From assembly GCF_017052655.1 (NCBI RefSeq), contig NZ_JAFIDC010000001.1, forward strand, positions 1,178,001 to 1,242,000: a stretch of 64,000 bases of DNA, given 5' to 3'. Made by a program: the position numbers and the translations under genes. This DNA is from Acholeplasma equirhinis. Its GTDB lineage: Bacteria > Bacillota_I > Bacilli_A > Acholeplasmatales > Acholeplasmataceae. Position 1 is the first letter of the stretch. Every line of letters begins with the position of its first letter. The notes below the pieces were generated by a model. The model had not been told where the DNA came from. It made no database searches and was given only the letters and a program-made list of their open reading frames with translations. Of the stretch, positions 1 through 64,000 are shown piece by piece.

Positions 1-1970
1 AAACCTTTAACTAAGATTTCATTCACAAGCGTTGATTTACCAGAACCAGATACTCCTGTGACTAAAGTTAGTTTAGAAAGAGGGAATGCAACTGTTAAAT
101 TCTTCAGATTGTTTTCACGTGCACCAACAACCATGATATCTTTACCGTTACCTTCTCTTCGTTTTTTAGGTGTCTCAACTTCTAGATCACCTTTTAAGTA
201 ACGACCTGTAATACTTTTTGGATTATTCATAACTTCTTCAGGTGTACCTGCTGCAATGACTTCACCACCGTGAATACCTGCACCAGGTCCAATGTCAATT
301 AAATAATCTGATTGAATCATGGTGTCATGGTCATGTTCAACAACGACTAAAGTATTGCCTAAATCTCTCATTTTCTTTAATGAGTTAATTAATCTTTGAT
401 TATCTTTTTGGTGTAACCCAATCGATGGTTCATCCAGTACATATAAGACACCAGATAACTTAGAACCTATTTGGGTTGCAAGTCGAATACGTTGAGCTTC
501 ACCACCTGAAAGTGTGCCTGCACTTCTTGCAAGATTTAAATAACCTAATCCCACATCATTTAAGAAGTTTAATCGATGTTCAATTTCTTGTAAGAGTAAT
601 TTAGCAATTTGTCTTTGTTCATCGTTTAAACCTAAATCATTAATTAAAACTAAAAGATCTTCAATTGAATGTGCCATCATTTCAGAGATATTTAAAGCTC
701 TGACTTTAACAGATCTTGCAGCTTCGTTTAATCTTTGACCTTGACATACTGGACAAGTAGTTTCAGTCATGAATGATTCAATCCATGATCTTGCCCAATC
801 TGAAGATGTTTCAATATAACGACGATTTAATTGAGAAATTAAACCTTCATAACGCGCAACTTTTTCGTGGTAACGTCCACTGTTTGATTTAAGTTTAAAA
901 TGAATTTCTTCATCAGAACCATAAAGAATGATATTGAGCTTATCTTCAGGTAATTCTCTAATTGGTACATAAGGATCTATATTATAGTGATTACAAATAA
1001 TTTCTAACTCTTGTAAAGAAAGATTTCCTTCATCTGCATAACGATAAGGAATTAACCCACCATTTAATATCCCTCTTTCAGGGTCTGTAACAAGTTCTTT
1101 TGTTACCTCTAATTTTAACCCTAAACCATTACAATGTGGACAAGCACCAATTGGCGTATTAAATGAGAAAAGTCTTGGTTCTAGTTCAGGTATCGTAAAG
1201 TCGATACCTTCACAATAATAGTTTTCACTAAAGTTAATGATTTCTTTATCATTTACAACGACTCTTGTTTTACCACCTGCATATTTACTTGCAAGTTCTA
1301 AAGCGTCGAATACTCTTGAACGAATACCTTCTTTAATAACGACTCTATCGACGATTAATCCAATATCATGGAACTTGTTTTTATCAAGTGCATCCATTTC
1401 TTCGATTAACATCGTTTCACCATCTACCCAAACTCTTGTGAATCCTTCTTTTAAAAATTGAGCTAACTTATCTTTATGTGTACCTTTTTGACGTTCAACA
1501 ACGGGTGCTACAATCACAACTCTAGAACCTTCAGGAATTTGAAGAACTCTTAAAGTCATTTCTTCAATAGTCTGTTTTGTTACAGGTACATCAGAACCTG
1601 GACAATAAGGTGTACCAACTCTTGCATAAAGTAATCTAAAATAATCATAAATTTCAGTTACTGTACCAACCGTTGAACGTGGGTTATTTGAGGTTGTTCT
1701 TTGATCGATTGAAATTGAAGGTGATAACCCTTCAATTGAATCAACATCAGGTTTTTCATAATTGCCTAAAAATTGTCTTGCATAACTCGATAATGACTCC
1801 ATATAGCGTCTTTGACCTTCTTGATAAATCGTATCAAAAGCTAAACTTGATTTACCTGAACCAGAAACACCTGTCATGACGACAAGTTTATTTTTAGGTA
1901 TATCTATATTGATATTTTTTAAATTGTTTTCGCGTGCTCCGCGAACTCTAATCCAGTCATTATTATTCAT
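1..1970 (-). CDS. uvrA: UvrA excinuclease ABC subunit A, partial (3' end outside window)
   Basis: DNA-damage recognition ATPase of nucleotide excision repair, working with UvrB. Translating the minus strand from 1970 gives about 656 codons. It starts [17 protein letters not shown], with a first Walker A (GVSGSGKSS, about residues 34-42), a CPHC...zinc-module region, the first ABC signature [12 protein letters not shown], and a second Walker A (GVSGSGKST) just before the window edge. The second ATPase half is therefore missing only because the window ends. The start codon overlaps the 3' end of ligA by 8 bases. AAGGTG, about 8 bases upstream, may serve as ribosome binding site. Translational coupling with ligA is likely. 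Family identity is certain; the start is probable. Confidence 0.96.
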
Positions 1971-3942
1971 TAATTAGCACCTTGAACGCATCTTCACTCA
2001 TGATAGTAACACCTAGATCTTGAGCCTTCTTTAATTTAGAACCTGCATCAGCACCAGCTAAAAGATAGTCTGTTTTAGCACTGACTGATGATGAAACTTT
2101 ACCACCAAGTTTTTCAATGATTGCTGATGCTTGATCACGTGAAAAACTTTCTAATGTTCCAGTTAATACAAATACTTTTCCATTAAATGCATGTTCTTTA
2201 ATTTCTTCTTTTTCATAATGCATATTAAGTCCAAGGGATTTAAGTTCATCTAACATTGCGAGATTATTTTCGTTTTTAAAGTATTCAACAACAGATATCG
2301 CAATTTGCTCACCAATATCTGGAATACAAATTAACTCTTCATAAGTTGCAGCTTTTAGTTTTTCAATATCATTAAAGTTTTTAACTAAGATTTTGGCAAT
2401 CTTTGCACCAACATGTTTGATGCCTAGACCGAAAATAAATCGATCAAAAGATTGCGATTTACTCTTTTCAATTGCAGAAAGTAAATTGTCAATTTTCTTT
2501 TTGCCAAATCCAGGTAGTTCAACAAGTTCATCTTTAAAGTTTTCAAGTTTATAAATATCTGTAATTGTTTGAATATAGGTTAGATCGTGAAGTAGTTCAA
2601 CAACTTTCTCACCTAAAGATTCAATTTCCATTGCAGCACGAGATGCAAAATGGATAATTGAAAACATCTTTTTACCTTCACAATTAGGATTTGTACAGTA
2701 GTAGTCTGCTTCACCATCCTTACGTTCTAATTGTGATTTACAAACCGGACAATGATCAATCATCTTAAATGGTTCTCGATTTGTTCTCTTTTCTAAAACA
2801 ACATTTAAAACCTCTGGAATAATTTCTCCTGCTTTATGTACTAAAACGTGATCACCAATTCTAATATCTTTACTTAAAATATAATCTTCGTTATGTAAAG
2901 TTGCACGAGAAACAAGTGAACCTGAAATTTGAACTGGTTTCAGTTCAGCAACTGGTGTAATAACACCTGTTCTACCAACTTGGAAGGTAATATCTCTAAT
3001 CACTGTTTCCTGTTTTTCTGCTTCAAACTTATATGCAGTTGCAAACTTAGGATACTTTGCAGTGTATCCAATTTGATCATATAAATTTAATTCATCGACT
3101 TTTATAACAACCCCATCTGTATCGTAAGGCAGTTGTTTTCTTAATTGATCAAAATCTTTAATATATTCAACTAAGGATTCAAAACTATCCGCTTTTTTAT
3201 AATGTGGATTCACCGGAAAACCTAATTGCTTTAAGTATTTTAATAACTCACTTTGGCGTTTAACATACTGTGTTGCGTTAACAATTGCATACGTAAAAAG
3301 ACTTAACTTTCTTTTTGCTACCACTTTACTGTCTAACTGACGGATTGTTCCTGCAGCTGCATTTCTAGGGTTGGCAAAAAGATCCAAGCCTTCTTCAAGA
3401 CGATCTTCATTTGCTTTTTTAAAAGCCTCGTGTGACATATAAATTTCACCACGAACTTCAATATCAATTGGTTCAGTTAACTTTAATGGTAAAGATTTAA
3501 TTGTTAAGACATTATGTGTGATATCTTCTCCAACTGAACCATTACCTCTGGTCGCAGCCTTTTTAAAGACGCCTTTTTCATAAATTAAAGTCACTGCTAA
3601 GCCATCTATTTTTAGTTCCGCTGTGACTGTAAAATCTTTAGTTATCTTTTCTATTCTTTCATAAAAGTCAAAAAGCTCTTCTTGATTGAAGACGTTTGAA
3701 AGTGACATCATTGGTACAGTATGTGTATGTTTTTGAAAACCATCTAAAACTGTTCCGCCAATCTTCTTACTTGGAGAAGTTGGGTCATCATACTCAGGAT
3801 ACTCAATTTCAAGTTTGATCAATTCTTTTAAAAGTTGGTCATACTCAAAGTCAGAAATTTCTGGTTTATCCATTGTATGATACAAGTAATTTGCACGATT
3901 TATTTGTTTTCTAAGCTCATTAATTCTAGTAAGTACGTCCAT
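1963..3942 (-). CDS. ligA: NAD-dependent DNA ligase LigA
   Basis: Seals nicks in replication and repair, using NAD+ as adenylate donor. The 659-residue protein is normal length. It has the Ia domain ([17 protein letters not shown]), the catalytic Lys111 in KIDG, an OB-fold, a four-cysteine zinc finger (CPVCKSQ...CTNPNC), helix-hairpin-helix repeats ([21 protein letters not shown]) and a C-terminal BRCT domain ([18 protein letters not shown]). The open frame continues 15 codons upstream, but I chose the ATG at 3942 because AAAGGTGA lies about 5 bases before it and the family starts here. It sits downstream of a small UvrD-like helicase and overlaps uvrA, making a repair gene group. Confidence 0.97.
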
Positions 3943-3960
3943 AATAATCACCTTTAGATT

Positions 3961-3969
3961 ATTATACCA
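3961..3969 (-). promoter_or_regulatory. Extended -10 promoter of ligA-uvrA
   Basis: On the minus strand the sequence reads TGGTATAAT: a perfect -10 hexamer with a TG extended element, 18 bases upstream of the ligA start. No convincing -35 is seen. This would allow ligA-uvrA expression independent of the helicase gene upstream. Confidence 0.55.
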
Positions 3970-4018
3970 CGCAACCGTATGTGTCATCCTATGATAAGAC
4001 TATGAAAATATTTTCACT

Positions 4019-4037
4019 TCGTATCATTATGATACGA
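4019..4037. repeat. Perfect inverted repeat between helicase gene and ligA
   Basis: Arms TCGTATCA and TGATACGA are separated by 3 bases. No T-run follows on either strand, so it is a poor intrinsic terminator and may be an operator. It lies about 50 bases upstream of the ligA -10. Confidence 0.5.
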
Positions 4038-4040
4038 ATA

Positions 4041-5189
4041 TTAAATATATCTAACATCAATTTTAGTTTGTTTCAAAAACTTGGTTTTTTTCAAAGAAAA
4101 AATATAGAGTTCATGAATTGCTCTAGTGATTCCAACAAAGAATAATCTACGTTCTTCCTCCTCACCAAAATATGTATGTTCCTTATCAAAAGGCAGAATC
4201 TCAGCACCAACAATAATCACTTGATCAAATTCTAATCCCTTAGATTCATGAAAACTTAAGAGCCTAACCTCAAATAAATAATTTCTTTCAAGTGCTTGTC
4301 TTAATTGACTTACTTGATAGTGATTTCTATAAAGAATAACTGCTTTATGAAGCGATTTAGTTTTAATCAAAGTAATAATTGATTCAATTGAATTTTCTTT
4401 ATTTGTAAGGATAATTTCAGGCTTTATTGTTGCAGTTCTTAGACTCATAAGCTCTTTCTTAAATCTGTTTTTATTGTAGGAAATTAGATTGTTTGCAGCA
4501 TCAATGATGCGATCATTTGAACGATAGTTTTTAGTTAGTTTATAGACTTTAGCTTGATATTTACTGATAAATTTATCAATGAGTTCTAAATGAGCTCCAC
4601 GAAATGCATAAATCGATTGGTCAGGGTCTCCTACCGTAAAAACAAACGTATCCTTTTTAATCATTGTTTCAAGTAACTTAAATTGTAAAATATTCGTATC
4701 TTGGAACTCATCAATAAAAATATACTTAAACGGATGATGTTTGACATATTTTATGGTTTCTAACATTAAATCGTCATAATCCAATAATCCCTTCTCTTTT
4801 AAATACATTTGATAGAATTCAAAAGTTTTAGGTTTTTTAGTTTGATATAAACTATTCTTATAATTTGCAATTGCTAGAATTTCATCATCTGTAAATCTTT
4901 GATCAGTTTCAAATATCTTAAATTGATTACGTTCACTTAATCGTTTATAACAGTAAGCGTGAAATGTATGAATTTCTATCTTTTGATTTGATAAACGTGA
5001 TTTCATTTCAATGCTTGCTTTCTTTGTAAATGTAATTGCTAAGATTTCTTTTTCTTTAACTCCACTTGATATTAAATGTTTGATGCGTTCGACTATGACA
5101 CGTGTTTTTCCACTACCAGCACCAGCAAGTAAGAAAATGAATTGATCTTTTGAGTACACTGCTTTTTCTTGTTCTTCATTGAGAATCAT
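4041..5189 (-). CDS. Small UvrD/Rep-like superfamily 1 helicase
   Basis: A 382-residue SF1A helicase-like protein, about half the length of PcrA, which is also encoded in this window (6742-8832). Visible motifs: Walker A GAGSGKT (residues 23-29), motif Ia AITFTKKASIEMKSRL, motif II FIDEFQDTN, motif III VGDPDQSIYAFRG, motif IV-like NYRS, motif V HESKGLEFDQVI and motif VI FVGITRA. All core ATPase motifs are present, so it is not an obvious pseudogene, but the 1B/2B accessory domains are cut down. AGGTGA precedes the ATG. It lies upstream of ligA-uvrA, suggesting a repair or recombination role; substrate and polarity cannot be read from sequence. Confidence 0.85.
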   Translation of the reverse strand: MILNEEQEKAVYSKDQFIFLLAGAGSGKTRVIVERIKHLISSGVKEKEILAITFTKKASIEMKSRLSNQKIEIHTFHAYCYKRLSERNQFKIFETDQRFTDDEILAIANYKNSLYQTKKPKTFEFYQMYLKEKGLLDYDDLMLETIKYVKHHPFKYIFIDEFQDTNILQFKLLETMIKKDTFVFTVGDPDQSIYAFRGAHLELIDKFISKYQAKVYKLTKNYRSNDRIIDAANNLISYNKNRFKKELMSLRTATIKPEIILTNKENSIESIITLIKTKSLHKAVILYRNHYQVSQLRQALERNYLFEVRLLSFHESKGLEFDQVIIVGAEILPFDKEHTYFGEEEERRLFFVGITRAIHELYIFSLKKTKFLKQTKIDVRYI

Positions 5190-5249
5190 ATCTTTTCACC
5201 TAAACTATAGTAGTGAAAAATATCAACAATTACTCTTTGTAGTATTTCA

Positions 5250-5258
5250 TGCTACAAT
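5250..5258 (+). promoter_or_regulatory. Extended -10 promoter for the VTC-DUF4956 pair
   Basis: TGCTACAAT (TG extended element plus TACAAT) lies about 33 bases before the proposed TTG start, in the gap between divergent genes. No clear -35 is seen. Confidence 0.45.
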
Positions 5259-5290
5259 ATAGTTACTGAGAGAAAAAGGAAACCGATTTT

Positions 5291-6022
5291 TTGGAAACTG
5301 TATTTTTAAGATATGAGAAAAAATATGTATTAAATAAGGCACAAGAAAAAGCTTTAGTCAAAGGCTTTTTAGATGCTGGATTTATTTATGACCTCTACTC
5401 TCCAAATGGTAGTCTTTATCCCGTCTATACAATCTATTATGATACAACTAACTTTGAAGTTATCAGACAAACTCAAACAAGACTTTCCTATAAAGAAAAA
5501 CTGCGTGTTAGATTTTATGAATATCCTTTAAAAGATGATACACCAGTCTTTATAGAATTAAAGAAAAAGTTAAGTGGACAGGGTAATAAAAGAAGACTTT
5601 TAGTTAACCGTGAAAAAGCGATTGATTTCTTAAATAAAAAAATACCTTTAGAATTTGACGATTATACTCAAAATCAAATTTATAAAGAAGTTAAATTTTA
5701 TTTAGATCGATATGAAGTTGTACCTTTTACATTTATTAGATATAAACGCTTAGCACTTTTAGATCCTAAAACTGGTATTAGAGTAACATTTGATGATCAT
5801 ATCGAATATGCACATTTAAAAACATTAGATAAAGAAACTGAATTCTTTACCTTACCACAGTCTAAAAATCTAATTGTTATGGAAATTAAGTCGCTGTTTA
5901 ATTATCCACTTTGGTTATCTAAACTCTTAACAGAAAATAAAGTTTTCACAAAGAGCTTCTCAAAATATACGAATACGTACGAAACATTACACGAAGGAGG
6001 AATGATTCATGTTAACACTTGA
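5291..6022 (+). CDS. VTC-domain protein, probable polyphosphate polymerase
   Basis: A 243-residue protein of the VTC (vacuolar transporter chaperone) catalytic-domain family, which in yeast polymerises ATP gamma-phosphates into polyphosphate in a basic tunnel. Family-type strands rich in basic residues are visible: LRYEKKYVLN (N-terminus), KEKLRVRFYEY, PVFIELKKKLSGQGNKRR, RYKRLALLDPKTGIRVTFDD and LIVMEIKS. The start is a TTG at 5291: no usable in-frame ATG occurs before the conserved N-terminal strand, and AAAGGAAA lies about 10 bases upstream. It overlaps the following DUF4956 membrane protein by 14 bases, a recurrent pairing in bacteria. Enzymatic activity is inferred, not shown. Confidence 0.85.
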   Translation: METVFLRYEKKYVLNKAQEKALVKGFLDAGFIYDLYSPNGSLYPVYTIYYDTTNFEVIRQTQTRLSYKEKLRVRFYEYPLKDDTPVFIELKKKLSGQGNKRRLLVNREKAIDFLNKKIPLEFDDYTQNQIYKEVKFYLDRYEVVPFTFIRYKRLALLDPKTGIRVTFDDHIEYAHLKTLDKETEFFTLPQSKNLIVMEIKSLFNYPLWLSKLLTENKVFTKSFSKYTNTYETLHEGGMIHVNT

Positions 6023-6707
6023 TTTAACAGGCGGTGCGTCCTGGGATGATATTTTAATTATTATGATTTCAGCTGCAATATTAGGTGCAGTCTTAAGTTT
6101 AACCTTTATGTTTACACATAGAAAAAAGGTGTATGAAAAATCGTTTGTTGCAACACTAATTCTTCTACCGGTTGTTATCTCTATAATTATTCTACTGGTT
6201 AATAATAATTTAGATACTGCACTAGGTACTGCATTCTCACTTGCTGGAGTATTTGCTTTAGTAAGATTTAGAACTGCTATGGCAGATAGTCGTGATATCA
6301 CATATATCTTAAGTACAGTTGCGATTGCACTTGCTGCTGCAATGGGTGCTTTAGGATATGCTATGTTGATTACTGCTATGATTTCACTCATCTTTATCAT
6401 CTTATATTTCTTAAAGATTGATGCTGAAAAAACTAAATACTCAAAACTTCAAATTGTTATTGCTGAGAATTTAAATTATACTGAGGCCTTTAATGATATC
6501 TTTGAAAAGTATTTAGATCACTTTGAACTTCAACGTGTAAAGACAATAGATTTTGGTTCACTCTTTGAATTAACTTATATTGTTAAACTTAACAAAGATT
6601 TAGATCAAAAACTATTTATTGATGATTTACGTGCACGTAACAGTAATTTAAATATTACACTTGTTCATGATTATGCAGCACTCATGACAAATACTCCTAA
6701 CAACTGA
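6009..6707 (+). CDS. DUF4956 family membrane protein
   Basis: A 232-residue protein with about four hydrophobic segments in the N-terminal 130 residues (for example IMISAAILGAVLSLTFMFTH and ILLPVVISIIILLV), then a soluble C-terminal domain. The stretch LGTAFSLAGVFALVRFRTAM, with its conserved RFR, is typical of DUF4956 proteins that partner VTC-domain proteins. The start follows GGAGG about 6 bases upstream inside the VTC gene. It ends in TGA TAA and is followed at once by a strong terminator. It probably anchors the polyphosphate enzyme to the membrane or forms an export channel; this is inference from pairing. Confidence 0.8.
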   Translation: MLTLDLTGGASWDDILIIMISAAILGAVLSLTFMFTHRKKVYEKSFVATLILLPVVISIIILLVNNNLDTALGTAFSLAGVFALVRFRTAMADSRDITYILSTVAIALAAAMGALGYAMLITAMISLIFIILYFLKIDAEKTKYSKLQIVIAENLNYTEAFNDIFEKYLDHFELQRVKTIDFGSLFELTYIVKLNKDLDQKLFIDDLRARNSNLNITLVHDYAALMTNTPNN

Positions 6708-6712
6708 TAAAG

Positions 6713-6743
6713 AACCCCTCGAAAAGTCGAGGGGTTTTCTTTT
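6713..6743 (+). terminator. Intrinsic terminator, shared by convergent genes
   Basis: Perfect 10-bp hairpin with AACCCCTCGA arms and AAAG loop, followed by TTTTCTTTT on the plus strand. The minus-strand pcrA ends at 6742, so the hairpin can serve both directions. Confidence 0.9.
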
Positions 6744-8832
6744 ATCCTATTTTCTTTAAACTTGGATGGTTTTCTAATATTTTCTTAATACCATGTGGTA
6801 GTTTGAATGCGATGGTTGCGATATCTGATTCAATATTGACAACAATACCTTCACCAAAGACAATATGACTCACCTTATCACCTGCTTTTAGATAATGTTC
6901 ACTTGGTCTTGATGAACTTTGTTCATATACAGGTCTTGTGAATTTCTCTTTCATTGGTTGCATTTCTTTTAAGAAACGTGATGCAAGTGGTCTGATGTAA
7001 TTACCATAAAGTAAACGTTCATCTGCTCTTGATAAATATAATCTCTCTCGAGCTCTTGTCACACCAACATAGGCAATTCGGCGTTCTTCTTCAAGTTCTC
7101 TTGAATCATATGTAGAAAGCGGTGATGGGAAAATACCTTCTTCCATAACCGTCATAAAGACAACTTTAAACTCTAATCCCTTCACTTGGTGGAACGTTGA
7201 GAGTACGACAGCATCTTTATCTAACTTCTGGTCTAAATCGGTGTATAAAGCGATTTGGTCTAGAAGTTGAGTGAGTTTTTCAACAAGTGTACCTTCATAG
7301 AATTCTTCACCTTGAACGAATACAGATTTTAATTCCTTGATGTTATCGATACGATCTTGTGAGATATCATCTTTTTCTTCTTCAAGCATTAATAGATATG
7401 ACGTATGATATGCAACATACATAACAATTTCATCTAAATTTTCCATTGTTAGCATACGTTCTTGCATCTCAAGTATTAATTTCTTAAATCCGTCTAAGGA
7501 TTCTTTTGTTTTACCTGTTACATCAAGATAATCAATTGCTTGAAACATAGATAAACCAAGACTCTTCGCAAGTGTTTCAAGTTTAGTTACTGTTGTTGGA
7601 CCAATGGCACGTTTTGGAACATTTATCACTCTTTTGAAATAAAAATCTAAATGTGGATTCACAAGTAATCTAATGTATGCCAGAATATCTTTAATTTCTT
7701 TTCTTTGATAGAAAGAAAGTCCACCATACATAACATATGGAATATTCATTTTCATTAAAGTATCTTCAAAGGTTCTCGATAATGCATTATTTCGATAAAG
7801 GATTGCAATATCTTGATAACTATATCCAAGGTCTTTAACCAAACGATTGATTTCGTTTGCAATCATTGTTGCCTCACCACGATCGGATTGTGCATTCCAA
7901 ACAAGTGGTTCAAAACCTGGTTCCTGTTCAGTTGTTAAGTTCTTTTTAACTGGACGATTGATGTTATGTGAAATTAATCTATTCGCAAAATCCAAAATCT
8001 CAGGTGTTGAACGATAGTTCATATTTAAGACTTGTTCACCACCAAAATCGCGTCTAAAGTGGTTTGCATTCTCATAGTTCGCACCACGGAAACCGTAGAT
8101 TGATTGGTCAGGGTCTCCTACGACGAATATATTCTTCTTTATACCTGCAAGTAACTTAATAATCTCATATTGAATATGGTCAGTATCTTGGAACTCATCA
8201 ACTAAAATGTATTGGAATTTTTCTTGATAGTAACGTCTGACATCTTCATGTTCTAACAACAGTTTATGTAGATAGATTTGTAAATCATCAAAATCAAGTA
8301 GGTTATTATCAACAAGTTCTTTTTGGTAGTTTTGGTAAACGAGTTTCTCATAAGTGTCATCAAAACGATCTTGTGAGAAACATTTGAAATCACTAATTTT
8401 ATTTCTAATGTCATTCACTTTGTAACGTTTATGATCTAAGTTTTGTTTCTTGATGATGTCTCTAATAATACTTTTAGCATCATCTTCATCTGCGATATTG
8501 AAAGTCTTTTTATAGCCTAACTCTAATACTTCGATATCTTTTCTTAAAATCTGTGATGCAAGTGAGTGGAAAGTATATATCCATACGCCAGTTGCGTAAG
8601 GTCCTGCCATATGTACAATACGTTCTTTCATCTCTCTTGCTGCTTTATTTGTAAAAGTCACAGCTAAGATATTATCTGCTGGGATACCTGCAACTTTAAT
8701 TAAATATGCAACTCTAGTTGTTAGGGTTCTAGTTTTACCGGTACCAGCACCTGCAACGACAAAAAGAGGGCCATCAACATGTGTGGCCGCCTTTAATTGT
8801 TCAGGATTGAGTTTAGCTAAATACTCTTCCAT
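6742..8832 (-). CDS. pcrA: ATP-dependent DNA helicase PcrA
   Basis: Full-length (696 residues) UvrD/Rep-family 3'-5' helicase used in excision repair and removal of recombination intermediates. Motifs: Walker A GAGTGKT (28-34), Ia AVTFTNKAAREMKERI, II LVDEFQDTD, III VGDPDQSIYGFRGANY, IV MNYRS, V STFHQVKGLEFKVVF, VI YVGVTRARERLYLS. The C-terminal region (KAGDKVSHIVFGEGIVVNI) is the Tudor-like RNA-polymerase-binding element of PcrA. AAGGAG lies 5 bases before the ATG. It follows glnS with a 13-base gap, so the two are probably co-transcribed. Confidence 0.97.
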   Translation of the reverse strand: MEEYLAKLNPEQLKAATHVDGPLFVVAGAGTGKTRTLTTRVAYLIKVAGIPADNILAVTFTNKAAREMKERIVHMAGPYATGVWIYTFHSLASQILRKDIEVLELGYKKTFNIADEDDAKSIIRDIIKKQNLDHKRYKVNDIRNKISDFKCFSQDRFDDTYEKLVYQNYQKELVDNNLLDFDDLQIYLHKLLLEHEDVRRYYQEKFQYILVDEFQDTDHIQYEIIKLLAGIKKNIFVVGDPDQSIYGFRGANYENANHFRRDFGGEQVLNMNYRSTPEILDFANRLISHNINRPVKKNLTTEQEPGFEPLVWNAQSDRGEATMIANEINRLVKDLGYSYQDIAILYRNNALSRTFEDTLMKMNIPYVMYGGLSFYQRKEIKDILAYIRLLVNPHLDFYFKRVINVPKRAIGPTTVTKLETLAKSLGLSMFQAIDYLDVTGKTKESLDGFKKLILEMQERMLTMENLDEIVMYVAYHTSYLLMLEEEKDDISQDRIDNIKELKSVFVQGEEFYEGTLVEKLTQLLDQIALYTDLDQKLDKDAVVLSTFHQVKGLEFKVVFMTVMEEGIFPSPLSTYDSRELEEERRIAYVGVTRARERLYLSRADERLLYGNYIRPLASRFLKEMQPMKEKFTRPVYEQSSSRPSEHYLKAGDKVSHIVFGEGIVVNIESDIATIAFKLPHGIKKILENHPSLKKIG

Positions 8833-8845
8833 TGAAACTCCTTAA

Positions 8846-10480
8846 TTATTTATAACTACTCTTTAATGGAACAATTTCATTAAATTCGTATGGGTTATTT
8901 GTCTTCTTGTTTGCGTAACAATTGAAATATCCATTTCTAACAAATTGGAATTTTTCATCTGTTTTAACATCTTTTAATCCACCTTCAATAAATCCTTGTT
9001 TTTGAGAAAGTGAATTTGGATTATATCTTTCATCAATTGTTTTGTTCGTATCTGCATCAAGTAATGGTCCAAAGAAATTGAATGTAGCAGGAATTGCTGT
9101 AGTTGCCTCAACAAAATGGATTGTACCATCTGGTTTTCTTTCATTAAAACCTGAACCCGATAAAGTCTTTTCATCATATGTTGCAAGAACTTCAACGATC
9201 TTACCATTTTCATCTTTAACAACATCAGTTGCTTTAATGAAATAAGTATGGAATAGTCGTACTTCCCCACCTAACGATAAACGTTTATATTTGTTATCTG
9301 GTTTAACTTCTGAAAAGTCTTCTTGTTCAATGTAAACATGTTTTGAGAATGCAATTTTTCTTGAACCAAGTCCTGTATTTTCTGGATGGAAAGGTACATC
9401 GAAGTATTCGATTTTACCTTCAGGGTAATTTGTGATTGTAACCTTTAATGGGTTAATCACAGCAAATGCACGTCCTGCTCTTGCTTGAAGATCATCACGT
9501 ACAAATGACTCTAACATATCAACTTCAACTTCACTATTCACCTTAGCTAATCCTGTTGCAAGAATAAATGCACGGATAGCTTCTTTAGTGTATCCTTTAC
9601 GGCGAAGACCTGATAATGTTGGCATTCTAGGATCATCCCAACCATCAACATAATTAGAATCCACTAAATATTTTAATAGGCGTTTTGACATGACTGTATT
9701 CACAATACCTAAACGACCAAATTCAATTTGGCGTGGTGTATGTGGCATTTCTGTTTCTCGAACTACCCAGTCATATAATGGACGGTGGTCTTCAAATTCT
9801 AATGAACAAAGTGAGTGTGTAATACCTTCGATTGCATCTTCAATTGGATGGGCAAAGTCATACATTGGATAAACTTTCCAAGTATCACCTGTATTGTGGT
9901 GACTTGCAAAATTAATACGATAAAGTACTGGATCACGCATATTCATATTTGGACTTGCCATATCAATTTTTGCGCGTAATACTTTTTCGCCTTCTTTAAA
10001 TTTACCTTCACGCATTTGTGCGAAAAGTTCTAAGTTTTCATCAACCGTACGATTTCTGTAAGGTGAAGGGATACCTGGAGTGACAACATCACCTCTAGTT
10101 TTAGCGATTTCTTCTGCTGATTGATCATCAACATAAGCTAAACCTTTTTTAATTAAGATGATTGCACGTTGATACATTTCTTCAAAGTAATCAGAAGCCC
10201 AATAGATGCCTGCAGGTTCATAACCTAACCATCTTACATCTTCAATAATACCTTTAACATAAACTTCATCTTCTTTAGATGGGTTTGTATCATCATAGCG
10301 TAGGTTTGTTTTTCCACCAAAAACTTTCGCAAGTTCAAAATTGGTTACAATTGCACGGGCATGTCCAATATGCAAGAAACCATTTGGTTCTGGTGGGAAA
10401 CGGGTAATGATTTCATCGTGTTTACCAGTTTTGATATCATCTTCCATAATTGTTTTAATAAAATTTGATTGATTTTCCAT
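8846..10480 (-). CDS. glnS: Glutaminyl-tRNA synthetase
   Basis: Class I synthetase charging tRNA-Gln directly. The 544-residue sequence carries [16 protein letters not shown] (HIGH motif), the GlnRS-specific [56 protein letters not shown] and the KMSKS variant VMSKRLL. These follow GlnRS and not the discriminating or non-discriminating GluRS pattern of Firmicutes. The C-terminal anticodon-binding beta barrels are complete. AGAGGT precedes the ATG. It sits between the upstream glycosyltransferase fusion (12 bases away) and pcrA. GlnRS is unusual in the Firmicute/Mollicute lineage, where GatCAB transamidation is the norm, so horizontal acquisition in an ancestor is plausible. Confidence 0.96.
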
Positions 10481-10492
10481 AAATATAACCTC

Positions 10493-12283
10493 TTAATCTA
10501 ACGCATTCATGCGAGTGATTGCTTCATTTTTAAGTTTTTCTAGTGCTTCTTTATTTGGAATAGAGGTATCAGGATAAAGTGGTTCTCCCACATTTAAAAT
10601 AATACTTTCACGATCCCATAGTAAGAACTTGGAGTGTTTAAAACTAATTCTAACCGGTACAACGGGTACACCAGACTCAACTGCAAGTTTAAATGCACCT
10701 TTTTTAAATTCTCTAATTTCTGAATCCTTATCAATTAATTCACCTTCAGGATACATGTGAACAAATCGGCCATTTCTTGCTTGATCACTTAATGTTTGGA
10801 AGAACACCTGTGTTTCAAGTAATCCTTCAGGAACAGGCACTGCACCAAGTAAATTTACAAAGAATCCTGCAACAGGTCTTTCAAAATTAGCTTTCATTGC
10901 AGTCATGATTGGACGTTTTGGAAATGCTGCAAGTGAGTTCATTGCAGAATCTAATATGTGCACATGATTCGATATGACAACAGCACCACCTTTAACATTT
11001 CTAAAATGTTTTCTACCTTTATATTTCACATTTAAGAATAACTTCATGTAAAGGAATAAAAGTGGTAGAGCAATTAAATAATATGTCATGGCAGAAAGTG
11101 TGCGTTTGACCGGTGGATGAATTAAAGTTTTCTGGAATGCTTTTCCTTTAAGTGTTTGACTTAAACGTTTAGCTTTCGATTCTTTAATTGCTTCTTGTAA
11201 CATCTCTTCAAAACGGTCAACCGAATAACTTAGACGAAACTTTTCAGTATAAGAAGCGTATGCTTTTCTAAGTGCTTCTTTTTCTTCTTTGTTTTCAATC
11301 CAGTACTCTAGTTTTTGTTTTAAATTTACCACATTATTTGGTTCAAAGAGATTTGTAGGTTTTAATGCAAACTGTCTTGTTGCACTCTTCTTAGCATTTG
11401 CAATGAGTGGAACAAGTCCGACTGCAATTGCCTCTAAACATGCAATTGCTTCAATTTCAATGTTTGCAGTATGTACATAAAGATGTGCGCTCTCTAATGC
11501 TTTAATGAGTTCTTCTTGTTTAAAGAACTTAAACTCAACATCCAGATTGTGTGCTTTAGCATACTTTTCTAGCATCGATTTTTTAGGACCATGACCTGCA
11601 AGGGTGATTTTAATCTGATCTTTATACTTAGAACTATTTACAGCTTTCAGTAATAAAATCTGATTCTTTTCTTTTGCATAGCGTCCGGTTGAGATGATAT
11701 GGAATTTACCTTCTTGTTCCTTAACTTTTGCATTAAAGAAAACATCAGATACACCATTTGAAATCACCTTCACAGTTGTTGTATAACTATGACGATAAAG
11801 TTCATTTGCAATAAAGTTACTTGGTGCATGAACATAGGATATTTTACCGAAGAATCTTCTAAATTTACGGTAGATTATGCCATTTAAAAATCCAAGCCCA
11901 TTTAAACCTGCTCCATAAGTAATATTTTCTGGTTGAATGTGAAATGCTGCAGTATGTGGAATATTCAGTTTTTTAGCAATCTTTCTAGCCACTTGTGAAG
12001 TCTTCCAAGGTGTTAGAAAATGGACAATATCGGCACCTTGGAATGCCTGTTCAATAATTTTTTTATCTGGTTTAGAAAAGACGACATCTTGCTTTCTTGC
12101 AAATTCAGTAACAATTGGAATATAACGTTCTTTAAGTGCATAAAAGTGTGCTTCTTTTTCACCCGCAGATAAAATTCTGACCTCGTGGCCACGCATTCTT
12201 AATTGTTCGATAAATCGACGTGCTGTAATCGTCGTACCATTGGTTTGATGCAAGTAATTATCAATGACAAAAACTATTACCAT
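10493..12283 (-). CDS. Fusion of GT4 glycosyltransferase and PlsC-type acyltransferase
   Basis: A 596-residue two-domain protein. Residues 1 to about 375 are a GT-B glycosyltransferase of family 4 (VIDNYLHQTNGTTITARRF at the start, ISTGRYAKEKNQILLLKAV, and the E-x7-E type motif in EIEAIACLEAIAVG). Residues from about 410 are a PlsC-like 1-acylglycerol-phosphate acyltransferase, with the HX4D motif in SNHVHILDS and the PEGEL substrate motif. A hydrophobic stretch (YYLIALPLLFLYMKLFL) joins them. Linking lipid glycosylation with acylation suggests membrane glycolipid synthesis. The longer frame starts with a TTG, but GAGGG 5 bases before the ATG at 12283 fixes the start there. Confidence 0.9.
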   Translation of the reverse strand: MVIVFVIDNYLHQTNGTTITARRFIEQLRMRGHEVRILSAGEKEAHFYALKERYIPIVTEFARKQDVVFSKPDKKIIEQAFQGADIVHFLTPWKTSQVARKIAKKLNIPHTAAFHIQPENITYGAGLNGLGFLNGIIYRKFRRFFGKISYVHAPSNFIANELYRHSYTTTVKVISNGVSDVFFNAKVKEQEGKFHIISTGRYAKEKNQILLLKAVNSSKYKDQIKITLAGHGPKKSMLEKYAKAHNLDVEFKFFKQEELIKALESAHLYVHTANIEIEAIACLEAIAVGLVPLIANAKKSATRQFALKPTNLFEPNNVVNLKQKLEYWIENKEEKEALRKAYASYTEKFRLSYSVDRFEEMLQEAIKESKAKRLSQTLKGKAFQKTLIHPPVKRTLSAMTYYLIALPLLFLYMKLFLNVKYKGRKHFRNVKGGAVVISNHVHILDSAMNSLAAFPKRPIMTAMKANFERPVAGFFVNLLGAVPVPEGLLETQVFFQTLSDQARNGRFVHMYPEGELIDKDSEIREFKKGAFKLAVESGVPVVPVRISFKHSKFLLWDRESIILNVGEPLYPDTSIPNKEALEKLKNEAITRMNALD

Positions 12284-12316
12284 ATTAACCCTCAATTACT
12301 AATTTCGTGTTAATTA

Positions 12317-12339
12317 ATTATATCACATAAAGTGATATA
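12317..12339 (-). promoter_or_regulatory. Extended -10 promoter inside a palindrome
   Basis: The minus strand reads TGATATAATT: extended -10 with perfect TATAAT. It overlaps an 8-bp inverted repeat (TATATCAC and GTGATATA, 5-base loop, 12319-12339), which could be an operator. It drives the glycosyltransferase-acyltransferase gene and perhaps glnS-pcrA. Confidence 0.55.
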
Positions 12340-12354
12340 GAAAAATTAGGCAGA

Positions 12355-12382
12355 TAAAAAAAGAGACTGTTTTCAGTCTCTT
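12355..12382 (-). terminator. Intrinsic terminator of the 558-residue protein gene
   Basis: Minus-strand hairpin with AAGAGACTG and CAGTCTCTT arms, followed by a run of Ts, just after the stop codon at 12391. Confidence 0.88.
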
Positions 12383-12390
12383 CCTCTAAA

Positions 12391-14067
12391 TTATGGAATT
12401 AATCCTTCAAATCCATCAATACCACTGAGTCCATCGTAAAGTGCTTCATATAGTGCTTCTAAATTATCTGGATCAAGTTCGTTCACTGCATCTAGTAATT
12501 CTGCTAGATCATCAGCTGTTGGATTTTCTGGTAAGCCTTCAAAGACATCTAAGATATCTTCAAATGCTGGGTCAGTTAATACATCTGCTAAAACATCATC
12601 AATTAAGTTTTGAAGTTCATTTAATGCATCTGCATAAGCACCCGTTGGTTTAAGTTCAAATCTAAGGTATGTATTCACAACTAAGATATCTTCAACTGAA
12701 ACATCTTGTGCAGCAAATTCACCTAAGAAATCTTCTAAAATAATTTGATTACCTTGAATCAATTCAGACTCACCAATTAATCCTAAGACAACTTGAACTC
12801 TATCAGCTGAAACAGCAAGATCATCTCCAAGTCCAATTGAACCAATTGTAAAGATTAAGTCTTGTCCATCTTGTGATACTGAAGGCACTGCTTCTAATGT
12901 AAAGTCTGTCTTAAATGATTTAGTTAAGTCACCATCTTTTTCAATTGTTAGGATAACTGTAAAGTAAACCTTACCGTTTTGGAATTTCGCGAATAATGGT
13001 TGAGTTGAAAGTAGATATTTATGTGTACCTAGTTCTAACTCTTGAGTCATATTCATTTGATCACCAACATAGTAATCAAGTAATTGGTTAAATGCTTGTT
13101 CATGCATATCATAATTAAGGGTATCTCCACCACCTAAAGATGATAATAAGAGTGAAGTTAATTGACCCGTAAACATTTGAGTTACATCATTTTCATCTTG
13201 AAGTTGAGATGTTAATTGATATTGTGTTTTAGTTGAACGCATCTTACCAAGTGCAAGTGCAAGACCACCTTCACCATCAGCAAATGTTGTATCTAATAAT
13301 TCTTCATCATCAACGAATCCAAGTAGTGCTTCCAACATTGGACGGTTTGGATCATTTTCATCACCTAAAAGGTTAAGTAAATCTTCCGTATAAACCCAAA
13401 CACTCTTTGTATTTAAATCAAAATGACCAAATCCAGATACAACACCTTGAATCAACGTATTTAAATCATCTTTTGTCACTAAACCATAAACCCAGTTTGC
13501 AAAATCATACATCCATAGGATTGGTAAGTTACCGATTGAAATACCTTTAATCACAAGTTTGTATTCTGTTTGTGCAAGACCATTAACAACCATTGGTTCA
13601 ATTTCAACTGTGAAATCAATAAAGAGTGTTGTTTGATAGTAAATACCAGAGAAACCTGCTTCAACACCGGCCTCAAGCGTCATTCCACCTTCATAGAAGT
13701 TTAAGGTAACACCTTTTAATCCACCGTTGTCACCAATGGCAATTGCATACTTTTTAAGAGCATCTGAAGCATTTGGATTATCTGTTGCAAAATCTGGATT
13801 ATTCGCAGCATATATTGCTTTTAAAGCAGAGTTTGCTTCCGCTTTAGTAAATGAAAAGTTAAAGTGTTCTGCATCATTATCAGAAAGGAATTCATCCATT
13901 CTTGCTGCTGCAATATCCTCAAATGAAATTGCAGGTTGTGCTTCAAAGTCAGCTTTAGGTGCTTCATATCCTTTATACATAATAACTAATGCAATAATTG
14001 GTAATAACGCAAGTATGAGTAATAAGAACCCAACCAGCTTAAATATAAATTTGATAAGTTTAAACAT
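12391..14067 (-). CDS. Membrane-anchored protein of unknown function (558 residues)
   Basis: I do not recognise a family. The N-terminus has one strong membrane helix (VGFLLLILALLPIIALVIM, about residues 12-30) after two Lys residues, and the rest appears extracytoplasmic and acidic. The body looks beta-rich with repeated amphipathic strands, and the last 60 residues are Asp/Glu/Leu-rich helices. No lipobox, protease or nuclease motif is visible. GGGAGG precedes the ATG. It lies 56 bases downstream of tsaD with an AT-rich possible promoter (TATATAATT) between, so it may be a separate transcript. It ends at a strong terminator. A surface or envelope-associated role is a guess. Confidence 0.8.
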   Translation of the reverse strand: MFKLIKFIFKLVGFLLLILALLPIIALVIMYKGYEAPKADFEAQPAISFEDIAAARMDEFLSDNDAEHFNFSFTKAEANSALKAIYAANNPDFATDNPNASDALKKYAIAIGDNGGLKGVTLNFYEGGMTLEAGVEAGFSGIYYQTTLFIDFTVEIEPMVVNGLAQTEYKLVIKGISIGNLPILWMYDFANWVYGLVTKDDLNTLIQGVVSGFGHFDLNTKSVWVYTEDLLNLLGDENDPNRPMLEALLGFVDDEELLDTTFADGEGGLALALGKMRSTKTQYQLTSQLQDENDVTQMFTGQLTSLLLSSLGGGDTLNYDMHEQAFNQLLDYYVGDQMNMTQELELGTHKYLLSTQPLFAKFQNGKVYFTVILTIEKDGDLTKSFKTDFTLEAVPSVSQDGQDLIFTIGSIGLGDDLAVSADRVQVVLGLIGESELIQGNQIILEDFLGEFAAQDVSVEDILVVNTYLRFELKPTGAYADALNELQNLIDDVLADVLTDPAFEDILDVFEGLPENPTADDLAELLDAVNELDPDNLEALYEALYDGLSGIDGFEGLIP

Positions 14068-14123
14068 AACTTATTCCCTCCCTTATCACAGTTTAATTAT
14101 ATAGTTTATCTATCTAACTTAAG

Positions 14124-15134
14124 TTAATATTGCTTAACTTCGTCGATTGAAAAACTTGAATCCCCTTTAATAAAATATGATGTCGGCATACCATATTTTT
14201 GAACTTGATAATAAGCTGCAATACCAATCATCGCTGCTTGGTCTGTACAATATTTAAATGCCGGAACAAGAATTTGTTGATTTGTAATTCTTGATGCCAT
14301 TTTTGCACGTAAACCTTTATTCGCAGCAACACCACCAGCAAGTACTACTTGATTCACACCAAGACTATCTGCTGCATGTCTTGTTTTCTCAACTAAAACT
14401 TCAGTTACAACTTCTTGGAAGGATGCACACACATCTTCCACATTGAAACTTTCACCTCTTTGTTTCATGTTGTGTACTAAATTGAGTACTGCACTTTTTA
14501 ATCCTGAAAATGAAAAATTGTATGGATCATCTTTTAAGAATGGTTTTGGAAGTGGATAAATTGCTTTACCGGTTGCTGCTAAGCGGTCAACAACTGGACC
14601 ACCTGGATAAGGTAGACCTAAAATTCTTGCAACTTTATCATAAGCTTCCCCTACTGCATCATCAAGTGTTGTACCTAATAACTCAATTTCAAAATGGTCT
14701 TTGATTAATAAAAGTTCTGTGTGTCCCCCTGAAACAAGGAGTGCAAGTGCAGGAAAATTAAAATCATTTTCAACAAGTGGTGCATAGATGTGTCCAATTA
14801 AATGGTTTACACCAAGAATTGGTAATTTATGCATATACGCAAAGGTTGTTGCAGCATTGATACCAACAAGCAATGAACCAATTAATCCAGGTCCTTGTGT
14901 AACTGCTACTAAGTCGATATCAGAAACTTTAATGTTTGCTGTTGAAATAGCTTCATCAAACATATAGAGAATTGACTCAATATGTGCTCGTGAGGCGATT
15001 TCTGGAACAACTCCACCATATCTTTCATGGATTTTAATTTGTGATAAAACTGCATTGGATAAAACTTCTTTACCGTCTTTTGTTATGGCAACTGATGTTT
15101 CATCACATGATGTTTCAACTGATAGTATAATCAT
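14124..15134 (-). CDS. tsaD: tRNA threonylcarbamoyladenosine transferase TsaD
   Basis: Transfers threonylcarbamoyl from TC-AMP to A37 of ANN-decoding tRNAs. The 336-residue protein is family-length. It has the ASKHA ATPase start ([15 protein letters not shown]), metal-binding His111 and His115 in HLIGH, the sugar-binding [14 protein letters not shown], the [13 protein letters not shown] region and the glycine-rich [13 protein letters not shown]. Its start overlaps rimI by 20 bases. All partners needed for t6A transfer other than TsaC (tsaB, tsaE) lie directly upstream. Confidence 0.97.
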
Positions 15135-15567
15135 TTTTATTTACCTCGATAATCATCACAAGACCGTCTTCATCTTTATAGTAATTAGGGATTGTACGAA
15201 TCACTTTTCCACCAAAACTTTCATAAAAATAAATTGCTCTTTGATTACTCTTTCTTACTTCTAAAATGATGGTTTCACAACCGTCATTTTTCATTTCTTC
15301 AAGGACAAATTTAAAGATTTCTTTACCAATGCCTTGATTTTGGTATGGTTCATCCACAAGAAAATTCATGATATCAGCGTTGCTATCAATTTGTCGATAG
15401 CTCATATATCCAATAATTTTTCCATCTTGTTCATATACAAAAATTTTGGAGAATGGATTATCAACAAGTTCTTGTTTCAAGAATGCAAAGCCTAAACTTT
15501 CATTAAAAATCTTTTTTTCTAAGCGTTCAATTTCAAAAAGGTCAGCTTCAATAGCTTGTCTGATCAA
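15115..15567 (-). CDS. rimI: GNAT N-acetyltransferase, RimI-like
   Basis: A 150-residue GCN5-related acetyltransferase. The acetyl-CoA-binding motif A is clear ([19 protein letters not shown], with QxxGxG), followed by the motif B region ([23 protein letters not shown]) typical of RimI-type ribosomal-protein S18 alanine acetyltransferases. Position between tsaB and tsaD is the usual one for rimI in Firmicutes. It overlaps tsaB by 20 bases and tsaD by 20 bases, so translation is likely coupled. Target specificity in this organism is inferred from context. Confidence 0.88.
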
Positions 15568-16135
15568 GTTTATTTTCCGCCTCTGTCTTTCTTAAATAAT
15601 TTGGAATAAGTTCAAATACATTTGAAACTTCAGTACTTGCATTCACGATTATCGCACCATCAAGTTTAATTGTCTCTTTGTTAATAACAACTAATTTTGA
15701 TTTATCTTTCTCTGATAATGAATCCATTGAACGAAGTGCTTCTTCATTTAAATGTTCACCTTTTTTGAAAAGACCTGAAAAACCTAAATTATTTCTTGCA
15801 TCATGCCAAGCATAGACTTCATCTTTATAACCAGAAGTTAAGAAGAGTAATGAAGATACCTTTCTCACTTTAACTTTAGTTTGATATCCCATAGTCTTAG
15901 CAGTTGTTACACCGACTCTTAATCCTGTGTATGAACCAGGTCCAACACCAACAACAACAGTATCTAAATCGTTTGAATCTAATTTATTACGTTTTAAAAG
16001 TTCATCAATTAACGGAATAATATAAGCTTGATGATCAGATTTACCTTCTCTTGTGATGAGATCAAGTGTCTTCTTATCTTCTTGTAACATCAAAACCATA
16101 GTCGGTGTTGATGTATCTATTAATAAATATTTCAT
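15548..16135 (-). CDS. tsaB: t6A biosynthesis protein TsaB
   Basis: Inactive ASKHA-fold partner that scaffolds TsaD and TsaE. The 195-residue sequence begins YLLIDTSTPTMVLML and holds the family signature GVGPGSYTGLRVGVTTAKTM. It is slightly shorter than the usual 220-240 residues, trimmed in the C-terminal half, as in many mollicutes. Start overlaps the tsaE stop in an ATGA arrangement, which also confirms UGA as a stop codon. Confidence 0.94.
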   Translation of the reverse strand: MKYLLIDTSTPTMVLMLQEDKKTLDLITREGKSDHQAYIIPLIDELLKRNKLDSNDLDTVVVGVGPGSYTGLRVGVTTAKTMGYQTKVKVRKVSSLLFLTSGYKDEVYAWHDARNNLGFSGLFKKGEHLNEEALRSMDSLSEKDKSKLVVINKETIKLDGAIIVNASTEVSNVFELIPNYLRKTEAENKLDQTSY

Positions 16136-16578
16136 AAATTATTCTCCCAAGAATCATCCATGTTCACACTGCTTATAACGATTTCTCGTTCATTATCTTT
16201 AATATATGTAAGTTTGACTTCAACATATGCTTGTGGAAGGAGTTCTTTGACTTGATATGGCCATTCAATGACCGCTAAAGAGTTTGGATCATCAATATAT
16301 TCTTCAAGGTCAAAATCGGTACCAACTTTATCCATACGATAAAGATCAAAATGATATAAAGTCTTATCACCTTTATGAACCTTTAAAATCGTAAAGGTTG
16401 GTGAATTAATAATTGATTTCACATTTAAAGCTTTAGCAATCCCTTTAGTTAATGTGGTTTTTCCTGCAGATAAATCTCCAGAAAGTAAAACCACATGACA
16501 ATCATGTGGCATTTGTTTGATTAAGTTATATCCTAATTCAATAGTTTCTTCACTGCTATTTGTATATATTGTTCTCAT
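16132..16578 (-). CDS. tsaE: t6A biosynthesis ATPase TsaE
   Basis: A 148-residue P-loop ATPase that resets the TsaB-TsaD complex. Walker A is LSGDLSAGKTTLTKG, followed by the TsaE-specific SPTFTILKVH and the YHFDLYRM segment, then a Walker B-like LAVIEWPYQ. It overlaps pgi and tsaB by 4 bases each (ATGA), making a tightly coupled operon. Confidence 0.95.
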   Translation of the reverse strand: MRTIYTNSSEETIELGYNLIKQMPHDCHVVLLSGDLSAGKTTLTKGIAKALNVKSIINSPTFTILKVHKGDKTLYHFDLYRMDKVGTDFDLEEYIDDPNSLAVIEWPYQVKELLPQAYVEVKLTYIKDNEREIVISSVNMDDSWENNL

Positions 16579-17849
16579 TTTTTTCCAAGTAACGCAAACA
16601 TATTCTTTTTATATGCTTCAACCCCAGGTTGATCAAATGGGTTGACATCAAGTAAATATGCACTCATTGCACATGCAATTTCGAAGAAGTAAATCATATA
16701 ACCAAAATGATAACTATCCAATTTATCAATTGAGATTAAGATATTTGGAACATTACCTTCTACGTGTGCCATTTGAGTACCAAGTAAGGCTTTTTCATTT
16801 ACATATGAAATTTCTTTACCAGCAATGTAATTTAATTTATCAAGATCATCTTGATCAAATGGAATGGTGAGTGAATCTGTTTTCTTAAGTTCAATCACTG
16901 TTTCAAAAATAATTCTTAAGCCATCTTGAATTTGTTGACCAAGTGAGTGAAGATCTGTTGTAAATTGAGCAGATGAAACTAATAAGCCTTTACCATTTTT
17001 ACCTTCTGATTCACCATATAATTGCTTCCACCATTCTGAAAAGAATGATAGGCGTGGTTCATAGCCAACTAAGTATTCGACCATCTTACCTTCTTTATAT
17101 AGTGCATAACGTGTTGCAGCATAAAGGTAAGCTTTATTTTTCTTTAATGATGGGTCTTGTGCATCCTGCCATGCGTCTTGTGCACCTTTTAACATCTTTT
17201 CAACATTAATTCCTGCAAAAACAAATGGTAATAAGCCAACAGAAGTTAAAACTGAGAAGCGTCCACCAATATCATCTTTAATGACAAACTTTTCATAACC
17301 TTCATTTGTTGCAAGTTGATATAAAGCACCACGTGCTTTATCTGTGGTTGCAAAAATACGTTTTCTTGCTTCTTCTTTTCCGTATTTATTTTCAATGTGC
17401 TCTCTTAATAAACGGAAAGCAACAGCAGGTTCTGTTGTTGTACCAGATTTAGAAATGACATTGATTGCATAATCTTTTTTATTTAAGTATTTAAGTAATT
17501 GTTTTAAGTAATTAGCAGATAATTGATGACCTGCAAAAATAATTTCTGGTTTTGTTTTCTTAAATGGTTCTTTTAAGAATTCAAGTCCTGCTTTCGCACC
17601 TAAATATGAACCACCAATACCAATAACGACTAAAACATCGAGTTTAGCATATTTCTTTTTTAATGCATAAATACGCTCTAGTTCTTCTTTTTCATAATCA
17701 AATGGTAAATCTAACCAACCAAGGTAATCATTTCCTTTACCTGATTTCGATTTGATCATTTCATGAACTTGGTTTACATTTTCTTGCAGCGTTGTTACTT
17801 TTTTAGATAAAAACTTTTCAGCTTGACTAATATTAACTTTTAAACTCAT
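16575..17849 (-). CDS. pgi: Glucose-6-phosphate isomerase
   Basis: Interconverts glucose-6-phosphate and fructose-6-phosphate in glycolysis. The 424-residue length is that of the short Firmicute/Mollicute form. Recognised segments: VVIGIGGSYLGAKAGLEFL, VISKSGTTTEPAVAFRLL, IGGRFSVLTSVGLLPF and GKNGKGLLVSS, with the C-terminal catalytic Lys region in GVEAYKKNMFALL. A single 3-base gap separates it from the upstream S1 gene, and it ends in TGA overlapping tsaE. Confidence 0.97.
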   Translation of the reverse strand: MSLKVNISQAEKFLSKKVTTLQENVNQVHEMIKSKSGKGNDYLGWLDLPFDYEKEELERIYALKKKYAKLDVLVVIGIGGSYLGAKAGLEFLKEPFKKTKPEIIFAGHQLSANYLKQLLKYLNKKDYAINVISKSGTTTEPAVAFRLLREHIENKYGKEEARKRIFATTDKARGALYQLATNEGYEKFVIKDDIGGRFSVLTSVGLLPFVFAGINVEKMLKGAQDAWQDAQDPSLKKNKAYLYAATRYALYKEGKMVEYLVGYEPRLSFFSEWWKQLYGESEGKNGKGLLVSSAQFTTDLHSLGQQIQDGLRIIFETVIELKKTDSLTIPFDQDDLDKLNYIAGKEISYVNEKALLGTQMAHVEGNVPNILISIDKLDSYHFGYMIYFFEIACAMSAYLLDVNPFDQPGVEAYKKNMFALLGKK

Positions 17850-17852
17850 GAG

Positions 17853-18179
17853 TTACCCTTCTTTCTTCATTGAAATCCATTCATTTAATTTTTTCTCTAT
17901 CGATCTGAAACCAATTTTTATATCAACTTGTTTAGCAACTCTCGGATGAATTTTTTGAGCAGCTTTATATGAAAGTTGAAGTTTATTTGAGTCTTCATCA
18001 ATTTCTAGAACAGTTGCATAAATCATTTCTCCGACAGTAAAAAGCTTATCGATCTCTTTAACAAAGTGATCGGAAACTTCAGAGATATGAATTAATCCTT
18101 GGTAATTCTCATATTCAACAAATACACCATATGGTTGAATACCCGTGATTTTTACTAAGATACGGTCGCCTTTTTCCAT
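17853..18179 (-). CDS. S1-domain RNA-binding protein (YugI/YabR-like)
   Basis: A 108-residue protein whose first 75 residues form one S1 OB-fold: GDRILVKITGIQPYGVFVEY, then GLIHISEVS, and VGEMIYATVLEIDEDSNKLQLS. The rest is a basic tail. This matches the general stress protein 13/YugI group, ribosome-associated S1 proteins often found near pgi in Bacillus. It heads the pgi-tsaEB-rimI-tsaD operon, with an extended -10 promoter about 35 bases upstream. Confidence 0.88.
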   Translation of the reverse strand: MEKGDRILVKITGIQPYGVFVEYENYQGLIHISEVSDHFVKEIDKLFTVGEMIYATVLEIDEDSNKLQLSYKAAQKIHPRVAKQVDIKIGFRSIEKKLNEWISMKKEG

Positions 18180-18211
18180 AATATACTGTCCCTATTCATT
18201 TTTTTCAACTT

Positions 18212-18220
18212 ATTATATCA
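18212..18220 (-). promoter_or_regulatory. Extended -10 promoter of the S1-pgi-tsa operon
   Basis: The minus strand reads TGATATAAT, 33 bases upstream of the S1 gene start. No good -35. Confidence 0.6.
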
Positions 18221-18275
18221 CTCTTTATTTGTCTTATAAAGAATTTATCTTTATAACCCATAATTTAGCAAAAAT

Positions 18276-18309
18276 AAATAAAAAAACACGAGGTTTTAGT
18301 TTCGTGTTT
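18276..18309 (-). terminator. Intrinsic terminator of the cdaA-headed operon
   Basis: Minus-strand hairpin with AAACACGA and TCGTGTTT arms, followed by a T7 tract. The first arm overlaps the stop codon of the membrane protein gene at 18308. Confidence 0.85.
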
Positions 18310-18850
18310 AATAATCTAAGTAATTTGATTGTTTTCTTTTGAAGAACGTAAATGTGATTATTGCAGCAGGAAGTGCTAAATCTTTTAGACTGATTAAAGT
18401 AATGATTGTGATATTTAATATATTAAATGAATAAATACTCATCATTGTTTGAATCATCGTAAATAAATAATAAAGTCCAAGTAGTCCTGATAAAACAACA
18501 ATTGGAATAAATACATTTTGTCTTCTAAATCCAACTTTGAAATATGCGTATGCAAAATATCCCATTGCAACAACTTTAACAAGTTCTAATATACCAAAGA
18601 ATGTCAACATGATTCCAGGGTTTTCTATGATACCAAAGAATAAGCTAACAACCTCCATAATGGTTGATAAAACAACTACATATGAACTCGAAGGACTATT
18701 TTCTAAATAAAGTGCTGCTAAGAATAAAATCACTGCAATATTAGATAGTAAATATTCAATATATCCTGTTAATGCAAAAAGTAACATGATTGTTGCAAAA
18801 TAAATGATGAAGAAAGAAAACATGATCCATTGTCTTTTAGTTAATCTCAT
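18308..18850 (-). CDS. Multi-spanning membrane protein of unknown function
   Basis: A 180-residue protein with about five or six hydrophobic helices (WIMFSFFIIYFATIMLLFAL, YLLSNIAVILFLAALYL, VVVLSTIMEVVSLFFGII, IVVLSGLLGLYYLFTMI, LALPAAIITFTFF) and a short charged C-terminus. No known family is recognised. It begins 6 bases after the DegV-like gene and ends at the operon terminator, so it is the last gene of the long cdaA-headed minus-strand cluster. Confidence 0.8.
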   Translation of the reverse strand: MRLTKRQWIMFSFFIIYFATIMLLFALTGYIEYLLSNIAVILFLAALYLENSPSSSYVVVLSTIMEVVSLFFGIIENPGIMLTFFGILELVKVVAMGYFAYAYFKVGFRRQNVFIPIVVLSGLLGLYYLFTMIQTMMSIYSFNILNITIITLISLKDLALPAAIITFTFFKRKQSNYLDY

Positions 18851-18856
18851 AATGCA

Positions 18857-19669
18857 TTACTCCAATCCACGACCTAAAGTTAATCCAAATTCTACTTTAG
18901 GTAATTTACTATAAATTAAATTTGGAAGCGGTGAATCAATATACACATTGATATTAAGTAATGTGTATAACTCTTGTTGTAATATTTTAGCTTCCTTGTA
19001 GTTCTGATACATTAATCGAATATAAGGTTTTAATCCGATTTTGATTTGATTATCAATTAACGTTTTTAGATATTCAAAAATCTTATTTTTAGTAAATGTG
19101 TTTTTAATCATTTCTAAATCATCCTTAATTGAAACTACATAGCTTAATGGTAACAAGTTTTTAATTAAGTTTGATTTTTCATTTGGAAGTGACTTAGTAA
19201 ATAGAATTGTTAATTCTTGATCAATAAAATCTTTAATTTTGGTTAGTATAGAAAGATTTGAAGTTTCAAGTCTTGAGAGTATATCAAGTTGATATAAAAT
19301 TTCTTCAATACCTGAACCAAATGTTTTTGTATCAATAATATGATAATCATCTTTATTTAAAATAACTTTTGCAAGATTTGCTTGATTAAAAGTTTCAGAT
19401 AAATATCTAGAAGATGTTAAAACAAAAACATCTTTATACCCCAGGTTTTTTTGATTTTCATATGCTGCAATAAAACTTTCTGGTTTCGGTGGTATCACTT
19501 GAATCTCGTTTGGTTTAAGTTCTAATAAATCTTTAGGGTTAGTTTTAGCATCAATTACTTCATGATCTCTTAACATAAAAGATAAAGATACGATTGCCGC
19601 ATCTTTAAAGTTTTCTCTATTAAGTTCTAAATGTAGGTATGAGTCTAAAACGACACCGAAAGTTCTCAT
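18857..19669 (-). CDS. Divergent DegV-like (fatty-acid-binding) protein
   Basis: A 270-residue protein with DegV-like layout: N-terminal GVVLDSYLHLEL in place of the usual TDSTADL, the VIPPKPESFIAAYENQKN segment matching the SQPSP-EF region, the strand DVFVLTSSRYLSETFNQA matching the ISSxLSGTYQ region, and YHIIDTKTFGSG matching VIDSxxxSxG. The family binds fatty acids (FakB-like proteins present them to FakA). The C-terminal hallmark is weak, so lipid binding is uncertain. Overlaps the DUF212 gene by 4 bases (ATGA). Confidence 0.6.
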   Translation of the reverse strand: MRTFGVVLDSYLHLELNRENFKDAAIVSLSFMLRDHEVIDAKTNPKDLLELKPNEIQVIPPKPESFIAAYENQKNLGYKDVFVLTSSRYLSETFNQANLAKVILNKDDYHIIDTKTFGSGIEEILYQLDILSRLETSNLSILTKIKDFIDQELTILFTKSLPNEKSNLIKNLLPLSYVVSIKDDLEMIKNTFTKNKIFEYLKTLIDNQIKIGLKPYIRLMYQNYKEAKILQQELYTLLNINVYIDSPLPNLIYSKLPKVEFGLTLGRGLE

Positions 19670-20130
19670 TTATTCACAAAAATAAAATATCCCACGATGG
19701 CAATAAATGCCCCTAATAAAATACCTGCAAATACTTCTTTAGGTTTGTGTCCTAAAGCTTCTTTTAATTTCTTTTCTTCAACATCAATATTTTCAATTAA
19801 GTTTAAACGTAATTTAATTTGGTTTAATTCGCGTGCATGTTTAGATGCCTCATAACGAATACCCATTGAATCATGTAACACGACTAAAGCAAGTACTAAA
19901 GCAATCGCAAATATTGTGCTTAATTGCCCGTTGTCATGAATTTCAAATAAACCAATAGATGTCGCTAGGGATGTAACTAATGCACTGTGTGAAGATGGCA
20001 TACCACCTGTTGAAAGTAAGATACTTTCATTCACTCTTTTATTTATAATGGCATCAATAAAAAACTTCAATACTTGAGCGATGACCATTGAGGCGATTGA
20101 GATAATAATTACTGCTTCTGGTGTTGACAT
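19666..20130 (-). CDS. DUF212 family membrane protein (acid phosphatase/vanadium-haloperoxidase related)
   Basis: A 154-residue integral membrane protein like Bacillus YuiD. It has the family signature GGMPSSHSALVTSLATSIG (compare the PAP2-type SxxxSGH motif, here MPSSHS), the DSMGIRYEASKHA segment with conserved Arg, and the C-terminal LGHKPKEVFAGILLGAFIAI. About four membrane segments. Suggested role: lipid phosphate hydrolysis, unproven. It starts one base after nifU-like ends. Confidence 0.88.
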   Translation of the reverse strand: MSTPEAVIIISIASMVIAQVLKFFIDAIINKRVNESILLSTGGMPSSHSALVTSLATSIGLFEIHDNGQLSTIFAIALVLALVVLHDSMGIRYEASKHARELNQIKLRLNLIENIDVEEKKLKEALGHKPKEVFAGILLGAFIAIVGYFIFVNK

Positions 20131-20131
20131 G

Positions 20132-20365
20132 TTAGACGGTTACCACGGCAATAATCCCAGGTACATGTTCTAGGATCATTTGCTCTATTCCTTGTTTTAG
20201 TGTAATATCAATTGCTGCACATCCGTCACATGCACCACCCATTTTTACATAGACAATACCTTCCTCGATATTAACGAGTTCAATATCGCCACCATCTCTT
20301 TGGATATATGGGCGAACACGCTTTAGAATAGCATTTACTTGTTCTGTTGTGGCTTCAATACTCAT
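20132..20365 (-). CDS. NifU C-terminal domain iron-sulfur scaffold protein
   Basis: A 77-residue stand-alone NifU-like domain (YutI/Nfu type) that can carry or transfer Fe-S clusters. RVRPYIQRDGGDIELVNIE and the CxxC motif in GGACDGCAAIDITLKQGIE are diagnostic; the two Cys residues would bind the cluster between two monomers. It follows the yutD gene by 32 bases. Its presence implies Fe-S proteins in a mollicute. Confidence 0.93.
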   Translation of the reverse strand: MSIEATTEQVNAILKRVRPYIQRDGGDIELVNIEEGIVYVKMGGACDGCAAIDITLKQGIEQMILEHVPGIIAVVTV

Positions 20366-20397
20366 TCTACAAAACTCCTATCATTTTTCTAAACTTA

Positions 20398-20682
20398 TTA
20401 TACTTTATTTTGCTCCACTTTTACACGTTTTAGCACGAAAAATGGACAATTGTGGTTACAACTTTCATTAATGTAATCTGGAATCTTTTTATAACCATTT
20501 GCACCCTTAGGATCTTGTGAGAATCCTTTCAATCTTAAGATTTCACTTGAAAGATCACCTACTATGTAGGTATATCTATCAAAAGCAACATCTACATACT
20601 TTTCAGTAAACTTTTGTATATCAAAAGCTTCACGATAGTTTTTAATGAGTTCGAATGTACCCACTTCTGTTTCTATAATCAT
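20398..20682 (-). CDS. yutD: YutD family protein (DUF1027)
   Basis: A 94-residue protein of the conserved Firmicute YutD family, function unknown. Recognisable parts are FELIKNYREAFDIQKFTEKY, the core FDRYTYIVGDLSSEILRLKG, and the C-terminal CNHNCPFFVLKR with a Cys pair. AGAGGT precedes the ATG. In Bacillus the gene is also near yutI (NifU-like), so gene order is conserved. Confidence 0.82.
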   Translation of the reverse strand: MIIETEVGTFELIKNYREAFDIQKFTEKYVDVAFDRYTYIVGDLSSEILRLKGFSQDPKGANGYKKIPDYINESCNHNCPFFVLKRVKVEQNKV

Positions 20683-20691
20683 AATAACCTC

Positions 20692-21213
20692 TTATCCTGA
20701 GATGTAATCATTCATTGGAATATCATATGTTTCAGGTTCGAAGTCAACGACTTCATCTTCATAGATTATTCCAATCTTATAAACCTCTAATCTGTTCTTA
20801 AAAAACTTATCAAAATAACCTTTACCATAACCTAAACGATAAAAGTTTTTAGTAATACCTAAACATGGTACTAAAATAACTTCAAGTTTTGCTGTAATAT
20901 CAAATCCAAATTGCGGTTCATATATACCAAAACTTGCATGTTTAAGTTGTGTAAACTGGTCATATTGTAAATACATGACTTTGTCATTAACTGTTTTAGG
21001 TAAAGCAAAGATTTTATCAGGAAAACGAGATATGATTTCCATTAAATCCATTTCTCCATTTGCAGGATAGAATAATCCAACAAAATCAGCTTTAAGGAAA
21101 TGTTCGTCCTCACATAACTTTTCAATCACCTTTGATGCAGCTTCTTTTTTTCTTGCATCAGTTAATGCACTTCTTTTTTCTAATATTTGTTTTCTTAATG
21201 TTTTCTTATCCAT
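20692..21213 (-). CDS. 5-formyltetrahydrofolate cyclo-ligase family protein
   Basis: A 173-residue enzyme that converts 5-formyl-THF to 5,10-methenyl-THF with ATP. It begins MDKKTLRKQILEKRSALTD, contains the phosphate-binding Lys/Arg helix, GLFYPANGEMDLM, EVILVPCLGITKNFYRLGYG and the loop GKGYFDKFF. Complete length. GAGAGGGG precedes the ATG. It lies between the PAS/GGDEF-like gene and yutD in one minus-strand run. Confidence 0.93.
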   Translation of the reverse strand: MDKKTLRKQILEKRSALTDARKKEAASKVIEKLCEDEHFLKADFVGLFYPANGEMDLMEIISRFPDKIFALPKTVNDKVMYLQYDQFTQLKHASFGIYEPQFGFDITAKLEVILVPCLGITKNFYRLGYGKGYFDKFFKNRLEVYKIGIIYEDEVVDFEPETYDIPMNDYISG

Positions 21214-21237
21214 GAGAATCCCCTCTCACTTTAATAA

Positions 21238-22821
21238 TTATTTGATATCTTTAAAGAAACATCCTTGACCCTTATATTGTGGGAGTTGTGCAGTTTTAAG
21301 TGCAAGTGCAGCATTTTGATATAAATCTTGTGCATTGACTGCATCATCATACATTTGTGCAACCCCAATAAATACCTCGAGTTCAGCAGTAATTGAACCA
21401 TATTCCATCGTCATGTTTAAGTAGTTTTCTTGACTTCTTACACCATTGTGTAGGCTTGCCATCTTGCGTGGATCTGTGATTGTAAATGCAAACTCTAATC
21501 CACTTAAACGATAGATATCTGAACTTTCTGTAATAAATGATTGTTTAAGTCTTGTAATATATTGTGCCATTAACATATTACCAACATCTCTGCCATGTTC
21601 ACTATTAATCTTTGGCACATTTTTAAGATTAATGATCGCAAGTTGGAATGGTCTGCCATTTTTGATTAATTGTTTTAAATCCGGTAATAAATAGTTTTCA
21701 TCTTTAATTTGATCAAGAACTGCAATATTAGATTTTCTAAAGTACTGTGCATGAACTGGAGTAATTGTCCCCATGATCACAGACGATTCTCTATCTTCAA
21801 ATAATCGCTTACCTTTTTCTTTAATCCAAATGTATGTATCATCTAGTTTAAATCTGTAAGACGCTGCATAGGTTGGCTTGGATGGTGTAAGATTTGAAAT
21901 CGTATCTAAATACTTTTGAAGATCTTGCGGATGAATCATATCTCTAAAGTCTGTAACTTTAAGTGTATGACTTGGAACATTTAATTGATCAATGATTGTA
22001 TCGTTCATCCATACTGTTTTTTCATCTAAATCAATATAGAATAAACCTTCATCTGATAATTCTAATGTTGCAATAAACTTATGTCGAATAGATTCTAATT
22101 CTTTATCTGTCGCTTTTAATGTCTTTTCTACTTGTAAGAGTTCTTCATCAGTTCGCTTTTCACCAACTGCCATACGACCACGATAACGACCAAGTACGTA
22201 TAATGGTTGCATGTTAAGGTGAAGCATAACAGGTTCACCATTAAAGTTTTGAAGTTCTAACTCCATGATTTCAGAATCATTTGGTTTAACTGTCTTTCTA
22301 TAATCATTAAAATACTTTTCAATTGTTCTGTTGTGTGCAGCTTCACCGTTCATCTTAGTAAAACGCACCTTTGAATTAAAGACACTTAAGAATTTTTTAC
22401 CAACAACTTCATCTTTACTTAAATTGAGTTCACGCAGTAAAGAGAATGAAATATCTTTGATTCTCTCTTTTTGGTCAACAACGTAATATACATTCCATTT
22501 AGTGTTTTTTACACCTTTAATAAAGAGTTGATAATAAGAACCATTAATAATTGCATTTCTAAATGTTTGGTATAAGGCAAGTAAGAAAATTGCATAGTTG
22601 AAATATATATATACAACATAGTATAAAAGTAAATCTTCATTTGTAAGAATTTGGTCTTCATAAAAGAAAATTAACGTTACAAAAAATGCAACATTTATAA
22701 ATGAAAATGTCAGTCTATTTCTTAATACTTTTTCTCTTAAGATGGATTCAGTAATGACAAGCACGACTATAAAAACGGCTGTAATTACCCCAAATATTGG
22801 ATGTTGAGTGTAAGCAATCAT
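21238..22821 (-). CDS. Membrane PAS protein with degenerate GGDEF domain
   Basis: A 527-residue sensor-like protein. Residues 1-90 hold about three membrane helices. Two PAS-like regions follow (about 105-215 and 245-365; FIATLELSDEGLFYIDLDEK and VTDFRDMIHPQDLQKYLDT are the second). Residues about 375-527 look like a GGDEF fold (FQLAIINLKNVPKINSEHG, RDVGNMLMAQYITRLKQSF), but the catalytic loop reads RLSGLEFAF, not GGDEF, so diguanylate cyclase activity is unlikely. The PAS plus degenerate GGDEF order recalls the c-di-AMP phosphodiesterase GdpP, but the DHH-DHHA1 domains are absent. GAAGGA precedes the ATG. It is the second gene after cdaA; a regulatory role in c-di-AMP signalling is inference. 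Confidence 0.75.
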   Translation of the reverse strand: MIAYTQHPIFGVITAVFIVVLVITESILREKVLRNRLTFSFINVAFFVTLIFFYEDQILTNEDLLLYYVVYIYFNYAIFLLALYQTFRNAIINGSYYQLFIKGVKNTKWNVYYVVDQKERIKDISFSLLRELNLSKDEVVGKKFLSVFNSKVRFTKMNGEAAHNRTIEKYFNDYRKTVKPNDSEIMELELQNFNGEPVMLHLNMQPLYVLGRYRGRMAVGEKRTDEELLQVEKTLKATDKELESIRHKFIATLELSDEGLFYIDLDEKTVWMNDTIIDQLNVPSHTLKVTDFRDMIHPQDLQKYLDTISNLTPSKPTYAASYRFKLDDTYIWIKEKGKRLFEDRESSVIMGTITPVHAQYFRKSNIAVLDQIKDENYLLPDLKQLIKNGRPFQLAIINLKNVPKINSEHGRDVGNMLMAQYITRLKQSFITESSDIYRLSGLEFAFTITDPRKMASLHNGVRSQENYLNMTMEYGSITAELEVFIGVAQMYDDAVNAQDLYQNAALALKTAQLPQYKGQGCFFKDIK

Positions 22822-22835
22822 GAAATTTCCTTCGT

Positions 22836-23006
22836 TTAGAATGTAGGATACATATATTTAAAGAATACACCAGCAAGTGCAACTAAAAATGCTAAAACAT
22901 AAACTAACCAACCGTGGCGATCAAAGAAACCAACGATTTTTGCTGATAAATCTCTGGAACCAAAAAATCTAATTGGTTCTAGAAAAAAGTGAAAGAATTT
23001 TTTCAT
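22836..23006 (-). CDS. Small single-pass membrane protein (56 residues) next to cdaA
   Basis: Found by reading the minus strand in the 200-base gap after cdaA. The protein starts MKKFFHFFLEPIRFFGS, has a charged middle (SRDLSAKIVGFFDRHG), and then one membrane helix (WLVYVLAFLVALAGVFF) with a short KYMYPTF tail. AGGAGG sits 8 bases before the ATG at 23006, a very strong ribosome binding site; a second ATG at 23012 is too close to it. It starts 12 bases after the cdaA stop and ends 14 bases before the PAS/GGDEF-like gene. I recognise no family. Its place is where CdaR (YbbR) normally follows CdaA, so it could be a small CdaA partner. Confidence 0.8.
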   Translation of the reverse strand: MKKFFHFFLEPIRFFGSRDLSAKIVGFFDRHGWLVYVLAFLVALAGVFFKYMYPTF

Positions 23007-23018
23007 CGTCATTTCCTC

Positions 23019-23771
23019 CTATCGCATGAAGAGTGATAAATACTCATTAAGCGCATTTTCATCTTTCATTTTAGTCATCACACCATTAATAGCAACCGAG
23101 ATACTACCAGTTTCTTCTGATACAACAACTGTTAAGGCATCCGTAATCTCAGAAATACCAAGTGCTGCTCTATGACGTGAACCAGTTGTTTTTTCAAAGT
23201 TATCATTTGAAGATAGGATGAAGTACGCACCAGCACAGATAAGTTTATCTCCACGTACAATGACTGCACCATCATGCAGTGGTGTATTTGGTGTAAAGAT
23301 GTTTAACAATAATTCATGAGTGACATCTGCATTTAACGTAATCGCGCGTGATGCATATTGATCTAAAGTGTTATGTTTTTCAATTGTTATTAAACCGCCG
23401 ATTCTTTCTTTAGAAAGTTTAGCAGCAGCTTTAATAATTTCATTTTTAGTTCTTTCGGTACCCATAACAAGCATCCCTGTTTTAGTTGTTTCTTTCCACA
23501 TGGATTCCATTGTTAAGCGAATATCCGGTGCTCCAATCACAATTACAAAAATTAATGTGATTAAAGGTAACCCTTCAAAAACTTCTTTCGATAGAGGTAA
23601 ATCAAGTAAACTTGCAACATAGAAAATACCTACAGTAAATAGGTAGAACATAAACATTGATAACATACGTTTACTGTGTAAAACAAATTTTAATACAAAG
23701 ACTGCTAGAATGAAAAAAATATAAAAATCAAGCAGTGTCCACCAAGATAAATTTGCAGCCCAATCAGGCAT
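23019..23771 (-). CDS. cdaA: Diadenylate cyclase CdaA
   Basis: Makes c-di-AMP from two ATP at the membrane. About 250 residues: three N-terminal membrane helices (FYIFFILAVFVLKFVL, MLSMFMFYLFTVGIFYVASL, LPLITLIFVIVIGA), then the DAC domain with both catalytic motifs, DGA in TPLHDGAVIVRGD and RHR in TGSRHRAALGISE. The frame offers ATGs at 23777 and 23771; AGTAGGG is placed better for 23771 (6 bases). No cdaR or glmM follows, unlike in most Firmicutes. The promoter carries a palindrome. Confidence 0.95.
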   Translation of the reverse strand: MPDWAANLSWWTLLDFYIFFILAVFVLKFVLHSKRMLSMFMFYLFTVGIFYVASLLDLPLSKEVFEGLPLITLIFVIVIGAPDIRLTMESMWKETTKTGMLVMGTERTKNEIIKAAAKLSKERIGGLITIEKHNTLDQYASRAITLNADVTHELLLNIFTPNTPLHDGAVIVRGDKLICAGAYFILSSNDNFEKTTGSRHRAALGISEITDALTVVVSEETGSISVAINGVMTKMKDENALNEYLSLFMR

Positions 23772-23805
23772 AATCATCCCTACTTTCGAAATAAAGTTTA
23801 ATTAG

Positions 23806-23825
23806 ATTATATCATATAATGATAT
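23806..23825 (-). promoter_or_regulatory. cdaA promoter with overlapping palindrome
   Basis: The minus strand reads TGATATAAT (-10 at 23806-23811 with TG extension). A perfect inverted repeat, ATATCAT and ATGATAT with a 3-base loop (23809-23825), overlaps it. Could bind a regulator of the cdaA operon. Confidence 0.5.
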
Positions 23826-23852
23826 GTTTGTAAGGTGGTTTCCCCTATTATA

Positions 23853-23861
23853 TGCTATAAT
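23853..23861 (+). promoter_or_regulatory. hxlR-hflX extended -10 promoter
   Basis: TGCTATAAT, 64 bases upstream of the hxlR start; expected transcription start near 23868, before the palindromic operator. Confidence 0.6.
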
Positions 23862-23882
23862 GCTTCTGGTATACAAATCATC

Positions 23883-23905
23883 GTTAGTATCAAATTGTAA
23901 CTAAC
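23883..23905 (+). promoter_or_regulatory. Probable HxlR operator
   Basis: A 23-bp palindrome: arms GTTAGT and ACTAAC, inner CAA and TTG, pairing in 9 of 11 positions around a central base. It lies just downstream of the predicted transcription start and upstream of the ribosome binding site (AGAGGGG) of the HxlR-type gene. Autoregulation is the usual arrangement for this family. Confidence 0.6.
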
Positions 23906-23924
23906 ATAAGAGAGGGGTTATAAC

Positions 23925-24227
23925 ATGGACACTTGTTCAATCGAAAAAGCTTTAAATATGTTTGGTGAAAAATGGAAATTTTTAATCATCCGTGAGCTTT
24001 TAGAAGGTAAAAAAAGATTTTCAGAACTAAAAAGAAATATTGAGGCAATCAGTCAAAAGGTTTTGACTCAAAACTTAAGATCCCTCGAAGCATCAGGACT
24101 GATTTCTAGAACTGTATACCCAGAAATTCCTCCCAGAGTCGAATATGCTTTAACAGATTTAGGCTTTAGTTTAAAACCGATTATGGATGCCATCAGAAGT
24201 TGGGGAGATACATATGCAAAAAATTGA
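23925..24227 (+). CDS. HxlR family winged-helix regulator
   Basis: A 100-residue DUF24/HxlR regulator. The conserved N-terminal Cys is Cys4 in MDTCSIEKALNMFGEKWKF, the winged-helix signature is KWKFLIIRELLEGKKRFSEL and LTQNLRSLEASGLISR, and the wing is VYPEIPPRVEYALTDLG. In relatives such as YodB and HypR this Cys senses quinones, disulfide stress or aldehydes. The gene sits behind its own palindrome and overlaps hflX by 14 bases, so it probably controls itself and hflX. It ends in TGA. Confidence 0.93.
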   Translation: MDTCSIEKALNMFGEKWKFLIIRELLEGKKRFSELKRNIEAISQKVLTQNLRSLEASGLISRTVYPEIPPRVEYALTDLGFSLKPIMDAIRSWGDTYAKN

Positions 24228-25470
24228 TCGTGCATTATTAATCGCAGCAAATTATAAAACAACACTCGAAGTAACAGAAAACTCTATATTAGAACTTGAA
24301 GAACTAGCAAAGGCTTGTAATATACAGCCAGTTGATAAGGTAATTCAAGCAATTGAACAAATTGATCCAAGATACTATATTGGCAGTGGAAAAGTTCAAG
24401 AAGTTAAAAAGATGATTGATATTCTAAATATCGATATCGTAATCTTTGATGACACACTTTCACCTGGTCAACTTAGAAACTTAGAAAAGATTTTAGAAGT
24501 ACAAATTATTGACCGTTCATTTCTAATTTTACAAATATTTGCAGAACGTGCTAAAACGAGACAAGCCATGCTAGAAGTTGCACTTGCACAAAAGCTTTAT
24601 ATGTTACCAAGATTAGTCGGTATGGGTAATTCACTTTCACGTCAAGGTGGTGGATCATTCAATGCGAAAGGTCCTGGTGAAACAAAATTAGAGATGGATC
24701 GCAGAAGACTTCAAATTGAAATCTCAAACCTTAAAAGAGAGATTGAAAAGATTCAACAAACAAGAACAATCAGTCGTCAAAAAAGGCTTGATAACGCAAT
24801 TCCAATCGTCGCACTTGTTGGTTATACAAATGCTGGCAAATCATCTTTAATGAATTACTTTGCAGATAAGTTTGGAACGGATAGAACTGAAGTTTTTGAA
24901 AAAGACATGCTATTTGCAACACTTGATACAAAATCAAAAAGAATTAAAAAAGATAACCAGCCACCCTTCATCTTGATTGATACCGTTGGGTTTATTTCAA
25001 AACTTCCACCTGAACTAATTTCATCATTTGAATCAACCTTATCAGATATTCAAGATGCTAATCTAATCTTACATGTTGTTGATGGACTTAATCCTTCTAT
25101 TCAACAATTAGAATTAACTAAATCCATTCTTAAACAATTAGGTATGGAAACAACACCAAGATTACTTGTTGTAACTAAAAAGGATATGAGATTTTCAGCC
25201 CCTCACATTATGGAAGATTATTTCTATATTTCAAGTAAAACTGGTGAAGGACTAGATGAACTTTATCAAGCAATCCAATCACATCTTTATGAAGAAAGTA
25301 GAATTGTTCATTTGCTTATTCCATTTGATGAAGGTGCACTTTATCAAAGATTAAAAACAGAAACAACCGTCATTGAAACTAAATATATTGATGAAGGTAC
25401 TTATGTTAAAGCTGTCTTAACACCTAAATTAGCAGCTCAACTTAAAAAGTATGTTGTTCAAAAGTCATAA
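24214..25470 (+). CDS. hflX: Ribosome-associated GTPase HflX
   Basis: A 418-residue GTPase that splits or rescues stalled 70S ribosomes under stress. N-terminal HflX domain (DKVIQAIEQIDPRYYIGSGK, and RQGGGSFNAKGPGETKLEMD), then a G domain with GYTNAGKSS (G1), DTVGFISKLP (G3) and TKKD (G4). The frame opens at 24187, but GGGGAGA 5 bases before the ATG at 24214 and the family start (MQKIDRALLIAANY) set the start there, inside the last codons of hxlR. Co-transcribed with the redox regulator, which suggests stress induction. Confidence 0.95.
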   Translation: MQKIDRALLIAANYKTTLEVTENSILELEELAKACNIQPVDKVIQAIEQIDPRYYIGSGKVQEVKKMIDILNIDIVIFDDTLSPGQLRNLEKILEVQIIDRSFLILQIFAERAKTRQAMLEVALAQKLYMLPRLVGMGNSLSRQGGGSFNAKGPGETKLEMDRRRLQIEISNLKREIEKIQQTRTISRQKRLDNAIPIVALVGYTNAGKSSLMNYFADKFGTDRTEVFEKDMLFATLDTKSKRIKKDNQPPFILIDTVGFISKLPPELISSFESTLSDIQDANLILHVVDGLNPSIQQLELTKSILKQLGMETTPRLLVVTKKDMRFSAPHIMEDYFYISSKTGEGLDELYQAIQSHLYEESRIVHLLIPFDEGALYQRLKTETTVIETKYIDEGTYVKAVLTPKLAAQLKKYVVQKS

Positions 25471-25475
25471 AAAAT

Positions 25476-25508
25476 CCCCAGAGCATTTAACTCTGGGGTT
25501 TTTCTTTA
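25476..25508 (+). terminator. Intrinsic terminator shared by hflX and the amino-acid transporter
   Basis: Perfect 8-bp hairpin (CCCCAGAG and CTCTGGGG, 7-base loop) with T-runs on both sides, between convergent genes. Confidence 0.9.
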
Positions 25509-25509
25509 A

Positions 25510-26253
25510 TTAAACTTGTAAAACACGTTTTAAAAAGTTTTTAGTTCTTTCATTCTTTGGGGCTCCAAAGATAACCTCTGGTGTATCTTCTTCAATGATG
25601 ACACCTTGGTCCATTACAATCACTTTATCTGCAAATTCTTTAGCAAATCCCATTTCATGTGTAACAACTACCATTGTCATACCTGAGTTTGCAAGATTTT
25701 TCATAACTGCAAGTACTTCACCAATCATTTCAGGATCGAGCGCTGATGTTGGTTCATCAAATAAGATTGCTTTTGGTTCCATTGCTAAACTTCTAGCAAT
25801 TGCAATTCTTTGCTTTTGTCCACCGGATAATTGATTCGGATAGCTATTTTGTTTTTCCAATAGACCAACTTTTTCAAGCAAGTCTAGAGAAATTTTAGTT
25901 GCTTCTTCTTCAGTTTTTCCTTTTGCTAATTTTTGTGCAATGTTTAAGTTGTCTAAAACTGATAAATGTGGGAAAAGATTAAAGTGTTGGAAAACCATAC
26001 CAACTTGTTTTCTATGATTTTGAATATCAAATTTTGGTTCTAGAATTGAAACCCCATCAAATAAAACATCACCAGATGTTGGTGTTTCCATTAAATTAAG
26101 CGTTCTAAGTAAAGTCGATTTACCACTACCTGAAGGACCAATAATAACTGTGACTTTACCGTACTCAAATTGTGCACTAACGCCATTTAATGCGTGTGTA
26201 CCATCTTTAAAAGTTTTACGAAGATTGATTACCTCAATATGATTATTTTGCAT
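25510..26253 (-). CDS. Polar amino-acid ABC transporter ATP-binding protein
   Basis: A 247-residue ATPase of the GlnQ/ArtP class. Walker [11 protein letters not shown]-loop [16 protein letters not shown], signature LSGGQKQR, Walker [15 protein letters not shown]-loop VTHEMGF. It energises the importer formed with the permease (overlapping by 11 bases) and the lipoprotein upstream. The whole cluster sits behind a T-box, so expression should rise when one tRNA is uncharged. Substrate not readable from this subunit. Confidence 0.95.
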
Positions 26254-26920
26254 CGCTCTTCTTTAATCTCCTTTCAAAGTATGCCATTAATTTAGCTGTT
26301 GGGAAAGTTAACATGAAGTACATAACTGCAACCACAATATACGTTTCTTTAACTAAATAAGTTTGACTTCTTACAATAACTGCTGAATACATTAATTCAG
26401 CAATACCGAGATACATAAAGATCGATGTCTCTTTAATCATGGTGACAAATTCATTACCAAGTGCAGGGATGATATTCTTAATTGCTTGTGGTAATATAAT
26501 TTTTCTCATCGTTTGGCCTTTTGAAAGACCCAAACTTAAAGCTGCTTCGCTTTGACCTTTATCTACTGATAGAATTCCACCACGAATAACTTCAGATACA
26601 TAAGCACTTGAGTTAACAAGTAATGCAATCATACCTGGAATAAATGATGATAAGTCCATCCCTAAAAATAAAGTTACAGGTAATTGTACTACTGCATAGA
26701 TCAATAAAACTTGAACAAGTAGTGGTGTACCACGAATGATTTCTACATAAGCTGTTCCAATAAATTTTAAAACTTTATTTTTAGATAATCGTAACCAAGC
26801 TGGTATAAATCCAAGGAGTGTACCAAAGATGACTGATAGTATAGCAAGTGCTAAAGTCATCCCTAAACCTTGAAGTAATATACCTAGGTAATAAGGATCT
26901 AAAATAAATGAGAAATCCAT
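26243..26920 (-). CDS. Polar amino-acid ABC transporter permease
   Basis: A 225-residue HisM/GlnP-type permease. About five membrane segments and the EAA loop [20 protein letters not shown] that docks on the ATPase. [13 protein letters not shown] is a family signature. It starts one base after the substrate-binding lipoprotein gene. Confidence 0.94.
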
Positions 26921-26921
26921 C

Positions 26922-27719
26922 TTAGCTGTTTAATAAAACCATTGCAGCTACGATTTCATCCATTCTACCAGATTCGATTAATTCATCGATCACTGAATTG
27001 ATTAAAGTAAGTAGTTCTTGGTTTCCTTTTTGAACTGCAACAGCAGTACCATCTTCTGAATCGCCGATTGCGATTGGAGCAATCATTAATCCTGCTTGAT
27101 TTCTAATGTATGAATCAGCAACAGCTGTTTCTAAGATTAATGCATTGATTTGACCATCTTGAAGTCTCATCACTAAATCTGGGATTGCTTGAATGAATTG
27201 TTTTTGTGCATTTTCAAATTCTTCTGCTAAGTCAGCTTGAATTGAACCTAATTGTGCACCAATTTTAACTGTATTCACATTTAATGATTCAAATGTTGTA
27301 TAAAGTTCTGCATTAGATGACTTAATTAAAATAGATTGTGATGCAGCATAGTAGTTTTTTGAGAAGTCTACGATTTGTGCACGTTCTTCAGTTGGTGTCA
27401 TTGCTGAAATAACAAAATCAACCTTACCAGATACTAAGTCTTCTAATAAGAAATCAAATCCTTTGTTAATAACTTTTAAATTTTTCTTTGCCGCTTTAGC
27501 AATTTCTTTGGCAATTTCGATATCGATACCTACAATTGTTTGTTTACCTTCAACATTCATTGGCCATTCATATGGTGGGTAGTCAGCTGAAGTACCTAAA
27601 GTAATCCATCCATCATAAGATGAGTCAATAATATATTCAAATACATTTGATGAATCACATGCAGCTAACATAATTGTTGAAATGAATAACATTCCTAATA
27701 CTGTGATTTTTTTAAACAT
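26922..27719 (-). CDS. Amino-acid ABC transporter substrate-binding lipoprotein
   Basis: A 265-residue SBP family 3 lipoprotein. Signal peptide with lipobox LAAC and lipidated Cys21, then YPPYEWPM, the GIDIEIAKEIAKAAKKNLKV and KVDFVISAMTPTEERAQIVDF segments characteristic of polar amino-acid binders. The frame extends 20 codons upstream into the T-box terminator; the ATG at 27719, with AAAGGAG 8 bases before it, is the true start. First gene of the T-box-controlled operon. The conserved Arg and Asp-type residues fit a zwitterionic ligand, identity unknown. Confidence 0.95.
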   Translation of the reverse strand: MFKKITVLGMLFISTIMLAACDSSNVFEYIIDSSYDGWITLGTSADYPPYEWPMNVEGKQTIVGIDIEIAKEIAKAAKKNLKVINKGFDFLLEDLVSGKVDFVISAMTPTEERAQIVDFSKNYYAASQSILIKSSNAELYTTFESLNVNTVKIGAQLGSIQADLAEEFENAQKQFIQAIPDLVMRLQDGQINALILETAVADSYIRNQAGLMIAPIAIGDSEDGTAVAVQKGNQELLTLINSVIDELIESGRMDEIVAAMVLLNS

Positions 27720-27762
27720 TGTTTTTTCTCCTTTTATTTTTTTCTTTTTTTCTCTCTTTAAT

Positions 27763-27990
27763 AAAAAAATCCTTAGCAAAATTGCTAAGGACGAAAAGAC
27801 TTCCGTGGTACCACCCTAGTTCTAGATAAATCTAGCACTCTCATCGTTAACGCCGACCTACGTGTACCCCTCAGGTGATCCCTTCGAAATACAAGCTCCA
27901 AAGCACGTTCGTATGAGGTAATACGCTGATTTACACCATCCACCAGCTCTCTAGGCTAAGACTCTCAAACTACTACTCTTTTTCTTCGCT
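27763..27990 (-). ncRNA. T-box riboswitch leader of the amino-acid ABC transporter
   Basis: Minus-strand leader of about 230 bases. It carries the Stem I elements GAGTAGTAG, AGAGAG and GGTGGATGGTGTAAA, the invariant T-box AGGGTGGTACCACGG (27803-27817) whose bulge would pair with the tRNA acceptor end, and a terminator hairpin CCTTAGCAA/TTGCTAAGG (27771-27790) followed by a T7 tract. Uncharged cognate tRNA should stabilise the antiterminator and switch on the operon. I could not place the specifier codon with confidence, so the amino acid is not assigned. Confidence 0.95.
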
Positions 27991-27997
27991 AAAATGA

Positions 27998-28025
27998 ATT
28001 ATATTCTATTTTGAAGATTTCACAA
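27998..28025 (-). promoter_or_regulatory. Promoter of the T-box operon
   Basis: Minus strand: -35 TTGTGA (28020-28025), 16-base spacer, perfect -10 TATAAT (27998-28003). The predicted start is near 27990, exactly where the T-box Stem I begins. Confidence 0.75.
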
Positions 28026-28230
28026 TATGCTTGCACTATTTTTTTATTGAAAACGTTTTTATCGACATTTTGCGTCATTTAATTAGTGATATTTTGACTG
28101 TGACTAATATATAAAGTTTCTTCATTTTTTACCCTCCATCATATGAGGTATCTATAAACATACTATATATCAATTCGTAAATGTGTCTTTCTTTGGTGAG
28201 TTGTTAAGAAAGATGTATGATTCAATATAT
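28026..28230. other. AT-rich intergenic stretch between T-box promoter and dus terminator
   Basis: Part of the longest gene-free region in the window (27720-28254). Apart from the T-box, its promoter, the dus terminator and one possible 16-codon frame at 28075-28125, I see no gene, repeat or RNA structure here. Confidence 0.5.
28075..28125 (-). CDS. Possible 16-residue leader-like peptide
   Basis: MKKLYILVTVKISLIK, ending TGA, preceded by GGAGGG with 6-base spacing. The strong ribosome binding site is the only support. It ends about 50 bases before the T-box promoter -35. It may be a real small peptide, a remnant of a lost gene or chance. Confidence 0.25.
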   Translation of the reverse strand: MKKLYILVTVKISLIK

Positions 28231-28256
28231 AAAAAAAGACACTTTGAAAGTGTCTT
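28231..28256 (-). terminator. Intrinsic terminator of dus
   Basis: Minus-strand hairpin AGACACTTT/AAAGTGTCT followed by T7; the first arm overlaps the dus stop codon. Confidence 0.88.
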
Positions 28257-29253
28257 AGTTTGTAGGTTCAATAATGTCATCAGCAAACTGTTCAAAATAC
28301 GCGTCTAAATTTGCCATGTATTCTGATCGAGTTTGTGTTCTTGCAAGTTTGGCACGCACTTCACTTGCTCCAGGTAATCCTTTTAAGTACCATGGCCCAT
28401 GTGATCTCATTTCTAAACATGCAATGTGTTCACCACGAAGTCTTGCTAGATCATCAAAATGTCTGACCATTAATTCTTTAACTTCTGAATATCTTCTCTT
28501 TGGTGCTTCAGTTCCATTTAGGAAGGCGTTGATTTCTCTAAATACCCACGGATTACCGAGTGCAGCACGACCAATCATGACTGCATCACATCCAGTATAC
28601 TCTAACATACGTAAAGCACTGGGTCCATCAACAATATTACCATTTCCAATAACTGGGATTGAAACAGCTTCTTTAACTGCTTTAATCACATTTAAATCTG
28701 GTTCTCCAGAATAACCTTGTGCACGCGTTCTTGCGTGAACAGTAATTGCAGATGCACCAGCTTTTTCAATTAATTTTGCAACTTCAACTGCATTAACTGA
28801 ATTTTCATCCCACCCAGATCTGATTTTAACTGTTACTGGTTTAGATACTTTTGCTTTAATAGCTGAAACAATATCGTAAATCTTTTGTGGGTCTTTCATT
28901 AAAGATGCACCAGCTTGTGCAGAGATTGCAACTTTTGGAACTGGACATCCCATATTAATATCAATAAAATCACAGTTTGAATTTTGATCAATAAACATTG
29001 CTGCTTCTACCATGGTGTTTAAGTCACTACCAAAGATTTGTTGTGCAGCAGGTTTTTCAACTTCTGTCATATAGAGTAATTCAAGTGTTTTAGAATTTTG
29101 AAAAAAGATTCCCTTATCAGAAACCATTTCTGCATAAACTACACCAGCACCGTATTCTCTTGCAAGTAAACGGAATGGTGAGTTAGAAACACCAGCCATT
29201 GGTGCTAAGATTAATTTGTTAGCAACTTCATAATTTCCTAATTTAAAACTCAT
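28255..29253 (-). CDS. dusB: tRNA-dihydrouridine synthase (DusB-like)
   Basis: FMN enzyme that reduces specific uridines in tRNA. The 332-residue TIM-barrel protein has the start LILAPMAGVSNSPFRLLARE, the catalytic-Cys segment DINMGCPVPKV, IRSGWDENSVN, TVHARTRAQGYSG, VIGNGNIVDG and GCDAVMIGRAALGNPWVF. The lineage usually carries DusB, close to lysS as in Bacillus; the paralogue letter is from neighbourhood. It is divergent from hslO with a very short leader (extended -10 TGATAAAAT at 29272-29280). Confidence 0.93.
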   Translation of the reverse strand: MSFKLGNYEVANKLILAPMAGVSNSPFRLLAREYGAGVVYAEMVSDKGIFFQNSKTLELLYMTEVEKPAAQQIFGSDLNTMVEAAMFIDQNSNCDFIDINMGCPVPKVAISAQAGASLMKDPQKIYDIVSAIKAKVSKPVTVKIRSGWDENSVNAVEVAKLIEKAGASAITVHARTRAQGYSGEPDLNVIKAVKEAVSIPVIGNGNIVDGPSALRMLEYTGCDAVMIGRAALGNPWVFREINAFLNGTEAPKRRYSEVKELMVRHFDDLARLRGEHIACLEMRSHGPWYLKGLPGASEVRAKLARTQTRSEYMANLDAYFEQFADDIIEPTN

Positions 29254-29271
29254 ATTTCTTCACCGTGTGCT

Positions 29272-29297
29272 ATTTTATCACAGTTTTAGTTTATAAT
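29272..29297. promoter_or_regulatory. Divergent promoters for dus (minus) and hslO (plus)
   Basis: Minus strand TGATAAAAT (29272-29280) serves dus. Plus strand TATAAT (29292-29297) serves hslO. The two are packed within about 25 bases, so polymerases may compete. Confidence 0.5.
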
Positions 29298-29313
29298 AAC
29301 AAATGAGGTATTT

Positions 29314-30189
29314 ATGAAAGACTACACAGTAATTGCATTAGCATATAATGGAGAGGCTAGAATCTATGCATCAGTTTCTACCACTCTCGTCGAAAAATCA
29401 AGAAAGTTACATCAAACCATGCCGACTGCATCAGCTGCAATGGGCCGTTTTATAACCGCATCTGCAATGATGAGTTTAATGTATAAGGATGGGGAGAGAA
29501 TACAATTAAAAATTGCTGGAGATGGCCCAGTGGGGACAATGCTAGTTGATGCTAAGTTTGGTGTTGTTAAATCTAGAATTGATAATCCAAATGTTTATTT
29601 AGTTTATGAAGATGGACCTAAAAAGGGAAAATTGAATGTAGGTGCTGCAGTTGGTTCAGGTTACTTATATGTAACAAAAGACTGGAAAGGTAATTATTTC
29701 ACTTCAAGTGCAGAACTTCAAACTGGAGAAATTGGTGATGATTTCACATATTATTATGCAACCAGTGAACAAACACCTTCTGCTGTTGGACTTGGTGTCT
29801 TAGTTGCTAAAACTCAAAAAGTGATTTTATCCGGTGGATTTATTATTCAAGTTTTACCTGGTGCTTCAAATTCAACGATTTCAAAACTAGAATCTGCATT
29901 AAGTAAGATTACTTCTGTTACAGACTATCTTGCCGATGGTAAAACACCTGAAGATATGATAAGTTTACTTGCAGACAACACTGAACGCATTTTAGAAACA
30001 CATCCAATTAAATACTATTGTGGATGTAGAAGATCTAAATATAAAAAATCTCTTAGTCAACTTGACAAAAAGACTTTAACTGATATTTTGATTGAAGACA
30101 AACAAGCAGAAATCGTCTGTCCATATTGTAATAAAAAATATATTTTTAACGAGGAAGAACTTAAAGAAATTATTGCCAAAAAGGCATAA
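29314..30189 (+). CDS. hslO: Redox-regulated chaperone Hsp33
   Basis: A 291-residue holdase switched on by oxidation. N-terminal domain with ARIYASVSTTLVEKSRKLH, GPVGTMLVDA and TGEIGDDFTYYYATSEQTPSA. The C-terminal zinc site is complete: CGC in YYCGCRRSK and CPYC near the end give the four redox Cys residues. GAGGT precedes the ATG. In Bacillus hslO also lies between ftsH and lysS-dus, so this is inherited order. Confidence 0.96.
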   Translation: MKDYTVIALAYNGEARIYASVSTTLVEKSRKLHQTMPTASAAMGRFITASAMMSLMYKDGERIQLKIAGDGPVGTMLVDAKFGVVKSRIDNPNVYLVYEDGPKKGKLNVGAAVGSGYLYVTKDWKGNYFTSSAELQTGEIGDDFTYYYATSEQTPSAVGLGVLVAKTQKVILSGGFIIQVLPGASNSTISKLESALSKITSVTDYLADGKTPEDMISLLADNTERILETHPIKYYCGCRRSKYKKSLSQLDKKTLTDILIEDKQAEIVCPYCNKKYIFNEEELKEIIAKKA

Positions 30190-30198
30190 TTTCTTTTT

Positions 30199-30753
30199 TT
30201 ATAATCCTAGTTTTTCTTTAACCATATCAAGTGGTAAACCCATGATTGTATAGAAACTACCTTCATATTTATCAATGAGTTTAGCACCGTGACCTTGAAT
30301 ACCATAACTACCTGCCTTATCCATAGGTTCACCGGTATTGATATAATCTAGAATTTCAACGTCTGAATAGTGTTTAAAGTAAACAATTGCTTTATCGTAA
30401 AATTGTTCTACTTTGCCATCTTTAATCAGTGTACAAGCTGTATAAACTATATGTTCATTATTCGCTAGTTTCTTTAACATTAAATATGCATCTGCTTCGT
30501 CTAATGGTTTATTTAAAATTTCACCTTCAAAAACAACAATTGTATCCGCGGTTAAAATCGTATCATTTGGAAATACTTCTTTTAACGATAATGCCTTATT
30601 AAGTGCGTTTGTTTGAACATAAACTAGTGGGTCTAGATTAATATCTAGTTCGTCTTCATTAAAGTTAGGTGATACAACTTTAAATGGAATATTTAATTTT
30701 TCAATGATTTCTTTCCTTCTTGCAGAAGTTGATCCTAATATTAACATCTTCAT
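30199..30753 (-). CDS. maf: Maf-type nucleotide pyrophosphatase
   Basis: A 184-residue house-cleaning dNTP/NTP pyrophosphatase acting on modified or canonical nucleotides (dTTP/UTP in the YhdE type). The start ILGSTSARRKEIIEKL, the ILTADTIVVFEGEILNKP segment and the end GYSGSF-like YEGSFYTIMGLPLDMV are family features. Convergent with hslO with only a 9-base gap and divergent from tilS. Confidence 0.93.
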   Translation of the reverse strand: MKMLILGSTSARRKEIIEKLNIPFKVVSPNFNEDELDINLDPLVYVQTNALNKALSLKEVFPNDTILTADTIVVFEGEILNKPLDEADAYLMLKKLANNEHIVYTACTLIKDGKVEQFYDKAIVYFKHYSDVEILDYINTGEPMDKAGSYGIQGHGAKLIDKYEGSFYTIMGLPLDMVKEKLGL

Positions 30754-30766
30754 GAGTTCCTTTGCG

Positions 30767-30775
30767 TGATATAAT
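30767..30775 (+). promoter_or_regulatory. Extended -10 promoter of tilS-hpt-ftsH
   Basis: TGATATAAT about 18 bases before the first possible tilS ATG; no clear -35. Confidence 0.6.
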
Positions 30776-30792
30776 TATATTAACATTTTTAG

Positions 30793-32037
30793 ATGGGTTT
30801 ATATATGGAATTAAGACTGAATTTACCAAAATCAAATACTTATATCGCATCGATTAGTGGTGGTGTAGACTCGATGGTTTTACTTGATTATTTAATCAAG
30901 GAAAATTATAAGTTTATCGTTGTCCATTTTAATCATCAAAAACGAGATGATGCAAACTTAGACCACGAGCTTGTTCAAAGTATAACAAGTTCTTTTAACA
31001 TTCCATATAAGTACTTTAAATTAAATATTAAATCAGGTAATTTCCAAGATGAAGCAAGAAAAGAACGCTATGACCTATTAGAGAAAGTTGCAAATGAATA
31101 TAAAACATCACATATCATCACTGCACATCATAATGATGATTTGTTAGAAACTGTCTTGATGAAAATTACAAGAGGTTCTAATTTACTGGGCTATAGTGGT
31201 ATGCAGGAAGTTACAAAAATCAATCCTTTTACATACTATAAACCACTCCTTAAATATTCTAAGGCAGATCTTATTTCTTATGCAAACAACAATCAAGTTA
31301 AATACAGAGATGATAGCAGCAACTTTGAAGATGATTATTTAAGAAACAGAATCAGACATCATGTTGTCCCTCAACTTAATGAGGAAAATGATATTTATAC
31401 CCGTATTAGAAACTTTAGTCGGCAAGTGTTTCTTGCTAGTGACTATATTAGAAGTCAAACAAAAAGTTTTCTAGGCGAAAGAAATGCCTTTAGTCTTACA
31501 GCATTCAATTCGCTTCATGAAGCAATTAAATGGGATTTAATCAGTTATTTACTTGAAGGTTATGATGTTCAAAAATCGTATGAAAAGATTTCAAACATAT
31601 TGAAACAACTTGCATCAAAGAAACCAAATATTGAAATTAAGTTATCCAGTAAGTATGTACTAATTAAAGCATATGATCTTGTTAAAATAAAAGAGTTTTC
31701 ATCAACTAAAAACGATGAAAAAGTACCAACTCTCACGATTTCCCACAAATTATCTAACAATCCCAATAATTCAATAGAATTATGTTATAATGAATTAGAT
31801 TTTCCTATTACTTTGCGTCGTAGGAAAAATGGAGATGTTTTATCGTTTTCCTATGGCAGTAAAAAACTCAAAAAGTTTTTAATTGATAAAAAAGTACCAA
31901 AAGAACAAAGAGATTCACTTTTAATTGTTGCTGACAATAAAAACAGAATTCTTTGGATTCCAAATCTTTATATCAATCAGACTTTAGGACAAAACAATAA
32001 AATTTACCTTGAATTAGAGGAGGATAACCATGCATAA
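30793..32037 (+). CDS. tilS: tRNA-Ile lysidine synthase
   Basis: Converts C34 of the AUA-reading tRNA-Ile to lysidine. The 414-residue protein has the PP-loop SISGGVDSMVLLDYL, then HHNDDLLETVLMKITRGSNLLG and YRDDSSNFEDDYLRNRIRHH, which are TilS-specific, and a C-terminal TilS domain (RRRKNGDVL, KKLKKFLIDKKVP). Two starts are possible, 30793 and 30805; neither has a strong ribosome binding site (GATGGG would favour 30805), and the leader is only some 10 bases. Overlaps hpt by 8 bases. The tilS-hpt-ftsH order is the classic Firmicute one. Confidence 0.95.
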   Translation: MGLYMELRLNLPKSNTYIASISGGVDSMVLLDYLIKENYKFIVVHFNHQKRDDANLDHELVQSITSSFNIPYKYFKLNIKSGNFQDEARKERYDLLEKVANEYKTSHIITAHHNDDLLETVLMKITRGSNLLGYSGMQEVTKINPFTYYKPLLKYSKADLISYANNNQVKYRDDSSNFEDDYLRNRIRHHVVPQLNEENDIYTRIRNFSRQVFLASDYIRSQTKSFLGERNAFSLTAFNSLHEAIKWDLISYLLEGYDVQKSYEKISNILKQLASKKPNIEIKLSSKYVLIKAYDLVKIKEFSSTKNDEKVPTLTISHKLSNNPNNSIELCYNELDFPITLRRRKNGDVLSFSYGSKKLKKFLIDKKVPKEQRDSLLIVADNKNRILWIPNLYINQTLGQNNKIYLELEEDNHA

Positions 32038-32569
32038 AGATATCGCTGAGATCTTAGTTTCTGAAGCTGAAATTGAAGATATTTGTGTCAAACTAGGTGA
32101 AGAACTTACGAAGGCATATGAAGGTAAGACACCACTTCTTGTTGGTCTTCTTAATGGTTGTATTCCATTCATGGCTCAACTCATTAAGCACATAAAGATT
32201 CCAATGGAAATGCAATTCATGGCAGTCTCAAGTTATCATGGCGGTATCGCATCCACTGGAGATGTCAAAATTAAGTATGACTTAGATCATTCAGTTGCTG
32301 GTCGCGATGTGTTAATTGTTGAAGACATTGTTGATACAGGATCAACTTTAAAAGTTATTACTGAATTATTAAAGTATCGCGGTGCAAAATCCGTAAAGGT
32401 TGTCACTTTACTTGATAAACCTGAAGGTAGGAAAGTTACTTTCATACCTGATTACATCGGGAAAACAATCCCTAAAAAATTCGTCGTTGGTTATGGCCTC
32501 GACTATCAAGAACGTTATAGAAATTTACCATACGTCGGTGTATTAAAACCCGAAGTATACGAAAAATAG
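32030..32569 (+). CDS. hpt: Hypoxanthine phosphoribosyltransferase
   Basis: Purine salvage enzyme making IMP/GMP from hypoxanthine/guanine and PRPP. The 179-residue protein has the PRPP-binding motif VLIVEDIVDTGSTL and the flexible loop SSYHGGIASTG. GAGGAGG precedes the ATG by 6 bases. Salvage fits a mollicute that cannot make purines. Middle gene of tilS-hpt-ftsH. Confidence 0.97.
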   Translation: MHKDIAEILVSEAEIEDICVKLGEELTKAYEGKTPLLVGLLNGCIPFMAQLIKHIKIPMEMQFMAVSSYHGGIASTGDVKIKYDLDHSVAGRDVLIVEDIVDTGSTLKVITELLKYRGAKSVKVVTLLDKPEGRKVTFIPDYIGKTIPKKFVVGYGLDYQERYRNLPYVGVLKPEVYEK

Positions 32570-32581
32570 GAAGGATTATAT

Positions 32582-34516
32582 ATGAACGCACAGAAAAAAC
32601 CTACAAAATCACCAATGCGTCCTGATTTGCTTGTCATTTTAATCATTATTCTTCTATCTGCTGGTATCTACTTCTTCATCTTAAATATGCAACCTGGAGA
32701 ACTTACAATTACCGAGTCAGAATTAGTTCAATTGATTGAAGAAGACAAGATTGCTACAATCACAGTTGAATATGTCGGTGGTGACAACTACAACTTATGG
32801 CATATCTCTGGTTATTATTCTGCAGGTAATACACCTGAAGGATATCGCGGTTATACCATGTTAATTTATGGAGATCGATTAAATGATCTTTATGATGTTG
32901 TTGCAGATTATAATGCATTAAATCCAGCACAACCTATCGCATTAACATTTAAAGAACACGTTTCTGTTGATATTTGGACAATTCTTCAAATCATCTTAAC
33001 AGTTGCATTACCAATCATTTTAGTTGTTATCTTATTCAGAAGCATGACATCACAAAATAATAAAGCACAAGACTTTACAAGAAACAGAGCAAGACTTTCT
33101 CGCGGTAAAGCAGTTAAGTTTGATGATGTTGCTGGTGCAGATGAAGAAAAACAAGAAATGGCAGAACTTATTGACTTCTTAAGAAACCCAAGAAAATATG
33201 CCGAAATGGGTGCTAGAGTTCCAAAAGGTGTTCTACTTGTTGGTTCACCTGGTACCGGTAAAACCTTACTTGCAAAAGCTGTTGCAGGTGAAGCAGATGT
33301 TCCATTCTTCTCAATCTCAGGTTCTGATTTTGTTGAATTATATGTTGGTGTCGGTGCAAGCCGTGTAAGAGACTTATTCAGAGTTGCTAAAGAAAATGCA
33401 CCATGTATCATCTTTATTGATGAAATCGATGCTGTCGGTCGTCAAAGAGGAGCAGGCCTTGGTGGTGGTAACGATGAAAGAGAACAAACACTAAACCAAT
33501 TACTTGTTGAAATGGATGGTTTCGGTAGCAATTTAGGTGTCATCATTATTGCTGCAACAAACAGACCAGACGTTTTAGACCCAGCGTTATTACGACCAGG
33601 ACGTTTCGACCGTCAAATTACAATGCAAGTACCTGATCTTAAAGCACGTGAAGCAATTCTTAAAGTACATGCTAAATCAAAGAAATTAGATCCATCAATC
33701 AAATTATCAGATATTGCATCTCGTATCCCAGGATTCACAGGTGCAGATATTGAAAACTTATTAAATGAAGCTGCCTTACTTGCTGCACGTGAAAATCGTA
33801 CAGTCATTACAACAACTGACTTAGATGAAGCAGCTGACCGTGTCACAATGGGACCATCTAAGAAATCTAGAAAATATACACCAAAAGAAAAAGAAATGAT
33901 TGCTTACCATGAAGCAGGTCACGCAGTGATTGGCTTAAAAGTAAGAGATGCTTCTGTTGTTCAAAAAGTTACAATTGTTCCTCGTGGACGCGCTGGTGGT
34001 TATGCACTTTATACGCCAGTTGAAGAAAAGTTCACACGTTCTAAAAAGGAACTTCTATCAATCATCACTTCTGCTTTAGGTGGACGTGTTGCTGAAGAAA
34101 TCATGTTTGAAGATGTATCTACTGGTGCATATGATGACTTTAAACGTTCAACCGCACTTGCACGTTCAATGGTAACTGAATATGGTATGTCTGATTTGGG
34201 ACCTATCCAATATGAATCAGATGGTGGTAACGTCTTCTTAGGTCGTGACTACTTAAAAGAAAAGAATTTCTCTGATGCAGTTGCACTTGAAATTGACAAA
34301 GAAGTTAGAAAAATTATTACTGAATGTTATGAAGATGCTAAGAGAGTCATCTTAGAAAATAAGGATTTACTTGATAACATTGCTAAATATCTAATGGCTG
34401 TTGAAACATTAACGAAGAATGATATCGATGAAATCGCAGCAACCGGTAAACTTGCTTGGTGGGATAATAAAGATCAAGCTAAAGAAGAACCAAAGGAAGA
34501 GAACATTGCGAATTGA
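32582..34516 (+). CDS. ftsH: Membrane AAA+ zinc protease FtsH
   Basis: A 644-residue quality-control protease. Two membrane helices (about 19-38, [19 protein letters not shown], and about 132-152, [18 protein letters not shown]) flank an extracytoplasmic domain. AAA motifs: Walker [10 protein letters not shown], Walker [10 protein letters not shown], pore [11 protein letters not shown], second region [20 protein letters not shown]. The protease site is HEAGH. It ends in TGA, with the rqcP start overlapping. Confidence 0.98.
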
Positions 34517-34754
34517 TAAGTATTTAAAGGTTTCAAGGTTAATCAAAAGACGCACAGTTGCTAAAGAAGTCGCAGATCACGATAGAATCTATGTCAACAA
34601 TGTGCTCGCAAAACCAAGTAAAGAAGTCAAGGTCGGTGATCTTGTTACACTTCACTTAGGATTAAAAATCATAACCATTAAAATCACATCGACTACACTG
34701 TCAAAAGACAGTGAAATGTATGAATTAATTTCGGAGGAGAAACGATCTTTCTGA
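34506..34754 (+). CDS. rqcP: S4-domain protein RqcP (YabO)
   Basis: An 82-residue S4 RNA-binding protein matching Bacillus RqcP/YabO, which stabilises P-site tRNA during Ala-tailing in ribosome quality control. [20 protein letters not shown] and VKVGDLVTLHLG are nearly identical to the family. The start is a TTG at 34506, preceded by AAAGGAAG; the frame upstream of it is a shadow of ftsH. It overlaps ftsH by 11 bases, so a protease and an RQC factor are coupled. The stop lies inside the terminator hairpin. Confidence 0.9.
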   Translation: MRIDKYLKVSRLIKRRTVAKEVADHDRIYVNNVLAKPSKEVKVGDLVTLHLGLKIITIKITSTTLSKDSEMYELISEEKRSF

Positions 34755-34763
34755 TCGTTTTTT
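34741..34763 (+). terminator. Intrinsic terminator of tilS-hpt-ftsH-rqcP
   Basis: Hairpin AACGATC/GATCGTT with 5-base loop and a run of seven Ts; the rqcP stop codon is in the loop and second arm. Confidence 0.85.
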
Positions 34764-34777
34764 CATGAGACTTGTAA

Positions 34778-34783
34778 TATAAT
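34778..34783 (+). promoter_or_regulatory. lysS -10 promoter element
   Basis: TATAAT, 23 bases before the lysS ATG; AAGGAGGG ribosome binding site follows. No clear -35. Confidence 0.5.
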
Positions 34784-34785
34784 AG

Positions 34786-36288
<1,503 letters not shown>

Positions 36289-36305
36289 AAAGGTCTAGAG
36301 AAAAA

Positions 36306-37493
36306 ATGAAGAAAATTCTATTATTACTCTTCTTATCACTTTCAATATTCTTTCTTACAGCTTGTTTAGATGAAGAAGGTAATGGTGATAAAGGAGATAG
36401 TCTTTACGAAATCACATTTAAATTAGAGGATGGTTCAACTCTCTTCTCATATAAATCTGATTCAAATGAAGATTTATTATTCCCTGCAAATCCAATTAAA
36501 GAAGGATACGTCTTTGTTGGCTGGTTTGCTGAAGGTGAAAAAATTGAAGGTGGAAAAGTTACTGGTAACTTAGAACTTGTTGCACACTTTGATGAAGTAT
36601 TAATTACTTATCAAGTACGCTTCTTTGATGGTTCGGTTATTCTTGCAACTTATGAAGTTCCACAAAATGGATCTGTTGCAGACAAAATTCCTTCAACCGA
36701 TAAGAATAATTATATATTTGATGGTTGGTTCTTAAATAGTACTTTCACTACAGCGTTTAATCCATCAAATACTATTACACAAGATCTCGATATCTATGGT
36801 AAATGGTCATTTGATACATCAGGCATTCCTGTTGGTGAATACACTGGGTATTACTCAAACTTAAATGGATTATCAAACTCTGCACTTCAAACTGCACTTC
36901 GTAATATGATTAAAAATACAGGTTCTCAATCTGGTTCAACTGGACAAGTTAAATCAGTCGATAGCTGGCAAGGTCAATACTACTTAATCTATACAGGCTT
37001 AGGATCTTATGGTAATCGTGAACACACAGTACCTGCTTCAAAATTAAGAGATGCTAAAGCACCTGAAGATGATTTACATAACTTAAGAGCAGCAAACTCT
37101 GGTGTAAACTCAACCCGTGGTAATGATCCGTTCGGTCCTGGTAGTGGTTCATGGAAATCTTCAGGTGGTAAATTCTATCCTGGTGATGAACATAGAGGCG
37201 ATGTTGCTAGAATCGTATTCTACATTACAACACGCTACAATGTTCCGATGACTGCCGTTGGTAATCTTCAAATGTTCTTAGAATGGCATGCAGCTGATCC
37301 AGTCAATGAATTTGAATTAACTCGTAATGAAAGAATTTTCGGATATCAAAAGAACCGTAATCCTTTCATTGATCATCCAGAACTTGCTTATGTACTATTT
37401 GGTAGTACACCTACATCAACAACTTATGAAACTCCAATGTATCAAACATTAGGATTCGAAACAGTTTCATTCTCAAATATTTTTACGGCTTAA
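36306..37493 (+). CDS. Secreted endonuclease I lipoprotein with InlB-type repeats
   Basis: A 395-residue lipoprotein: signal peptide with lipobox LTAC (Cys20), two InlB B-repeat modules (about residues 33-95 and 100-165; IKEGYVFVGWFAEG and NYIFDGWFLNSTFT carry the GWF core), then an endonuclease I domain. The nuclease core shows NREHTVPASKLRD (compare the EH-PAS HNH-like motif of Vvn/EndA), LHNLRAANSGVNSTRGNDPFG and GDEHRGDVARIVFYITTRY. It is probably displayed on the cell surface to degrade DNA/RNA for nucleotide salvage. Ends at a strong terminator. Confidence 0.92.
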   Translation: MKKILLLLFLSLSIFFLTACLDEEGNGDKGDSLYEITFKLEDGSTLFSYKSDSNEDLLFPANPIKEGYVFVGWFAEGEKIEGGKVTGNLELVAHFDEVLITYQVRFFDGSVILATYEVPQNGSVADKIPSTDKNNYIFDGWFLNSTFTTAFNPSNTITQDLDIYGKWSFDTSGIPVGEYTGYYSNLNGLSNSALQTALRNMIKNTGSQSGSTGQVKSVDSWQGQYYLIYTGLGSYGNREHTVPASKLRDAKAPEDDLHNLRAANSGVNSTRGNDPFGPGSGSWKSSGGKFYPGDEHRGDVARIVFYITTRYNVPMTAVGNLQMFLEWHAADPVNEFELTRNERIFGYQKNRNPFIDHPELAYVLFGSTPTSTTYETPMYQTLGFETVSFSNIFTA

Positions 37494-37501
37494 AAAAATG
37501 G

Positions 37502-37530
37502 CCCTAGAGATTTCTCTAGGGTTTTATTTT
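37502..37530 (+). terminator. Intrinsic terminator between convergent genes
   Basis: Perfect 9-bp hairpin CCCTAGAGA/TCTCTAGGG with T-rich flank on the plus strand and A-run (T-run on minus) on the other, shared by the nuclease gene and the iron operon. Confidence 0.88.
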
Positions 37531-37544
37531 GCATAAAATTAAAT

Positions 37545-38540
37545 TTAATTAACAAATACTTCGTAAATATCATCAATCATTGCTTGAGTTGCTTGAATAC
37601 CACCTGCTGTGATATACCATGCATAAGCATTTAAAGTAATGACTAAACCGTTTTGTCCAGCAGATGTACCTGTAATTAATGGATTATTAATGACTTGATC
37701 CGTTGCAGCAGAACCCCCTGTTGCAACCCCTCTATCCATTAAGAAGATAACTTCAGGGTTAATTGCTGATACATATTCATAAGAAACGATATTACCATGT
37801 GAAGTTGTTTCACCAACATTTGGATCACTTGGCATAAATCCAAATTCTTCATATAATGCACCATATCTTGAACCTGCACCAAAGACTGAAATTGCAGAAC
37901 CATTCACAAGTAAGAATAATGCATTCTTACCTTCTACTGCTGTTTTAATTTCATTAAATGATGCTTCAAATGATGCTTCATAACTTTCTAAATCTTCTTT
38001 GACTGCTGGGAAGACTTTTCCTATGTTTTCAAACACTTGTTTTTGAACTTCAAAACTGTAATTAGAGTTTGATAAATCAAGTACATCTGCGTATGGATAA
38101 TCCGCTTTTAGACTATCGTATAATGATGCACTTCTACCACCAATGATAATTAAATCCGGCATCATTGCTGTTAATTGATCTTCGTTTGGTTCAAAAAGTG
38201 TACCCACATTTGGATATTTTGAATCATTGAATTCAGTTAGGTAAGAAGGTAAATTCGACTTAGCAATACCCAGTAAGTCAATTCCAAACTTATCTAATCC
38301 AATCGCATCAATCATATCAACAACATCAATTGCAAATACTGCAACAACTTTTGGATTTACAACAAAGTTTTCTGTTATGGCGACTTTATTTTGAACTTCT
38401 TCACCATTAACAATCGTAACCTTTGTAACTGTATGCGTAATCGCTACGCGCTCTCTTGTATCTTCTTCAAAATTTAATGAACAAGCAACAACCAATAATG
38501 AACCAATCAGTAAACTGATTGTTAAAAATATTTTTTTCAT
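37545..38540 (-). CDS. Iron-siderophore/heme ABC transporter substrate-binding lipoprotein
   Basis: A 331-residue type III binding protein (YclQ/CeuE/FatB-like). Lipobox VVAC (Cys20), then PKVVAVFAIDVVDMIDAIGL, YPNVGTLFEPNEDQLTAMMPDLIIIGGR and a C-terminal lobe with NPEVIFLMDRG. The relatives bind catecholate siderophores such as petrobactin, but the operon's heme monooxygenase means heme is another candidate ligand. Last gene of the minus-strand operon, 14 bases after the ATPase gene. Confidence 0.9.
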   Translation of the reverse strand: MKKIFLTISLLIGSLLVVACSLNFEEDTRERVAITHTVTKVTIVNGEEVQNKVAITENFVVNPKVVAVFAIDVVDMIDAIGLDKFGIDLLGIAKSNLPSYLTEFNDSKYPNVGTLFEPNEDQLTAMMPDLIIIGGRSASLYDSLKADYPYADVLDLSNSNYSFEVQKQVFENIGKVFPAVKEDLESYEASFEASFNEIKTAVEGKNALFLLVNGSAISVFGAGSRYGALYEEFGFMPSDPNVGETTSHGNIVSYEYVSAINPEVIFLMDRGVATGGSAATDQVINNPLITGTSAGQNGLVITLNAYAWYITAGGIQATQAMIDDIYEVFVN

Positions 38541-38554
38541 TTTCGTTTTTCCTC

Positions 38555-39313
38555 CTACAACTTTTTATAGACACAAACCTTTTGGTCACAAACTGAATGT
38601 ACTTGAATTGGATAATCAAATATTTTTGCAAGTACGTCTTCATTCATTAAATCATCAATTTCCCCTTGGAAAACAACTTCACCTTTCTTAAGACCAATTG
38701 CATAATCACAATAAGCTGCTGCCATATTTAAATCATGCATAATAATGACGATTGTCTTATTAAAGTCTTTAATAAACTGTTGAAGTAAATACATCATATC
38801 AAGTGAATAATGAATATCTAGATGATTGAGTGGTTCATCAAGTAAGATATACTTTGTATCTTGAACCAATATCATAGCGAGCATGGTTCTTTGGAATTCC
38901 CCACCAGATAATGTATCAATATAACGATCCTTTAAATGTGAAATTTCTAAGTAATCCATAATTCGATTAACCATGTCGTGATCTTCCGGTTTTAATCTGC
39001 CTTTTGAATATGGATATCTACCAAATGAAACTAAGTCATAAGCTTTTAACTTTAATGCGACTTGATGATTTTGACGCAGTAATGAAATGGTTTTCGCCAT
39101 ATCAATATGCTTTTCATATACCGTTTGACCATCAATTAGAATATCCCCTTCATAAATAGGAATTAATCTTGTAATTGTTTTGAGTAATGTTGACTTACCT
39201 GAACCATTAGAACCCACAATTGCAGTTAACTTACCCTCAGGAATATTTAGTTCGATATTATTCAATATGGTCTTATCGCCATACTTTTGACTAACTTTAT
39301 GAAAAGTAATCAT
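38555..39313 (-). CDS. Iron-siderophore/heme ABC transporter ATP-binding protein
   Basis: A 252-residue FecE/YclP-type ATPase: Walker A VGSNGSGKST, Q-loop LLRQNHQ, signature LSGGEFQR, Walker B YILLDEPLNHLDI, H-loop IIMHDLNMA. Start overlaps the preceding permease by 4 bases (ATGA). Confidence 0.95.
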   Translation of the reverse strand: MITFHKVSQKYGDKTILNNIELNIPEGKLTAIVGSNGSGKSTLLKTITRLIPIYEGDILIDGQTVYEKHIDMAKTISLLRQNHQVALKLKAYDLVSFGRYPYSKGRLKPEDHDMVNRIMDYLEISHLKDRYIDTLSGGEFQRTMLAMILVQDTKYILLDEPLNHLDIHYSLDMMYLLQQFIKDFNKTIVIIMHDLNMAAAYCDYAIGLKKGEVVFQGEIDDLMNEDVLAKIFDYPIQVHSVCDQKVCVYKKL

Positions 39314-40308
39314 GCTCTATTCTCCTTTAAGATAAGTATCATCATATACACACCACCAACAAATGAAATTAAGGTAGTTACTGTTGAACGGAAGCCTGTA
39401 AGTTCAATAATTGATTGTCCAAATATGAGGACAATTGCTGCAAGTAAACTACTAAATATATATAAATTCTTATGTTTGTAATCTTTAAACAGTTCAATTG
39501 AAATATTTACTGCAATCAGTCCCAAGAATGATAGTGGTCCAACTAGCGCAGTTGTTAGTGAAACTGCAAGTGAAATGAGTACTAAATTCTTTATCGATTC
39601 TTTATTATAATCAATTCCTAAGTTTTTAGATACTTCTTCGCCTAACAACATCACATCATACACATGATTCTTCTTAAATAGGAAGAACATGATCAAAATC
39701 GCAAGTGGAATCGATAACCAAACTAAACTCACTTCAATATTAACAACAGATACTGTTGTTAAAGCTTGAACTGTTTGGAAAGTCTCTGGTTCCATTAAAA
39801 CTTGGAGTAAGTTGACATAGTTTGACGCGAGTGTTGAAATTATTAATCCAAGCAGTAATAAGAAGACAATGTTATTTCTATGTTTTCTTAAAACGGATAG
39901 ATAAATGAATATGGAAAGACTAGTCATTATTAAGAACGAAATGATAAAGTTTAAAATTGGGTCTAAGTATAAATTTGGAACACTTGAGAAGAAAAATACG
40001 AGTGTTGTTTGGATCATAATGAAGATACTGTCAAACCCAATAACTGCAGGTGTTAAAATTCTAGATTTCGTTAAAGTCTGGAATGTTAATGTTGTTGATG
40101 CAGTTAACATTGAAACCATGATGAGTGCAACAAGTTGTACACTTCGATTGCTTAAAATATTTAAAATGCCGCTCCATACTAAATGTTGTCTATCTGGTCT
40201 TGATAAGTTATACATCAAAGATTCCCATGTTGAAACTAAGAATACGCTTAAGTAAGCAAACATTGAAAGAACAAGGATGAGTATCAAAATGGTTATTTTT
40301 TTACGCAT
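39310..40308 (-). CDS. Iron-siderophore/heme ABC transporter permease (second)
   Basis: A 332-residue FecCD-family permease with about nine or ten membrane helices. The ATPase-coupling region with GEEVSKNLGIDY and the GPLSFLGLIAVNISIELF segment are typical. Overlaps the first permease gene by 8 bases. The two permeases probably form a heterodimer. Confidence 0.94.
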   Translation of the reverse strand: MRKKITILILILVLSMFAYLSVFLVSTWESLMYNLSRPDRQHLVWSGILNILSNRSVQLVALIMVSMLTASTTLTFQTLTKSRILTPAVIGFDSIFIMIQTTLVFFFSSVPNLYLDPILNFIISFLIMTSLSIFIYLSVLRKHRNNIVFLLLLGLIISTLASNYVNLLQVLMEPETFQTVQALTTVSVVNIEVSLVWLSIPLAILIMFFLFKKNHVYDVMLLGEEVSKNLGIDYNKESIKNLVLISLAVSLTTALVGPLSFLGLIAVNISIELFKDYKHKNLYIFSSLLAAIVLIFGQSIIELTGFRSTVTTLISFVGGVYMMILILKENRA

Positions 40309-41275
40309 GTTTGACCTCCCTAAATATCATTCCAAGGAAGATCAGAGAACCTACAAGACCCATAATAAATCCAATTGAAATCTCATAAGATAATCCAGTA
40401 AAGACATAAATACCAAGGCGTGCGACTAAATCACAGATTAAGACAAAGATACTACCAAAAAGTGCAATATCCCAAATATTCTTTTTTATGTTATCTCCGT
40501 ATAGAATTGAAACAATATTTGGAATAATCAAACCTAAGAATGGTAGACTTCCAACAACAATAAATGTTGATGCAGAAATAAGCGAAACGATGATGATCCC
40601 TAGTGATAAAACACGTTTATAATTGATTCCTAAGTTTAGTGAAAAATCTTCACCTAACGCAACAATATTAAACTTCTGGGCATAGATAAAACTTAAAATT
40701 AATGCCGGTACAGTAAATAAGATCAGTTCAAATGTGCCAATTGTTTTATTTGCAAAACTACCAACACCAAGCACAGCTAATAGTTGTTGGGTATTGGTGA
40801 GTTGTGCAATTAACATAGATAATGAACCAATCATCGCACCAAACATTAAACCAATGAGTGGAACATAGATTTCATTTTTAAACTGTAGTTTTTGAATAAA
40901 TGAGATAAAGAAAAATGACGCAATTAAAGAGAAAATAAATGAAAAGATAAATTGTCCCCAAAGTGGTGCATCTGTTATAAATAAATAGGCAATGAGTAAT
41001 CCTAAGATGGATGACTGTTGACTACCTGCAATGGAGGGTGAAATAAATTTATTTCTACCGATTGATTGCATAATTAAACCCGCAACAGATAAACTTGCAG
41101 CGGTTAAAATAATTGTTAAAGTACTTGGAATTCTAGAAAGTAATAAAATATCAATCGCTTCTTTATCAAAACTAAAAATAGATATCAAATTGACATCTTT
41201 TCTAGCATCAAATCCTAAAGATAGGATGATTAAAATGATAAAAAGTACAATGTAAAATAAGCGATTTTTAAACAT
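40301..41275 (-). CDS. Iron-siderophore/heme ABC transporter permease (first)
   Basis: A 324-residue FecCD-family permease. Family signatures: ILSRIPSTLTIILTAASLSV near the N-terminus, ALGEDFSLNLGINYKRVLSL and VGSLPFLGLIIPNIVSIL near the C-terminus. It starts 5 bases after the heme monooxygenase gene. Confidence 0.94.
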   Translation of the reverse strand: MFKNRLFYIVLFIILIILSLGFDARKDVNLISIFSFDKEAIDILLLSRIPSTLTIILTAASLSVAGLIMQSIGRNKFISPSIAGSQQSSILGLLIAYLFITDAPLWGQFIFSFIFSLIASFFFISFIQKLQFKNEIYVPLIGLMFGAMIGSLSMLIAQLTNTQQLLAVLGVGSFANKTIGTFELILFTVPALILSFIYAQKFNIVALGEDFSLNLGINYKRVLSLGIIIVSLISASTFIVVGSLPFLGLIIPNIVSILYGDNIKKNIWDIALFGSIFVLICDLVARLGIYVFTGLSYEISIGFIMGLVGSLIFLGMIFREVKHA

Positions 41276-41280
41276 ATAAA

Positions 41281-41598
41281 TTATTTGGTTGCGATCAATT
41301 CGAAAGCTTCTCTAGTAACCTCAACGATTTCTTCTGGTCGTTGATTATGTGCATGATCTTTATTCTTGTGCAGAGCGATATGCTCAGGTGATCCTTCCCA
41401 AATATAAAACGCCTTCTTATCTTGCCAGTAAATTGTTTGACGATATAAATCAAACTCTTCTTTCGCTGAAGACATTAATAAAAGTTCAGCTTTGACAAAC
41501 CCTGGTGATTTAACCATAGGTCCTGGCGTTAAAAAACGTTCAACCATCTCTTTTTGAAAGCCTTTTTTAACTTTCATATTACGTACAAGTACATACAT
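41281..41598 (-). CDS. IsdG-type heme-degrading monooxygenase
   Basis: A 105-residue ferredoxin-like alpha-beta-barrel protein. The three catalytic residues of IsdG/IsdI (Asn7, Trp67, His77) fall at exactly the same positions: Asn7 in LVRNMKV, Trp67 in KAFYIWEGSP, His77 in IALHKNK. VERF and the PGFVKAELL strand also match the family. Such enzymes open heme to free iron. As first gene of the iron operon it suggests heme as the imported iron source. It could instead be a quinol monooxygenase of the same fold, but the triad argues against this. AAAGGA is the likely ribosome binding site. Confidence 0.85.
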   Translation of the reverse strand: MYVLVRNMKVKKGFQKEMVERFLTPGPMVKSPGFVKAELLLMSSAKEEFDLYRQTIYWQDKKAFYIWEGSPEHIALHKNKDHAHNQRPEEIVEVTREAFELIATK

Positions 41599-41644
41599 AT
41601 TATTATTTTCCTTTCGTTCTACAATGATGAATCTATCCTTTTTT

Positions 41645-41674
41645 ATTATACAACAACTTACATCTTTAGATGTA
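41645..41674 (-). promoter_or_regulatory. Iron operon promoter with palindromic candidate operator
   Basis: Minus-strand -10 TATAAT (41645-41650). A perfect palindrome, TACATC and GATGTA around TTTA (41659-41674), lies over the expected -35 region, where a repressor would block polymerase. It does not resemble the textbook Fur box. Confidence 0.55.
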
Positions 41675-41687
41675 GTATTTTATATAA

Positions 41688-42134
41688 CTACTCACCTTTT
41701 GAGATTGGAATACCTTGTTTAGAGTGTTTTGTGTATAAAATTGTGTAGGTTTTACCTGGTTCAACACCAAGTACATCTAACATCTCTTCTTTATTTGTTT
41801 CAAGATTCAGAAAGACTTGTCCTTCGTAAGTTACAACACCTTTTGTTGTTTGTTTTTTCATGTAACTTACAAATTTAGCTCTCATTTTATATTGTCTTTT
41901 ATTTTTAATATCGACTAGGTCAATAATTGCTCCAATAATGACATATGAAACAAAGGCAGCAATTAAAAATGAAATCCCAATTAAGACCCAATTAAATACT
42001 TGCATACCTAAATCTGTTTCACGAGCAAAAACATCATAAAGTGTAAATCCAATCACACCGACTGCAATCAAAAATACTGTAACTGTATATCTTAATCTTG
42101 TATATAATCTTGATTTTAAAACATCATAATTCAT
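41688..42134 (-). CDS. Two-helix membrane protein of unknown function
   Basis: A 148-residue protein with membrane helices at about 17-35 (VTVFLIAVGVIGFTLYDVF) and 45-68 (VFNWVLIGISFLIAAFVSYV), followed by a soluble C-terminal domain (VVTYEGQVFLNLETNKEEML). I recognise no family. It overlaps the oxidoreductase gene by 11 bases and so is its operon partner. Confidence 0.75.
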   Translation of the reverse strand: MNYDVLKSRLYTRLRYTVTVFLIAVGVIGFTLYDVFARETDLGMQVFNWVLIGISFLIAAFVSYVIIGAIIDLVDIKNKRQYKMRAKFVSYMKKQTTKGVVTYEGQVFLNLETNKEEMLDVLGVEPGKTYTILYTKHSKQGIPISKGE

Positions 42135-43185
42135 TTAACTTTACCCAATCTTTCTTCACATATGACTGATAAATTGCCTCAACGATCATCATAGAATGTA
42201 GACCATCACTGAAATCAGCAAACTCCTGCTTAAATTCTCTGTTTTCTATTTTATGATAAACGCCTCTTAATGTTTCTTTGAAACTATCAAAGAAACCATC
42301 TACATCATACATGATACCATTTTTAAGAGTCTCAATACTACTTGTTTTGATGATTTCGGTATCTTTATCATAATATAGGATATGGCTTTCATTAACCGAT
42401 TTACCATCCCATGAAAAGGTTGCATTTTCTCCAACATAAACAGTTTTTAACTCATTCTTAATACCTGGAACAGATTGTGAGATTAAAACATTTCCAAGTG
42501 CTCCTTTGTCTGTTTTAAAGATCACAACACCAATGTCTTCAGTGTCAATCAAAACACCATTTCTTTCATCATAAATTGTTTTAAGTTCTGCAAAGACTTC
42601 TACAACTTTATGCCCTGAAACATATTCAATTAAGTCAAAAAAATGTGTACCTACATCGTGGATAACCCTTGTTACACCAGATGCTTCCTTGGTTGCTCTC
42701 CAATTAAATTGATCTTTTGGTGTCATCCAATCTTGTAGATAATTACCATAGATTAAATTGAGTTTCCCTGCTTTTTTAATGTTTCTCTTAATTTCTTGAT
42801 TTGCAGGATAAAATCTATTGTGAAAATGAACCTCGTGTACGAGGTTAATATCTTTAACTAAATCATATAGTTTTTTGGCTTCTGCTAATGTTTTTGTCAT
42901 TGGCTTTTCTAAAACAACATGAAGGTTATGTTCAATTGCGTATTCTGCCATTTCAAAATGTGTATCATTTGTTGTACAAATATGAACTGAATCTAAGTTC
43001 TCTTGATTAATCATTTCTTTATAGTCTGTATAAAAAGAAGCAATGTTTAATGCTTTAGCTCTTTCTTCCATATTTGTTCTAGAACAGATTGAAACAACCT
43101 CAACATTTGGTAAATTTCTTAAGGCATCAATATGAACTTTTCCAATGTTTCCTGCGCCAATCACGCCAACTCTTATTTTTTTCAT
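42124..43185 (-). CDS. Gfo/Idh/MocA family NAD(P)-dependent oxidoreductase
   Basis: A 353-residue sugar-type dehydrogenase. Rossmann start VGVIGAGNIGKVHIDAL, the SICSRTNMEERA segment, and the family's EKP motif in VVLEKPMTKTLAEAKKL are present; GVTRVIHDVGTHFFDLIEY carries the catalytic-region His. Substrate unknown. The frame opens at 43200, but the ATG at 43185 is the natural start; it has only a weak GAAAG upstream and a TATAAT that ends 6 bases before the ATG, so the mRNA may be leaderless. Confidence 0.9.
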   Translation of the reverse strand: MKKIRVGVIGAGNIGKVHIDALRNLPNVEVVSICSRTNMEERAKALNIASFYTDYKEMINQENLDSVHICTTNDTHFEMAEYAIEHNLHVVLEKPMTKTLAEAKKLYDLVKDINLVHEVHFHNRFYPANQEIKRNIKKAGKLNLIYGNYLQDWMTPKDQFNWRATKEASGVTRVIHDVGTHFFDLIEYVSGHKVVEVFAELKTIYDERNGVLIDTEDIGVVIFKTDKGALGNVLISQSVPGIKNELKTVYVGENATFSWDGKSVNESHILYYDKDTEIIKTSSIETLKNGIMYDVDGFFDSFKETLRGVYHKIENREFKQEFADFSDGLHSMMIVEAIYQSYVKKDWVKLNEL

Positions 43186-43201
43186 ACTTTCATTATACAA
43201 G

Positions 43202-43227
43202 AAAAAAGGAACAATATATGTTCCTTT
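43202..43227 (-). terminator. Intrinsic terminator of the 220-residue lipoprotein gene
   Basis: Perfect 9-bp hairpin AAAGGAACA/TGTTCCTTT, loop ATATA, followed on the minus strand by T6. Confidence 0.88.
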
Positions 43228-43233
43228 GGTTAG

Positions 43234-43896
43234 TTATACAGCGTTAATACGGATTTCAATTGGCTGAGAGCTATCTTTTATAATTCCCTTCACTGTATAA
43301 CTGTACAATTTGAATTTGTTTTGTGATTTAGATGAATTCATAAAAAGATCGGTTACATCAAATTCGTATAATCGATCAAAAATTCTATAGATATAACTTT
43401 CGTGGTTTTCGAATTTAAGATGGTCATTTCTACCTTCAGGCAATTGGTTTGTTCCTGGTTCAATTTGATAATTATGTTCATTGGTTTTCTCCAAATCTAA
43501 ATATATTCTTGTTTCATGTGTACGGAAGAAAAGGGCTTTATAAAGGGATTCATAAAAATCCTCTGTAAACTTTTCATTCAAAACTTCACCGTTTACATCG
43601 TATTCTCTTTGACGAAGCACTTTACTTTGTTTGTTGTATCTAAATTCTAAATAACCTTTGTCATTTGTAAACCTTGTTGTCATATTAAGTATATCTTCTT
43701 GCATGTGATAGTAGAATTCAGAAGTGTCCATTTTAACCTTAACGTCAATACCTTTAAATGTGTAGTTATCTAAAAACTCTTGATAGATTTCAATTGCAGT
43801 ATCTTTTGGTGTAGTTTTTGGCGTATTATCAACCACACTACATCCTGAAAGAAAAATTAAATTGAAAAAAAATAAACTTAATAATATTTTCTTCAT
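43234..43896 (-). CDS. Lipoprotein of unknown function
   Basis: A 220-residue lipoprotein with lipobox LSGC (Cys19), then a linker rich in Thr/Lys (DNTPKTTPKDTAIEIYQEFL) and a soluble domain with no recognised motif. The frame opens 6 codons earlier; AGGTG 8 bases before the ATG at 43896 sets the start. A TATAAT (43915-43920) lies about 20 bases upstream, so it has its own promoter and its own terminator. Confidence 0.82.
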   Translation of the reverse strand: MKKILLSLFFFNLIFLSGCSVVDNTPKTTPKDTAIEIYQEFLDNYTFKGIDVKVKMDTSEFYYHMQEDILNMTTRFTNDKGYLEFRYNKQSKVLRQREYDVNGEVLNEKFTEDFYESLYKALFFRTHETRIYLDLEKTNEHNYQIEPGTNQLPEGRNDHLKFENHESYIYRIFDRLYEFDVTDLFMNSSKSQNKFKLYSYTVKGIIKDSSQPIEIRINAV

Positions 43897-43992
43897 GTTA
43901 TCGCACCTACCCACATTATATAGATATCAAATATGTCATTCAAACTTTTTCAAATAACTTGCACAAAGTAACGTGTAATGTTCAAAAGTGCG

Positions 43993-44018
43993 AAAAAAAA
44001 GAGCGAATGTGTTCGCTC
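43993..44018 (-). terminator. Intrinsic terminator downstream of the 183-residue protein gene
   Basis: Hairpin GAGCGAA/TTCGCTC with a 4-base loop followed on the minus strand by T8. Confidence 0.88.
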
Positions 44019-44027
44019 TTTTGATTA

Positions 44028-44579
44028 TTAGATAATTCCGAGTTCATCAGCGATTTCTAAGAAGATCATATCAATTGGATAGAAATCCACTTTCATCTTG
44101 CTAAAAATCTTTTCTGATTCTTCATCAAGTTTCTTATACATTGCTTCATCAATGATTTCTTTTTTCGCTAGTTTTTCTTTTATTTCAGATTCAAAATCTA
44201 AGAGAAATTGCATCGCTTGTAAGTCATAGTTTTCATGACTCATCAATTCATTTTGGAAATCAATGGCATTAAGTAAAAGATTAACTTTTTTAGAATTTAA
44301 ATTCAGTTCAACATAGTCATTATGATAATACTCTTGAAGAACTTTTTTAATCTCTTCGATTTGATCATAGACATAATAAAATCCTGTCGTAAAGATTTGA
44401 TCTTCGTCATCTCCAAATTGAGGATCATCAATGAGTTTATCGTATAGATGATCAATCACATTTAAAACATTCTCAAATCGAATAATGAGTGGAGAATCTA
44501 ATTGTTTTAAGTTGTTTAATAATTCACTATGCTCGAGTTTCCAACCAGCATATTCGTGATATATTAACTCATCACGCAT
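44028..44579 (-). CDS. Soluble helical protein of unknown function
   Basis: A 183-residue, acidic, largely alpha-helical protein without signal peptide or membrane segment (DELIYHEYAGWKLEHSELL at the N-terminus, ending MIFLEIADELGII). No family recognised. GAGGGA precedes the ATG. It follows fba by 27 bases and ends at a terminator, so it is the last gene of a pyrG-fba-linked run or of fba alone. Confidence 0.75.
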   Translation of the reverse strand: MRDELIYHEYAGWKLEHSELLNNLKQLDSPLIIRFENVLNVIDHLYDKLIDDPQFGDDEDQIFTTGFYYVYDQIEEIKKVLQEYYHNDYVELNLNSKKVNLLLNAIDFQNELMSHENYDLQAMQFLLDFESEIKEKLAKKEIIDEAMYKKLDEESEKIFSKMKVDFYPIDMIFLEIADELGII

Positions 44580-44606
44580 GAAGATCCCTCACTTTTTTAT
44601 TTGGTA

Positions 44607-45473
44607 TTAAGCAGCTTTACCAACTGAACCAAACATTTCTAATTTATCTTTAATAACTTGTTTCATAGCTTTGTAACCAGGTTCTAATAATTTACGTGGG
44701 TCAAAGCCTTTTGATTCTAAGTCTTTACCAGCTAAGATGTATTCTCTTGTTGCTGCTGCAAAGGCAAGTTGTAATTCAGTGTTTACGTTGATTTTAGCGA
44801 TACCTAATGAAATAGCTTTTTTGATTTGGTCAGCTGGAATACCAGTACCACCGTGTAAGACAAGTGGAACACCATTTGTAACTTTAGCAACGTTTTCTAA
44901 GACATCAAATCTTAAACCTGGCCAGTTAGCTGGATATTTACCGTGGATATTACCAATACCTGCAGCGAATAGGTCAACACCTGTAGCTGCGATAATGCGG
45001 CATTCTTCAATATCAGCAACTTCACCCATACCTACAACACCATCTTCTTCTCCACCAATTGAACCAACTTCAGCTTCAACTGATACGCCCATAGCGTGAG
45101 CTGCTGCTAATACTTCTTTAGTCTTTTGTAGATTTTCTTCAAATGGATAGTGTGAACCATCAAACATAATTGATGTGAAACCAGCACGTAATGCTTTGAA
45201 TGAACCTTCAAATGTACCATGGTCTAAGTGTACTGCTACTGGAACAGTAATTTTCATCGCTTTGTCTAAAGTTGACACCATAGCCATAACGTTTTCGTAT
45301 CCGCCCATATATTTAGCTGCACCTTCTGATACACCTAAGATAACTGGTGATTGTAATTCTTGAACTGTAGTTAAGACTGCTTTAATCCATTCTAAGTTGT
45401 TGATGTTGATTTGTGCAACGCCATAACCTTCAGCTCTTGCTTTTTGTAACATTTCTTTTGCTGAAACTAACAT
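44607..45473 (-). CDS. fba: Fructose-bisphosphate aldolase, class II
   Basis: Zinc-dependent glycolytic aldolase, 288 residues. Active-site segments: VHLDHGTFEG with Asp84 and zinc-binding His85, SIMFDGSHYPFEEN, VEAEVGSIGGEEDG, GIGNIHGKYP with His, and VLHGGTGIP. AAGGAGG lies 9 bases before the ATG and a TATAAT at 45510-45515 (minus) gives its own promoter. It follows pyrG as in Bacillus (rpoE-pyrG-spo0F-fba) without spo0F. Confidence 0.97.
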   Translation of the reverse strand: MLVSAKEMLQKARAEGYGVAQININNLEWIKAVLTTVQELQSPVILGVSEGAAKYMGGYENVMAMVSTLDKAMKITVPVAVHLDHGTFEGSFKALRAGFTSIMFDGSHYPFEENLQKTKEVLAAAHAMGVSVEAEVGSIGGEEDGVVGMGEVADIEECRIIAATGVDLFAAGIGNIHGKYPANWPGLRFDVLENVAKVTNGVPLVLHGGTGIPADQIKKAISLGIAKINVNTELQLAFAAATREYILAGKDLESKGFDPRKLLEPGYKAMKQVIKDKLEMFGSVGKAA

Positions 45474-45554
45474 TTATTAATTCCTCCTTGACGATTTTAG
45501 CCAATAGTTATTATATAACTAATATGGGTTTTATACAAACAATGTGGTAACTTT

Positions 45555-47272
<1,718 letters not shown>

Positions 47273-47292
47273 CATTATGGGAGAGATTTAAC

Positions 47293-47314
47293 AAAAAAGA
47301 GGATTTCTCCTCTT
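47293..47314 (-). terminator. Intrinsic terminator of rpoE
   Basis: Hairpin AAGAGGA/TCCTCTT with a 4-base loop overlapping the stop codon, then T-run on the minus strand. Confidence 0.8.
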
Positions 47315-47864
47315 ATTCGTCATACATATCTTCGAATTCATCCATGATATCGTTGTAGTCATCTTCATCATAATCATCATCAAGATCTAAGTCTACATCT
47401 TCGATACCATCGTCTTCGTCAGTTGATTCTAAATCAAGACCAACGTCAACATATTCTTTCTCTTCAATGATTTCTTCATCAAGTTCTTCTTCGTCTTCTT
47501 CTTCTTCAAGTTCTTCTTCTTCAGCGTCTTCGACGTCTTCTAAGACAAACTCAGAGAAGTCAATTTCATCATCTTCGATTTCTTCAATTTCTTCTGGTTG
47601 TATGAATGCATAACCGTCTTTGTCCCAGAACTCTAAGTTGCCATCTTTTAAGGCCCACTTATCTTCCCCAACAAAAACAAACTTACCACTTAAGGTAATA
47701 TCCATATATAATTGAGTCATTTGATCGGTATTCGCAGGGTCTACACCTTTAAGGTTCGCTGCTTGTTCAATTAACTCATAAATGGAAATTGGCTCATTGC
47801 TGTTTTTTAGGATATGTTCTACGATATCCACTAAGCTTAAATCAGATAAATTTTCTGCTGCCAT
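47313..47864 (-). CDS. rpoE: RNA polymerase delta subunit
   Basis: A 183-residue delta factor. N-terminal HARE-HTH domain (SLVDIVEHILKNSNEPISIY, about 9-90, with GKFVFVGEDKWALKDG) and a very acidic, disordered tail (about 95-183, mostly Asp and Glu), which mimics nucleic acid and raises RNA polymerase recycling. AGGAGGG precedes the ATG by 7 bases. Located upstream of pyrG as in Bacillus, but separated by its own terminator. Confidence 0.95.
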   Translation of the reverse strand: MAAENLSDLSLVDIVEHILKNSNEPISIYELIEQAANLKGVDPANTDQMTQLYMDITLSGKFVFVGEDKWALKDGNLEFWDKDGYAFIQPEEIEEIEDDEIDFSEFVLEDVEDAEEEELEEEEDEEELDEEIIEEKEYVDVGLDLESTDEDDGIEDVDLDLDDDYDEDDYNDIMDEFEDMYDE

Positions 47865-47954
47865 TTTTAACCCTCCTAAAAACCGCTTATATTGTATATT
47901 AAAGTGTTTAATAAAGCAACACTTTTTTTTAAATAATAGTAAATAAAGTCAAAA

Positions 47955-48542
47955 TTAATACTTTTGACGGTTTTCGACTGCTTTTATGAGTGTTAATTGG
48001 TCGGCATATTTAAGTTCTGCACCAACTGGTAGTCCGTAACCTAATCTTGTAATATTAACTTTTTTTTCTTTATATAAAGATTTTAAGTATTGTGCAGTGA
48101 GTTCACCTTCAACTGTACCATTCGTTGCAATAATCAATTCATTTGATTTTTCAATCCTGCTCGTTAATGCATCAATATTTAAATCTTTTGGTTCAATACC
48201 TTTAGAGAAGTCAACTAAACCATGAAGCACATGATACGTACCGAAAAATGTGTTCGTTTGTTCTATAGCAAACACATCTTTACTGTCTGCAACTACCATG
48301 ATTGTTTTTTGATCCCTGTTTTCGTTTTGACAGATTGCACAAGTATCCATGTCAGTTAAAAGACCACATGTTTTACAAAACTTAATTGAAGATTTTAAAT
48401 CACTTAAATGTGAACCAAACGCTTTTAAGTCATCATCATTCCAATTTGTTATTGTTAAAACTAAACGCTCTGCTGTCTTTTCACCAATACCTGGTAACTT
48501 TTTGAAATCTTGGATCAGTTTCTCAATGATTGCTGGGTACAT
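47955..48542 (-). CDS. recR: Recombination mediator RecR
   Basis: A 195-residue RecFOR component. Helix-hairpin-helix LPGIGEKTAERLVL, a C4 zinc finger (CKTCGLLTDMDTCAIC) and a Toprim domain (TIMVVADSKDVFAIEQT) are visible. The ATG overlaps the ybaB stop by one base (TAATG). Part of the dnaX-ybaB-recR unit. Confidence 0.97.
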   Translation of the reverse strand: MYPAIIEKLIQDFKKLPGIGEKTAERLVLTITNWNDDDLKAFGSHLSDLKSSIKFCKTCGLLTDMDTCAICQNENRDQKTIMVVADSKDVFAIEQTNTFFGTYHVLHGLVDFSKGIEPKDLNIDALTSRIEKSNELIIATNGTVEGELTAQYLKSLYKEKKVNITRLGYGLPVGAELKYADQLTLIKAVENRQKY

Positions 48543-48832
48543 TAGAAACCAAATCCACCCATGCCACCTGAGAATTGACCCATTGTTTCTTCTTGGCGTT
48601 TGTCAATTTGTTGTAATGCATCATTTACGGCAAGTAAAATTGCATCTTGTAACATTTCAACTTCATCCAGTAAGTCAGTATCAATTTTAACATCGATGAC
48701 TTGGCGTGTACCTTGCATAATTACAGTTACACCTGATGCTTTACCTGTGAATTCTGATGCTTCTAATTCTTCTTGAGCATCTTGAATTTGTTTTTGAATT
48801 TTCTTTAATTTATTTAACATATTTGGATTCAT
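48542..48832 (-). CDS. YbaB/EbfC family nucleoid-associated protein
   Basis: A 96-residue DNA-binding protein. The start MNPNMLNKLKKIQKQIQDAQ, the VTVIMQGTRQVIDVKID core and the Gly/Phe-rich end are standard for the family. Lies 3 bases after dnaX and overlaps recR. Confidence 0.94.
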   Translation of the reverse strand: MNPNMLNKLKKIQKQIQDAQEELEASEFTGKASGVTVIMQGTRQVIDVKIDTDLLDEVEMLQDAILLAVNDALQQIDKRQEETMGQFSGGMGGFGF

Positions 48833-48835
48833 ATA

Positions 48836-50524
48836 TTATTCCTCTACCTTTACTAAATTTTCACCAAAACTTGCTTTTGCAAATTCTACAAGTGGATCTT
48901 CTTCTAATTTTACCTCTTGAATAGAATCTTCATCCTGTTCATAAAGGTGTAAATCAATTTCTTTTAATTTAGGTTTACTAATACCTGCATTATATTGATA
49001 TGCATAATCGTCTTTTAAAATCATCCAGTCAGCTTTTAGTAAAACCGTGTAATCATCAATCAGTTGTTTCTTAGAATTGATAATCTTTAATACTTTTTCT
49101 TTTGTTTCCTTCTTTAACATGTTTTGTGCAGTGATGATGTCATCATAGACAAGTAACATGCGGTTGGCACCAACTGCCTCTAAAGAACCTTCATGAAGAA
49201 GTTTTGCAACACCTCTTAATTGAGGCACTTCATAATCAGCTAGGCTTGGCCAACCTATTTTGAGTAAGTTTTTCTTTTCTCTATCACCTTGATTTAAAAT
49301 TTCTGAAATTTCAGAAACTGTTACAAGTGGTTTAAGATTAGATTTTGATTGTACTTTAATATTTTTTGAACTTTCAACTTGTTTAACTTGAACTTCAGAT
49401 CTAAGTCTTGTTTCTAAGTTGTGCATTTCTTTTTGAAGGGCATCAATCTTTTGATTGAGTTCAACATATTCAATAGATTGATGATTCATCATCTTAATAA
49501 TTGCAAGTTCTAAATATGCACGTTTAGATGTTGTATATTTTAATGATTGTTGGAGTTCATTCAAAATATCTAAATAAGCATAAATTAAAGGTGGTGTTAA
49601 ACCATTAAGTTCAGGATATTTTTTATCTTCTCTAATCTTATCAAGAAGCACATCTCTTAAAGCTAAGATAATATCTGATACCATTCTTGAAATATCTTTA
49701 CCATCTTGAAGCACTTGATTTAAGAAGTCTAGTGCTTTTTGAGGTTGTTTTTGATAGATTGTTTGTAAGAGTTCAGATATAAATCTTCTGGAAAGTCCAC
49801 CAGATACTTTATAAACATCTTCTTCACTAATTTCATCTTTTGTAAATGAAACCACTTGATCAAGAAGTGATAACGCATCTCGCATACCACCTTCTGAGGT
49901 GATTGCGATTGCATTGATTGCTTCATTAGAAATTTTAAGTCTTTCTTTATTCACAATCTTTTTAATGTTTGCTTCAATGTCTGCTGTATCAATATTCTTG
50001 AAATCAAATCTTTGACAACGGGATAGAATCGTTGCTGGAACTTTATGGACTTCTGTTGTTGCTAGAATAAAGACAACATATTTTGGAGGTTCTTCTAAAG
50101 TCTTTAAAAGTGCATTGAAAGCTGCTTGAGTTAACATATGGACTTCATCGATGATATATACTTTATATTTACCAACAGAAGGGGCATATTTAACTTTATC
50201 TCTTAAATCACGGATTTCATCGACACCATTGTTAGATGCAGCATCGATTTCAATGACATCACTCACTGAACTTTTATCAATACCTAAACAAACTGCACAT
50301 TCACCACATGGTTCTGCGGTTGGTGCTTTTTCACAGTTTAAAGCTTTAGCGACTATTTTAGCAATTGAGGTTTTGCCTGTTCCTCTAGGACCAGAGAAAA
50401 TATATGCATGTGCAAACTTCTCATGTAATAGTGCATTTTGAAGTGTTTGAACAATGACTTTTTGACCAAAAACATCTTTAAAATACTTTGGTCTGTATGT
50501 TCTATATAATGCAACATAACTCAT
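48836..50524 (-). CDS. dnaX: DNA polymerase III gamma/tau subunit
   Basis: Clamp-loader ATPase, 562 residues. YRPKYFKDVFGQ start, Walker A GPRGTGKTSIAKIVAKAL, a four-Cys zinc module near residue 65-80 (CGECAVC with flanking CEK), DEVHMLTQAAFNALLKTLEE, sensor 1 ATTEVHKVPATILSRCQRF, then a long C-terminal region with coiled coils typical of tau. GAGGGA precedes the ATG. Heads dnaX-ybaB-recR. Confidence 0.96.
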   Translation of the reverse strand: MSYVALYRTYRPKYFKDVFGQKVIVQTLQNALLHEKFAHAYIFSGPRGTGKTSIAKIVAKALNCEKAPTAEPCGECAVCLGIDKSSVSDVIEIDAASNNGVDEIRDLRDKVKYAPSVGKYKVYIIDEVHMLTQAAFNALLKTLEEPPKYVVFILATTEVHKVPATILSRCQRFDFKNIDTADIEANIKKIVNKERLKISNEAINAIAITSEGGMRDALSLLDQVVSFTKDEISEEDVYKVSGGLSRRFISELLQTIYQKQPQKALDFLNQVLQDGKDISRMVSDIILALRDVLLDKIREDKKYPELNGLTPPLIYAYLDILNELQQSLKYTTSKRAYLELAIIKMMNHQSIEYVELNQKIDALQKEMHNLETRLRSEVQVKQVESSKNIKVQSKSNLKPLVTVSEISEILNQGDREKKNLLKIGWPSLADYEVPQLRGVAKLLHEGSLEAVGANRMLLVYDDIITAQNMLKKETKEKVLKIINSKKQLIDDYTVLLKADWMILKDDYAYQYNAGISKPKLKEIDLHLYEQDEDSIQEVKLEEDPLVEFAKASFGENLVKVEE

Positions 50525-50556
50525 ATTTATTATCCCTCTTTCGCTTTTTGCTACTT

Positions 50557-50576
50557 ATTATATCATACATATGATA
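50557..50576 (-). promoter_or_regulatory. dnaX promoter with overlapping palindrome
   Basis: Minus strand TGATATAAT, -10 at 50557-50562, overlapping an inverted repeat TATCATA/TATGATA (50561-50576). Similar palindromes cover the promoters at 12317 and 23806. Confidence 0.55.
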
Positions 50577-50584
50577 TCAATACT

Positions 50585-51931
50585 TTATTTACCCAAACAA
50601 AATTTACTGAATAGTTCTGTGAGTAAATCACCATATGAATGGTTACCTAAAATCTCACCTAAAAGATTCCAAGATTTAGTTAAGTCAATCGCGTACATAT
50701 CAACTGGCATATCAAGTTTTATTGAATCAATTACAGATTCAAGTGAGGCTTTTGCTTCTTTTAATTTTTGGATATGGCGAATATTTGATAAGTAATTAAA
50801 GTCTTTATCATTTAAGTTATCAAGTTCAAGTGTTTTTAAGATTGCTTTTTCTAAATCATGTAACCCATCTTTTTGAAGTGATGATATTTCAACAACAGTT
50901 TCTATTTCCAGTGCTCGTTTTAAATCTTTCTTATTACCAATAATGATACGATTCTTATCTTTTGTTTGTTCAAGTAAGATTTTATCTTCATCTGTTAACT
51001 TACTTGATAAATCTAAAATGAGTAAAACTAAATCTGCTTCATTAATTGCTTTTAACGATCTTTCAACACCAATCTTTTCAATGGTATCCGTTGCATTTCT
51101 GATACCGGCAGTATCAATTAAATGTAGTGTTACACCTGCAAGATTTACATAGGCATCAATCGTATCGCGTGTGGTACCTGCAATATCTGATACAATCGCA
51201 CGATCTTCGTCTAAAAGCGCATTAAGAAGCGAACTCTTACCCACATTCGGTCTACCTACAATAACTGTTTTAATGCCCTCTCTAATGAGTTGGGTTTTTC
51301 TTGAATGTTTTAACACATCATCAATTTCTTGTAGTAAATCAAGTGTTGCAGGATAGATGATTTCCTTACTCATAATTTCAGCATCATCATATTCAGGATA
51401 ATCAATGTTAACTTCAATTTTGGCAATTAATGTTAATACTTTATTCTTTAAATTTTCAATCAGTTTTGATGTTTCTTTAGATAGCGCACGATGTGCAACT
51501 TTTAATGCATTTTCGTTTGTTGCATGGATTAAATCCATGATTGCTTCTGCTTGAATTAAATCAATGCGTCCATTTAAATAAGCACGCTTTGAAAATTCAC
51601 CAGGTTCAGCTAAACGAATACCCGTATCTAAAATTCGCTCTAAAACTTTTTGAGTGATCAAAATACCACCATGAGTTGTGACTTCAACAGTATCCTCTTT
51701 GGTAAATGATTTTGGTGCACGAAAAACACTCACCATGACTTCGTCAACGACTGTCATATCAGTTGCAAGTATATGACCATAATGAATTGTATTTCCTTTT
51801 GCTTTTGTTAAATTTTTACCTTTAAAGATTTTGTTTAAAGCCTCGATTGAACCTTCACCTGAAACACGGATTACAGATAATCCGGCTGTTCCTAGAGGGG
51901 TTGCTATAGCGGCAATTGTATCAAATTTCAT
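50585..51931 (-). CDS. mnmE: tRNA modification GTPase MnmE
   Basis: With MnmG it installs carboxymethylaminomethyl on wobble uridine 34. The 448-residue protein starts DTIAAIATPLGTAGLSVIRV (formyl-THF binding domain), has a central G domain (GRPNVGKSSLLNALL, DIAGTTRDT, DTAGIR, GNKKDL), and ends with the catalytic Cys motif FCLGK. Overlaps mgtC by 4 bases (ATGA). Confidence 0.97.
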   Translation of the reverse strand: MKFDTIAAIATPLGTAGLSVIRVSGEGSIEALNKIFKGKNLTKAKGNTIHYGHILATDMTVVDEVMVSVFRAPKSFTKEDTVEVTTHGGILITQKVLERILDTGIRLAEPGEFSKRAYLNGRIDLIQAEAIMDLIHATNENALKVAHRALSKETSKLIENLKNKVLTLIAKIEVNIDYPEYDDAEIMSKEIIYPATLDLLQEIDDVLKHSRKTQLIREGIKTVIVGRPNVGKSSLLNALLDEDRAIVSDIAGTTRDTIDAYVNLAGVTLHLIDTAGIRNATDTIEKIGVERSLKAINEADLVLLILDLSSKLTDEDKILLEQTKDKNRIIIGNKKDLKRALEIETVVEISSLQKDGLHDLEKAILKTLELDNLNDKDFNYLSNIRHIQKLKEAKASLESVIDSIKLDMPVDMYAIDLTKSWNLLGEILGNHSYGDLLTELFSKFCLGK

Positions 51932-52503
51932 AGAACCTCTTCGTCATTAATGATTTCGATTTTTGGTCTTCTTCTGAGTTGTGCACTTGCTGAATTAACA
52001 CGTTGTTTAAGGGGATTAAAACCACGTCTTAAATCACGAATTGTTATAAATAACACAACAAAGATTCCAAAGAATAGCCCTTCATAGATGAATCCTGAAC
52101 CTAATAATAATCCAAACATAGCAGAGAACCAAAGTGTTGCTGCAGTTGTAATACCATGGATAATATTATTCGTATCTTTCATGATGACACCAGCACCAAT
52201 AAAACCAATACCTGAAACAACTTGAGCGATAACTCTTTGACCTTCAGGATCGCTAAAACCAGCTTCTGCTTGACCATAAAATAATAGGCGTTGCATAATA
52301 GCAACCATCAGTGCACCAACACCAACTAAGACGTGTGCAGAAATACCAGCTGCTTTACCAACGTTTTGACGTTCAAGTCCTATATAGAATGTCACACCAA
52401 ATGTGATTACAAGTGGAATAATGACAACGAATAACCATTGGTCCCAACTCATAAATGTTTGAATTAAGTCTTCTCCTTCGGGAAGACCTGCTAATATATT
52501 CAT
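51928..52503 (-). CDS. MgtC/SapB family membrane protein
   Basis: A 191-residue membrane protein with about four or five helices. The family core SGIGFIGAGVIMKDTNNIIH and GITTAATLWFSAMFGLLLGS are clear, with the FYIGLERQNVGKAAG segment before it. MgtC proteins influence F-type ATP synthase, magnesium and acid stress in pathogens; function here unknown. AGGGGGA precedes the ATG. It lies between two DHH phosphoesterases and mnmE in one operon. Confidence 0.92.
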   Translation of the reverse strand: MNILAGLPEGEDLIQTFMSWDQWLFVVIIPLVITFGVTFYIGLERQNVGKAAGISAHVLVGVGALMVAIMQRLLFYGQAEAGFSDPEGQRVIAQVVSGIGFIGAGVIMKDTNNIIHGITTAATLWFSAMFGLLLGSGFIYEGLFFGIFVVLFITIRDLRRGFNPLKQRVNSASAQLRRRPKIEIINDEEVL

Positions 52504-52523
52504 ACTTAATTCCCCCTTGTTCC

Positions 52524-53465
52524 TTATAAGACTTTATGTACCGCTTCGATGAATTGATCAAGTTCATCTAAACTTGAGAGTGTAGCACCACTTGCTTTTG
52601 CATGTCCACCACCTCTAAATTGATTAGCAACTTTATCAATGTCAGGTCCATTTGAACGAAGTCTTACACGGATTTCACCTTTATCTTCAATAAAGATTGC
52701 CCAAACGGGGAAGCCCTCGATACCGCCTAACATATTAACAACCGAACTCGCTTCTTCATAAGAAAGCTTAAATTCTTCGCGGATTTTGTCTGTGATAATT
52801 AAATAAATAAAACCTTTGTCTGTTGTTTTAAAGTTTTGATATACAAAACCTTTGAAACGAATCATGTCTAATGATTCAATTGAAAGTTGTTTATCGATTT
52901 CTTCAACATCTGCACCATGATTTAATAACATACCTGCCATTTGGTGTGTAAGTTCTGATACACCACGATATTTAAATCTACCTGTATCTGTAAGAATACC
53001 TGTATACATTGCAACCGCACCAGGTTTAGTTATTTTCAATTTCTTAAACTTAGTTGAAAAATATGCAATCATTTGAGCACATGATGGGAAAGAAGTATCA
53101 ACCCATTGATAGTCTCCATATTGATCAATTGGAATATGGTGATCAATTTTAATAACTTCTAGACCTAATGTATATTTGGGATTCGAAACACGATCTGCTG
53201 TTGCAGTATCAACGACAATTGAAAGTGCATCACTATAGAAACTATCTGGTAAATCACTTGGTACAACAATATCTGGCATACCTACAAATTGCATCGCTTC
53301 GCTAAGTTGGCTTGTTACATAAACTTCTTTCTCAGGAAATGCATTTTGAATTAAGTTCTTTAAACCGAATTGTGCACCATAACAATCACCATCTGGTCTA
53401 ATATGACCATAGATAATGATTTTTGGATATTTTTTAATCTTATTATAAATTGTTTTGAGTATCAT
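52524..53465 (-). CDS. DHH-DHHA1 phosphoesterase (NrnA/PdeM-like), second copy
   Basis: A 313-residue DHH-family enzyme: HIRPDGDCYGAQ (DGD motif I), IDHHIP (motif III), ILTDTGRFKY, and the DHHA1 end GGGHAKASGA. Relatives cleave pAp and nano-RNA, or pApA and c-di-AMP. The frame opens at 53483, but AAAGGG 8 bases before the ATG at 53465 sets the start. It overlaps the first copy by 23 bases. Its activity on c-di-AMP made by CdaA is possible but not shown. Confidence 0.88.
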   Translation of the reverse strand: MILKTIYNKIKKYPKIIIYGHIRPDGDCYGAQFGLKNLIQNAFPEKEVYVTSQLSEAMQFVGMPDIVVPSDLPDSFYSDALSIVVDTATADRVSNPKYTLGLEVIKIDHHIPIDQYGDYQWVDTSFPSCAQMIAYFSTKFKKLKITKPGAVAMYTGILTDTGRFKYRGVSELTHQMAGMLLNHGADVEEIDKQLSIESLDMIRFKGFVYQNFKTTDKGFIYLIITDKIREEFKLSYEEASSVVNMLGGIEGFPVWAIFIEDKGEIRVRLRSNGPDIDKVANQFRGGGHAKASGATLSSLDELDQFIEAVHKVL

Positions 53466-54399
53466 ATAGCTTTGCCCTTTCATCTAAATCTTTGATCATT
53501 AATAATGCCTCATCAAAGCTTTGTAGTGTTGCACCACATGCATTTGCATGTCCACCACCACCATATTTTTTAGCAATATCAACAATTGAGATATTTCTAC
53601 TTCTTAATTCGGCAATAATCTCACCTTTTTCATTCTCAGTGAAGTTTGCCCATATTGGTACTTCTTTAATACCTGCCATACCATTTACCATGCCACGCGA
53701 AACTGAGAAGAAATCAAGTCCCGATTTTTCAATTAATGCTTGGTCATTAAAACGATAAGCAACATTATTTTCAGATAATTGGAAATCACTGAATAAAACT
53801 CTGCCTTTTCTTTTAACAAGTGGCTCAATGTAAAGATAATCATAAATTTCTTTGATATCTATGCCATAACTCATTAAAACAGATGAAATATAAAAGACGT
53901 GTTCTCCATTATCTTTATTGATATAGTTGAAACGTCCTGAATCACCAATAATACCAGCAAGCATATGGCCTGCTGCTTCTTTATCAAATTTAAATCCCCA
54001 TTTTAATCCTAAGTCTGCAATGATTTCACTACATGAAATCCATTTTTCATTTTTATAAAAAATCGCAGGATTCAAATTGGTGTCATTCAAATGATGATCA
54101 ATAACGATTAATTCTTTAGCTAACTTATAACGGTCATCGCTTACAAGTTTAGCCTCTGCTGTGTCTAATACAAATGCAAGTGCACCTTCATATAGATCAT
54201 CACTGATTTCATCCATTGTGTGATCAAAAGGATAGTTTTGATCATCACCAACAACATAAATTTGTTTTTCAGGGAAATTTAATTTAAGTAAAGATCTAAA
54301 CCCTAATTGTGAGCCATAAGCATCTAAATCTGGTCTAGTGTGTCGGTGAATAATAATTGTTTGATAAGACTTAATTTTTTCTAATATTTGTTTTTCCAT
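53443..54399 (-). CDS. DHH-DHHA1 phosphoesterase (NrnA/PdeM-like), first copy
   Basis: A 318-residue paralogue of the next gene. Motif I reads RPDLDAYGSQLGF, where the usual DGD middle Gly is Leu (DLD); both Asp metal ligands remain. Motif III IDHHL, IIGDSGRFNY and the DHHA1 GGGHANACGA are intact. Tandem duplication followed by divergence is likely, so the two may have split substrates (for example pAp/nano-RNA and c-di-AMP/pApA). Confidence 0.88.
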   Translation of the reverse strand: MEKQILEKIKSYQTIIIHRHTRPDLDAYGSQLGFRSLLKLNFPEKQIYVVGDDQNYPFDHTMDEISDDLYEGALAFVLDTAEAKLVSDDRYKLAKELIVIDHHLNDTNLNPAIFYKNEKWISCSEIIADLGLKWGFKFDKEAAGHMLAGIIGDSGRFNYINKDNGEHVFYISSVLMSYGIDIKEIYDYLYIEPLVKRKGRVLFSDFQLSENNVAYRFNDQALIEKSGLDFFSVSRGMVNGMAGIKEVPIWANFTENEKGEIIAELRSRNISIVDIAKKYGGGGHANACGATLQSFDEALLMIKDLDERAKLYDTQNNL

Positions 54400-54461
54400 A
54401 TTTTTACCACTTCTTTTAGAATATATCAGTATAGCACAAATTTATGAATTAGAAACGAAAA

Positions 54462-54491
54462 GGGCTATATTCTTTTTCAAGAATAGAACCC
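54462..54491 (-). terminator. Probable terminator of the secreted nuclease operon
   Basis: Imperfect hairpin GGG...TATTCTT/AAGAATA...CCC with a 4-base loop and T-rich stretch on the minus strand, just after the stop at 54506. Confidence 0.6.
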
Positions 54492-54505
54492 TACGTTTTT
54501 ATTAA

Positions 54506-55726
54506 TTACCAAGGAAGTGGTAAATGTGGTTCCCAAATTGGGTTTGTAGTTGCTAATGCACCTGTTCCACCATTTGCATCAAAGTTCCAGTCTGGTGATT
54601 TTTCACCATTCGGGTTAGCCGGATATCCTTTAACACCCCAACCATTATCCTTAGCTACTTTTTCAGCATAACGTAAGAATGTTAGATATGGAACTTTCTT
54701 ATATGTTAATAATACGTCATATGGTTGATAAGTAATCGGAACATCCTCTGTTAAACCTTCTCTAACAATTAAGTGCTGAGAAAGTGCGCCGTTCACCCAA
54801 ACTAATCCTAATGAACGTCCATTACCTTCTACTAAGTTGTATCCCGGAATTGATTGAATAATAATTGTTTTTGATGAAGCATCATTTAATAAATATTGTT
54901 TGTTGTATTTACTTGCAACATAACCCCAAGGTTCTGCAATAACATACGTACTGTTCACTTCTGGTGTATTAATATAGAAATAACGCATAGAACCACCAGG
55001 GAAACCTTGTTGAGATTTACCAGCAAATGCGGCTGTATCACCGTCTGCAATACTTTGTAGTGTGGTTACTAATGCACCACCTCCACCTAGTTTATCATTA
55101 TTTGGACTCACGAACGGCATATCCAAATAACGTGATTCAAGTTGTGGACCTGCATAAAGTTGTTCTAATGTTCTAATTTCATAATCATCATTCTTTAAAA
55201 ATTCATAAAGGTCTGGTGCATATTGAATAAAAGTGAATTCATCGTATTCAGTTTTTGGAGCGTAATCTTCCGGTTCACCTAAACGAATCATTGTCGTATT
55301 TCTCGAATAATCATAATCAAGTCCAATACGACCAACGATATCTAATCTATTACCATTGAATATTAATTCAATAACATCATTTCCATTAAAAGGTAATGAA
55401 CCTGTTGTATGTTGGAAATCAATTTTTTCTTTTGCTGATTGTACGTTGTGATTTCCACTACCAATTAAGAAATAGGATGCACTTTCAATTGTGCCTTCTA
55501 ATTGAATTGTTGTTGATACTTCTTTTGAACCATTTGTATAAAAATTTAATGCGTATGCTGATAAATCAATGGCACCTTCTCCTGGGTTGTAAAGTTCAAT
55601 TAAATTATTTGCTTGTCTATCTGTAGTGTAAACTTTTGAAATTACCAGAGGTGATGTCGCAGTGTCACAGGCAACAACTGCAATTGCTGCGATAAAAGCA
55701 ACAATAAGTAGTACTACTTTTTTCAT
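54506..55726 (-). CDS. Lipoprotein with lamin-tail and staphylococcal-nuclease-like domains
   Basis: A 406-residue lipoprotein: lipobox VVAC (Cys20), then a lamin-tail beta domain (about 25-140; VISKVYTTDRQANNLIELYN, FNGNDVIELIFNG), then an SNase-fold domain (about 220-370). The latter has IADGDTAAF (first Asp and DGDT), MRYFYINTPEV (Arg and Glu conserved), AEPWGYVASKYNKQYLL and GRSLGLVWVNG with the second Arg. The Asp40-equivalent metal ligand is Asn in INTPE, so catalysis may be altered. ATG overlaps the upstream gene's TGA. Surface nucleic-acid degradation is the likely role. Confidence 0.85.
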   Translation of the reverse strand: MKKVVLLIVAFIAAIAVVACDTATSPLVISKVYTTDRQANNLIELYNPGEGAIDLSAYALNFYTNGSKEVSTTIQLEGTIESASYFLIGSGNHNVQSAKEKIDFQHTTGSLPFNGNDVIELIFNGNRLDIVGRIGLDYDYSRNTTMIRLGEPEDYAPKTEYDEFTFIQYAPDLYEFLKNDDYEIRTLEQLYAGPQLESRYLDMPFVSPNNDKLGGGGALVTTLQSIADGDTAAFAGKSQQGFPGGSMRYFYINTPEVNSTYVIAEPWGYVASKYNKQYLLNDASSKTIIIQSIPGYNLVEGNGRSLGLVWVNGALSQHLIVREGLTEDVPITYQPYDVLLTYKKVPYLTFLRYAEKVAKDNGWGVKGYPANPNGEKSPDWNFDANGGTGALATTNPIWEPHLPLPW

Positions 55727-56679
55727 GATTTGTCTCCTTTTTTTGTTTCAATCTCTTTTTTAAGTTTTAGGACTTCTGTTTCTATTGATTTTTTCTTATC
55801 TTGTTTTTTTGCTCTTAATTTCATTAAAACATACTTATGAACAAATAAGAAGTACGTAATTGGGAATAGAAATAAAAGTTCTAACCCGATATTTTTAAGA
55901 TATAAGATATTTAAGTTATCGAGTTTACTTTGAAGACTGTCATCAAAGAACAGTTCTGGATTCCCAATAATATTATTGACACCATATTTTTCTTTTAATT
56001 TTAAATAATTTGATGAAACATTCTTAATATCTCTGTTAAAAGTCAATTCAAATTCATCACCTGTAAGGGATGGATTTAAATCTGAGTTGTATAGTTCAAC
56101 AAATGTTGGTGTACTTCCATTCTTTAAAACGTAATGTATAGTAATTTTTTCAAGTTCAATGACATTTTCTGCTTGTAATTTATCATAGGGAATTGTCATA
56201 ATCTTAAGTGAGTCTTCATAACCTGTAATATACATTTCTGTGAAGACTTTTTTTGTTTCACCATTATATGTTACATTTTGATTGAAGACTAAATCCGTTA
56301 AAACAATTGTTTCGTTATAATCACCAGTTAATAAATCATCTTGATTAATTACTAGATCTTTTAAAATGATGCCAAAATAATTGTCCACTTTAGATCGATT
56401 TACAGTTACATATGAATAAATTGAAACAGTAACTTTGTTTTCTCCATCGACAAATGTTTCTTCAAACAATGCATCTTTATAAACATATGCTTTTGTACCA
56501 TCATTTGAATTTGCAAGTGTTGTTGCTGAAAGTAGAATACGATTATCTGATTTAACATATTCTCTATTTAAATATAAAAATTCTTGTACCTTTTCAGCTT
56601 CCGTATAACTCGCAATGAAATATGTGATTATGCCGACAAAAATTAGATAAAAAATGATGCCAATCCAGCTTTTGTTCAT
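55723..56679 (-). CDS. Membrane protein of unknown function with large external loop
   Basis: A 318-residue protein with one N-terminal membrane helix (WIGIIFYLIFVGIITYFIA), an extracytoplasmic domain of about 230 residues, a C-terminal helix pair (LELLFLFPITYFLFV) and a short Lys-rich coiled-coil tail (KKSIETEVLKLKKEIETK). Not recognised. Overlaps the nuclease-like lipoprotein gene by 4 bases, so it may assist its assembly or secretion. Confidence 0.78.
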   Translation of the reverse strand: MNKSWIGIIFYLIFVGIITYFIASYTEAEKVQEFLYLNREYVKSDNRILLSATTLANSNDGTKAYVYKDALFEETFVDGENKVTVSIYSYVTVNRSKVDNYFGIILKDLVINQDDLLTGDYNETIVLTDLVFNQNVTYNGETKKVFTEMYITGYEDSLKIMTIPYDKLQAENVIELEKITIHYVLKNGSTPTFVELYNSDLNPSLTGDEFELTFNRDIKNVSSNYLKLKEKYGVNNIIGNPELFFDDSLQSKLDNLNILYLKNIGLELLFLFPITYFLFVHKYVLMKLRAKKQDKKKSIETEVLKLKKEIETKKGDKS

Positions 56680-56775
56680 AATTTTTCCTTTTTGAAATAC
56701 AATTTTAATTGTATTATGTGCAATATATTATAACCGATTTTGCCTTATTTATCAAACGTATCAAAGCCTTTAGAT

Positions 56776-56810
56776 AAAAGAAAAAGGAGTGTTCTTGCGA
56801 ACGCTCCTTT
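56776..56810 (-). terminator. Intrinsic terminator of the sugar transporter operon
   Basis: Long hairpin AAAGGAGTGTTC/GAACGCTCCTTT (one G-T wobble), loop TTGC, followed by a T-rich run on the minus strand. Confidence 0.85.
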
Positions 56811-56835
56811 AATTTTACTTACAATACTAATTTAA

Positions 56836-59559
56836 TTATTCAGCAGCTGGAAGTACAACGTAAGTAATTTCGATTGTTAAGATGTAGATTTGAGCATTAT
56901 TAGAACCACCAGTTTGTGTATTCTTTAATGAGAATGAATTAATTGCTAAACCTACATGTGTTAATGTTGTATCAAATAAGTCGGCATTAACTAGTGATGA
57001 TTCAACATCACCAAGTTTCAATGTGGCAGTTGGGTTGTTTGTAGATGCACCAAAAGTGAATTTAACACCGGTAATTTGGTAACCTGCAGCAATTGAGATT
57101 ACTAATTCGTTACCATCACCACTGGCTCTATCTGCATAAAGTCTGATTTGACCAGAACCATTTAAACCAACATTATTTGATGGTGTATTTTTGTTAGCTG
57201 TAACAGTAAATAGATCTGAATCTAAATTGATTGTTGCAGCGTTATTTCCACCTGCCATGTTTCCGGTTGCACCTGAATATGAAGCAGTTGCTTTTAATTC
57301 TGGTAATGAATCTCCAGCTTTAACTAAAATTTCAAACACTTTAGTATCTTCAGCAGTACCGTTAGTTAATGTAGCTGTTAAAGTAACAATTGTGTCTTCA
57401 GCAGGTGAACCATAAGTACCATCAGCACCTAAAACTGCTTCATTAGAAGATGCCCAAGAAACATCAGTACCATTTGCTAAAGGTCCAGTAGGTAATTCTA
57501 AGTCTTCAGCAGCAGTTTCAGGTAATGTTAATGCTGCTTTATCTAAAGCTAATTTTTGTTCATCTGTTAATTCTGGTGCTACACCAGTTTTAACTTGATT
57601 CGCATTGTAGATAGTAATTGCTGGACCATTATTTGGCCAAGCTAATACTGCGTTTTCAAATGTTACATAGTCACCTACAGCTAATGCTTTAAGGAAATCT
57701 GCACCACCAATTGTATTTGTAATTCTTGAATCCCAGAATAATCTAATTGTTTTACCTGTTAATTCATCTAATAGTGTTAAATCAACATTTCCATATTGTA
57801 CGCTATTGATTGCAGAAACTTTTAAATTTGCTGCTGAAATGATTGCACCTTGAAGTGGTAATAAATCAGCTGCAGCCCATGATTCTAATGATTGTAAATC
57901 AATTGCTTCTGGTAAATCTAAACCATCTCCTACAACTTCCCAATCATAATTAGTCACTTGTTGTAAACCGTTATACGCACCGCGTGTACCAGTAATTTCA
58001 ATCATCTTACCAAAGTCTGCAAATAATGCTTCATCTGTTGAGTTATTGTAAGCAACGATAAATCCTGTTTCGTCAAATAATAGAATTGTATCATCAGCAA
58101 TATAACCTAATACAGTTGCTTGGAATGTAACTTGACCTGAAGCAGCTCTTGCCATAGCAACAGTCATAATTTGAATGTTAGAAATTGTAACAGTAAATTC
58201 TTTAGTGTCTGTTACATCACCTCTTGAAATTGTTGCGACTAATGTAACTGAAACTGAAGTACCTTGAGCAGGTAATGTGAATGCACCTGTTGCAAGATTA
58301 ACTAAAGCATTGTTTGGATCATCAGCATTTTTGAATGCCCATGAAATGTTAGTTTGACCAGCACCAGTAGTGATTAATGGCAGATTTCCTGCTTCATTAA
58401 CTGTTCCTGGTAATGATAATGCAGTCTTAGCAGTTGCAACTGCTTCTTCATCAGTGTAATCAGCAACGATACCAGTAGGTCCACCTACATAGTAAATAGC
58501 GAAAGTTTGTTGATTTGAACGATATGTATAAATGACTACATCCATAGTAACAGTTTTACCAACATGGTCTCTAACATAAGCTAAATCACCTGATTGATAG
58601 TAAACTAGTAAACCATCAGCTGGTTGTTGTTTTGTACCAGCACGCCATTCTTGTTCTAGGTCATAATCAACATCCACAATATAAGTACTGTAGTTGCCAG
58701 TATCACCAGGGATCATAAATACTTGACCAGTGATTGTAGCATAGATTGCTTCAAAATTACCTTTAGAAGCATCATCGTCTTCTTCTAGTGCATATGTATT
58801 TTCACCAGCTGCAACGAGTTCATCAATTTTATCTTGAATACTTTCGATAACTTCTGGTTGTACATCAAGTGGAGTTGCATCAGTTTGTTCAGTTGCTGTA
58901 ATGTTCTTAATTTCCCAAATACCGAAGTACCAATCAATAGTACCAGATACTGTATAAACTTTACCAACTTGAACTTTATCGCCAGCTCCAAATAACATAA
59001 CTACACCAGTACCATCTGTTGCCCAGGCTTCAGCACCAGATTTAGCAATGATAGTCATATCTGAAATAGTAACTTGATAGTTGTTATCGTACGCAGGTTC
59101 TTTAAGATCTAAAAGATCTGCAACTGTATCAATTGTGATACTTGCAACAACCTTTTCTTTAACAGTTAAATCTACTGACCAAGTATCAGTTAACATATCA
59201 TCTGATAAAGCAGATTTAATGCTTAGGTTCGCAGTTAGTTTAGCTGTAGCATCACCTTGTCCTTTTTCTGGACGGTTTACAACTATATTATAGAAGACAC
59301 CTGCTAGTTGACCAACAGATACAACACCAGGGTTATTTGATTCCCATGTAATTGTAACCCCGTTAGATAAGCCAGGAACTTGGAAACCATTTGTAATATT
59401 AGTTGGGTCCGCAATGATAGCATTAAGACCACTCTTTGCTAAAGCTAATTTTGCTACTGACGCATCGGTTTCACCTGCTGGTGGGTTTGGTGTTTCCTCA
59501 CAAGCAATTAATACGATGGAGAATAGCATAATCAGTAATACTGATAAAACTTTTTTCAT
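56836..59559 (-). CDS. Large multi-domain lipoprotein with alternating Ig-like and OB-like modules
   Basis: A 907-residue lipoprotein, lipobox LIAC (Cys20). From the N-terminus: Ig-like module (about 35-150, VTITWESNNPGVVSVG), OB-like module (about 155-250, AWATDGTGVVMLFGAGDKVQ), a linked OB-like part (about 255-370), second Ig-like (about 380-470), OB-like (about 475-565), more OB-like sequence to about 650, third Ig-like (about 670-755, VSWASSNEAVLGADGTYG), then a beta-rich C-terminal domain. The Ig modules share the ITW/SWxS...G pattern. No catalytic motif. It is last in the sugar ABC operon and is probably a surface adhesin or polysaccharide/nucleic-acid-binding protein. Confidence 0.8.
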   Translation of the reverse strand: MKKVLSVLLIMLFSIVLIACEETPNPPAGETDASVAKLALAKSGLNAIIADPTNITNGFQVPGLSNGVTITWESNNPGVVSVGQLAGVFYNIVVNRPEKGQGDATAKLTANLSIKSALSDDMLTDTWSVDLTVKEKVVASITIDTVADLLDLKEPAYDNNYQVTISDMTIIAKSGAEAWATDGTGVVMLFGAGDKVQVGKVYTVSGTIDWYFGIWEIKNITATEQTDATPLDVQPEVIESIQDKIDELVAAGENTYALEEDDDASKGNFEAIYATITGQVFMIPGDTGNYSTYIVDVDYDLEQEWRAGTKQQPADGLLVYYQSGDLAYVRDHVGKTVTMDVVIYTYRSNQQTFAIYYVGGPTGIVADYTDEEAVATAKTALSLPGTVNEAGNLPLITTGAGQTNISWAFKNADDPNNALVNLATGAFTLPAQGTSVSVTLVATISRGDVTDTKEFTVTISNIQIMTVAMARAASGQVTFQATVLGYIADDTILLFDETGFIVAYNNSTDEALFADFGKMIEITGTRGAYNGLQQVTNYDWEVVGDGLDLPEAIDLQSLESWAAADLLPLQGAIISAANLKVSAINSVQYGNVDLTLLDELTGKTIRLFWDSRITNTIGGADFLKALAVGDYVTFENAVLAWPNNGPAITIYNANQVKTGVAPELTDEQKLALDKAALTLPETAAEDLELPTGPLANGTDVSWASSNEAVLGADGTYGSPAEDTIVTLTATLTNGTAEDTKVFEILVKAGDSLPELKATASYSGATGNMAGGNNAATINLDSDLFTVTANKNTPSNNVGLNGSGQIRLYADRASGDGNELVISIAAGYQITGVKFTFGASTNNPTATLKLGDVESSLVNADLFDTTLTHVGLAINSFSLKNTQTGGSNNAQIYILTIEITYVVLPAAE

Positions 59560-59609
59560 GTAATTTTCTCTCCTTTTTTTATTTTTTGAAATATGACATG
59601 AAATTTCGA

Positions 59610-61094
59610 TTAACTCAATACGAAATCGTAAGTGTTTTGATATTGTTCTCTAATATATGCATCTAAATCTTCTTCGCTTTGAGCATTGTAAACCATGATT
59701 TTAATCACGAGTTTACCTACTTCATCACGAGACTTAGATGATAATCCGAACACAGGAGAAGTGAAGAACACTTCGTTGTGATCTAAGAATAAGTTAATTG
59801 CTTCAACGACTAAATTATCAATTAAACGAGTAAGTAGAGCTTTATTAGGATTATTTAAATTGTCTAAATGATTTTGCCAGAAATCTGATTCATATGATGA
59901 ATAACGAATTGGTGCATAACCAGATGGAGCAGCAAATTGTGCACTCTTTTCAGCTGAAGTGATGAATTTAGTGAATAACCAAGTTGCAATCATTTGTTGT
60001 TCGTTATCTTTTTTGAATAATGTTAAGTTTGGTCCTTGTTGAATTTGTTTTGGATTTTCACCATCAAACGCAGGAACAATTGTTACACCAACACGGTAGT
60101 TACCTTTAGTTTCATCAATAACATCTGGATGAGCATTTTCATAAGCATAACGTGTTCCACCTGTTGAACCAACGTACATGTATAATTTTTCATTTGTTTT
60201 CATGATGTCTGATGCGAAGAAACCATCACCAACAGCACCTGAAACAACCATTAAACCTTTATCGACTTTGTCTTTAAAGTATTTAATCATTTCCATTGAT
60301 TTTTCATTGTTAAATAAAACTTCACCACGACCTGTTGTTTCTGAGAATCCAGTGTAAGGTGCACCATATTGTTCTGATGCAGTAATGAAGAAGTTTGAAT
60401 CTGAGTCATAACCGAAAGGTGTTGCTTCAGGTTCTCTTGCTTTAATGTCTTCAGCAATCGCAAAGACTTTTTCCCAAGTTAATCCGTCTTCTTCAACAAT
60501 TTCAGTGTATGTTTTACCATTTAATGTGTGTGCATCAAAGTAAGTCTTGTTGTAGAAGAAACCTTCTGAAGACTTAGAGAATGGCATTGAAAGGATTGTA
60601 CCATCATTGTCATAACTTGTACTTTCTGCCCATAATGATGGTAAGAAGTCTGCAAGTTCTTCTTCATCATATCCTAAATCTGGATGGCTGATGAAATAGT
60701 TTAATGCAAGAGGTGCATCTGATTGTGCATATCTTGCAACATGGTCTGGATAAGATTCTGCTAAATCTGGTCCAATACCTGCTGATAATGATAGAGCAAC
60801 TTTGTCAACTAATCCACCGTAGTCAGATGCAACTTTTTCTTCAATAACTGTAATATTTGGATAAACAGTTTTGAATTCTTGAATCCAACCTTTTAAGATA
60901 TTTTGGCTGGCAGCACCCATACGATGCCAGAATGTAATAGTTACTGGGGTTTCAGTATCAAATTGAACTTCTGGTGATAATTCATACCATTCAACTAAAC
61001 GATTCTTTACACCACCAGAGCGATCACCATCAGCACAAGCAACTAGTGCAAGTGTAACGAGTAACGCCATGATACCAATGTATAATTTTCTCAT
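59610..61094 (-). CDS. Sugar-type ABC transporter substrate-binding lipoprotein
   Basis: A 494-residue family 1 solute-binding lipoprotein, lipobox LVAC (Cys20). The features VTITFWHRMGAASQNILKGW, YNKTYFDAHTLNG and the C-terminal lobe TWLFTKFITSAEKSAQFAAP fit carbohydrate binders such as UgpB/MalE. Sugar not identifiable. It follows the second permease by about 48 bases. Confidence 0.93.
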   Translation of the reverse strand: MRKLYIGIMALLVTLALVACADGDRSGGVKNRLVEWYELSPEVQFDTETPVTITFWHRMGAASQNILKGWIQEFKTVYPNITVIEEKVASDYGGLVDKVALSLSAGIGPDLAESYPDHVARYAQSDAPLALNYFISHPDLGYDEEELADFLPSLWAESTSYDNDGTILSMPFSKSSEGFFYNKTYFDAHTLNGKTYTEIVEEDGLTWEKVFAIAEDIKAREPEATPFGYDSDSNFFITASEQYGAPYTGFSETTGRGEVLFNNEKSMEMIKYFKDKVDKGLMVVSGAVGDGFFASDIMKTNEKLYMYVGSTGGTRYAYENAHPDVIDETKGNYRVGVTIVPAFDGENPKQIQQGPNLTLFKKDNEQQMIATWLFTKFITSAEKSAQFAAPSGYAPIRYSSYESDFWQNHLDNLNNPNKALLTRLIDNLVVEAINLFLDHNEVFFTSPVFGLSSKSRDEVGKLVIKIMVYNAQSEEDLDAYIREQYQNTYDFVLS

Positions 61095-61141
61095 GTTTAT
61101 TATTCTCTCCTTTTTCTTTTTTATAGGTTTCCTTTTTAAGA

Positions 61142-62086
61142 TTAACCTTTAACACCACTACGAGATACGCCACTCATAATATATTTTCTAAAGAATACGA
61201 AAAGTAAGAGTAGCGGTACGGTTACTGTCACGGTTGCAGCCATTTGCAGGTTGAAAAGTGTTCTACCATCAGCACCAGCATTTGGATCTGTGAATGAGCT
61301 TCTTAACCATGTAGTAACTAATTTATATTTTTCATTCGCAACAAGGTTTGGCCAAATATATGCATTCCAAGTACCCATTAATTTAAGGATAACGATTGTA
61401 ATGATACTTGATTGTGCCATAGGAACCATAACACTCCATAAGTATTTAAAGTCACCACAACCGTCTACTTTAGCTGCATAATAAAGTTCATTTGGTATTT
61501 GTTTGAATGTTTGTCTTAATAAGTAAATGTGGAAAATTGAAACTAAAAATGGAACGATCATAGCAAGGTATGATCCAACACCATCTTGGTTAACCCAACC
61601 TAAACGAGAAACTGTTACGAAGTTAGAAATAACCATCATTTCCCCAGGAATCATCATTGTTGCAAGTAATGCTGTGAAAATTATTTCGCGTCCTTTGAAA
61701 TTTAATCTTGCAAGTGCGAATGCAACAAATATTGAGAATAAAGTACCTAAGATTGTTGAGAATACTGCAACAATCAATGTATTTGTTAAGTAACCCATAA
61801 AGTTGATTCCACCAGTTTGGCTAGATGAGTATTCGAAGACACTCACATAGTTTTGAGGTGAAAATTCTTTAGGGAATAAACTCATGTTAGTAGAGTTTAA
61901 GACTTCTTCCGTACTTTGGAATGAGACATTCAACATCCAATAGAATGGAACAAGTACAATAAACGCCATAATAATTAAGAAAATATAAATACCTGTTTTT
62001 GATACGATTGAAGCTGTTTTTTGTGCAACTAACTTTTTATTTTCTTTATAGTCGGCTTTAATTTTTATGTTTTGTTGTGCTGTCAT
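61142..62086 (-). CDS. Sugar-type ABC transporter permease (MalG/UgpE-like)
   Basis: A 314-residue permease with six or so membrane helices, and an EAA loop with ELYYAAKVDGCGDFKYLWSV (Gly and charged residues conserved). N-terminal Lys-rich extension of about 30 residues (NIKIKADYKENKKLVAQKTA). Starts 9 bases after the preceding permease stop. Confidence 0.94.
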   Translation of the reverse strand: MTAQQNIKIKADYKENKKLVAQKTASIVSKTGIYIFLIIMAFIVLVPFYWMLNVSFQSTEEVLNSTNMSLFPKEFSPQNYVSVFEYSSSQTGGINFMGYLTNTLIVAVFSTILGTLFSIFVAFALARLNFKGREIIFTALLATMMIPGEMMVISNFVTVSRLGWVNQDGVGSYLAMIVPFLVSIFHIYLLRQTFKQIPNELYYAAKVDGCGDFKYLWSVMVPMAQSSIITIVILKLMGTWNAYIWPNLVANEKYKLVTTWLRSSFTDPNAGADGRTLFNLQMAATVTVTVPLLLLFVFFRKYIMSGVSRSGVKG

Positions 62087-62095
62087 GTCGGCCTC

Positions 62096-63025
62096 CTAAT
62101 AATGAACTCTCTTCTTGCTCACATATAGATTAACCACTGTGAAGATCAAGATAATTGCAAACAGTATAACTGCGGCGGCAGCTGCTTTTGAGTAGTGTGA
62201 GACAAAATTAATTTCGTCCATACCGATTTTATCAATCTTATCATAGACATATGCAACAACTGTAAGTCTATCAAAATCAAGTGATTTACCCGGTTTAGCA
62301 GCAACTGCAAGTACGGATTCATAGGTCTTAAATGAACCAATGAATGAAGTAATTACGATGTAACTAATTAAAGGTGATAATAAAGGAATTGTAATTTTTG
62401 TAAGTACTCTATTTTTTGGAGCTGCATCAATTTTAGCTGCATCATAGTACTGCTTAGAAATTGATTGTAACCCACCAATAAAGACTAGAATCTTAAATGG
62501 TAATGCATTCCAAATATTATATAGTAAGACTACAAACATCCATCGTTCAAAAGGTGCAGATTCTCCGACCCAGTCTAAATTCAAATTAAAGATTGTATTA
62601 ACCAATCCTTCCGGTAGTAAGCCTTGCACACTAGAGTGAGTAAACATTACTGAGAATACCATACCAATTGCAAGTGTATTCGTAACATATGGAATGAAGA
62701 ATATTGTTTGGAATACTTTTTGTAATGGTTTGATTGAATTAAGTGCAACAGCGATTAGAATAGCCAAGATAGTTGAGATAGGCACTGATACGAAAACAAT
62801 AATCATCGTATTGCCTAGGGCACCTAAGAAGAATCTATCACCTAGCACATGCTGATATGCCATTAAGTCAAAGAACTTACCGAAATCATCTGTGAGTGAA
62901 TTATATTGGGTAAATAATGAAATCAATACAGTTTTGACTAATGGATAGAATGTAAATACTATTAAAAGGAACAGTGGAATGGCTAGATAGAGCCATGCAA
63001 TCCTATCTTTCTTATAGTCTAACAT
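62096..63025 (-). CDS. Sugar-type ABC transporter permease (MalF/UgpA-like)
   Basis: A 309-residue permease with about six membrane helices; EAA loop QYYDAAKIDAAPKNRVLTKI and the start KDRIAWLYLAIPLFLLIVF are family features. ATG overlaps the ATPase stop codon by one base (TAATG). Confidence 0.94.
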   Translation of the reverse strand: MLDYKKDRIAWLYLAIPLFLLIVFTFYPLVKTVLISLFTQYNSLTDDFGKFFDLMAYQHVLGDRFFLGALGNTMIIVFVSVPISTILAILIAVALNSIKPLQKVFQTIFFIPYVTNTLAIGMVFSVMFTHSSVQGLLPEGLVNTIFNLNLDWVGESAPFERWMFVVLLYNIWNALPFKILVFIGGLQSISKQYYDAAKIDAAPKNRVLTKITIPLLSPLISYIVITSFIGSFKTYESVLAVAAKPGKSLDFDRLTVVAYVYDKIDKIGMDEINFVSHYSKAAAAAVILFAIILIFTVVNLYVSKKRVHY

Positions 63026-64000
63026 TATGCAATTCTCCTACCAGTCTCTTTATCAAAGATAAATGTTTTACGTGGTTTTAGGTTGAAATTAACAGTTTTC
63101 TTACCATTTAAGTTAACTTCATCGTTATTTAGAATAATTCTCATTGATTCAGAAATTGCATTTTTATGTGATGATACAAGTGCTAAGTCACGGCCAATTG
63201 TTTCAACAAATAATGCATCAACTGTTAATTTGCCATCTTCAGCAAGTTCATATCCTTCAGGTCTAACACCAACGACCACTTCTTTTGCATTTGAATCTTT
63301 AAGTTTAGCAGATTCAAAGACAGCTTTTCCGTCGATCATGACTTTAGTACCATCTAAAGTTGCATTGTAAAGGTTGATTGGTGGTGTACCTAAGAATTTA
63401 GCAACGAATAAGTTTTCTGGTTGGTCATAAACTTCTTGTGGTTGACCTTTTTGTTGTTCTTCACCGAAGTTCATTAAGATAATTTCATCAGAAATTGACA
63501 TTGCTTCTTCTTGGTCATGGGTTACGAATACTGTTGTAATTCCAGTTTCTTTTTGAATACGTTTAATTTCTTCACGAGTTTGTAAACGAAGACGCGCATC
63601 TAAGTTTGATAGTGGTTCATCAAGTAATAATACTTTTGGTTTCTTAACAAGCGCACGTGCAATTGCAACACGTTGTTGTTGACCACCTGATAATTGAGCA
63701 GGTTTCTTGTCTAATTGATCTTCAATACCAACAAGTTTAGCCATTTCAATTGCTTGTTCATTCATATATTTCTTATAGTTCTTGGATTTGGCTTCATGAA
63801 CGAGTTTAACGCTCTCTGGCATCATTGCATCAAGTTTAACTTGGATCTTAGCTTTACGCTTAATTGGATCTGTTTCTTCTGCAACAACCTTAGCGACGAT
63901 TTCTTTTTTATCTTCATTAAATTTAGCTTCTACAGCATTGTATTTAGCTTGAATAGTCTTTAATAAAGTATCTAATCCTTCCGGAGTGATTTCTTGTTTA
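63025..64000 (-). CDS. Sugar-type ABC transporter ATP-binding protein with helical insert, partial (5' end outside window)
   Basis: UgpC/MsmK/MalK-type ATPase. The signature [14 protein letters not shown], Walker [17 protein letters not shown]-loop [14 protein letters not shown] and a C-terminal TOBE-like region are in the window; Walker A is beyond the edge. The frame stays open to 64000. Before the signature there is an insert of about 100 residues, very rich in Lys, Glu and Ala ([30 protein letters not shown]), predicted coiled-coil, absent from standard MalK/UgpC. Similar long inserts are known in some mycoplasma sugar ATPases. An internal ATG at 63825 would miss the ATP-binding half, so it is not the start. 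Confidence 0.93.

Follow-up and report, generated by a model that had tools for sequence, protein, structure and literature searches.

A cdaA gene cluster of Acholeplasma equirhinis and its order with a short, probably CdaR-derived membrane protein and a PAS/pseudo-GGDEF protein

The DNA analysed here, referred to as the window, is a stretch of 64,000 nucleotides from the 1.45 Mb genome of Acholeplasma equirhinis. Its minus strand possesses three genes head to tail, all present where the preliminary description had put them: cdaA (23019..23777), a small ORF (22836..23006) and a gene for a PAS/pseudo-GGDEF protein (21238..22821). The intergenic gaps are 12 nt between cdaA and the small ORF and 14 nt between the small ORF and the third gene. 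The next gene in the same direction (20692..21213, minus strand) encodes a 5-formyltetrahydrofolate cyclo-ligase (PF01812, 104 bits); a similar gene is also found behind the PAS/GGDEF gene in other families, and we treat it as linked context outside the signalling unit. Divergent from cdaA, on the plus strand, are the genes of an HxlR-like regulator (23925-24227) and an HflX-like GTPase (24187-25470). A promoter-like site upstream of cdaA (CTTACA-17-TATAAT with an extended TG, 23806..23834, minus strand) matches the consensus in 10 of 12 positions and is a weak candidate, since such sites are no commoner in this region than in shuffled DNA. An Rfam scan of positions 20000-25000 gave no match.

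The cdaA product is a membrane diadenylate cyclase of 252 aa with the DGA and RHR motifs intact, as described before, with a DAC domain (PF02457) of 133 bits and with a sequence that aligns to solved CdaA chains. It reaches 181.9 bits against the NCBI equivalog TIGR00159 (cut-off 188.8), the next best model being CdaS with 134.2 bits, and it is 72-74% identical to the CdaAs of Acholeplasma oculi, A. equifetale and A. laidlawii. CdaM of Mycoplasma pneumoniae (PMC5508000) is likewise a diadenylate cyclase of mycoplasma-related bacteria, but the window enzyme is of the CdaA type; its membrane region is longer, and its gene is linked to two others. CdaA was found in 139 of the 160 genomes of the order. 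The phytoplasma-like genus g11 (genomes of 0.3-0.9 Mb, read here as phytoplasmas) keeps cdaA without the small ORF and without the PAS/GGDEF gene, so CdaA does not depend strictly on its two partners. Elsewhere in the class, family f22 contains CdaAs with C-terminal extensions (e.g. L137-L139 and L154-L158), in open frames of up to about 550 aa; the f22 genomes with an extended CdaA have a normal CdaR and GlmM.

The small ORF has two possible starts. The first in-frame ATG (23012) would give 58 aa and the second (23006) 56 aa; the latter lies 12 nt past the cdaA stop and 8 nt past a perfect AGGAGG, and it aligns with the starts of relatives, for which reasons the length of 56 aa given previously is the right one. 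From the order we extracted 83 loci, the window's own included, each with both cdaA and the PAS/GGDEF gene. A single-TM ORF of 49-74 aa stands between these two genes in every one of them, starting 0-17 nt after cdaA in 81 and preceded by an SD-like site in 79. Frame and start are intact in all 83. Within the genus, the differences are 0.37, 0.14 and 0.50 for codon positions 1, 2 and 3, respectively. The small proteins of families f1, f2 and f4 form one family (hhalign probability 96-98), and an aligned sample of 41 small proteins shows an invariant Pro11 and a nearly invariant Tyr51. The best match of the small-protein profile lies beside cdaA in all 44 sampled cdaA-bearing genomes of the order outside g11. 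No Pfam family matches the small ORF, and in NCBIfam just one model responds, far below its cut-off. In family f3 (genome G143, loci L080 and L081) cdaA and the small ORF occur together and the PAS/GGDEF gene is found on another contig, which ties the small ORF to cdaA. That cdaA and the small ORF might be joined by readthrough was considered and rejected: they share a reading frame in the window, but many relatives have a gap whose length is not divisible by three. The small ORF is thus a real gene that occurs order-wide, and the short one-helix frame and the gene order, on whose conservation the preliminary description had made its proposal depend, are kept.

The usual Firmicute order is cdaA-cdaR-glmM. 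In the window cluster glmM is not next, and the PAS/GGDEF gene is there instead; a GlmM-like protein is encoded unlinked at C1:114670 (396 bits, below the cut-off of 447.55). The YbbR domain (PF07949) was detected in none of the 160 genomes of the order, with Bacillus subtilis as a positive control. It does occur elsewhere in the class, in families f6, f10, f13, f14, f15, f17, f20 and f22, and in the examined loci of YbbR-bearing families the YbbR gene downstream of cdaA is cdaR, and glmM often comes next. The cassette is therefore conserved in place of cdaA-cdaR-glmM, and CdaR in its full form is truly absent, as had been supposed. Loss of the cell wall was rejected as a simple cause of YbbR loss, because several YbbR-less f2 genomes and all eight f12 genomes encode penicillin-binding transpeptidases.

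The third gene encodes a protein of 527 aa with a GGDEF match (PF00990, 40 bits) and weak general PAS matches, and it has counterparts in 122 of the 160 genomes of the order. Its AlphaFold model (mean pLDDT 87.9, pTM 0.41) predicts three N-terminal membrane helices (8-29, 34-58 and 62-106), two PAS-like folds (about 111-223 and 259-355) and a GGDEF-like fold (about 367-526), in agreement with the earlier domain assignment. Foldseek returned PAS and PAS-GGDEF proteins, none of them close over the full length. The catalytic loop reads SGLEF, as already noted, in place of GG[DE]EF, and the intact motif is found in none of 54 aligned sequences. The features of an active diguanylate cyclase, i.e. 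the GG[DE]EF signature and the metal-binding Asp, are missing from the window protein. N406, G414, R438, G441 and F444 are invariant among the same 54 sequences; since these residues persist while the signature is never intact, the GGDEF domain is, judged from the alignment, a conserved dead enzyme.

Like GdpP, the protein is a membrane protein that combines PAS with a degenerate GGDEF, but it has two PAS regions, a GGDEF of the PF00990 kind rather than GdpP's PF24898, and no DHH/DHHA1. The suggestion that it is a GdpP without its DHH half does not hold, for the genome possesses an intact GdpP elsewhere. This is a protein of 832 aa with PAS_GdpP, GGDEF_GdpP, DHH and DHHA1 fused to ribosomal protein L9 (L125:3185-5683, minus strand; G000:C1, about 1075-1078 kb), and at 1150 bits it is above the NF011110 cut-off. 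Its gene adjoins a replicative-helicase-like gene. The two free DHH/DHHA1 proteins of the window (52524-53483 and 53443-54399, minus strand) had been put forward as the c-di-AMP phosphodiesterase. They are tandem paralogues, their ORFs overlapping by 41 bases, and score best against NrnA, below its cut-off; given the GdpP-L9 fusion, this pair was rejected as the main phosphodiesterase, and a side activity on c-di-AMP is possible.

Relatives of the PAS/pseudo-GGDEF protein are linked to cdaA in families f7, f9, f16 and f19 as well, next to it or with a methylglyoxal-synthase-like or large oxidoreductase-like gene intervening; the one f24 locus of sufficient length shows the linkage too. These five families are without CdaR, save for doubtful YbbR matches in a single genome each of f9 and f19. 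The GGDEF motif is degenerate in their proteins too, and f9 members appear to be without a GGDEF domain. The methylglyoxal-synthase-like gene is located near or directly behind cdaA, before the PAS/GGDEF-like gene, in f7 and f19 (L135, L136, L140, L210 and L218).

The PAS/pseudo-GGDEF protein might act in a c-di-GMP or another pathway and merely be carried in the cdaA operon. A folate-metabolism enzyme shares the cluster, and c-di-GMP may exist in these bacteria, as a GGDEF enzyme with an intact motif (ARFGGDEF; PF00990, 137 bits) is encoded elsewhere. Against this, several CdaR-less families keep the gene linked to cdaA with differing intervening genes, and no I-site-like RxxD was seen before SGLEF; we consider such a role unlikely, though it is the most serious of the alternatives. 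The intact enzyme is a membrane protein (L126:1119-2321, plus strand), and through it an Acholeplasma may make c-di-GMP.

The small protein shares with CdaR the slot directly after cdaA, and both have a cytoplasmic Pro-containing segment followed by one TM with the N-terminus inside, the part over which a remote homology extends; the small protein differs in the absence of YbbR repeats, in its length (49-74 aa versus several hundred) and in having no glmM behind. For comparison we used the first 115 residues of CdaRs from YbbR-bearing families, among them 37 sequences of f14. In hhalign the small family matches the f14 CdaR N-termini with probability 91 and a score of 37.5, whereas decoys for the same query (reversed profiles and TM parts of neighbouring proteins) stay at or below 19.3. 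Among 150 profiles whose columns were shuffled within the TM and, independently, within the flanks, the maximum was 28.6, so that none reached 37.5. The f14 result is the best of several CdaR families tried, those of f22, f17 and f10 being at or near decoy level, and taken alone it is suggestive. The stronger evidence comes from a blind search of 395 genomes of the class with the small-protein profile, which gave weak matches outside the order that include the CdaR N-termini of three f15 genomes (E about 0.012, within 0.004-0.013; near full model length); in a local ranking these are ranks 1-3 of 3157 reading frames. Family f15 has the normal cdaA-cdaR-glmM order. The invariant Pro precedes the TM by 23-24 residues in those small proteins that were inspected and by about 25-28 in f14 and f15 CdaRs, where the Pro is present in 37 of 37 f14 and 6 of 6 f15 sequences, and the charge layout of small proteins and f14/f15 CdaRs is alike, with positive charges inside. 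A structure search with an f15 CdaR found YbbR-domain entries only and no solved CdaR membrane segment. Because the blind search, the f14 profile match and the Pro and charge layout point the same way, the small protein may be seen as a CdaR reduced to its membrane module. It is probably not unrelated to CdaR, and its descent from the CdaR N-terminus is well supported, although the homology is remote and TM segments invite false similarity. The earlier idea that it may replace CdaR thus stands as to its place and is refined as to its origin: rather than an unrelated substitute, it is most likely the N-terminal membrane module of CdaR without YbbR.

It would be otherwise if an unrelated protein had been recruited independently as a partner of CdaA, and the likeness to CdaR were a convergence of short amphipathic-plus-TM proteins. 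The remoteness of the scores, the failure of the f22, f17 and f10 N-termini to rise clearly above decoys and the position of the order, which is not inside a CdaR-bearing clade of the CdaA tree, would fit. The blind genome-wide search nevertheless picked out CdaR N-termini, no shuffle that keeps the hydrophobic layout reaches the observed score, and the genomic slot is the same with a similar Pro-to-TM spacing, which leaves convergence with perhaps a minor share of the probability. We give still less weight to a small protein that serves the PAS/pseudo-GGDEF protein, as an aid to membrane assembly or a signalling subunit, and not CdaA. Its gene does directly precede the PAS/GGDEF gene in all 83 loci, and phytoplasma-like genomes have lost the one along with the other; but in f3 it remains beside cdaA with the PAS/GGDEF gene elsewhere, the cdaA-linked PAS/GGDEF genes of f7, f9, f16 and f19 have no small ORF, and the comparable ORF of family f12 has no PAS/GGDEF neighbour. 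That the small ORF is a functionless, decaying remnant of CdaR is very improbable, for although it is without YbbR, the sole named domain of CdaR, codon position 2 varies little, SD-like sites, frame and start are maintained, and one residue is invariant and another nearly so.

Descent of the small protein from CdaR has a parallel in family f12, where a membrane ORF of 75-80 aa is located between cdaA and glmM in eight of eight genomes, all without YbbR. Its profile matches CdaR N-termini (probability 88). It is like the small ORF of the window in its CdaR slot, its shortness, its CdaR-like TM end and its YbbR-less genome, but differs in its length, an extra hydrophobic N-terminal segment, the adjoining glmM and the lack of a PAS/GGDEF gene. 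According to a tree of 104 CdaAs (LG+G4), whose root is not resolved, f12 groups, with support 89, among families that have CdaR and apart from the Acholeplasma order, and on this ground YbbR has probably been lost more than once.

In other Firmicutes, two-hybrid data indicate that CdaR contacts the membrane region of CdaA and GlmM the cyclase domain (PMC6368335), and how CdaR controls CdaA is stated as unclear (PMC8573169). We favour, with some reserve, a small protein that is a mini-CdaR acting on CdaA, with the PAS/pseudo-GGDEF protein as signal input. Such a mini-CdaR would keep the cytoplasmic amphipathic Pro segment and the single TM helix, i.e. the part thought to touch the CdaA membrane domain, but no longer the YbbR repeats outside the cell. 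Probably it packs on the membrane helices of CdaA and tunes the pairing of the cyclase domains. The neighbouring protein would most likely be the signal input: its PAS domains would respond to a ligand, to redox state or to the condition of the membrane, and its dead GGDEF domain would work by binding or relay to turn c-di-AMP synthesis up or down. On the simplest reading, the mini-CdaR would retain the membrane contact, and the sensing task of the extracellular YbbR repeats would have passed to the neighbour's PAS domains. The contact of the mini-CdaR with CdaA, the role of the PAS protein, the direction of control and the effect on c-di-AMP are all inferred. Covariation between CdaA and the small protein is above a within-family shuffle and is not concentrated in the membrane region, phylogeny not being removed from this signal. 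Our literature search, with subscription journals poorly covered, yielded no expression or interaction data for these bacteria; neither partners of c-di-AMP in Acholeplasma nor a CdaR lacking YbbR came up in it, and the single paper naming both c-di-AMP and Acholeplasma deals with RNAs.

The conserved cassette suggests that these bacteria control c-di-AMP with a different partner set. Tentatively, a whole order, with a parallel in another family, may have replaced control by CdaR and GlmM with a YbbR-less mini-CdaR and a membrane PAS/pseudo-GGDEF sensor. If this is true, the membrane anchor would be the minimal regulatory part of CdaR and the YbbR repeats a removable sensor. A natural CdaR of about 56 residues would then be a minimal system for asking if regulation of the cyclase needs no more than the membrane anchor, and the PAS/pseudo-GGDEF protein a candidate signal input to c-di-AMP synthesis.
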